The translations under genes were made by a program, and so were the position numbers. From assembly GCA_007133195.1 (NCBI GenBank), contig SLNH01000491.1, positions 1 through 32,770 of the forward strand: DNA of 32,770 nt. Direction: 5' to 3'. Within the stretch, counting starts at the first letter, position 1; every line of letters begins with the position of its first letter. Origin of the DNA: Nannocystineae bacterium. GTDB taxonomy: Bacteria; Myxococcota_A; Polyangia; Haliangiales; Haliangiaceae. The notes below the pieces were generated by a model that searched no databases, was not told the origin of the DNA, and saw only the letters and a program-made list of their open reading frames with translations. This document shows, one piece after another, positions 1 through 32,770 of this stretch.

Positions 1-187
1 CGGGCCTGGCCCGCTCGGCCGGAGCCTCGCCGCGATCCGAGCTCGCCCGCTCGCGCGAGTCCTCTCCGCGCTCCGAGCTCGCCTGCGAAGGGGGCGGCGG
101 CTCTGCCGATTCTTGGGCCGGCGCCGACGTCACGACACAGCCGTGCGCCAGAATTACGCTGATCCCGAGTGCGAGTCGCTTGGTCAT
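1..187 (-). CDS. Secreted protein of unknown function, N-terminal part only
   Basis: The gene starts at ATG 187 on the minus strand and runs off the left edge, so only about 62 residues are visible. It begins with a short basic n-region (MTKR), a hydrophobic stretch (LALGISVILA) and then HGCVVTSAPAQ. This fits a signal peptide cleaved near APA-Q. The Cys at residue 17 makes a lipoprotein possible, but the preceding AHG is a poor lipobox. After the signal the chain is hydrophilic and charged, with two similar blocks (ASSERGEDSRERA and ASSDRGEAPAERA) that look like a low-complexity linker behind an exported N-terminus. It is divergent to the lipoprotein gene at 306. A TAGAAT -10-like hexamer lies upstream on the minus strand (216-221). 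No domain is visible, so function cannot be assigned. Confidence 0.6.
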   Translation of the reverse strand, partial: MTKRLALGISVILAHGCVVTSAPAQESAEPPPPSQASSERGEDSRERASSDRGEAPAERARP

Positions 188-291
188 ACCGCATGGACGA
201 TACGCCACGCCGCATATTCTAGATACCCTCGACTGCGGCAGAGCTCGCGCCGCGACCATCGCAATCGGCGACACGCCCGCGGCCCGCGCTG

Positions 292-297
292 TACAAT
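292..297 (+). promoter_or_regulatory. -10-like element immediately before the 306 gene
   Basis: TACAAT lies 8 nt before ATG 306. A GCGACA at 268-273 could serve as the -35 with an 18-bp spacer. This geometry puts transcription initiation at or within a few bases of the start codon. The call rests on pattern only. Confidence 0.4.
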
Positions 298-305
298 TTG
301 GGGCG

Positions 306-878
306 ATGGCGTCCAATCACTGGCACACCGCGCGAGCTCGAGCGAATGCTCGGCGACAGCGCCCGGCGCCGGTCTCGCGACTCGCAGCGCTCGCGCTCGC
401 GATGAGCGTGGGAGCGGCGGCTGCCGCTTCCTGTAACGACGGCGCGCGAACCGAAAACCGCACCGCTTCGACCGACAGGGCCCCCGAAAACGGCACATCG
501 GAGCACGCTGGCGAACGAACGAAAGACAGCGCGGGCGAGCACACAGCCGGGGACGAAGACCCGGGCGATCGCGTCGGCGAGATGCCCCCGAAGGCACCGG
601 GCGCGGGCCCCGGGGAGGCGCGAATCGACCGCGGCGCCCAAGGTCGGTTTGACGGCTACTCCGTCGGCGTGTTCGCGATCTCCAAGCGCGACGGAGACAG
701 CGAGGTCAAAACGACCCTGTCGATTCTCAGCGAGGACGGCGAAGAACTCGGCCGGCGGCGCTATGCGGCGGGCGACTCCGCCGAGCTCGGCGACGCCCGC
801 CTCGACATCGTCGACATCGTCAAGCACGACTCGGACGCCTACATCCTCGTCCGCTACGTCCCCGCGGCAGCCGAATAG
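306..878 (+). CDS. Putative lipoprotein, unknown function
   Basis: A 190-residue protein if started at ATG 306. The frame stays open upstream to ATG 180, but that start would overlap the divergent gene and has no better signal. The N-terminus is an unusually long basic n-region, then a hydrophobic run (LAALALAMSVGAAAAAS) ending at a Cys, which fits a lipoprotein signal. ATG 390 (MSVG) is an alternative internal start but would cut the signal. Residues about 50-110 are a charged low-complexity linker rich in E, D, G, T and A. The C-terminal 80 residues look folded, alternating hydrophobic and charged (FDGYSVGVFAISKR, ILVRYVP), and may form a small beta domain. No family was recognised. The next gene, isocitrate dehydrogenase, is 262 bp away and probably separately transcribed. 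Confidence 0.6.
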   Translation: MASNHWHTARARANARRQRPAPVSRLAALALAMSVGAAAAASCNDGARTENRTASTDRAPENGTSEHAGERTKDSAGEHTAGDEDPGDRVGEMPPKAPGAGPGEARIDRGAQGRFDGYSVGVFAISKRDGDSEVKTTLSILSEDGEELGRRRYAAGDSAELGDARLDIVDIVKHDSDAYILVRYVPAAAE

Positions 879-888
879 CCCGCCCACC

Positions 889-906
889 GCGTCGGCAGCG
901 CGACGC
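889..906 (+). terminator. Weak terminator hairpin candidate after the 306 gene
   Basis: GCGTCG (889-894) pairs with CGACGC (901-906) across a 6-nt loop, 10 nt after the stop codon. There is no T tract, and the stem is only 6 bp. A TAGAAT at 1035-1040, downstream in the same gap, could be a -10 for the isocitrate dehydrogenase gene, but no -35 is evident. Confidence 0.25.
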
Positions 907-1140
907 CGGCGCACCGCGCCCGCATCGGCTCAAAGCGCCCCGTGCGCGGTGTCCGCGGCCTCGCCGCGGGCCATCCCGGCCGCCAAGGTCCCCGGGTTAC
1001 GGGGCGACCGCGGGCAGAAACCTCGTCGCGGGATTAGAATTCACCGGTCATTCCAGTCACTTGAAGCGCGAGGCTGCGTCGCCGGCCGGGAGAGCTCCCG
1101 CCTGACCCCGGATCCGTAGTAGGAACCGGGGGGACCCATC

Positions 1141-3366
<2,226 letters not shown>

Positions 3367-3435
3367 CCAGGCTCGCCCGCGCCGGCGGCCGCGATACGAA
3401 AGCGTTCACCGGCGCTCCGCGCGAGCAGCCCGCTG

Positions 3436-3471
3436 CCGGCCCGGTGCCGAGGAAAACGGCGCCGGGGCCGG
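3436..3471. terminator. Probable bidirectional terminator hairpin
   Basis: In the convergent gap between icd (+) and the saccharopine dehydrogenase gene (-), positions 3436-3449 pair with 3457-3471. The stem is about 14 bp of almost pure GC with one bulge and one G-T pair, around an A-rich 7-nt loop (AGGAAAA). There is no T tract on either side. Position and stability support a shared terminator. Confidence 0.6.
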
Positions 3472-3501
3472 GCGCGCCACGCGCCGACAGGCCCGAGTCC
3501 G

Positions 3502-4557
3502 TTAAAGCTCCGCGATGTGGCGCTCGAACTCGTCACGCGCGCGCGCCCACGCGCCTGCGTGCATCGCGGGAAGGTCGGTTAGCCACGGCAGAAGCTGGGC
3601 GGCGAAGTCCTGCGACGACTCGAGCGGCAAGAGCGAGGGGAGGTTATCGATGGCCGTGACGTCGAGCGGCGGATCGTCGTGTACGCGCAGGGCGGGGGCG
3701 TCCCAGCTCGTGACGCGATCGTAGACCTTGATCGGCGAAAACGCCGAGGTGGGATCGCAGGCGATGTCGCCGATGACGCGCAGGCGGCGCGGTGCGGTCA
3801 CCGCCTCGCCGGACACGAACACCGGGCAACCGGGCTCGGCGAGGATGCAGTTCAAAAAGATTTCGCGCGCCAGGATCTCGGGAAACGGCCCGCCGCCGGC
3901 GGTCTCTTCGACATCCCACTTCGTCACGGGGACGCCGAGCGCTTCGCACAGATCGCTGGCTCCGCGGCCCACGCGCCCGAGCGCCCCGATGATGAGCGCA
4001 TCGGGGCCCGGCGCTCCGGCGGCGGACAGGGACCCTGCCACGTCGGCGCGCAGCGCGTCCTTGTCCGCGTAGGCACCGATCGGGCCGGCGACGGCGCCGC
4101 GGCGCTGAGCCGCGAGACACATGAGCGCCACCGCCGCGCCCGCGTATCCGGCGTAATAGCCGAAGGCGGCCACGCGTCGCCCGCGCTCGTCGACCAAGTA
4201 TTCGAGGTCGTAGAGCACGCCGCCTCCGGCCCGAAACCTGTCGAGCAGCGCTAGGCCAGCGGGCTGGCCCTTGTAGGCGTGCCCGAACATGATGTGCCGG
4301 TGGCGAAGCGGGGTGCCGTCGTCGGGGAGCTCCTTGAGGCCGAACACGATGGCGTCGTCTGGCGCCTGCGAAAAGCTCCCCTCGGGCGCGATGGTGCAGC
4401 CCGCATCGCCGTACGCCCCGATCGGGATGATCCGGCTCGCGCTCTCCTCCACGGTCACGCTGATTCCCCGCGACAGAAGCTCGTGGGCACCGTCGGGGGT
4501 CAATCCGACCCGCCGCTCGCCGCGCCGGGCCTCCGCTCTCACCCAAAGATGTGTCAC
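3502..4557 (-). CDS. Saccharopine dehydrogenase (NAD+, L-lysine-forming), LYS1 type
   Basis: The 351 aa resemble fungal LYS1 over the full length. The N-terminal domain has WVRAEARRGERRVGLTP, FGLKELPDD and FGHAYKGQ, which contain the residues corresponding to yeast catalytic Lys77 and His96 (here Lys75 and His93). Then come LYDLEYLVDERGRRVAAFGYYAGYAGAA, a Rossmann segment IIGALGRVGRGASDL, the NAD-binding KWDVEET, and LPSLLP near the C-terminus. The family interconverts saccharopine with lysine plus 2-oxoglutarate. In a bacterium this may serve lysine breakdown or an aminoadipate-type route, and the direction cannot be told from sequence. The start is GTG 4557, with an AGGG Shine-Dalgarno 7 nt upstream. 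The gene lies 75 bp downstream of threonine synthase on the same strand and is probably co-transcribed with it. No saccharopine reductase or aminoadipate gene is in view. Confidence 0.88.
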   Translation of the reverse strand: MTHLWVRAEARRGERRVGLTPDGAHELLSRGISVTVEESASRIIPIGAYGDAGCTIAPEGSFSQAPDDAIVFGLKELPDDGTPLRHRHIMFGHAYKGQPAGLALLDRFRAGGGVLYDLEYLVDERGRRVAAFGYYAGYAGAAVALMCLAAQRRGAVAGPIGAYADKDALRADVAGSLSAAGAPGPDALIIGALGRVGRGASDLCEALGVPVTKWDVEETAGGGPFPEILAREIFLNCILAEPGCPVFVSGEAVTAPRRLRVIGDIACDPTSAFSPIKVYDRVTSWDAPALRVHDDPPLDVTAIDNLPSLLPLESSQDFAAQLLPWLTDLPAMHAGAWARARDEFERHIAEL

Positions 4558-4632
4558 CGGCGAACCCTACCGCGAAACCAAGTCCACCTGCTGGCCACCG
4601 CCGACCGCGTGAGCCGAGCGCCCGGGCGACCG

Positions 4633-5973
4633 TCAGTCGAGCGGCATGTCGAGGATGCGCCGCACCGCGTCTCGCACGGTCCCCACGTCGTTCGGCAGAT
4701 CGATGGGCGAGTTGGCGTGGGCGGGCGCGGGCACGCGCTCGAGCGTGCGCTCGTGGTATTGCGTCTTGAACTCGGGGAACTTGAGCCCGCTCGCCGTCGA
4801 GATCACGACGACTCGATCGCCCGCCCTGATGGTGTCGTCGGCGACGAGCTTTTCGAGCGCAGCGAGCGCCACCCCGGTGTGGGGGCACGAAAACATCCCG
4901 GCGCGATCCGCGCGCGCCGCCGCGTCGGCAAGCTCGGCCTCGCTCGCCTGCTCTACCCTGCCGCCGGTCGCCTCGAGCGCTCGTATCGCCTTCGTATAGG
5001 ACACCGGGTTTCCGATCTGTATCGCCGACGCGTGGGTCTTTTCGGCTTGCACGGCCTCGAAGCGCTCGAACCCGCGCTGATAGCTCTGGTAGAGCGGATT
5101 CGCCCGTGACGACTGCGCGACACAGATCCGCGGCGCGCGGTCGGCGAGCCCGAGGTCCATCATCATCTTGAAGCCCGCCCACAGGGCCGACACATTGCCG
5201 AGGTTGCCCCCCGGAATCACGACCCAGTCGGGCACATCCCAGTCGAACTGCTGGGCGATCTCGATGGCGACCGTTTTTTGGCCCTCGAGCCGGAGCGAGT
5301 TCATCGAGTTGGCCAGGTACACACCCTCGCGCTCGGTGATCTCGGACACGAGGCGCATACAGCCGTCGAAGTCGGTGTCCACGGCGAGCACGGCCGCGCC
5401 GTTCGACAGCGGCTGAACGAGCTGCGCGGTGCTGATCTTCCCCCGCGGCAGGATGACGATCGAGCGAATGCCCGCCGCGGCCGCGTACGCCGAGAGCGCC
5501 GCGGACGTGTCGCCCGTGGAGGCGCACGCGATCGCCGAGATGTCGCGCCCCTCGGCCATCATCTGCTTGACGGTCGACACCAGCACCGTCATGCCCAAAT
5601 CTTTGAACGAGCCGGTGTGCGAGTTCCCGCACAGCTTGATCCAAAGCTCGCGCAGGCCGAGCTTTCTGCCGTAGCGCTCCGCCCAGAACAAGTTGGTTCC
5701 GCCCTCGAACATCGAGACGACGTTTTCGTCGTCCACGTGCGGCGCGACCCACTCCTTTTTGCCCCACACCCCCGAGCCGTAGGGCCACCGGGTCGACATG
5801 AAGCGCTCGGCGAACAGCTTCTTCCACGCCGCGGGAGACTGCGCTTTGAGCGCGTCTAAATCGTGCGCGACCTCGAGGAGCCCACCGCACCGCGCGCACC
5901 GGTAGTACGGCTGGTTCACGGGGTGTTCGCCCGGACAGCCCGCGATACACCGAAACGCCGCTCGATAAGCCAT
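4633..5973 (-). CDS. thrC: Threonine synthase
   Basis: PLP enzyme converting O-phospho-L-homoserine to threonine. The 446 aa begin with a zinc-ribbon-like cysteine set (Cys9, Cys13, Cys26, Cys29: CIAGC and CARCGG). The fold-type II PLP domain follows: EGGTNLF substrate loop, SFKDLGM with the Schiff-base Lys123, [16 protein letters not shown], the phosphate-binding PGGNLGN loop, and [12 protein letters not shown] near residue 380. This is the longer bacterial/archaeal form with an N-terminal extension. A related aminotransferring or lyase activity is unlikely given the SFKD and CASTGDTS motifs. GGTAGGG abuts the ATG directly, too close for an ideal Shine-Dalgarno, but the cysteine motif begins at residue 9, so a later start would destroy it. 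It lies between an MXAN_5187-like gene (50 bp upstream) and the saccharopine dehydrogenase, forming a likely three-gene operon. Confidence 0.93.
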
Positions 5974-6023
5974 CCCTACCGCACACTAGCCCAGATCACG
6001 CCCGGCGCCCACGACGGCGGCGT

Positions 6024-7166
6024 TCATTTTTTGGGCGTGGCCTTGACCACCACGCGGTTGTCCTTGAGCACCACGTTGAACTCCACGCCCGCCGCCCGGT
6101 GCTCCTTCATGATGCGCGGCGCCTGATCCCGCAGCTTCCCCATGAGCTTGTCGAAGCCCACGTCGCCGTCCGCGCCGACCATGCGCCGCGCCCGCACGTA
6201 CTTGTCGTACAGCACGCGCGCCTTGTCGGCGTCCATCCCCGGCGGCAGATTTGCGCCCCCGCTGTCCTTGGCGGAGGACCGGTCGGACGAACCGGGGCCG
6301 GCTGTGCTCGCCCGCCGCTGCTCGCGGGCGAGCGCCTCGCGAGCCTCGGCCTTGGCAGGCTCCCGCCAACCGCCCTCGGCGGCCGCCTCTGCGGGTCGCG
6401 CCGCCGGGCGCGCTCGTCCCCGGGTAGGCGGCGCAGCCACGTCGCCACTGCCCGGCTCGCGCCACACCGACGCTTCGCCACCGGCATGGGCGCCGTCAGT
6501 TATCACCCGAGCATCCCCATCATCCCCGGCCGCCGGCGCACCGGCGGCGCCCGCCGAGGCGGGCGGCTCCTCCGCCGTGATCGCCGAAAACAGCGCCTCC
6601 ATGTCCGTGTCGAGATCGGCGCCAAGCAGCGGGTCTGACTCATCGATGTGATGGACCTGCGGGTGGTGGACCTGCGACCCCGAACCCTCGGGCCCGCGCG
6701 CCTGGGCCGGCGTCGAAGCCGCCCCCTCGCCACCCTCGTGCCGGCGGGCGAGGCGCTCGCGGTCTCGCATCACCCGCTTGCGCATGAGCGCCGGCATCTT
6801 GGCGAGCACCTCGTCGGGGATCTCCTCGCCGCGCGCGTACGCCCGCCGCTTGACCCGAGCGATGTCCCGCACGTAGGTGCCCTGCTCGATCTGCCGCAGC
6901 ACCCGGTTCCAATAGGTGTTGTACGCGCCGAACCGCTGGCTGAGCGTGGTGAGCCGGTATCGGAGCGCGGTCCTGCGCGGCTGGCGCTGGGTGAGCTCGC
7001 GAATCCCGCGCTCCACCTCCTTGTGGAGCTGGCTCGGCGGGATCTTCTGAATGCCCATGAAGTACTGCTCGTAAAGCCGCTTTAACCGATCGAGGCGACC
7101 CTCGAGGTCGGTGAGGACCTCGTCGAAGTCGGGCCCCTCGTGCTTTGTGGTCGAGCGCAGCGCCAC
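6024..7166 (-). CDS. MXAN_5187-like protein (conserved in myxobacteria), unknown function
   Basis: About 380 aa from GTG 7166, chosen because GAGGA sits 5 nt upstream; a TTG at 7178 is the next possibility. Three parts are visible. Residues about 10-150 are basic and strongly helical (coiled-coil-like LEGRLDRLKRLYEQYF, and YWNRVLRQIEQGTY). The middle part is low-complexity, rich in A, E, G and P. The C-terminal 75 residues are conserved-looking: ADKARVLYDKYVRARRMVG, then FDKLMGKLRDQ, then VEFNVVLKDNRVVVKATP. From memory this last part resembles the MXAN_5187 C-terminal domain of Myxococcus proteins. There is no signal peptide or membrane segment, so it is probably cytosolic. It is the first gene of the minus-strand cluster with thrC and is divergent from the site-2 protease gene. 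The function is unknown. Confidence 0.75.
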   Translation of the reverse strand: MALRSTTKHEGPDFDEVLTDLEGRLDRLKRLYEQYFMGIQKIPPSQLHKEVERGIRELTQRQPRRTALRYRLTTLSQRFGAYNTYWNRVLRQIEQGTYVRDIARVKRRAYARGEEIPDEVLAKMPALMRKRVMRDRERLARRHEGGEGAASTPAQARGPEGSGSQVHHPQVHHIDESDPLLGADLDTDMEALFSAITAEEPPASAGAAGAPAAGDDGDARVITDGAHAGGEASVWREPGSGDVAAPPTRGRARPAARPAEAAAEGGWREPAKAEAREALAREQRRASTAGPGSSDRSSAKDSGGANLPPGMDADKARVLYDKYVRARRMVGADGDVGFDKLMGKLRDQAPRIMKEHRAAGVEFNVVLKDNRVVVKATPKK

Positions 7167-7273
7167 GGCGTTCCTCAAGGGTAGCAGAGACGCGAGGTCC
7201 GCGACTATTCTCCCGTTCGCGCGCCGCGTGGCGCCGCCCGGACTCCTGCCTCCATGCGCAAGGCGCCCCGATC

Positions 7274-8926
7274 GTGTCGGTCCTTTACTTCCTACTCCTG
7301 ATCGGTGTGCTCGTCGTCATCCACGAGCTCGGGCATTTCGCGGCGGCGAAGCTCCTTGACTTCAAGGTCACGCACTTTTCGCTCGGCTTCGGACGACCCC
7401 TCTTTCGGGTGCGCCGCGGCGAGACCGACTACCAGATCGGGGTGCTACCTTTCGGGGGGTATACGCGCATCCTCGGCGAGGACGCTGACGACGCAACATC
7501 CACCGACGCCGACGCGCGTCGCGCATTTCACCGAAAGCCGAAGTGGCAGCGAGCGATCGTGGTCTTGGCCGGGCCGGCGGCGAACTTCGCCCTCCCCGCG
7601 GCGATCTACTTCGCGTTCTTCGCGGGCCACTCGCAGCTGCCTGCGCCGGTGATCGGGGACGTGCTGCCCGACACCCCGGCCGAGCGGGCCGGCATCGAGC
7701 CCGGCGACCGCGTGCTCGCAATCGACGGCTCGTCCCAGCGCTACTGGCACGAGCTCGAGGACACCATCCAAAGCCGCGTGGGCGACGAGCTGAAGTTTCG
7801 GATCGAGCGCGGCGAGCGGACCTTCGAAACCTACATCACCCCGGTGACCACGACCTTTCGCGACCGCAGGGGTCGCGAGGAAGAGCGCGGCCATATCGGC
7901 ATCACCCGCGCTCCCTTTCCCCCCCAGGCCGGGATTCTCAACCTGGACAGCCCGGCGGCGGACGCCGGCCTACGGACGGGCGATCACATCATCGGCATCG
8001 GCGGCCACCACATCGACAACTACGCCGAGCTCCGGCGCGCCGCCGACGCCATCGCGCACCGCGAACGCGTCACGTATTTGCGCGGCACCCAGGTCCCCGG
8101 CCTCCCCGTCGAGCTGATGCACGCCCACTTGACCGAGATCGTGCCCGAGCTCATCACCGACGGCGCCACGGTTCGCACCGGTGACACCGGCATCGAGTCG
8201 GCGGAGATGTTCGTCGCTCGGGTGGAACCCGATTCTCCCGCCGCGCGCGCCGGCCTCCAGCCGGGCGATGTGATCGACCGCGTCGACGGCGAGCCCGTCT
8301 CGCACTGGCTCGTGCTCGACCAGCGCCTGCAGGCGCGCCCCGACCACGAGTTCGACGTCGAGTGGCGCCGCGCCACCTCGTCGGGCGAGATCGTCCCGAT
8401 GTCGGCGACCATTCGCCAAGAGCGGCGAGAGCTCGCCGACGAATTCGGAAATCCCAAGCAGGCGCTCGTGTTCGGCGCATCCAGCGGTTTCGAGCTGGGT
8501 CGCGGCGAGCTCGTCCCCATCGAAAACCGCTTCCGCTACGCCGCCAGCGGCGCGCTCGAGCGAACGGGCGAAACCGTCGCCACGCTGGCCTCCGGGCTAT
8601 GGGCCGTGATCCGCGGCGAAGCGCCGCGCGACGCCGTCGGGGGCCCGCTCATGATGTACCGCGCCGCCTCGATCTCCGGCGACCAGGGCTGGGATCGGTT
8701 CCTCCTCATGATCGCGCTGGTGAGCGTGAGCGTGGGCCTCATCAACCTGCTGCCCATCCCGGCGCTCGACGGCGGACAGCTCCTGCTCCTCGCCGGCGAG
8801 ACGATCCGCCGAAAGCCGCTGTCTCCCCGCATGAGAGACCGGTTTCAGCTCGTCGGCCTGGTCATCATCGGCCTCATCACGATCCTCGCGATCCGAAACG
8901 ACATCGTCCGGTTCGTCATTCAGTAG
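7274..8926 (+). CDS. rseP: RseP-type site-2 (intramembrane) metalloprotease with three PDZ repeats
   Basis: Zinc intramembrane protease of the S2P class, which typically cleaves anti-sigma factors or signal-peptide remnants in the inner membrane. About 550 aa from GTG 7274. The frame opens 129 bp upstream, but that extension is arginine-rich junk lacking a signal. The first membrane segment holds HELGH (His17, Glu18, His21), followed by FSLGFGRPL and LPFGGYTRILGED. A second segment lies at about 100-118. The C-terminal membrane part holds NLLPIPALDGG with the third zinc ligand Asp499. Between them are three PDZ-like repeats, near residues 118-200, 215-300 and 305-395, each with an SPAxxAGLxxGD-type core. 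E. coli RseP has two. The usual rseP neighbours (dxr, cdsA, bamA) are absent. tsaB follows 38 bp downstream but has its own promoter candidate. Confidence 0.93.
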   Translation: MSVLYFLLLIGVLVVIHELGHFAAAKLLDFKVTHFSLGFGRPLFRVRRGETDYQIGVLPFGGYTRILGEDADDATSTDADARRAFHRKPKWQRAIVVLAGPAANFALPAAIYFAFFAGHSQLPAPVIGDVLPDTPAERAGIEPGDRVLAIDGSSQRYWHELEDTIQSRVGDELKFRIERGERTFETYITPVTTTFRDRRGREEERGHIGITRAPFPPQAGILNLDSPAADAGLRTGDHIIGIGGHHIDNYAELRRAADAIAHRERVTYLRGTQVPGLPVELMHAHLTEIVPELITDGATVRTGDTGIESAEMFVARVEPDSPAARAGLQPGDVIDRVDGEPVSHWLVLDQRLQARPDHEFDVEWRRATSSGEIVPMSATIRQERRELADEFGNPKQALVFGASSGFELGRGELVPIENRFRYAASGALERTGETVATLASGLWAVIRGEAPRDAVGGPLMMYRAASISGDQGWDRFLLMIALVSVSVGLINLLPIPALDGGQLLLLAGETIRRKPLSPRMRDRFQLVGLVIIGLITILAIRNDIVRFVIQ

Positions 8927-8929
8927 GCC

Positions 8930-8958
8930 ATGACAGCCGCGCGCGTGTGCGCTATAGA
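8930..8958 (+). promoter_or_regulatory. Sigma-70-type promoter for tsaB
   Basis: ATGACA (8930-8935) and TATAGA (8953-8958) are separated by exactly 17 bp and match the consensus at 5 of 6 and 4-5 of 6 positions. They lie just after the stop codon of the protease gene. The -10 ends 6 nt before the GTG of tsaB, so the transcript would start at or next to the start codon. Confidence 0.6.
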
Positions 8959-8964
8959 CGGCCC

Positions 8965-9714
8965 GTGGCCGCGCAACACCTCCTCGCCCTCGACACCTCC
9001 ACGCTCGTGGCCAGCGTCGGGCTCACCACGCTCACCGGCGGGCGGGCGCGCGCCTCGGCCCAAGCCGAGAGCGACGTGAAAAACCACAGCGATCAGCTGC
9101 TGACCATGATCGACGGCGTGCTCGGCGAAGGCGGGCTCGGCGCCGACGACCTCGCGGGCGTGGCCGTCGGGGCGGGGCCGGGCTCGTTTACTGGCCTCCG
9201 CATCGGCATCTCCACCGCCAAGGGCCTGTGCTTCGCCACCGGCAGCCCGCTTTGGCTGGTCTCGTCCTTGGCCGCCCTCGCCCGCGACGCCAGCCTCCGG
9301 GGCGAGGCGGACATCGTCGCGCCGGTGCTCGACGCCAGGCGGGGCGAGGTGTTCTTCGGCGTGTATGACGTGCGCGAGGACGCGCCGCGGGCGATCGCGC
9401 AGGAAGCGGTCGCGGGGCCGGCGGAGGCCGCGGCGCGGATCGCCGAGGCGGCAGGCCAAAATTTGAACCTGCGGGGGCCCGCGCTCGCCGGTGACGGCGC
9501 GCTCCTTTACGCGGAGGCCTTCGAGGAGCGCGATCTGCGCGTCGAGCGCGCGTGCCGGCAGACGCCCTCGGCGGCGTCCGTGGGCGCCCTGGCCGCGGCA
9601 CACCCGCCCGTGGCCGAGCTGGCGCGGGCGGCGCCCACCTACCTGCGCCCCTCGGAGGCCGAGCGAAAGTACCCCCAGGGAAATCCGGGCGGGGCGTTTT
9701 CGCGCGCACCGTGA
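8965..9714 (+). CDS. tsaB: TsaB, tRNA threonylcarbamoyladenosine biosynthesis subunit
   Basis: TsaB is the non-catalytic partner of TsaD/TsaE for t6A37 modification of ANN-decoding tRNAs and belongs to the ASKHA-fold family. The 249 aa begin [16 protein letters not shown] (phosphate-1-like strand). They contain the hallmark [24 protein letters not shown] at about residues 70-93, then [16 protein letters not shown]. The length agrees with the usual 220-245 aa. GTG 8965 is used because the conserved N-terminal strand begins four residues later. The frame is open far upstream, but that part overlaps the protease gene in another frame. The C-terminal tail ([16 protein letters not shown]) is variable in this family. 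tsaD and tsaE are not in the window. Confidence 0.9.
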
Positions 9715-9774
9715 CGCTCGGCGTCGTGAGCGAGCGGCGGCCGCGGGAGGTGGCGTGAGTTCGAAACGGCGTCG

Positions 9775-9803
9775 TTTACGCCCCCCGCCCCGCGCGCTAT
9801 CTT
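9775..9803 (+). promoter_or_regulatory. Sigma-70-type promoter for the DUF465-like gene
   Basis: TTTACG (9775-9780), a 17-bp spacer and TATCTT (9798-9803) match the consensus at 4 of 6 in each box. The predicted start leaves a leader of about 20 nt carrying the GGAGG Shine-Dalgarno at 9819-9823. Confidence 0.45.
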
Positions 9804-9831
9804 CTCGTGTGAACCACCGGAGGAAATGACT

Positions 9832-10023
9832 GTGAAGCAGGACGATTCCAATCAGGGTGATCTCCTCGAGAGGCTCGTCGCCGAGCACCGCGCGTTGGAG
9901 GAGCGGCTTCGCGAGCTCGACCGGCACGTCTCTCTCACGTCCGCCGAGCAAGTCGAGTACAGTCAAATCAAAAAGCAGAAGCTACGAACCAAGGACCGAA
10001 TGCGGCTTCTGCAGGAGAGCTGA
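9832..10023 (+). CDS. Small DUF465 (YdcH)-like coiled-coil protein
   Basis: A 63-residue, almost entirely helical, charged protein. It has the pattern LVAEHRALEERLRELDRHV, then SAEQVEYSQIKKQKLRTKDRM, which fits the two-helix DUF465/YdcH family. The Shine-Dalgarno decides the start. GGAGG at 9819-9823 is 8 nt from GTG 9832 but only 2 nt from ATG 9826, so GTG 9832 is preferred; ATG would add two residues. No enzymatic motif is present and no firm function is known for the family. It lies 32 bp before the DUF1285-like gene and may be co-transcribed with it. Confidence 0.8.
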   Translation: MKQDDSNQGDLLERLVAEHRALEERLRELDRHVSLTSAEQVEYSQIKKQKLRTKDRMRLLQES

Positions 10024-10055
10024 TACGCGCGGCGCCTCGGCGCCCTATTTTCCTC

Positions 10056-10571
10056 GTGACCGAACGCGACGACGACGAGCCGGGCGCCGGCGATGGAAGC
10101 ATCGTCACGCCCGAGATGATCGAGCGCTTCCGGCAGGTCGGCCTGCGCCTGGACCGCGCGGGGCGCCTGTGGCATCAGGAGCGCGAAATCACCCATCCGC
10201 GCCTAAGGCGTGCGATCCTTCGCTGGCTGGATCGCCGCGAGAGCGACGGAAGGCCGATCGTCCGCATGGACGAACAACGTTACGCCTACATCGAGGTCGA
10301 GGACGCGGAGCTGATTGTCACCTCCGCGCGATGGGACGGGAATCGGGCCGTTATCGCCGTAAACGACGGCTCGGAAGAAGAGCTCGCCTACGCCTCCCTG
10401 GAGGTGGGCCCGGATGACGCCCTGTACTGCGCCGTCAGGAACGGAAAACTCCGCGCGCGCATCGCCACCTCCGCCTATTACGTGCTCGCCGAGCGCATAG
10501 ATGAACGCGAAGACGGAGGATTCGACTTGTGCGCGGCGGGCGAGCGGTTTCCCATCCGCCGCCGGACGTGA
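10056..10571 (+). CDS. DUF1285-like conserved protein
   Basis: 171 aa from GTG 10056. The layout resembles DUF1285 proteins: a first strand block (LRLDRAGRLWHQEREITHPRLR), a middle RYAYIEVEDAELIV, and a C-terminal LRARIATSAYYVLAERI followed by FDLCAAGERFPI. The VEDA and SxYYxLxE elements are the most family-like parts. The assignment is from memory of the family pattern and is moderate. No signal peptide or membrane segment is seen, so it is probably cytosolic. A TATTTT hexamer (10046-10051) ends 4 nt before the GTG and no Shine-Dalgarno is visible. It is flanked closely by the DUF465-like gene (32 bp upstream) and a small exported protein (9 bp downstream), so a three-gene transcription unit is plausible. 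Confidence 0.7.
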   Translation: MTERDDDEPGAGDGSIVTPEMIERFRQVGLRLDRAGRLWHQEREITHPRLRRAILRWLDRRESDGRPIVRMDEQRYAYIEVEDAELIVTSARWDGNRAVIAVNDGSEEELAYASLEVGPDDALYCAVRNGKLRARIATSAYYVLAERIDEREDGGFDLCAAGERFPIRRRT

Positions 10572-10580
10572 CGGCTTGGA

Positions 10581-11036
10581 ATGGGTAAACCGGACGTCAT
10601 GGCGCGCGCCGCGCTACCCCTTTTGGTTTCCGCCGCGTTTGCCTGCGTGGACGCCGGCGACTACGAGGGCGTGTGGGTTGGGGAGGCCGCTGGTGAGGGC
10701 GAGACCCGAGAGGGGTTCGAGCGGGGCGATGCGCTCGAGGTCGAAATCATGGAGGCCGACCTAGGCGATTTGCGCGCCGAGATCAGCTCGTCGGACGGCC
10801 TGTTCGAAGACGAGCCGATCGAACCGATCCCGGGCGCGGAGCAAGACGCGCTCGCCGACATCACCTTTCCCGGGTCCCCGCTGCGCGTGTTTCTGGCGTT
10901 CGCGGACACCACCGACGGCGAGGGGCCCGCCCTCGTGGTGCTCGCGCTCTACGGCGATCCGAGCGTCGAGGTCCGAATCCTTCGGGGCGGCGCAGCGCCC
11001 CTTTACGGAATCTTTTCGCTCGAGCGCCGACGGTAG
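10581..11036 (+). CDS. Small exported protein or lipoprotein, unknown function
   Basis: 151 aa from ATG 10581. ATG 10599 (MARAALPLLVSAAFAC) is equally possible and gives a more typical signal sequence. The hydrophobic segment ends in AFAC, so a lipoprotein is possible, although -3 is Ala rather than Leu. The mature part is acidic (GDALEVEIMEADLGDLRAEI, then ADTTDGEGPALVVLALYG) and probably beta-rich, ending YGIFSLERRR. No known domain was recognised. It is 9 bp downstream of the DUF1285-like gene and converges on the Pal-type gene, with a hairpin in between. Confidence 0.6.
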   Translation: MGKPDVMARAALPLLVSAAFACVDAGDYEGVWVGEAAGEGETREGFERGDALEVEIMEADLGDLRAEISSSDGLFEDEPIEPIPGAEQDALADITFPGSPLRVFLAFADTTDGEGPALVVLALYGDPSVEVRILRGGAAPLYGIFSLERRR

Positions 11037-11044
11037 CGAAGGAG

Positions 11045-11067
11045 GGGCGGCGCGATCGGCGCCGCCC
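11045..11067. terminator. Bidirectional terminator hairpin
   Basis: A perfect 9-bp stem, GGGCGGCGC (11045-11053) with GCGCCGCCC (11059-11067), around the 5-nt loop GATCG. It sits in the 45-bp gap between two convergent genes. No T tract follows on either strand. Confidence 0.65.
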
Positions 11068-11081
11068 TACACCGCGAGTGC

Positions 11082-11594
11082 CTAGCGCTCCGCGACGAAC
11101 ACGCTGCGGCGATTCTCGTCGTGGTCCGTCGACGCCGGCTGCTCCTCGCCGTAGGTGACGATGTCGATCCGACTCTCGTCGATCCCGAGCTGCACGAGGA
11201 ACTCGCGCGCCGCGCGCGCCCGCCGCTCGCCCAGGGCGAGGTTGTATTCGGGCGTGCCGACCTCGTCGGTGTGCCCTTCGATGGTGAGCGCGCGGCTGTC
11301 GTCCTCGCGCATCCACTCGGCGTTTTCCTCGAGCTGGTCGCGCGCCTCGTCACTGAGGGCGCTCGAGTCGAACTCGAAGTAGATGACCTCGGTGAGCTGG
11401 GCGCTGGGCTCCGTCGGCTGGCTTACCCCGTCGCCCCCATCCGACCCGTTGTCGGACGTGGTGTCCCCATCGGAGCTCGTGTCCGCGGGCTGCTGGGGCT
11501 CCGGGGTCGTCTCCTCGCTATCCTGGCCTCCACACGCCGCAACGAGTCCGAGGCTCGCGGAAATGACGACAATCGAGAACGCCTTGCTAACCAT
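11082..11594 (-). CDS. pal: Pal-type OmpA-domain peptidoglycan-binding lipoprotein
   Basis: 170 aa. The signal peptide ends in the lipobox LVAA-Cys21. Residues 22-66 are an acidic, Ser/Thr/Gly-rich linker. Residues about 67-168 form the OmpA-like domain: IYFEFDSSALSDEARDQL, then the signature GHTDEVGTPEYNLALGERRA, with Asp110 and Arg124/125 the expected diaminopimelate contacts, then IVTYGEEQPA and the closing RRSVFV. It would anchor the outer membrane to peptidoglycan, as Pal does in the Tol-Pal system. No tolA, tolB or ybgF lies nearby, so other OmpA-family lipoprotein roles remain possible. The start ATG 11594 has an AGGAG 11 nt upstream. A promoter with a 17-bp spacer lies about 80 nt upstream. 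Confidence 0.88.
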   Translation of the reverse strand: MVSKAFSIVVISASLGLVAACGGQDSEETTPEPQQPADTSSDGDTTSDNGSDGGDGVSQPTEPSAQLTEVIYFEFDSSALSDEARDQLEENAEWMREDDSRALTIEGHTDEVGTPEYNLALGERRARAAREFLVQLGIDESRIDIVTYGEEQPASTDHDENRRSVFVAER

Positions 11595-11671
11595 GGTTCG
11601 TTAATCTCCTGGTCTTCGCCTGCGTCGATGATCGGGCGGCGATACACTTGGGACGCTTGAGTCTCGAACGA

Positions 11672-11700
11672 GTTTTACTCGCGGACGATGGTGGTCACAA
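11672..11700 (-). promoter_or_regulatory. Sigma-70-type promoter for the Pal-type gene
   Basis: Read on the minus strand: TTGTGA (11700-11695), a 17-bp spacer, then TAAAAC (11677-11672). Each box matches consensus at 4 of 6. The predicted leader is about 70 nt. Apart from this promoter, nothing is seen in the 203-bp gap 11595-11797. Confidence 0.5.
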
Positions 11701-11797
11701 GTAGGATAAACGCGAAACAGTGCCAAACCGCATCCGCTCGAAGCGCCTTCATGACCGCGGGGGCGCGCCCGCGCCAGCGCAGAGACGCGACAGCCGC

Positions 11798-12955
11798 TCA
11801 GGACGCGGAGCCGCCCCCGGCGAGCTCATGAATCTCGGCCTCGGAAAAGCCGTATTCGGCGAGCACCTCGGCGGAGTGTTCACCGTGCCCCGGCGCTGGG
11901 CTCGCCTGCCCGCCGCCGGCCGGAGTCCGCAGTTGCGGTATGCCGCCGGCCGCCGGCGGGGCGAACACGCCCCGCTCGACGAAAAGCGGGTGCGAGGGCA
12001 CCTCCTCGGGCTCGAGGACGGGCTCACAGCAGCAGTCCACGCCGTCGAAGACGGCCGCCCAGGCGTCGCGATCGCGGCCACGCAAGATGTCCTGCACCTC
12101 GGCCCGGACGCGCGCCTGGACGGCCGGGTCGGGATCGAGATCCGAGGCGTGCGGCTGCCTCCCGATCGCCTGGTTGAACGCGAACCAAAACTTGGGCTCG
12201 AGCGCGGCGACCGCGAGGTAGCGGCCGTCCGCCGTCTCGTAGATATCGTAGCTCGCGAGCCCGCCGTTTAGCGTCTCCTGGCCGCGCGTCGGCGCGCGCC
12301 CCGCGGCGGCGCCGCTCGCGAGCTCCGCAGCCAGGAGCGACAGCGCCCCCTCGGTCATCGAGATGTCGAGGTGGCGCCCCTCCCCCGTGCCCTGGCGCCC
12401 CACGAGCGCCGCCAAGATCGTCGTCGCCCCCCACAGGGCCCCGCCGGCGAGATCGGCGACCTGCACGCCAGGGACCGCGGGTGCGCCGCCTTGCGCGCCG
12501 CCCATGGCGAGCACGCCGGACAGGGCCGTGTAGTTCAGGTCGTGCCCGGCGCGATCGCGATACGGACCGGTCTGCCCGTAGCCGGAAATCGAGCCCAACA
12601 CGATCCCGCGGTTTTTCGCGCGGAGCGCGTCGTAGCCGATGCCTAGGCGATCGAGAACGCCCGGGCGAAAGCTCTCGACCACCACATCCGCCCGCGCCGC
12701 CATCCGCAACAGCGCCTCGCGGCCGGCCTCCGACTTCAGGTCGAGGACGAGCGAGCGTTTGTTGCGGTTGACGGCGAGGAACCGGCCGCCCATGCCCCCG
12801 CTTTGCGGGGGCAGCATCCGCATGTAATCGCCGACTTGCGGGTCTTCGATCTTCACGACGTCGGCGCCCATATCGGCGAGCGCCATCGTGAGGAAGGGCC
12901 CCGGCAAAAGGCGCGAGAGGTCGAGCACGCGAATGCCGGCGAGCGGACCCGTCAC
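11798..12955 (-). CDS. CoA-transferase family III enzyme, alpha-methylacyl-CoA racemase-like
   Basis: 385 aa from GTG 12955, chosen because GGGAG lies 8 nt upstream and the family normally begins at [21 protein letters not shown] 13009 would add 18 unlikely residues. Residues cover the CaiB/BaiF fold: the N-terminal CoA-binding part with [10 protein letters not shown] and [18 protein letters not shown], then [10 protein letters not shown], then [14 protein letters not shown]. The last motif, with His138, and VADLAGG, with Asp168, are 30 residues apart, as for the acid/base His-Asp pair of mycobacterial alpha-methylacyl-CoA racemase. A true transferase would carry its catalytic Asp in this region as well, so racemase is favoured but not proven. 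It lies 110 bp downstream of an SCP2 gene on the same strand, which fits branched-chain or steroid-side-chain acyl-CoA metabolism. Confidence 0.85.
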
Positions 12956-13065
12956 GCTGTCATCTCCCTGCGCCCCGGGGGGAGGCGATGAGCCAGCGGA
13001 TATCGGCATCCGCCGGGCCTATTTCCGAGCCTCGGCGCGCAGCGACGACCACCGGCACGGCAAGT

Positions 13066-13428
13066 TCAGCTTTGGGCCTCTTTGGCGGCGATGTCGAAGA
13101 ACTGCTGGAGCTTGGTGGCGAGCATCGGGTCGCCGGTGACCTTGAGCTTGCCCTGGAAGTAGAGCTGCATACCGGCCTGCGGATCGCTGAGCATCGTTTT
13201 GAAGTCGTCGTGCTCGACTTCGATCGTGCACTGCGCGTTGCCCTTATCGCCGCGCTCCGCCGTGGGCGGATCGGAGGTGAGATCGACCGTCCATTCGCCG
13301 CCACCTTCACCGGTGATCTTGAAGCAATAGACCGCGTCCACTTCCTTGGCCTTGTCCGGGTACTTCTTGAGCGCCTCAGGAACTTGAACGTCGAAGAGCT
13401 CTTGGGCGTCTTGGGGCAGGTTAGACAT
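13066..13428 (-). CDS. SCP2 sterol-binding domain protein
   Basis: 120 aa, a stand-alone SCP2-type lipid carrier. It has the N-terminal helix ([17 protein letters not shown]), the strand block [36 protein letters not shown], and the hallmark C-terminal [25 protein letters not shown]. The family binds sterols, fatty acids or acyl-CoAs in a hydrophobic tunnel and has no catalytic residues. ATG 13428 has the ideal GGAGG Shine-Dalgarno 7 nt upstream. The frame continues far upstream only because of base composition. The racemase-like gene follows on the same strand, so the pair is probably one transcription unit handling bulky acyl-CoAs. Confidence 0.92.
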
Positions 13429-13482
13429 GGAATTCCTCCGAGAATGGATGGCAGCGACCCGGGGTCGTAAGCGAGGGCTCTC

Positions 13483-13509
13483 GTAACACGGCGCGTCAGC
13501 GACCGTCAA
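13483..13509 (-). promoter_or_regulatory. Possible promoter for the SCP2 gene
   Basis: On the minus strand a TTGACG (-35, 5 of 6; 13509-13504) is followed 15 bp later by TGTTAC (13488-13483). The -35 is good and the -10 is poor, so this is a weak call. The predicted leader is about 50 nt. Confidence 0.3.
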
Positions 13510-13550
13510 GCGCCGCTCTCGGCCCGAGATCCGGTCTCCAAACCAGCGGG

Positions 13551-14579
13551 TCAGCCGCGGTGCGACAAGGCCTCGACGACCTCTCCCGGAGCCACCGCCG
13601 CGCCCTGGATCACGCAACCCGGCCCCAAGGACGCGCCGGCCCCGATGTCGGCATCGACCACCACGCAGTGGGCGTCGATACGAGCGCCGTCCCCGATTCG
13701 CGTTACGCCGCGAAGCTGGACACCCGGCGCGATCCACACGTCGCCGCCGACCGGGCCCACGTCTGCGTCGACGAACGTCTGCTCCGGGGATACGAGCGTC
13801 ACGCCCGCGCGCATGAGCGCCTCGCGCCGCCGCCGCTGATAGGTGGCCTCGACCGCGGCGAGATCGACCCGATCGTTTACCCCCGCGACCTCCTCGTAGG
13901 GCGCCTCGACCACGCCTACGCGCCCGCGGCGGGCCGCCTTCTCGATGAGATCGGTGAGGTAGAGCTCGCCTTGCGCGTTGTCGCTCGTGAGCGACGCGAT
14001 GTCCCCGCGCAAGCGACCGAGCGCCATGGCGTAAAAGCCCGCGTTGAACTCGGTGATCGCCCTCTCCTCGGCGGTGGCGTCGGCGTGTTCCACGATGCGA
14101 ACCACCTCGCCTTCGGCGTCGCGGACGATCCGGCCATAGGGGAGCTGTCGCGGCATGGTCGAAGACACGAGCGAAAGCCCGGAGCTCGCGCCCTCGCACG
14201 CGCGGACGAGCGCGGCCAAAACATCGGCCGGCAGGAGCGGCACGTCGCCCGAGGTGACGACCACGACCCGATCGTCGGCCTCGCTTGCGAGCTCGCCGAG
14301 CGCGGTCATCACGGCGTGGCCCGTCCCGTTGGGCTCTCGCTGGTGAGCGATCGCGATGTTGCCCTGGCCGTAACGCGCGGTGAGATCGGCCCGGACGCGC
14401 TCGATTTGGTGCCCGAGCACGGCGACGATCCGCTCCGCTCCCGCGGCGCGGGCCGAATCGATCGCCCAAGCGAGCAAAGGACGGCCGCCGACTTCGTGCA
14501 GCACCTTGGCGCGGTCACTGCGCATTCGGGTTCCGAGCCCGGCGGCGAGGATAACGGCGAGGGGCGGACGTGCTTTCAT
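13551..14579 (-). CDS. GlmU-like N-acetylglucosamine-1-phosphate uridyltransferase with shortened beta-helix
   Basis: 342 aa from ATG 14579, with GAGAGAG upstream. Residues 1-230 are a full sugar-nucleotidyltransferase domain close to GlmU: LAAGLGTRMRSDRAKVLHEVGGRPLL (dinucleotide loop and catalytic Lys), GTGHAVMTA, the metal-binding SGDVPLL, EFNAGFYAM, QGELYLTDLI and the second metal Asn in GVNDRVDLA. The reaction would be UTP plus GlcNAc-1-P to UDP-GlcNAc. The rest, about residues 265-330, is a short run of hexapeptide repeats (VDADVGPVGGDVWIAPGVQL, then VVVDADIGAGASLGPGCVI). True GlmU is about 455 aa and carries the acetyltransferase site beyond this point, so that half is absent. The stop is clean, with no frameshift remnant seen downstream. 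The sugar specificity is therefore inference. Confidence 0.82.
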   Translation of the reverse strand: MKARPPLAVILAAGLGTRMRSDRAKVLHEVGGRPLLAWAIDSARAAGAERIVAVLGHQIERVRADLTARYGQGNIAIAHQREPNGTGHAVMTALGELASEADDRVVVVTSGDVPLLPADVLAALVRACEGASSGLSLVSSTMPRQLPYGRIVRDAEGEVVRIVEHADATAEERAITEFNAGFYAMALGRLRGDIASLTSDNAQGELYLTDLIEKAARRGRVGVVEAPYEEVAGVNDRVDLAAVEATYQRRRREALMRAGVTLVSPEQTFVDADVGPVGGDVWIAPGVQLRGVTRIGDGARIDAHCVVVDADIGAGASLGPGCVIQGAAVAPGEVVEALSHRG

Positions 14580-14931
14580 CGCGACTCTCTCTTCGTCCTC
14601 TGCGCGGTCCCGCCGCCCCCCTCGCGCGCGCAGACGCGGGGCGCGAGCGGCATCCACCGCCTCGTGGGGACAGCCCGGCTTCGGTGGTCCCTGGGCTCCG
14701 GGGGGTCCGTATGAACCAAGCTGCTCCCTCGCGCAAGATCTCGGGCGTTCTATCGTGGCACAGGACGCCGAACATACCCGGCACTGCGTGGGCGTAGGCG
14801 GGTGCCCGGCTGGTCGCCCGTGTAGCCTGTCCTGCGATGAGAACGCATACCCGGACGGGGAGGTCGTCCGGCCGGAATTGCGCACGGGAATTTTAGTGAG
14901 CTCCAGCATTCGTTATACTTCTGCGCAGACG
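14580..14931. other. Divergent intergenic region
   Basis: A 352-bp gap between the GlmU-like gene (-) and the GGDEF/EAL gene (+). Open frames here are composition artefacts. The only signal I can support is the TATACT element just before 14932. No convincing operator, RNA gene or riboswitch was seen. Confidence 0.5.
14892..14919 (+). promoter_or_regulatory. Promoter candidate for the GGDEF/EAL gene
   Basis: TATACT (14914-14919) is a 5-of-6 -10 hexamer. A weak -35 (TTTAGT, 14892-14897) is 16 bp upstream. The -10 ends 12 nt before ATG 14932 and no Shine-Dalgarno is present, implying a leader of only a few bases. Confidence 0.45.
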
Positions 14932-17382
14932 ATGAGGAGCCACGAGCGACGACGATCTCCGCGGGGCTCCCGCGCCTTTGCCGAGAGCCAAGACCGCCAG
15001 CGCGATCACGGAGGATCCGAGGACGGCTACGACGCGGCGGATTCCGACGGCGGCTCGAGCGAAGCGGCCACGCGCGAAAAGCTCGCGCGGGCCGAGCACG
15101 AGATCGAGGAAATGCGAGGCATGCTCGAGCGCCTCAGCTATCGAGACGGCCTCACGGGGCTGCTCAACCACCGGGCGTTTTGTGAGCGTCTGGACCGGGA
15201 GCTCGCCATCGCCCGCGCGGATGGCGTTCCGCTCTCGGTGCTGTTCGGCGACATCGATCATTTCTCTGCCCTAAACAGCGAGCTCGGCCACGCTTTCGGC
15301 GACGGGGCGCTCGTCGAGGTAGCCACGATCCTGGCTCAAGGGGAGGATCGCGGCGCCATCGCCGGACGCTACGGAGGGGAGGAGTTCGCGGTGCTCCTGC
15401 CGGGCGCGGCGAAGGACGAGGCGGCCATCCGCGCAAACCGCCTTCGCGATCAGATCGCCAAGGAGGCGTTCGCCGGCGGCCGGGCGCTCACCGTGAGCTT
15501 CGGAATCGCAACCTACCCGGACGACGGCGACGATCTGGAGTCGCTCACCCGCTCGGCGGAGTGGGCGCTGCGCGCCGCCAAGCAGAGCGGAAGGAACCGC
15601 GTTCATATCTACCGCGAAGACGAGCCTCCACCGAGCGATCACCACGGGTCCGACGGCTGGCCGGCGAGCGCGCCGACGGGGCGCGACGGCCGTGAGGTCA
15701 GATTCCCATCGCCGCGCGAACGCTTCAGCGTGGTGGCCAGCGCCCTCGAGCGCGACCGGTCCCTAAGCTGCCTGTACATCGATCTGTCGGCGCTGGGCCG
15801 CATCGAAATGGAGCACGGCGTCCCCAAACACGCCGAGGTGCTAGAGCAAGTCGGATTTCTCCTCGAGGCGGCGCGCGGCGAGCGCCTGCGCCGAGACGAC
15901 ATCATCTGCCGGGCCGAGCACGGCGACGCCTACGTCTGCTTCCTGTCCCCATCGCGCACGCGCGCCGCGACGCTCGCCGCCGATTTGGAGCGGGTCGCCG
16001 CGCGGGTCGAAGAGATGCTCGAGCGGGGGCTCGGCAACGAGGTCCACGCGCTCATCCGCGAGCGGCCGCGCATTCCGGTGGGCTTCGCGCGGGTGCTCAA
16101 AAACCCGATGCTGCGAGCCGAGCGCCTCATCGACAGGCTGATCGTTGAGGCCCGCGACGCCGCCGAACTGCAGCGCCAGCGGGCGATGCAGCTCGACAAA
16201 AATTTGGTGCAGGAGATTATCCTGCACGAGCAGGTCGGGCCGGTCTACCAGCCCATCGTCCAGCTGGAGACGGCCGAGATCTTCGGGTACGAGAGCCTGA
16301 GCCGCGGGCCGGCGGACACGGCGCTCGAGTCCCCGGCGGCGCTGTTCACGGTCGCCGACAACGTAGGCCTCACGTTCGAGCTCGACCGAGCGTGCTTCCG
16401 CGGGGCGCTGCGGGGGGCAGTCGGCCTGGAGCCGGTACACAGGCTGTTCGTAAACCTCTTGCCCCTCTCGTTCTACGATCCCTCCTTCATCGAATCGGAG
16501 GTCTCGAAACTTCTGCACGCCGCGGGCCTCACGCCGAGCCATGTCGTCTTCGAGATCACCGAGCGCCTGGCGATCGAAAACTTCAGCTCGTTCCGGCGCC
16601 TTTTGGCCTCCTACACCGAGATGGGCTTCGGTGTGGCCATCGACGACGTGGGCACGCGCCACTCGAACCTCGAATCGGTCATGGCGCTCAGGCCGCAGTT
16701 CATCAAGATCAGCGACATCCTCACGCGCGGCGTGTCGCGCTCCACGGTCAAGCGAGAGATGCTGCGCTCCCTCGGGCGCATCGCGCAGACCATCGACGCC
16801 GTGGTGGTGGCGGAAGGAATCGAGACGGCCGACGATTTGGCCGTGCTGATCGATCTCGGCGTCACCTACGGACAGGGCTTCTTTTTGGGCCGGCCGGGCC
16901 GCGCGTTCCCCGACGTCCCACCCGCGATCCAGCGAAGCGTGCGCGCGCTGTCGCGCACGGGATCGCCGCCGATCCCGGCGCCGCCCGCCGACGCCGACGA
17001 CGATGAGCTGCACCGTCGAGCCTCCTGGACGATCCGCGACGCCGTGCTCGAGCGCGCACACCGCTCGGGCGAGCTCGTGGGTACGGACGGGGAGATGCTG
17101 GCCGAATCGCTCGGCGCGGACGAAGGTGAAGACGCAGACGCAGCGCCGCTCGCCGGTCCCGCGGAGGAGACCACCCCCACCGCGGAGCCGAGGCGGGCCG
17201 GGCGAGCCCTCGAGATGCCCCTCGTCGCGGGAGACGGGAAACCGGTGGCGGACGAGGAACTCGGCGAGCGACGTCCGAACGAAGGCTCGGTCTCGCTCAT
17301 GGAGAGTTTGCGGCTGGGCGACGAGGCATCCGATCCGCAGCTCGAGGAAGAGTCGACCGCCGGGGGTACGGCGAGTCCGTAA
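14932..17382 (+). CDS. GGDEF - degenerate GGDEF - EAL c-di-GMP signalling protein
   Basis: 816 aa, with no membrane segment or sensor domain. Residues about 48-67 are a helix leading into a GGDEF domain (70-225) with an intact RYGGEEF (Gly148-Phe152), Asp107, Asn115 and Asp124. The inhibitory RxxD site is absent (Asp139 and Ala142 stand in its place), so a cyclase would lack product inhibition. Residues about 240-420 resemble a second GGDEF fold in which the signature is replaced by EHGDAYVCF. The EAL domain (430-670) has YESLSR (Glu454), Asn508, Glu541, Asp571-Asp572, Lys592 and Glu631, so phosphodiesterase activity is plausible. The DDFGTGYS loop is altered to DDVGTRHS. The last 140 residues are an acidic low-complexity tail. 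ATG 14932 is chosen by the adjacent -10. The PilU/T-like gene is 36 bp downstream. Confidence 0.9.
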   Translation: MRSHERRRSPRGSRAFAESQDRQRDHGGSEDGYDAADSDGGSSEAATREKLARAEHEIEEMRGMLERLSYRDGLTGLLNHRAFCERLDRELAIARADGVPLSVLFGDIDHFSALNSELGHAFGDGALVEVATILAQGEDRGAIAGRYGGEEFAVLLPGAAKDEAAIRANRLRDQIAKEAFAGGRALTVSFGIATYPDDGDDLESLTRSAEWALRAAKQSGRNRVHIYREDEPPPSDHHGSDGWPASAPTGRDGREVRFPSPRERFSVVASALERDRSLSCLYIDLSALGRIEMEHGVPKHAEVLEQVGFLLEAARGERLRRDDIICRAEHGDAYVCFLSPSRTRAATLAADLERVAARVEEMLERGLGNEVHALIRERPRIPVGFARVLKNPMLRAERLIDRLIVEARDAAELQRQRAMQLDKNLVQEIILHEQVGPVYQPIVQLETAEIFGYESLSRGPADTALESPAALFTVADNVGLTFELDRACFRGALRGAVGLEPVHRLFVNLLPLSFYDPSFIESEVSKLLHAAGLTPSHVVFEITERLAIENFSSFRRLLASYTEMGFGVAIDDVGTRHSNLESVMALRPQFIKISDILTRGVSRSTVKREMLRSLGRIAQTIDAVVVAEGIETADDLAVLIDLGVTYGQGFFLGRPGRAFPDVPPAIQRSVRALSRTGSPPIPAPPADADDDELHRRASWTIRDAVLERAHRSGELVGTDGEMLAESLGADEGEDADAAPLAGPAEETTPTAEPRRAGRALEMPLVAGDGKPVADEELGERRPNEGSVSLMESLRLGDEASDPQLEEESTAGGTASP

Positions 17383-17418
17383 CGACCACCCGGGGCCGGC
17401 GCCCGCCGCGTGACACCC

Positions 17419-18495
17419 ATGGATCAACCGACGTTCAACAAACTTCTCGCGTTCGGCGTAGAGCGGGGGGTCTCCGATATCCACTTCGAGGTCGGTTATC
17501 CGCCGCACTACCGCCTGCACGGCGAGCTGTTGGGGGCCGTCAAGGTCCCGCCCCTCACCGCCGCGGACACGGAGGCGATCGCGGCGATGATCCTCGGCGA
17601 TCGCACGAAGATCGACTTCCACCGCCCGTTCCCGGAAGTCGACATGTCGTATTCCCTCGCCGGCATGGGTCGGTTCCGCGCGTCGATCTTCCGCCAGCGC
17701 GGCTCGGTGGGGATCGTCATGCGGCTGATCCCGTTCGAGGTGCGGGCCGTGGAGGAGCTGAACCTCCCGCCGGTCCTCGGCGAAATTTGCGAGGCGAGGC
17801 GCGGATTGGTCCTCGTGACTGGCGCGACCGGAAACGGCAAGTCGACGACCATCGCCGCGATGATCCGTTACATCAACGAATCACGCCACGCCCACATCCT
17901 CACCATCGAAGACCCGATCGAGTTTCTGTTCGAGCCACAAAAATGCATGATCATTCAGCGGGAGGTCGGGACCGACACCGACAGCTTCCGGGGGGCGGTG
18001 ACCGCGGCGCTCAGGCAGGATCCCGACGTGATCATGGTGGGCGAGGTCCGCGAACAGGATACGGCGGAGACCTGCCTCAAGGCGGCCGAGACCGGGCATC
18101 TGGTGATCTCGGCGATTCACACGCCCGACACCGTGTCGACGATCCAGCGCTACGTGGGCCTGTTTTCCCAAGACTCTCAGGACATCGTGCGCCAGCGGCT
18201 CGGCGACTCCCTTCAGGCGATCATCTCGCTCCGGCTGCTTTCCGGGAAGGAGGGGCGAAGTCGCATTCCCGCGGTCGAGATCCTGCGCGTGACGAGGACG
18301 ATCCGCGAGTGCATTCGGCAAGGACGGCTCGGCGAGCTCCCCGAGCTGATCCGCAAGGGCCGCGATCTGTACAACATGCAGCTGTTCGATCAGCACCTCC
18401 TCGACCTCGCTCAGGCCGGCCTGATCAGCGTAGAGGCCGCCCTGTATGCGTCATCGAACCCCGAGGAGTTCGAGCGCGCGCTCAACCTCGGTTGA
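17419..18495 (+). CDS. PilT/PilU-family type IV pilus retraction ATPase
   Basis: 358 aa from ATG 17419; GTG 17410 would add three residues. The N-terminal domain ([28 protein letters not shown]) is followed by the secretion ATPase core. The Walker A is GATGNGKST (Lys141, with Ala and Asn where PilT has Pro and Ser). Next come [10 protein letters not shown] (Asp box), Walker [10 protein letters not shown] (Glu209) and the His box SAIHTPD (His234). The tail, [18 protein letters not shown] then [12 protein letters not shown], is closer to PilU than to PilT, which has an AIRAGES motif. The protein would power pilus retraction at the inner-membrane base, often as an accessory to PilT. No other pil gene is in the window. 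Its position after a c-di-GMP gene suggests co-expression and regulation of twitching or surface behaviour. Confidence 0.9.
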
Positions 18496-18556
18496 ACGCG
18501 GACGGACGCTCGGACCTCGGCCCGCGCGGGGCGAAGCTCCACGTACCGGCGCCCGA

Positions 18557-18600
18557 CCGGGCCGTCGGCAGGTGCGAGGAAGCACCGCGCGACGGGCCGG
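18557..18600. terminator. Bidirectional terminator hairpin
   Basis: A 19-nt arm (18557-18575) pairs with 18582-18600 around the 6-nt loop GAGGAA. The inner stem is GGTGC/GCACC and the outer stem CCGTCG/CGACGG plus flanking GC pairs, with one 3x3 internal loop and one mismatch. It lies between the convergent PilU-like gene and the 18620 gene. No T tract is seen. Confidence 0.6.
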
Positions 18601-18619
18601 GGCCGACGCGGTAGGCGGC

Positions 18620-19141
18620 TTACGGCTCGTCGAGCTGCTGAAGGAAGCGCTTGAGCAGACCGTCGATCATGAGGTTGCGATCGACGTCGTCGTATCGCCC
18701 GTCACGCCAGCCGTCGTGAAGCTCCTCGTATCGCTCGCGCGCGTCGCCGATGAGCTTTTTGTAGATGCCGACCTTCTTGATGATGTCGCGCTGATTCCGA
18801 ATGAAGTAGGACACGAGCGAGGCGCTCGCCGCGACCGTGAGCACGAGGCCGAGGGGGCCGCCGAGCGCGTATCGGAGGCCGACGCGGAGCGCGACCACCG
18901 TGGCTGCGCCGATCGCCATGTTACGGGTCCCCGCGCCCTGGACCATCGAGTCCTTGGCCATGGCCATGGAGGTCTGCCCGGCGGCGATGAGGAGCGCGAT
19001 GAAATTACCGCGCCGGGATTTCCACCCGCGATCGTAGTATTCGCGGATGGCGACCTTCAGGAAGGAGTCGAAGTCGCGATAGATACTGAGCTCGCGATTC
19101 TTGCCGCCTTCGGGCTCATTGGGAAGCTCTTCTCGGCCCAT
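18620..19141 (-). CDS. Small membrane protein, unknown function
   Basis: 173 aa from ATG 19141. Residues 1-45 are charged and helical (YRDFDSFLKVAIREYYDRGW). Two hydrophobic segments follow at about 75-92 (MAIGAATVVALRVGLRYAL) and 94-114 (PLGLVLTVAASASLVSYFI), with a moderately hydrophobic stretch at 46-60. The C-terminal 60 residues are charged and helical (DIIKKVGIYKKLIGDARERYEELHDGW). The topology suggests a hairpin in the inner membrane with both ends on the same side. No family was recognised. It is divergent from the TPR/metallopeptidase gene across 125 bp. Confidence 0.65.
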   Translation of the reverse strand: MGREELPNEPEGGKNRELSIYRDFDSFLKVAIREYYDRGWKSRRGNFIALLIAAGQTSMAMAKDSMVQGAGTRNMAIGAATVVALRVGLRYALGGPLGLVLTVAASASLVSYFIRNQRDIIKKVGIYKKLIGDARERYEELHDGWRDGRYDDVDRNLMIDGLLKRFLQQLDEP

Positions 19142-19229
19142 GGCTCGAGTCTAGCACCGATGCGCGGGCACCACAGGCCTTGGCGCCGGCGAGGGGTGTC
19201 CCCGGCTTGCACCGCCGGGGCCGCGCGCG

Positions 19230-19259
19230 TTGACAGCCTCCCCGGGCGCCCCGCAAAAC
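19230..19259 (+). promoter_or_regulatory. Promoter candidate with perfect -35 for the TPR-peptidase gene
   Basis: TTGACA (19230-19235, 6 of 6) is followed 18 bp later by CAAAAC (19254-19259), a weak -10. The -10 ends 7 nt before ATG 19267, again implying a very short or absent leader. Confidence 0.45.
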
Positions 19260-19266
19260 AGAGCCT

Positions 19267-22050
19267 ATGAAGCGAATCCTCCTCGTGGTCGCCGTCCTCC
19301 TCGGGCTCACCGCCGAGGCCGGGGCCGCAGTCGACCGAGGGGGGGAGCAGTTTTTGCGCGGCGAGTATCAGCTCGCGCGCGAGACCTTCGAGAGCGCGGG
19401 CGCACAAAACGAGGACGAAGCCGCGCTCGCGCTCGCGCGCTTGGACATCCGCGAAGGCGCGTGGGAAGACGCCGCCGCCCGCAGCGAAGCGCTCGTCGAA
19501 TCCGAGGATCCGACCGTGCGAGCGAGGGCGCGCGTCCTGTCCGCCGAGATCGCCTGGCGGACCGGCCAGCGCGTCGCCGCCCGCCGGGAGCTCGAGCCGA
19601 TCGCCGCCACCGGCGAAAGCCTGCGGGCGCGATATCTGCTCGGCCGCGTGCTCCTCGACCTCGGAGAGACGCCGCAGGCAGAGGCGCAATTCGAAGCATT
19701 CCGGCGCGATTGGCACGCCGGCGACATCGATCACGAAGACGCCGAGGCCCTCATGTACGTGGCCCTCGCCGCGCGGCATCTCGCGTCGTTCGAGGAGGCC
19801 AACGACACGTTTCGGGACGCGGTGGCGCTCGATCCCGAGCTCCTCGAAGCCAACATCGAGTGGGGGCACTTGTTTCTCGAAAAGCACGCCGCGGAGCACG
19901 CCAAGGAGAGCTTCGACGAGGTGCTGCAGCGCGACCCTCACCATCCGGCCGCGCACGCCGGCATGGCGGAGGTCCTTCTGGAGAGCAGCTACGACGTCGC
20001 GGCGGCCGCACGCCACCTCGACGAGGCGTTGGCGGTCAACCCGCGCCACGTCCCGTCGCTCCTGCTCCGCGCGACGCTGGCGATCGATCGCAACCACTGG
20101 GAGGCGGCCCACGCGCACCTGGACGAGGTGCTCCGAGTCAACCCGCGGAGCCTCCGCGCGCGATCGCTCAGGGCGGCCATCCATTGGGTGCGCGACGAAA
20201 CCGACGCGTTCGCCGACATCGAACGAGAAGTCTTGGCCAAAAATCCATCCTACGCTGACTTCTACCACGCCGTCGCGCGCTCGGCGGTGCGAGAGCATCG
20301 CTATCGCGAGGCGATCGAGCTCGAAAAGCGCGCCGTCGAGCTCGATCCCGAGGACTATGTCGCCAAGCAAGGGATCGGCATGGGCTACCTCCGGCTAGGC
20401 GATGAGGCCGAGGGCCTGTCCTGGCTGCGGCGGGCCTGGGCCGGCGATCAATACAATGGCCGCACCTACAACACCCTCGAGCTATTCGAGGAAACCATCC
20501 CGGAGTCGTACGACTTCGTAGAATCCGACAACATCGTCTACCGCTACCACGAGGCCGAAGAACCGATCCTGCGGCGCTACGTCGAGCCGCTCGTCGAGCG
20601 GGCGTACGACGACATGTCCGAGCGCTACGACTTCGAGCCTGAGGGTCCCATCACCATCGAGCTGTTTCGCGATCCAAAGGATTACAGCATCCGAACCACG
20701 GGCCTGCCGAACCTCGGCGCCCACGCCGCGTGTTTCGGCCGCGTGATCACCGCGGTGTCTCCGACCCGAGGCGAGGTCAACTGGGCGATGGTGCTGTGGC
20801 ACGAGATGGCGCACGTCTTCGCCCTTCAAATCTCGAATTCGCGCGTGCCAAGGTGGTACACCGAGGGCCTCGCGGAGTACGAGACCATGCGCGCGCACCC
20901 CGCGTGGCGGCGCGAGCACGACGCCGATCTCTACGCGGCGCTCGAGGAGGGCGCGCTCCCGTCCGTGGCGGACTTAAACCATGACTTCCTGAAGCCCAAT
21001 GGAAGCGACGTGATGATCGCTTACCACCACTCCGCGCTCGTCATCGCCCACCTCGCGCGCCACTACGGCTTCGACGAGGTCGTGCGTGGACTCGAGCTGT
21101 TCGCGGAGGGCCACGAGACCGACGAGGTGATCCGAGCGATCACCGGCCAGTCGATCGCCGCCTTCGACGCCGCCCTACACGACGAGCTGCGAGAGCGCCT
21201 CGAGCGCTACGAGGGGACGTTCCAGCTCCCGTTCGCGGCTGCGGGCGACGTCCACGAGTTAGGCCGACGCGCGCGGCACAGCCCGGATGACCCGGAGGCG
21301 CACGCCCAGCTCGCGCTCGGCCAATTTTTTAGCCGAAACGCGCGCGCCGCCCGGGCCGCCGCCGCGCGGGCGCTCGAGCTCGACGAAGACCAGGCGCTCG
21401 CCCACTATGTCGAGGGCGAGCTCCGGCTGCGCCGGGGCGACCTGCGCGGCGCCGCGCGCCGCTACCGGGCGATCCTCGAGGGCGGGACCGACGGCTTCGA
21501 CGTGCGCACCCGCCTGGGCTCCATCGCCGCCCGGCGAGGCCACAGCCGCGAGGCCCAGAGACAGTTTTGCAAAGCCAAGCGGCTCGATCCCGAGCGCTCG
21601 CTGCCGTATCGCGCGCTTTATGAGCTCTACCGGGACGAAGGGTGGGACGAGGAGGCGCTCCGCGAGCTCGAGGGCTACGTCATGCGCGAGCAGGCGGAAT
21701 TCGAGCCGGCGAAGGCGCTCGCCGAGGGCTACGCAGAGCTCGAGGCGTGGGGTCGTGCGCGGCGCTACGGCGAGCTCGCGCGCGACATCGACCCCAGCGA
21801 CGGCGAGCTGCTCATGGTTCTCGGCGAGGCGTATCTGCGCGAGGACGAGCCCGACAAGGCGCGCCACAGCTTCGAGAGCGCGCGCATCGCCGAGCCCGAT
21901 TTCGAGACCTCTTCGCGGGCTCACGTCGGCGAGGCGCGAGCGCTGCGCGCCATGGGCGAAGACTCGCTCGCGCGCGAGGCTGCCGAGCGGGCGCTCGAGG
22001 CGGATCCGGACAGCCGCAGCGCCCGCGCCTTGTTGGACGAGCTCCGCTAA
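19267..22050 (+). CDS. Exported TPR protein with embedded gluzincin (peptidase MA-like) domain
   Basis: 927 aa. The signal peptide is MKRILLVVAVLLGLTAEAGA, cleaved near residue 21. Residues about 25-400 are TPR-type helical repeats (for example EAHLDEVLRVNPRSLRARSL and AIELEKRAVELDPEDYVAKQ). Residues about 420-640 form a gluzincin-like domain with HEMAH (His512, Glu513, His516) and a downstream TEGLAEYE, in which Glu533 fits the third zinc ligand. This is the layout of DUF1570/peptidase MA proteins. Residues about 670-927 are a second TPR array (RRARHSPDDPEAHAQLALGQ through ALEADPDSRSARALLDEL). The protein probably acts in the periplasm or at the cell surface, with TPR arms binding substrates or partners. 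The substrate is unknown. Its stop codon overlaps that of the convergent histidine kinase gene. Confidence 0.85.
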   Translation: MKRILLVVAVLLGLTAEAGAAVDRGGEQFLRGEYQLARETFESAGAQNEDEAALALARLDIREGAWEDAAARSEALVESEDPTVRARARVLSAEIAWRTGQRVAARRELEPIAATGESLRARYLLGRVLLDLGETPQAEAQFEAFRRDWHAGDIDHEDAEALMYVALAARHLASFEEANDTFRDAVALDPELLEANIEWGHLFLEKHAAEHAKESFDEVLQRDPHHPAAHAGMAEVLLESSYDVAAAARHLDEALAVNPRHVPSLLLRATLAIDRNHWEAAHAHLDEVLRVNPRSLRARSLRAAIHWVRDETDAFADIEREVLAKNPSYADFYHAVARSAVREHRYREAIELEKRAVELDPEDYVAKQGIGMGYLRLGDEAEGLSWLRRAWAGDQYNGRTYNTLELFEETIPESYDFVESDNIVYRYHEAEEPILRRYVEPLVERAYDDMSERYDFEPEGPITIELFRDPKDYSIRTTGLPNLGAHAACFGRVITAVSPTRGEVNWAMVLWHEMAHVFALQISNSRVPRWYTEGLAEYETMRAHPAWRREHDADLYAALEEGALPSVADLNHDFLKPNGSDVMIAYHHSALVIAHLARHYGFDEVVRGLELFAEGHETDEVIRAITGQSIAAFDAALHDELRERLERYEGTFQLPFAAAGDVHELGRRARHSPDDPEAHAQLALGQFFSRNARAARAAAARALELDEDQALAHYVEGELRLRRGDLRGAARRYRAILEGGTDGFDVRTRLGSIAARRGHSREAQRQFCKAKRLDPERSLPYRALYELYRDEGWDEEALRELEGYVMREQAEFEPAKALAEGYAELEAWGRARRYGELARDIDPSDGELLMVLGEAYLREDEPDKARHSFESARIAEPDFETSSRAHVGEARALRAMGEDSLAREAAERALEADPDSRSARALLDELR

Positions 22051-23636
22051 ATGACGCCAGAGCCTTCGGCCGGCGCGTCTTCCGAGCTCTCGGGCAGGGT
22101 CACGGTGAACGTCGTGCCGTGTCCCGGGCGACTGTCTACGCGGATGTAGCCGTCGTGCTCGCGGACGATCTGATGGGTCATCGCGAGCCCGAGACCGGTT
22201 CCGCCCTCCTTGGCCGAGAAGAACGGCTCGAACAGGCGCCCGCTCATATCTTCGGCGATCCCCGGCCCGTTGTCCTCGACCGCGATGTCCACCGCGGCCG
22301 CCTCGGGGTCGTGGGCGACGCGGAGACGGATGCGACCGCCGCCGATCTCGCCTAGCGCGTCCGCCGCATTGCGCATGAGGTTGAGCAGCGCCTGCCGGAG
22401 CTGGGCGTCGTCGGCCATCACGGCCGGGCTCCCGTCGGGAACGTCGAGCTCGAGCTCCACCCCGCGCGCGGCGAGGCCCTCGCGTTCGAACTCGGCGAGG
22501 TTCAAAAGGATGGGCTCGACCCGCTCGGGATGAAGTTTCGGCTTGGGGAGCCGGGCGAACTGCAGATACTCATCCGTGATCGCGGTGAGCCGATCCACCT
22601 CGGTGGTGATCGCCCTGCACAGCTGAGCGACCTCGGCGGGCGGCTCGGACAAGCCCGCGAGCTCCTCCTCCAAAAGCTCGGTGTTGAGCCCGATGGAAGA
22701 CAGGGGGTTTCGGATCTCGTGGGTGATCATCGCGGCCATCTGTCCCACCGCGGCGAGGCGCTCAGAGCGCACGAGGTCGCGCTCGCGCTCTTCGACCGCC
22801 CTGCCCATCGCGTTGACCTCCTTGGCGAGATCCGCCACCTCGCGGGGCCCCCGCTCCTCGATGCGGCTGCCGTAGTCCCCGCCGGCGATGCGCCCCGCGC
22901 CCTCGCGCAGCCGCCGCAGGGGGCGTAAGCTGACCGCCGCCCAGGTGGTCACGAGCAGGCCGACGAGCACGGCGGTGCCGCCGAGAAACACCGTATAGAG
23001 GCGAAGCTGCCGCTCGCCCTGCTCGAGGCGGACGCCGGTCCGCTCGACGTAACTCCGCTGCTGATTCTCGAGCTCCACGGTGAGGTTGTAGATACGGCTT
23101 TCGCGATCGCGCAGCGTGTCGAGCGCTTCGGCCGCCCCGGGAACGAGCTTTGGCTCGACGGCCCGGGTGGGCGCGGGGGCGAAGCGATCGACCACGGGAA
23201 CCTCGAGGAGCGTATCGTAAGCCTCATCCAGCTCGTCGATCCGGTGCTCCAGTTGGGCGAGGTGCGCGGAGGTGGCTCGCATCGCTTTGCGGTGGGGCTC
23301 GGGGAGATCGCGCTGCTCCTCGAGCACCCTGCGCGCGTCGCGGATGAACCCGTTCCGCCGCGTTTGAAACCGCCGAAGGCGGGTCTCCACCCGGCTCCAC
23401 GACGGCTCACTGTCGAGCTCGGCCTGTAGATAGCCCCGCAGGTGTCGCTGGTTTTCGTTTAGGTCCTTACTGATCAGCGCGAGCTTGACGTACCCGGTGC
23501 GGATCACCCGGATCTCGTGGTTGAGGAGATCGAGGTTGCCCACGGTCACCGCGGTGACCGTCCCGAAGGTCACGATGAGAATGGCGAAGCCGAGGACGAT
23601 GCGCCCCGACAAGGTGCGGAGGAGCGGAATCCGCAT
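22047..23636 (-). CDS. Membrane sensor histidine kinase (orphan)
   Basis: 529 aa from ATG 23636. The frame extends to 23747 but without signals, and the first transmembrane helix starts about 12 residues after ATG 23636. Membrane helices lie at about 12-34 and 213-236 and enclose a roughly 180-residue, largely helical extracytoplasmic sensor (four-helix-bundle-like, rich in E, R and L). Then come HAMP (about 237-290), a coiled linker, the H-box MITHEIRNPLSS with His306, the N-box LRQALLNLMRNAADAL, the G1 box EDNGPGI (454-460), the F-box FEPFFSAK and the G2 box GTGLGLAM. It is an HPK4/NtrB-like kinase by its H-box. No response regulator adjoins it. The FHA sigma-54 activator 3.3 kb away has no receiver domain and is not an obvious partner. 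Confidence 0.92.
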   Translation of the reverse strand: MRIPLLRTLSGRIVLGFAILIVTFGTVTAVTVGNLDLLNHEIRVIRTGYVKLALISKDLNENQRHLRGYLQAELDSEPSWSRVETRLRRFQTRRNGFIRDARRVLEEQRDLPEPHRKAMRATSAHLAQLEHRIDELDEAYDTLLEVPVVDRFAPAPTRAVEPKLVPGAAEALDTLRDRESRIYNLTVELENQQRSYVERTGVRLEQGERQLRLYTVFLGGTAVLVGLLVTTWAAVSLRPLRRLREGAGRIAGGDYGSRIEERGPREVADLAKEVNAMGRAVEERERDLVRSERLAAVGQMAAMITHEIRNPLSSIGLNTELLEEELAGLSEPPAEVAQLCRAITTEVDRLTAITDEYLQFARLPKPKLHPERVEPILLNLAEFEREGLAARGVELELDVPDGSPAVMADDAQLRQALLNLMRNAADALGEIGGGRIRLRVAHDPEAAAVDIAVEDNGPGIAEDMSGRLFEPFFSAKEGGTGLGLAMTHQIVREHDGYIRVDSRPGHGTTFTVTLPESSEDAPAEGSGVI

Positions 23637-23821
23637 CGGGGCAAGCCTACTCCATGCTGGGGGGGCCAGCCACGGATGACGCGTGGCCCCCTCCTCACCG
23701 GGCGAGCCGGGTGACGCGTGGCCGGCTCGGGTGCGGCTAGCGGCCAAGGACAGAGCCCCCGCCCACAGGGCCTACGCCCTACACGGAGGCATGGCAGCGC
23801 CCCCCGGCCCGCGCCTTCCTG

Positions 23822-23847
23822 TATAATGCGGCGAAACGCGCCGGAGG
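23822..23847 (+). promoter_or_regulatory. Perfect -10 TATAAT and GGAGG site for the PEGA gene
   Basis: TATAAT (23822-23827) is a consensus -10 with no recognisable -35, followed by GGAGG (23843-23847). The predicted leader is about 24 nt. The Shine-Dalgarno spacing is 10 nt to ATG 23858 and 7 nt to TTG 23855, so either start is possible; ATG is used here. Confidence 0.55.
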
Positions 23848-23857
23848 TTCTCCATTG

Positions 23858-24991
23858 ATGGCAGGGCTCGGAATCAGGTCGTGCGTGGCGCTGGCGATGA
23901 GCGCCACCCTTTTCGTCTACGCGGGGTCAGCCCACGCCGCGGGCGACATCGCCGTATTGGGCCTCGAAATCGTAGACGGCGGCGAGGGGCTCGACGAGCA
24001 GACCGCGCAGCGCGCCGGGTGGCTGACCGACGAGCTGCGCCAGCACGCGGCGAGCGACGGCAGCCCCTACGCCCTGGCCCCCGACGGAAACAAAGATCTC
24101 CTCGAGATGAAGCTCTTGTCGGGGTGCGACGACGAGGCCTTGGGATGCATGGCCGGGATCGGCGAGGAGCTCGGCGCCGACGCCCTGCTTTACGGCAACT
24201 TGCAAAAGGGCGAGGAAGGGTACGAAGTCACCCTCACCCTGATCCGAACGGAGGAGCCAGCCGTCGAGGGAGTCGTTTCCGACGAGATTCCGTTCACCGA
24301 GGCCAGCAAGTCGGCCATGGGGAGCTGGGCGCGATCGCTTTACAACGAGCTCGCGGGCGTGAGCGAGGGCGGCCTGCTCGTCGTCGAGACCAACGCGTCC
24401 ACGGGAACGATCTTCATCGGAGGCGAACCCCAGGCCAGCCTCACGGGTGGCGAAGCGCAGGTGAGCCACCTCGACGAGGGCATCCATACCGTGTCCATCG
24501 AGGCGGAGGGCTACGCGCCCTACGCCGAGCGCGTCACCATCGCCAGCGGCCAGCGCGAGGTGATGTCCATCGAGCTCGAGACCGTGGATGAGGCGGGAAC
24601 CTCGAGGGTCGGCCATCGCGTCGCGTTCGGTTCGGCCGCCGCGGCCACCGGCGCCAGCGCGGGATTGTGGATCTACTTTTTGAATGAGTGGTCGACCGCC
24701 CACGATCAAGCCAGCTCCTGGTCGCCACCGGATGACTTCGCGGGCGACGATCCGTGTGAGGATTCGTCCGTGCAGCCGCCCGACTTTTGCGAGGACGGAA
24801 CGAGGGCCGCGCGCTGGAACAACGTCTTTGGGGCCGCGACTGTGGTCGGCGCGCTCGCGACGGGCTACTTCGCCTACCGCGGCTTCGGGTCGAGCGGGGG
24901 CGGCGACGCCGGAGACGAGTCTTGGTCCTTTCAGCTCACGCCCCGGGTGAGCTCGCAGCAGATCGGGGCGGGCGTCCAGCTCGAATTCTAA
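23858..24991 (+). CDS. Exported PEGA-domain protein, unknown function
   Basis: 377 aa from ATG 23858. The signal peptide ends at about residue 27 (YAGSAHA). Residues 30-165 look like a nucleotide-free TolB-N or FlgO-type alpha/beta domain (DIAVLGLEIVDG, then LGADALLYGNLQKGEEGYEVTLTLI), as often seen before PEGA domains in myxobacteria. Residues about 171-240 are a PEGA domain (GLLVVETNASTGTIFIGGE, then GIHTVSIEAEGYAPY). Two hydrophobic segments (about 253-275 and 320-341) flank a Pro/Asp/Cys-containing loop, so the C-terminal part may be membrane-embedded. The chain ends in phenylalanine (VQLEF), as outer-membrane proteins do, but no beta-barrel is apparent. The role is probably cell-envelope, with no specific partner visible. 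Confidence 0.75.
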   Translation: MAGLGIRSCVALAMSATLFVYAGSAHAAGDIAVLGLEIVDGGEGLDEQTAQRAGWLTDELRQHAASDGSPYALAPDGNKDLLEMKLLSGCDDEALGCMAGIGEELGADALLYGNLQKGEEGYEVTLTLIRTEEPAVEGVVSDEIPFTEASKSAMGSWARSLYNELAGVSEGGLLVVETNASTGTIFIGGEPQASLTGGEAQVSHLDEGIHTVSIEAEGYAPYAERVTIASGQREVMSIELETVDEAGTSRVGHRVAFGSAAAATGASAGLWIYFLNEWSTAHDQASSWSPPDDFAGDDPCEDSSVQPPDFCEDGTRAARWNNVFGAATVVGALATGYFAYRGFGSSGGGDAGDESWSFQLTPRVSSQQIGAGVQLEF

Positions 24992-25010
24992 CCGCGCCGC
25001 CCCGGCGCGG
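24992..25010. terminator. Bidirectional terminator hairpin
   Basis: A perfect 8-bp stem, CCGCGCCG (24992-24999) with CGGCGCGG (25003-25010), and a CCC loop, beginning directly after the stop codon of the PEGA gene. It lies in a convergent gap and lacks a T tract. Confidence 0.55.
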
Positions 25011-25077
25011 ATGACGCGCGCGCGGCGCAGCTCGGCGTCGCTCAGGGGACAGCAGCGCGCCGGGCCTGGTCGAGGCA

Positions 25078-25524
25078 CTAGGGCGCGTTTACGTAGGGCT
25101 CGAGCTCTACGAGCCAACGGTCTTCGTGCAAAACGACGAGGAGCTCGGCGGTCGGTCCGTTCGGGCGACTCACGTCGACGTAGGCGCGGCGTTCGTCCTC
25201 GTAGCGCACGGAGAACTCCTCGGGAAGTCCAAGCTCATCCGCGCCGCCCAGCGTCACCAGGTCGGCCGGCTCGTAGACCTTGCCCCCACCGGAGAGCTCG
25301 GTCGCGCGCCTGGCTTCGGTCGCGAGACGGCTTCGCGTCTTCGGGCCAAGGAGATCGATGAGCGCGTGGCGGTCTTCGGCGGCGGTGGCCACCGCCAGCG
25401 CGCGTACGGTCTCGGCCGGTCCTGCGTCCTCCCCGCAGTCGCGGCCGGCCACGGCGATGACCAGGGCGGCGGCCGCGAGCGCGCTCGCAGCGGCTGTCAC
25501 GGAGCGGCGAACTGTCGAAGGCAT
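25078..25524 (-). CDS. N-terminally anchored small protein, unknown function
   Basis: 148 aa from ATG 25524. A basic start (MPSTVRRSV) is followed by an Ala-rich hydrophobic segment (about 8-27), either a signal anchor or a cleaved signal peptide. The mature part begins with a helix (AETVRALAVATAAEDRHALIDLLGP) and ends in strands (RRAYVDVS, AELLVVLHEDRWLVELEPY). This helix-then-curved-sheet order is reminiscent of small NTF2-like extracytoplasmic domains, but that is a weak structural guess. Cys30 follows Asp and is not in a lipobox. The gene is divergent from the YXWGXW-type lipoprotein across about 220 bp and convergent with the PEGA gene. Confidence 0.6.
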   Translation of the reverse strand: MPSTVRRSVTAAASALAAAALVIAVAGRDCGEDAGPAETVRALAVATAAEDRHALIDLLGPKTRSRLATEARRATELSGGGKVYEPADLVTLGGADELGLPEEFSVRYEDERRAYVDVSRPNGPTAELLVVLHEDRWLVELEPYVNAP

Positions 25525-25742
25525 CGCAGAAAAAGCCTATCGGGACCTTGATGTGTGGTGTGGTCCCGCTTTGCACAGCACCCGCGGGCGGGCCGCGAGG
25601 ATTGTAGCGGGTCGTGAGCACCGGGCGGAGCGCGAAAGATGTTCAGGAACGGGTGTACTTCGCTTTGGTTCCGTGCTCAACTGGACGGGCCGTCCGGAAA
25701 CGACCGCAGCACGCACGGAGCTGCGGACTGCTCGGAGCCCCC

Positions 25743-26735
25743 ATGACAGCGCATCGATTACTTATCTCGCTCATCGGCGTGGCCGCGTTCGGTCTCGTGG
25801 CGAGCGCGTGCACCGTGCACTCATCGCCCTCGCGCGGGCATACCACCGCGCGCGGTGGAGCTACCGCCGACGTTCACGTCGGTGAGCCCCGGCAATACCA
25901 TGTGAACGAGTATCCGCCCGCTCCGCGGCAGGAGAGCGTGCCCGCGCGGCCAAGCTCGAACTACGTATGGATTGACGGCTACTGGCACTGGGACCGCGGC
26001 GACTGGCGATGGAAAAGCGGCCGGTGGGTCCGCGACCGCCAGGGATACGTCTACGTCCAACCCTACTATGACCGCCGCGACGGCCGGCACGTCTACGTGC
26101 CTGGACACTGGCAGCGATCGCGGAACGTGCCAAACCACGTGTCCGTGCGCGACCGGCGCTCCGCGAGGCCGGCGGTGGGCTACCACACGTATCGCGACGA
26201 CAGGCGGCGCAGGCAGGCACGCGAACACCGGCAGATCCGCCAGCGAAACCGAGCCCAGTCGCCGGCCATTCGCGACCACCGCAGCCGCGGGCGGGACCGA
26301 ACCCAGGTCCCCGCTCGCCGCGGGCGCGATGCGACCGACTCCCGCAGCCGCGGGCGGGACCGAACCCAGGTCCCTGCTCGCCGCGGGCGCGATGCGGCCG
26401 ACTCCCGCAGCCGCGGGCGGGACCGAACCCAGGTCCCCGCCCGCCGCGGGCGCGACGCGGACGACTCCCGCAGCCGCGGACGGGATCGAACCCAGGTCCC
26501 CGCCCGCCGCGGGCGCGACGCGGAGGACGAGGGGCGAGACCGGGGCAGCGACTCGCGGGGTAGCTCGCGCAGCCGCAGCGGAAGTGACGCCCGTGGCAAC
26601 CGCGGTCGCGGCGGCGGCAGCGACAACGCCAGCGGCAACCGCGGTCGCGGCGGCGGCAGCGACAACGCCAGCGGCAACCGCGGTCGCGGCAATAGCGACG
26701 ACAGATCGAGGGGGCGGGGCCGTGGCGGCCGCTAA
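25743..26735 (+). CDS. Repeat-rich basic lipoprotein with YXWGXW-like segment
   Basis: 330 aa from ATG 25743 (CGGAG upstream). The frame is open 129 bp further upstream but without a signal. The signal peptide ends LVASA-Cys, a plausible lipobox. Residues about 70-120 are aromatic and resemble YXWGXW repeats: NYVWIDGYWHWDRGDWRWKS then YVPGHWQRSR. Such segments occur in surface lipoproteins of many proteobacteria and have no known function. From about residue 140 the chain is extremely Arg-rich. Four 21-residue repeats (SRGRDRTQVPARRGRDA core) are followed by Gly/Arg/Asn/Ser repeats of 13 residues (GNRGRGGGSDNAS) and end RGRGRGGR. The strongly positive tail could bind anionic polymers such as DNA, lipopolysaccharide or exopolysaccharide. 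That is inference. Confidence 0.75.
   Translation: MTAHRLLISLIGVAAFGLVASACTVHSSPSRGHTTARGGATADVHVGEPRQYHVNEYPPAPRQESVPARPSSNYVWIDGYWHWDRGDWRWKSGRWVRDRQGYVYVQPYYDRRDGRHVYVPGHWQRSRNVPNHVSVRDRRSARPAVGYHTYRDDRRRRQAREHRQIRQRNRAQSPAIRDHRSRGRDRTQVPARRGRDATDSRSRGRDRTQVPARRGRDAADSRSRGRDRTQVPARRGRDADDSRSRGRDRTQVPARRGRDAEDEGRDRGSDSRGSSRSRSGSDARGNRGRGGGSDNASGNRGRGGGSDNASGNRGRGNSDDRSRGRGRGGR
26280..26531 (+). repeat. Four tandem 63-bp repeats in the lipoprotein gene
   Basis: Copies begin at 26280, 26343, 26406 and 26469 with CGCAGCCGCG. Each is exactly 63 bp (21 codons), and they differ at only a few positions. The unit encodes SRGRDRTQVPARRGRDA plus variable residues. Near-identity at synonymous sites indicates recent duplication or ongoing gene conversion. 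Confidence 0.95.
26595..26690 (+). repeat. 39-bp tandem repeats (two full, one partial)
   Basis: Copies begin GGCAACCGCG at 26595, 26634 and 26673, the third partial. They encode the 13-residue unit GNRGRGGGSDNAS. The two full copies appear identical. Confidence 0.9.
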
Positions 26736-26775
26736 CCGGCGAGCGGCGGCGTAAGTACCCTTCTTGTATTGCCTT

Positions 26776-26812
26776 GCCCGCGACTACTCGGAGTTTGCAG
26801 CCGAGCGCGGGC
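26776..26812. terminator. Terminator hairpin between convergent genes
   Basis: GCCCGCG (26776-26782) pairs with CGCGGGC (26806-26812), and CTCGG (26787-26791) pairs with CCGAG (26801-26805). There is a 4-nt bulge (ACTA) and a 9-nt loop. It sits between the repeat-rich lipoprotein and the sigma-54 activator. No other feature was seen in the 169-bp gap. Confidence 0.5.
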
Positions 26813-26904
26813 GGGCGAGCGCTCAGTCACGCGCCACATCTCGCGCCCGCGGTGCGCAGGCCCATCGGTAGTCTCGACCAATTTCGGCTACAGCGGCGCG
26901 GGAT

Positions 26905-28407
26905 CTAAGCGGTTTGTGTCAAGCCGTGGCGCTTTAGCAGCTCGCGCAAGTGATAGCGCGTAAGCCCAGCTTCCTGCGCCGAGCGGGTGATATTGCCGTC
27001 GTTGCGGGTGAGCAGCGCCTGCAGGTAGGCGCGCTCGAACGAGTCCACCACGGCCTGCTTCGCGTCCTTGAAGCCGAGCCCGGGCTCGAGAAGGTTTGGG
27101 TCAAACAGCGCGGGGCCGTCAGATTTGCTCTGGGAAGCAGACGCCCCCGACATCTCGGCCGCCGCCTCCCGCGCTGCGCTAGCTCCCGCCTGGGCCAAGT
27201 CGTGGCTCACGATGACAGACGGCCCGGCCTCGCGCCCAAAGACGAGGTCCGCGCGGGAGATGACCGGCGCGTCGCAAAGCGCCGCCGCCCGGTCCACCAC
27301 GTTTCGGAGCTCGCGGACGTTCCCGGGCCAGCTGTGTGAGGTGAGCGCCTCCATGGCGTCCGGCCCGAACGACAGATTCATCTCGCGTCGGGAGGCCACA
27401 TCCCGCAAGAAGTGTTGCGCGATGAGCGCGACGTCTTCGGGTCGCTTGCGGAGCGGCGGGAGCTCCACGTGGACCACGGACAGCCTGAAGTACAGGTCCT
27501 CCCGGAAATGGCCCGCGTTTACCTCGGCGCGGAGGTCGCGGTTCGTGGCCGCGACCACCCTCACGTCGACCTTGATCGACTTATCGCCGCCGACCCGTTT
27601 GATCTCGCGGCCCTCGAGCACGCGCAAAAGCTTGGGCTGAAGCGTTAGGTCGAGCTCGCCGATCTCGTCGAGGAAAATCGTCCCGCCGTTGGCTTGCTCG
27701 AAGCAGCCGCGGTGTTGGCCCACCGCCCCGGTGAACGCGCCCTTTTCGTGACCGAAAAGCGTCGATTCGATGAGCTCTTTCGGGATCGCGCCGCAGTCGA
27801 GGACCACGAACGGCCGGTTTTTTCGCGGCGATGCGTTGTGGATACCGCGGGCGACGAGCTCCTTTCCCGTACCCGTCTCACCCGTGAGCAACACGGTGAG
27901 CTCCGACGGAGAGATCTTTTCCAGGGAGGCGAAGATCTCGCGCATCGCCGCCGAGCTACCCACCACGCGATCGAAGCGATCCCGCTGCGAGAGCTCGATG
28001 TCGACCGTGTCATCGAGCGGCTGGAACCTGATCTTGGTGTGTCCCACGCGGAAGGTCGTCCCCGGCTTCAGGTAGACCTCCTTCACCTGCAGCTCGCTCA
28101 CATAGGTGCCGTTTCGCGAGTCCAAATCGCGGAGCCTGTAGCCATCGTCACCCGCGGAGATCTCGAAATGGCTGCCCGAGACGGCTTTGTCGTGAAGGAC
28201 GAGATCGTTGATGATGCTCCGCCCGCCGGAGCAGCGCGCCTTGGAGACCTCGACCTCCGTCCCCGCGTCGGCCCCATCCACCACGACGAGCTTCGCCTTC
28301 CGAAGCCGGCGCACGGTCGCGCGCTGGCCTTCGAACACCGTCGTGAGCCCGGACTGGACGGCTTCTTCGTCCTCCTCGTCGGGCCGGAGATCGCCGTGCT
28401 CCACCAT
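26905..28407 (-). CDS. FHA-domain sigma-54-dependent transcriptional activator
   Basis: 500 aa from ATG 28407; a TTG at 28443 coincides with a promoter -35 and is rejected. The N-terminal FHA domain (about 38-128) has GRS (62-64), SGSH (77-80) and SRNGTY (97-102), so phosphothreonine binding is likely intact. The AAA+ core (about 145-375) has Walker A GETGTGKE (176-183), the sigma-54-contacting GAFTGA (223-228), Walker B IFLDEIGEL, and FREDLYFRL with the arginine-finger region. A Fis-type helix-turn-helix lies at the C-terminus (NITRSAQEAGLTRYHLRELLKRHG). There is no receiver domain. Myxobacteria carry many FHA-type enhancer-binding proteins that respond to Ser/Thr kinases instead of histidine kinases, so an upstream kinase is expected elsewhere. 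No -24/-12 promoter was identified in the window as its target. Confidence 0.93.
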   Translation of the reverse strand: MVEHGDLRPDEEDEEAVQSGLTTVFEGQRATVRRLRKAKLVVVDGADAGTEVEVSKARCSGGRSIINDLVLHDKAVSGSHFEISAGDDGYRLRDLDSRNGTYVSELQVKEVYLKPGTTFRVGHTKIRFQPLDDTVDIELSQRDRFDRVVGSSAAMREIFASLEKISPSELTVLLTGETGTGKELVARGIHNASPRKNRPFVVLDCGAIPKELIESTLFGHEKGAFTGAVGQHRGCFEQANGGTIFLDEIGELDLTLQPKLLRVLEGREIKRVGGDKSIKVDVRVVAATNRDLRAEVNAGHFREDLYFRLSVVHVELPPLRKRPEDVALIAQHFLRDVASRREMNLSFGPDAMEALTSHSWPGNVRELRNVVDRAAALCDAPVISRADLVFGREAGPSVIVSHDLAQAGASAAREAAAEMSGASASQSKSDGPALFDPNLLEPGLGFKDAKQAVVDSFERAYLQALLTRNDGNITRSAQEAGLTRYHLRELLKRHGLTQTA

Positions 28408-28416
28408 TTTCGGCAG

Positions 28417-28443
28417 CTTATACCTGAGCGCGGCACAGGTCAA
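28417..28443 (-). promoter_or_regulatory. Promoter candidate for the FHA activator gene
   Basis: On the minus strand TTGACC (28443-28438, 5 of 6) is followed by TATAAG (28422-28417, 5 of 6) with a short 15-bp spacer. The -10 ends 9 nt before ATG 28407 and no Shine-Dalgarno is present, so the leader would be about 2 nt. Confidence 0.5.
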
Positions 28444-28574
28444 CGCGCGCGCGAAGGGTGCTCGCTGTCACCACTCAGCGCCGAGTCCCGCCGTCGACGC
28501 CACGCGCGGTGACGGCGAGCGCCGGGCAGCGGGCTTTGCGCACCGCTGGCGGGCGCGACGCGCGGCGCGCTCGG

Positions 28575-29318
28575 TCAATTGAGCCAACCGTCGCCCTGCC
28601 TGTCGCGATCGCGCACGACCTTGAGGCGGCGCCGCAGCCACTTTTGCTTCGCCTTGAGATACCAAAGCTGCGGCGAGATCCGCCCCGTAACCATGCCCCA
28701 CGCGATGAGCATCGCCGCGGCGTTGCCGGCGCCCTCGGCCCACTGCTGGCCGATGACGATGAACACCGCCATGAACCCCACGATGCCGATGGTGAGCTGC
28801 TTGCCCGTCATCGGCACCACGCCGAAAAAGTAGACCTTGTACTCGGAAAACAGGACGCCGTAGGCGACGATGCCCGCGAAGACGAACGCGCTAAGGCCCG
28901 TGATGGCCGCGTTTTGGCCGAGCAAGAGCCCGGCGAGCGTCCCCACGGCCACGGCCGACACGGACGTGATGGCGGCGAACTGCAAAAACCGTTTGGTGCC
29001 CCACCACGATTCGAGGGCCGGCAAGAAGATCCACAGCATCAGCACCTGAAACAGGAGACTGATGAACTGCGGCTCGATGAGCGGCCCGGTGGCGAGCTGC
29101 CATATCTTGCCCTCGCGCCAGATGCCTTCGGTGGTCCCGAGCAGCCAGGCGGCGAGCGTCCCCTGGACTTCGGGCCCCGCGAGCAGAAACAGGAGCGAGG
29201 TCGCAGAGGTCACGACGAGGAGATAAAGGGCTCCCTTCGTGATCGGTCTGCGCCCGAAAAAGGCTCCCCCGCCGGAGGATCCACCAGTTCGTCGACTCGT
29301 CGCGAGCGCCACGCCCAC
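28575..29318 (-). CDS. Rhomboid-like membrane protein, probably proteolytically inactive
   Basis: 247 aa from GTG 29318, with GAGGG 8 nt upstream. About six membrane segments are visible. The arrangement is rhomboid-like: TM1 (ALYLLVVTSATSLLFLL), a loop with IWREGKIWQLATGPLIEP recalling the rhomboid loop-1 WR/Q region, then FISLLFQVLMLWIFLPALESWWGTKRF. Next is AITGLSAFVFAGIVAYG, where Ser could equal the GxSG nucleophile although the second Gly is Ala. The last helix (GNAAAMLIAWGMVTG) has Trp where the catalytic His would lie, so protease activity is not expected. The basic C-terminal tail is cytosolic. It is divergent from the AbgT-type transporter gene. The family call is moderate; loss of the dyad is seen directly if the alignment is right. 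Confidence 0.65.
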   Translation of the reverse strand: MGVALATSRRTGGSSGGGAFFGRRPITKGALYLLVVTSATSLLFLLAGPEVQGTLAAWLLGTTEGIWREGKIWQLATGPLIEPQFISLLFQVLMLWIFLPALESWWGTKRFLQFAAITSVSAVAVGTLAGLLLGQNAAITGLSAFVFAGIVAYGVLFSEYKVYFFGVVPMTGKQLTIGIVGFMAVFIVIGQQWAEGAGNAAAMLIAWGMVTGRISPQLWYLKAKQKWLRRRLKVVRDRDRQGDGWLN

Positions 29319-29616
29319 AACATAGGCCCTCGCGGGCCCCTCGGCAAGCGCGCCCCCTGCGCCTGATTCGGCCGGGGGCCCGCGACAGCCAGCGCCGAAC
29401 GCGGGTCTCGTCCGGCGCCCTCCGGAGCCCACCCCGCCCGCACGATCCCGCCGCTCAGCCCCGGGTCGGGCGGCGCGGCGGCACCGGGCGGACGCCGTGG
29501 CGACCGGCCACGAGCCGGCGTCCCGCCCGCAAATTCGGTGCGCGGGCCGCTGGAGAGGAGGGGCCTTCTGGCGACAATGTAGGCGCCGACGGGTGGCCCC
29601 AAAAAGCGAGGTAGAG
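29319..29616. other. Divergent intergenic region
   Basis: A 298-bp gap between the rhomboid-like gene (-) and the AbgT-type gene (+). The sequence is very GC-rich, with no recognisable -10/-35 pair or hairpin that I would defend. The only signals are the two Shine-Dalgarno sites at its ends. Confidence 0.4.
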
Positions 29617-31212
29617 GTGACGCCCACAAGCGACGACGCGAGCAGCCCCGACGCCCGACAGCCCGCACCCGCGCGCAAAAAGCGGAGCTGGTTCACCCGC
29701 TTTCTCGACGTGGTGGAGTGGCTCGGCAACCTCCTTCCCCACCCGGTGACGTTGTTTGCCATCCTCGCCTTCGGGGTCGTCGTTTTGTCCGGGGTTCTGA
29801 GCTGGCTCGGGGTCTCGGTGGGCGATCGCCGCCCCGAGGCCGAAGTCGGCGCCACCATCGAGGTGGTGAACCTGTTCAGCGCCGAGGGCCTGCGCGACAT
29901 CCTCGGCGGCCTCGTCGAAAACTTCGTGGGGTTTGCGCCGCTCGGCGTGGTGCTCGTCGCGATGCTCGGCGTCGGCGTGGCGGAGCGCTCGGGGCTTTTG
30001 TCGGCGCTCATCCGCGGCATCGTGCTCGCCGCCCCCAAGCACCTGGTCACCGCGGCGGTGGTGTTTACCGGCGTGATCTCCAACACCGCCTCGGAGGTGG
30101 GCTACGTCGTGCTGGTGCCGCTCGGCGGCGCCATATTTTTGGCCTTGGGGCGGCACCCCTTGGCGGGGATGGCCGCCGCCTTCGCCGGCGTGTCGGGCGG
30201 CTACAGCGCAAACCTCCTCATCGGCAGCCTCGATCCCCTGCTCGCGGGCATCACCCAGGAGGCCGCGCACCAGATAGACCCCGAGTACCAGGTCTACGCC
30301 ACCGCCAACTGGTACTTCATGATCGTCAGCACGTTTTTGATCACGACGATCGGCACGCTCGTGTCCACATTCATCGTCGAGCCCAAGCTCGGCGCCTACG
30401 ACGACAGCCGCGCCGATCCCACCGTGCTCGACGGGCGGAGCATGGAGCCGCTGACCTCCGCCGAGAAAAAGGGCCTCCTCGCCGCCGCGATCGCCGCCGT
30501 GGGCGTCGCGGCCCTGATGGCGCTGCTTACGCTCCCCGAAGGCGCCCCGCTCCGCGACCCCGAGGAGGGCGATACCGGGCCGTTTTTCGACAGCATCGTC
30601 GCGTGGATCTTTTTGTTCTTTCTGGTCACCGGCCTGGCCTACGGCCGCGCCGTGGGGACGATGAAAAACGATCGCGACGTGATCGACGGCATGTCGTCCA
30701 CGCTGTCCACGCTCGGCCTCTACCTCGTGCTCGTGTTCTTCGCGGCGCAGTTCGTGAGCTTCTTCCAAGACAGCGAGATCGGCCTCATCGCCGCGATCGC
30801 CGGCGCCAACTTCCTCGAGACCATCGGCATGACCGGGCCGCTCGTCTTCATCTTCTTCATCATCATGTGTTGCTTCGTCAACCTGATGCTGGGATCGGCC
30901 TCCGCGCAGTGGGCCGCCACCGCCCCCATCTTCGTGCCCATGCTGATGCTCCTCGGCTACGCCCCCGAGGTGATCCAGGCCGCCTACCGGATCGGCGACT
31001 CCACCACGAACATCATCACCCCGATGATGAGCTACTTCGGCCTCATCCTCGCCTGGGCCGCCCGCTACGACAAAAAGATCGGCATCGGCACCCTCATCTC
31101 CACCATGCTCCCCTACTCCATCTTCTTTTTCATCTTTTGGATCGGCCTGTTTTACCTCTGGGTGTTCGGCCTCGGCCTCCCCGTCGGTCCCGGCTCCCCG
31201 ACCCACCTGTGA
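29617..31212 (+). CDS. AbgT-family transporter
   Basis: 531 aa from GTG 29617, with GAGG 5 nt upstream. The open frame extends 120 bp further upstream without a start signal. A hydrophilic N-terminal tail of about 35 residues leads into WLGNLLPHPVTLFAILAFGVV, the typical AbgT beginning. About eleven to twelve hydrophobic segments follow. Family motifs include GFAPLGVVLVAMLGVGVAERSG, SNTASEVGYVVLVPL, FAGVSGGYSANLLIG, NLMLGSASAQWAATAPIFVP and YRIGDSTTNIITPMM. The last two contain the Asn, Trp and Asp region lining the substrate path in YdaH/MtrF structures. Family members import p-aminobenzoyl-glutamate (E. coli AbgT) or export sulfonamides and PABA metabolites (MtrF, YdaH). Which applies here is not decidable. 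No abgA/abgB hydrolase genes are nearby. Confidence 0.92.
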   Translation: MTPTSDDASSPDARQPAPARKKRSWFTRFLDVVEWLGNLLPHPVTLFAILAFGVVVLSGVLSWLGVSVGDRRPEAEVGATIEVVNLFSAEGLRDILGGLVENFVGFAPLGVVLVAMLGVGVAERSGLLSALIRGIVLAAPKHLVTAAVVFTGVISNTASEVGYVVLVPLGGAIFLALGRHPLAGMAAAFAGVSGGYSANLLIGSLDPLLAGITQEAAHQIDPEYQVYATANWYFMIVSTFLITTIGTLVSTFIVEPKLGAYDDSRADPTVLDGRSMEPLTSAEKKGLLAAAIAAVGVAALMALLTLPEGAPLRDPEEGDTGPFFDSIVAWIFLFFLVTGLAYGRAVGTMKNDRDVIDGMSSTLSTLGLYLVLVFFAAQFVSFFQDSEIGLIAAIAGANFLETIGMTGPLVFIFFIIMCCFVNLMLGSASAQWAATAPIFVPMLMLLGYAPEVIQAAYRIGDSTTNIITPMMSYFGLILAWAARYDKKIGIGTLISTMLPYSIFFFIFWIGLFYLWVFGLGLPVGPGSPTHL

Positions 31213-31294
31213 GGGCGCGCCCTGATAAGCTGCCCCGCGCGGCGTGTGCTAGGCTCACTCGGGTGCCGTTAAGTCGCGCTGCGGGGGACGTCCC

Positions 31295-31660
31295 GTGAAA
31301 ACGTTTTATCGATTGCTCGTCGGCGCAGGGCTCGCCGCCCTGGTCGTTTACCTCATGGCGTCGGAGCTCGGGCCGGTCGCCGCCAGCGACATCAGCCCAG
31401 GCGACGATGTCGTGCTGTTTACCACCGAGTGGTGCGGCGTTTGCGACGCGGCCCGCGATTACCTCGTCCGCAACGAAGTCCCGTTTGAAGAGCTCGATAT
31501 CGAAGCGTCGGTCGACGCGCGCAGCCACTACGAAGATCTCGGCGCGAGCGGCGTGCCCGTGGCGATCATCGGCGAAGAACGGGTGGATGGATTTTCGGCG
31601 CAAAGCTACGCCCGCGCCCTCCGCACGCTCTCCGAGGGCGCCAGCGAAGCGGCGCAGTGA
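31295..31660 (+). CDS. Membrane-anchored glutaredoxin-like protein
   Basis: 121 aa from GTG 31295, with a GGGGGA run as a likely Shine-Dalgarno. Residues 5-22 form a hydrophobic anchor or signal (YRLLVGAGLAALVVYLMA). Residues about 36-115 are a glutaredoxin fold: VVLFTTEWCGVCDAARDYL with the redox pair Cys47-Gly-Val-Cys50, VPFEELDIEASVDARSHY, the cis-proline SGVPVAIIG (Pro88), then ERVDGFSAQSYARAL. It is probably a thiol-disulfide protein facing the periplasm or anchored to the inner membrane, which is unusual for glutaredoxins since they normally use cytosolic glutathione. NrdH and thioredoxin-like alternatives fit less well. It is 82 bp after the AbgT gene on the same strand. Confidence 0.85.
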   Translation: MKTFYRLLVGAGLAALVVYLMASELGPVAASDISPGDDVVLFTTEWCGVCDAARDYLVRNEVPFEELDIEASVDARSHYEDLGASGVPVAIIGEERVDGFSAQSYARALRTLSEGASEAAQ

Positions 31661-31820
31661 GCGCCGCGGCCCCGACGCGAGCGAGATCACATCGCCCGGC
31701 CGCCGACGTTTCGCGGCGCTCAAAGTGTTAGGCGGTCGCCGGGCGGCAACAGCCCGCCTTGTGGCCGACCACCGCCTAGATCCGTGGAGCTGGCCCGAGC
31801 GAGGCAAGTTCGGCTTGAGC

Positions 31821-32246
31821 ATGGAAGAGAGACGCGGGAAACTGATCGCGATGGACGCCGAGGTGATCCGAGTCTTGATAGGCGAATCCGTCCCGGACGT
31901 CCTCGCGGTCTACCTCTTCGGGTCACAGGCGGAATGTTCGGCGGACGAGCATAGTGACATCGACGTCGCCGTGCTCGCCTCCAAGCGGATCGAGCCCTAC
32001 GCTCGCTTCCGCCTTCAAGAGAGGATCGCCAGTACCCTCGGCCGTGATGTGGACCTCGTGGACCTCCGCCAGGCTTCCACCGTGATGCGGGCACAGGTCG
32101 TGAGCGGCGGTCGGCTGCTCATGGACAGGGATCGTTACGCTCGAGCCCTGTTCGAATTGACGACGCTTAGCGATTACGCCCGCCTAAATGAAGAGCGCAG
32201 GCACATCCTCGAAGACATCCGCGAGCGCGGGACGATCTATGGATGA
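31821..32246 (+). CDS. mntA: MntA, MNT-domain antitoxin (type VII toxin-antitoxin)
   Basis: Minimal nucleotidyltransferase antitoxin that neutralises HepT by AMPylating it. 141 aa from ATG 31821; ATG 31851 is an alternative start. The GSX10DXD signature is exact (Gly34-Ser35, ten residues, Asp46-Ile-Asp48), and a third acidic residue is available at Asp78 (RDVDLVDL). The polymerase-beta-type active site is therefore complete. The length matches known MntA (about 140 aa). The C-terminus (FELTTLSDYARLNEERRHILEDI) is helical. It overlaps the downstream hepT by 8 bp in an ATGGATGA junction, indicating translational coupling. Codon use looks less GC-extreme than in neighbouring genes, consistent with horizontal acquisition. 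Only a weak Shine-Dalgarno (TTGAGC) is visible. Confidence 0.92.
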   Translation: MEERRGKLIAMDAEVIRVLIGESVPDVLAVYLFGSQAECSADEHSDIDVAVLASKRIEPYARFRLQERIASTLGRDVDLVDLRQASTVMRAQVVSGGRLLMDRDRYARALFELTTLSDYARLNEERRHILEDIRERGTIYG

Positions 32247-32649
32247 CGTCGTCCTCAACAAGGCCGCCGTGATCGAACGGTGTTTGGCCCGCGTACGCGA
32301 GGTCTATGCGGGAGACCCTTCCAATCTCCGAGATGATCTGACGCGGCAGGATTCGATCGTTTTGAATGTCCAGCGCGCCTGCGAGGCGTCTATCGATCTC
32401 GCGATGCACATGATCCGGGTGCGAAGGCTTGGGCTCCCACAAGACAGCCGCCACGCCTTCGACCTGCTCGCGCAGAGCGGCGAAGTCGATACTCGGCTCG
32501 CTGATTCTCTCAAGCGAATGGTGGGGTTTCGGAACATCGCCATCCACGAATACCAAGATCTAAACCTGGATATCGTCCAGGCCGTCGTTGAACGAGAGGT
32601 GGATGATCTCGCTCAGTTCGCCCAGCAGGCCGTCAAGCGCCACGGTTGA
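32239..32649 (+). CDS. hepT: HepT, HEPN/DUF86 toxin (type VII toxin-antitoxin)
   Basis: HEPN-domain RNase-type toxin, partner of MntA. 136 aa, all helical. The first helices carry VIERCLARVREVYAG, QDSIVLNVQRACEASIDLAMHMI and the DUF86-typical LPQDSRHAFDLLAQSG. The catalytic RX4H motif is Arg98-Asn-Ile-Ala-Ile-His103, followed by Glu104 and Tyr105. It therefore matches RX4HXY, in which the Tyr is the residue AMPylated by MntA in characterised systems. Start ATG 32239 lies within the end of mntA (8-bp overlap). Both toxin and antitoxin keep all key residues, so the pair is probably functional. No other mobile gene is seen before the window edge. Confidence 0.92.
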   Translation: MDDVVLNKAAVIERCLARVREVYAGDPSNLRDDLTRQDSIVLNVQRACEASIDLAMHMIRVRRLGLPQDSRHAFDLLAQSGEVDTRLADSLKRMVGFRNIAIHEYQDLNLDIVQAVVEREVDDLAQFAQQAVKRHG

Positions 32650-32770
32650 GCTTTTGCGGATCCGCGCGACCGTCGAGCCACGCGTTGCTCGCCCGCATCC
32701 GTTTGGGGCGCGCGCCTTTTCGCATGTCTGTGGTGACGGATCGGCGAGTAGGGGGGCGCGCACGACCTAG
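32650..32770. other. Right-edge non-coding segment
   Basis: 121 bp after hepT with no supported gene. There is a GCGGATCCGC palindrome at 32657-32666, too tight for a hairpin. Small open frames here look like composition artefacts. Confidence 0.4.

Follow-up and report, generated by a model that had tools for sequence, protein, structure and literature searches.

A closely spaced gene pair for a GGDEF–EAL protein and a PilT/PilU-family ATPase is conserved in the Haliangiales and is a candidate control unit of a pilus motor

Results

Gene 1 and gene 2 at the locus

The DNA analyzed here is a stretch of 32,770 nucleotides (the window) from a Nannocystineae bacterium of the Haliangiaceae (GCA_007133195.1, contig SLNH01000491.1). 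Table 1 lists the features of two neighboring genes on its forward strand. The open frame of gene 1 extends back from its start codon to 14380. A −10-like hexamer seen by eye ahead of this codon was not reported by a consensus scan for promoters, and the only promoter-like match of the scan, at 16193, lies inside gene 1. The scan also detected neither a promoter-like nor a terminator-like site in the gap between the genes. A first-pass annotation, made from the sequence alone, had described a PilT/PilU-family ATPase 36 bp downstream of gene 1 on the same strand with no promoter in between; both statements hold with the gene 2 start at ATG 17419. An in-frame GTG is present at 17410, ahead of this ATG, and the matches of gene 2 orthologs mostly begin at or near the ATG.

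Table 1. Features of the gene pair in window coordinates.
Feature	Position	Strand	Evidence
−10-like hexamer TATACT, 12 bp before gene 1 start codon	14914..14919	+	by eye
Gene 1, GGDEF–GGDEF'–EAL protein CDS, 816 aa	14932..17382	+	open frame; Pfam GGDEF and EAL
GGDEF domain 1, residues 70-223	15139..15600	+	Pfam 143 bits; alignments
RGAI at the site of RxxD in most orthologs	15349-15360	+	
GGEEF in GGDEF domain 1, residues 148-152	15373-15387	+	
Degenerate GGDEF-like domain 2, residues about 258-420	15703..16191	+	hhalign to domain 1; alignment
HGDAY at signature of GGDEF-like domain 2	15919-15933	+	
EAL domain, residues 427-655	16210..16896	+	Pfam 163.9 bits
EAL loop 6, DDVGTRHSNL	16642..16671	+	
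K-I-S where KxD is expected (Asp to Ser), EAL	16705..16713	+	
Low-complexity acidic C-terminal tail of gene 1	16897..17379	+	
Short motif LMESLR in the tail	17296-17313	+	
Intergenic gap, 36 bp	17383..17418	+	consensus scan: no promoter or terminator match
Gene 2, PilT/PilU-family ATPase CDS, 358 aa from ATG	17419..18495	+	TIGR01420
Walker A of gene 2, GATGNGKST	17821..17847	+	alignment

Only the first of the two GGDEF regions was found in a Pfam scan of gene 1. The second was recognized by profile-profile comparison with the first (hhalign probability 96.6%, E 7e-10, 130 columns); the same comparison with the EAL domain gave a probability of 0.7%. With HGDAY in place of its signature this second domain is degenerate, as the first-pass annotation had proposed, and the alignments also bear out the intact GGEEF without RxxD in the first domain and the sequence DDVGTRHS in loop 6 of the EAL domain. 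By its signature, which fits the GG[DE]EF pattern, the first domain of the window copy may be an active cyclase that lacks the RxxD inhibition site; such a site is common in active GGDEF cyclases and is not required. The further statement that the EAL domain keeps its metal and catalytic residues holds at the positions E, N, E..E, DD, K, EGxE and Q; in KxD, however, Ser takes the place of Asp. Taken as a whole, the earlier sequence observation is thus partly confirmed.

Gene 1 orthologs are predicted response regulators with an altered EAL domain

An ortholog of gene 1 is present in 33 of 35 genomes of the order (32 by search and one, G009, by its tail); it is absent from G033 and from G012, where the absence was rechecked. 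Judged by their domains, the members of this family are REC–GGDEF–GGDEF'–EAL response regulators. Pfam detects the REC domain in four of five orthologs scanned (G030, G031, G034 and L036, not G002), and 19 orthologs score 206-301 bits with a REC profile that was built from 16 of them (G022, G031 and G034 were outside the build set). Lower scores were obtained for G032 (66 bits), G001 (43) and G002 (9), and the gene 1 protein of the window scores −2.5. A mis-set start codon that conceals a REC domain upstream of 14932 is unlikely. The profile gave no match in any of the window's six frames (its top hit, E 0.25, is far away). A tblastn search of 13000-15200 with eight REC regions had as its best hit a 60-aa match (21.9 bits, E 0.02) around 14693-14872 that is not in the reading frame of gene 1, and 13 of 30 codon-block shuffles of the searched stretch equaled or exceeded its score. 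Because the profile finds nothing and the tblastn match is within the range of the shuffles, the REC domain was most likely lost from the window copy rather than hidden. Of the other orthologs, 23 cover the RxxD site and 22 of these have it, so that its absence, although real in the window copy, is mainly a local matter. Since most relatives have the REC–GGDEF–GGDEF'–EAL architecture with RxxD, both absences are largely local traits of this copy.

The cyclase signature varies over 24 orthologs: GGEEF in 7, SGEEF in 10, AGEEF in 2, and a further altered form (GGQEF, SGASF, GGEEV, DGDSF or SGEQF) in 5, a count that excludes the 12 with Ser or Ala at the first Gly. Altered signatures were found in three of four orthologs with a degenerate or missing REC domain versus two of 19 with an intact one; these counts are not phylogenetically independent and we put no weight on the link.

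The EAL domain is the best conserved of the three regions, with a mean pairwise identity of 0.78 versus 0.58 and 0.57. All 25 orthologs read keep the metal ligands, K, EGxE and Q. Loop 6, the canonical form of which is of the DFGTGYSS type and is visible in PDB alignments, reads DDVGTRHSNL in 22 of them and DDVGTKHSNL in 3; neither form was seen among the 16 out-group proteins read. KxS occurs in 25/25 orthologs and KxD in 16/16 out-group proteins. The full signature of an active EAL domain, with KxD and a DFGTGYSS-type loop 6, is therefore found in none of the 25. By its spacing, the lost Asp matches one that is listed as c-di-GMP-binding (PMC9683572).

These data bear on the interpretation in the first-pass annotation, namely a switch dedicated to pilus retraction, in which GGDEF domain 1 would make c-di-GMP close to the motor and the EAL domain would degrade it there, the local pool being read by the motor or its neighbors. 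Such a bifunctional protein is compatible with the intact GGEEF of the window copy and the EAL residues kept throughout the family, with the existence of functional class II EAL domains whose signatures deviate in part (PMC12900916), and with the presence of a separate MshEN-domain protein near gene 1 in 5 of 17 neighborhoods. However, the "dual" enzyme is doubtful, because the EAL domain is changed at two active-site motifs in every ortholog and the cyclase signature is altered in 5/24, while the EAL half is conserved best; we consider it unlikely. Because the altered loop 6 and KxS occur in all 25 orthologs, we find a c-di-GMP receptor of the FimX type more likely than a dual cyclase/phosphodiesterase. 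Two points bear on this choice. The GGDEF'–EAL half keeps most of the positions needed for EAL catalysis, among them the catalytic-base motif EGxE, which counts against the receptor view, and by the rule of PMC12900916 an EAL domain with most catalytic positions intact ranks as "uncertain", not inactive. An AlphaFold model of gene 1 computed with two sequences had a mean pLDDT of 35.7 and gave no structural support for a receptor.

A tail motif related to LMESLR occurs in 19 of 25 orthologs, including the window copy and leaving out two matches (G002, G031) inside the EAL domain, and a terminal [LIF]N also occurs in 19 of 25. Both are missing in G030 and G032, where the genes are paired, which rules out a C-terminal docking motif as a universal feature; as a possible docking motif the tail motif is only a lead.

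The gene pair is conserved in most genomes of the order

The two genes are adjacent on the same strand in 31 of 35 genomes of the Haliangiales (30 from coordinates, plus G009, whose contig starts inside the gene 1 tail); where the gap was measured, in 23 loci, it ranges from −1 to 136 bp. Adjacency in relatives had been set as a test by the first-pass annotation, and this test was strongly passed. By these comparisons, gene 1 and gene 2 have been conserved as close neighbors within one bacterial order.

It could be that the two genes are transcribed together without a mechanistic link, gene 1 feeding the global c-di-GMP pool and the ATPase merely sharing its operon. The genes do occur apart in three genomes: G012 has the ATPase without gene 1, and G031 and G034 lack the ATPase but have a gene 1 whose EAL domain is changed in the same way. 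It follows from the latter two that the EAL changes may have an origin separate from the pairing. The order of some surrounding genes recurs as well. Genes for GlmU-like, CoA-transferase, SCP2 and TPR proteins in the wider neighborhood are found again in some relatives, so that inherited gene order explains part of the adjacency; the first is labeled GlmU-like from its Pfam nucleotidyl-transferase and hexapeptide matches. Against this stands the finding that, of the 32 genomes that carry a gene 2 ortholog, 31 have gene 1 ahead of it, while the next-best neighbor family occurs in 8 of 17 neighborhoods, which were all selected for the presence of gene 1 or the ATPase and some of which have short flanks. 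Furthermore, among the best 80 PilT-like loci listed, minus L036, a gene 1 match (E ≤1e-5) within flanks of up to 5 kb was found at 1 of 79 (L051). A pairing without any mechanistic link is thus rather unlikely. The strong adjacency supports a functional unit with a motor of the pilus-retraction family, and its conservation makes the pair a good candidate for a unit dedicated to the control of a pilus motor.

Gene 2 belongs to a distinct subfamily of PilT/PilU ATPases

Gene 2 scores 401.6 bits over residues 9-353 with TIGR01420, the model for PilT/PilU of type IVa pili, which is 82 bits over the cut-off of 319.1. Its best PDB matches are to PilT, up to E 1e-87; six full-length PilT chains score 277-297 bits versus 246 bits for PilU, and 222 bits were obtained for 10my, which is labeled PilT/PilU family or PilT. 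Gene 2 has the complete set of Walker A, Asp box, Walker B Glu and His box, and the motifs agree with the family consensus (Walker A GX4GK[ST], Walker B Dh4GE; as given in PMC6762196). The first-pass annotation had called the Ala/Asn Walker A unusual. This view was not upheld, since GATGNGK fits the consensus and is a signature of the gene 2 clade, the Asn is common to close orthologs, and a tally over the ATPase loci found Ala at position 2 in other members of the family, e.g. Acinetobacter PilU (GATGTGKS). The variation in Walker A is therefore neither an anomaly nor mechanistically telling.

The assignment to a "PilU-type" ATPase likewise found no support, either in the PDB scores or in a quick tree with one PilU row and weak deep forks. 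In this tree gene 2 falls in a clade of 29 rows (SH-aLRT 100). It is excluded from the main PilT clade of 57 rows (SH-aLRT 98), which contains PilT from Geobacter, Aquifex and Acinetobacter as well as this genome's own PilT. The sole PilU row, that of Acinetobacter, clusters with two further rows (SH-aLRT 90) and not with the gene 2 clade; the branch that separates the main PilT clade leaves both of these on one side, with weak forks in between. Where canonical PilT has AIRNLIRE, gene 2 has TIRECIRQ (TIREC[IV]R in its clade). It resembles canonical PilT neither in this motif nor in its position in the tree. The boundary of "PilT" is not sharp, however, because Thermus PilT also lies outside the 57-row clade and lacks AIRNLIRE. 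By sequence, gene 2 thus forms a subfamily of its own among the PilT/PilU retraction ATPases; its catalytic motifs are intact, and it coexists with a canonical PilT in the same genome. Its upstream neighbor is gene 1 and not pilT; PilU is often, though not always, encoded directly downstream of pilT.

Elsewhere in the genome there is a PilB-PilT-PilC-like cluster with a PilS-like kinase, in which the PilC match is below the NCBIfam cut-off and above that of Pfam. This separate cluster, the position of gene 2 outside the main PilT clade and its TIRECIRQ would fit an ATPase that is not a retraction motor of type IVa pili and serves another filament or surface machine controlled by gene 1, but the margin over the TIGR01420 cut-off, the complete set of motor motifs and the PilT crystal-structure sequences as best PDB matches make this quite improbable.

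Discussion

The explanation that we prefer, and to which we give about an even chance of being correct as a whole, is that gene 1 encodes a FimX-like receptor that is co-transcribed with gene 2 and signals to its motor. The two genes would be on one transcript. As in FimX, the degenerate GGDEF'–EAL half would bind c-di-GMP with little or no hydrolysis and would pass the signal to the pilus motor, either by contact or via an adaptor. The REC–GGDEF half would serve as the input module, which in most relatives may synthesize c-di-GMP locally under the control of phosphorylation and of feedback through RxxD. In this genome the input would be cut back, with REC and RxxD gone and GGEEF kept, so that the cyclase, if it is still active, would be under neither phospho-control nor product inhibition through RxxD. 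As an output we expect that the recruitment or the activity of an accessory retraction-type motor shifts as c-di-GMP changes. In this way gene 1 would control pilus retraction. The original interpretation is, taken as a whole, partly supported: the pairing is conserved and the dual enzyme is in doubt.

FimX of Pseudomonas and Xanthomonas is similar in that it combines REC, GGDEF-like and EAL domains in one protein and is linked to a type IV pilus ATPase. It has a REC-PAS-GGDEF-EAL architecture with degenerate REC, GGDEF and EAL domains and binds c-di-GMP (PMC8389850). Most gene 1 relatives are REC–GGDEF–GGDEF'–EAL proteins, the window copy lacks REC, and Pfam detected no PAS domain in gene 1 or in the orthologs scanned. 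Degeneration also differs; in the gene 1 family it affects REC and the first GGDEF domain in some orthologs and the GGDEF' and EAL signatures in all that were read. Unlike in FimX, the first GGDEF domain usually looks catalytic, while the EAL changes are compatible with FimX-type binding without hydrolysis. FimX acts on the extension ATPase PilB, via a PilZ protein in Xanthomonas (PMC8389850, PMC5595344), whereas gene 1 is genetically linked to a PilT-family gene. What would be new relative to FimX, we infer, is a FimX-like control whose genetic link is to a PilT-like motor and not to PilB. According to PMC5595344, FimX of P. aeruginosa binds PilB and an interaction with PilT was not seen; a direct contact of this kind with a PilT relative therefore has no precedent in P. 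aeruginosa.

Control by c-di-GMP of a type IV pilus motor, as we propose for gene 2, is also the principle of the MshE/PilB-type ATPases, which are gated by c-di-GMP; unlike in these, Pfam finds no MshEN domain in gene 2. Gene 1 is also related to short GGDEF'–EAL proteins of the Myxococcota (mostly about 420-490 aa), which have 30-40% identity to it over GGDEF'–EAL and one of which is encoded in this genome (C112). Unlike gene 1, most of these have no room for REC and the first GGDEF domain, and KxD is kept in all 16 that were read; no match to the gene 2 ATPase was found near their genes in the 17 such loci fetched. A more specific version of the FimX-like reading is that the refitted EAL domain (GTRHSN in loop 6, KxD to KxS) is a lineage-specific c-di-GMP receptor that directly gates a dedicated PilT-family motor. 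We regard this as tentative and unlikely, and the descent of this receptor from a cyclase/phosphodiesterase, which is part of the same reading, is tentative to the same degree.

The direct c-di-GMP inputs to type IVa-like pili described in the sources cited here concern extension motors, either themselves (MshE, PilB2) or through FimX (PilB). A 2020 paper (PMC7096442) deferred to later studies the question whether PilT-driven retraction responds to c-di-GMP independently of the extension motor. A search of the literature on PilT or FimX with c-di-GMP or GGDEF/EAL, on myxobacteria and on Haliangium yielded no description of the pair in the titles and abstract openings of the open-licence papers among the matches listed. 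With its genetic link to a retraction-family ATPase across an order, a receptor-like protein such as that of gene 1 provides a concrete pair for testing the action of c-di-GMP on retraction. Direct gating of the gene 2 motor, if true, would constitute a retraction-side control of the type IV pilus by c-di-GMP, mirroring that of PilB by FimX.

Conservation of the gene pair

The window is contig C167 of a draft genome of 5.64 Mb (completeness 99%, contamination 4.4%). It contains a gene for a GGDEF–GGDEF'–EAL protein (gene 1; GGDEF' is the degenerate second GGDEF), followed after 36 bp on the same strand by a gene matching the PilT/PilU family, as the first-pass annotation had described. A consensus scan of this gap found neither a promoter-like nor a terminator-like match, in line with the claim that no promoter separates the two genes. 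Among the public-scan matches listed, the nearest named relative is a MAG (ATPase identity 76%) from the Kofleriaceae, a family within Haliangiales, Myxococcota; on this basis the window's organism is assigned to the same order.

The ATPase was searched in 56 genomes, including the window's own, and the GGDEF'–EAL half of gene 1 in 35 genomes of the order. In 31 of these 35 genomes gene 1 and the ATPase gene lie side by side on the same strand; on this sequence comparison the pair is real and conserved, as anticipated for relatives. Thirty pairs were read from coordinates (G000-G008, with G000 the window's genome, G010, G011, G013-G030 and G032), counting as paired G022 and G027, where a contig end cuts the ATPase. 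In the 31st genome (G009) the contig begins within the tail of gene 1, immediately 5' of the ATPase. In G012 (82% complete) the ATPase adjoins a GlmU-like gene, and a search for a gene 1 ortholog elsewhere in that genome found none. G031 and G034 carry gene 1 but no ATPase of the paired type; neither gene was found in the 1.6-Mb genome G033. The intergenic gap is -1 to 136 bp at the 23 loci measured. When proteins were clustered in 17 neighbourhoods, chosen for holding gene 1 or the ATPase and some with flanks shortened by contig ends, the most frequent other neighbour family occurred in 8.

As a base rate, a gene 1-matching protein lay nearby at 1 of 79 loci (the best 80 matches listed, locus L036 excluded). 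This locus, L051, comes from a Thermoanaerobaculales MAG (Acidobacteriota); its GGDEF match ends about 300 bp 5' of the PilT-like gene and is perhaps an independent pairing. Close ATPase relatives (~62% identity) in genomes G039, G043 and G051 have no gene 1 alongside, which suggests that the ATPase clade may predate the pairing. A GGDEF match also lies about 3.4 kb upstream of a sister-clade ATPase in genome G042. The two genes found 3' of the pair in the window recur near the pair in G002 and G030; a Pfam search with the 173-aa protein gave no match.

Features of the gene pair, its surroundings and the compared loci
Feature	Locus (genome)	Coordinates	Strand	Remarks
Gene 1	window (G000)	14932-17382	+	GGDEF residues 70-223, second GGDEF-like region, EAL residues 427-655, acidic low-complexity tail
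Gene 2, PilT/PilU-family ATPase	window (G000)	17419-18495	+	ATG at 17419
GlmU-like gene	window (G000)		opposite to gene 1	upstream of gene 1; nucleotidyl-transferase/hexapeptide
173-aa protein	window (G000)	18620-19141	-	3' of pair
TPR/Peptidase_MA protein	window (G000)	19267-22050	+	3' of pair; 927 aa
GGDEF'–EAL protein	L149, contig C112 (G000)	5032-6303		423 aa
GGDEF match	L051	4127-4699	same as PilT-like gene	ends are match ends
PilT-like gene	L051	5001-6044	same as GGDEF match	
GGDEF match	L141 (G042)	1141-1620		
MshEN-family protein	L181 (G002)	12987-13733		Pfam-confirmed
MshEN-family protein	L184 (G032)	7067-8044		Pfam-confirmed
MshEN-family protein	L185 (G003)	1540-2298		
MshEN-family protein	L178 (G006)	15502-16281		
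MshEN-family protein	L186 (G034)	12137-13039		Pfam-confirmed
Divergent gene pair	L117 (G030)	1264-2253 and 673-1152	divergent	upstream of gene 1

Phylogeny of the ATPase

In a quick tree computed by maximum likelihood from 113 rows, the window ATPase belongs to a 29-row clade (SH-aLRT 100). This clade falls outside a 57-row clade (SH-aLRT 98), which contains PilT from Geobacter, Aquifex and Acinetobacter together with the PilT that this genome encodes in a PilB-PilT-PilC-like cluster on contig C261. Thermus PilT likewise falls outside the 57-row clade, the sole PilU row and the window ATPase are on one side of the branch that sets this clade apart, and the forks that order these groups are weak. 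We therefore treat the window ATPase as a PilT-like paralog that forms a type by itself; a closer relation to PilU, as in the earlier PilU-type assignment, may hold but is not supported by this tree with its one PilU row. The PilT motif AIRNLIRE is reported absent from PilU in an excerpt of PMC6762196; at this position members of the window-ATPase clade read TIREC[IV]R or a sequence close to it. The Walker A motif, previously considered unusual for its Ala and Asn, is GATGNGK[ST] in all close orthologs read except that at locus L025 (GSTGNGKSS), and both positions vary among other family members (GATGTGKS in Acinetobacter PilU).

The Acinetobacter baumannii record L175 (NZ_CP104448.1), 4.09 Mb and filed as a plasmid, contains two adjacent PilT/PilU-type genes and could therefore be a chromosome with the wrong label, or else a cointegrate. 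The genes are named pilT and pilU here from their order and Walker A motifs, as that part of the record carries no annotation.

The EAL domain

Of the three regions compared, the EAL domain shows the strongest conservation, with a mean pairwise identity of 0.78 (0.58 and 0.57 for the other two). The earlier reading that the EAL keeps its metal and catalytic residues holds in part: the metal ligands, K, EGxE and Q are present in all 25 orthologs, but the KxD Asp is Ser in every one of them. The DDVGTRHS reading of loop 6 extends to the family as DDVGT[RK]HSNL (25/25), and both changes also occur in the unpaired G031 and G034. In contrast, wider Myxococcota GGDEF'–EAL proteins, mostly short and 30-40% identical, keep KxD in all 16 read, and their loop 6 is mostly closer to the canonical form. 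The window's genome encodes a further GGDEF'–EAL protein on contig C112 (~38% identical), which has IDDAGTGYASL and an intact KxD (IKIDM).

According to an excerpt of PMC9683572, the c-di-GMP-binding residues include an Asp that spacing equates with that of KxD, and loop 6 is essential for dimerisation; an extract of PMC5845226 describes it as required for activity. Under the scheme of PMC12900916, as excerpted, an EAL with an intact catalytic base is classed as uncertain and not as inactive. These features point to a constrained, non-standard EAL, a putative c-di-GMP-binding or weakly catalytic domain.

The N-terminal half of the regulator

Most gene 1 orthologs exceed the window protein in length and have a receiver domain (REC) at the N-terminus; Pfam recognised this domain in 4 of 5 scanned. 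A REC profile was built from 16 orthologs, leaving out the degenerate-looking G032, G001 and G002. Nineteen orthologs, including three that had not gone into the profile, scored 206-301 bits. The scores of G032, G001 and G002 were 66, 43 and 9 bits, respectively; two further rows were cut by contig ends. The window protein scored -2.5 bits, a profile search of all frames of the window found no REC remnant, and tblastn upstream of gene 1 gave only weak matches at chance level. The RxxD inhibition site, correctly noted as absent from the first GGDEF (GGDEF1), is kept in 22 of the 23 other orthologs covering the site, G031 being the exception. The window copy of gene 1 is thus a shortened representative of a response-regulator family, and its missing RxxD is mostly a local trait. 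The cyclase signature in 24 orthologs is GGEEF (7), SGEEF (10), AGEEF (2) or further altered (5).

Other neighbours of gene 1

MshEN is a c-di-GMP-binding domain of T4P and T2SS ATPases. Five of the 17 neighbourhoods encode a separate MshEN protein near gene 1; these proteins fit the c-di-GMP theme of the locus and could possibly be c-di-GMP adaptors of the motor.

At nine of the loci searched (L117 and its homologs L116, L123, L127, L130-L132, L036 and L148) a divergently transcribed gene pair lies upstream of gene 1. One product has a weak HATPase match and, presumably, a REC-like start; the other has a zinc ribbon and is presumably STAS-like. At its end, C112 carries 59 residues that match the HATPase homolog. 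The search gave no such gene pair for the window's locus, and REC is missing there too.

Proposed function

The best analogue of gene 1 is FimX, which excerpts of PMC8389850 and PMC5595344 describe as a receptor of REC-PAS-GGDEF-EAL architecture that has degenerate domains and works with PilB; according to PMC5595344, no FimX-PilT interaction was detected in P. aeruginosa. Whereas the partner of FimX is PilB, the genetic partner of gene 1 is a PilT-family motor. Judging from genes and motifs, REC and GGDEF1, both reduced in the window's genome, would likely provide the input, GGDEF'–EAL would likely read c-di-GMP, and the paired PilT-family motor would likely be the output. The first interpretation, a c-di-GMP switch dedicated to pilus retraction, is thus corrected in part, and the putative function of the pair is testable.
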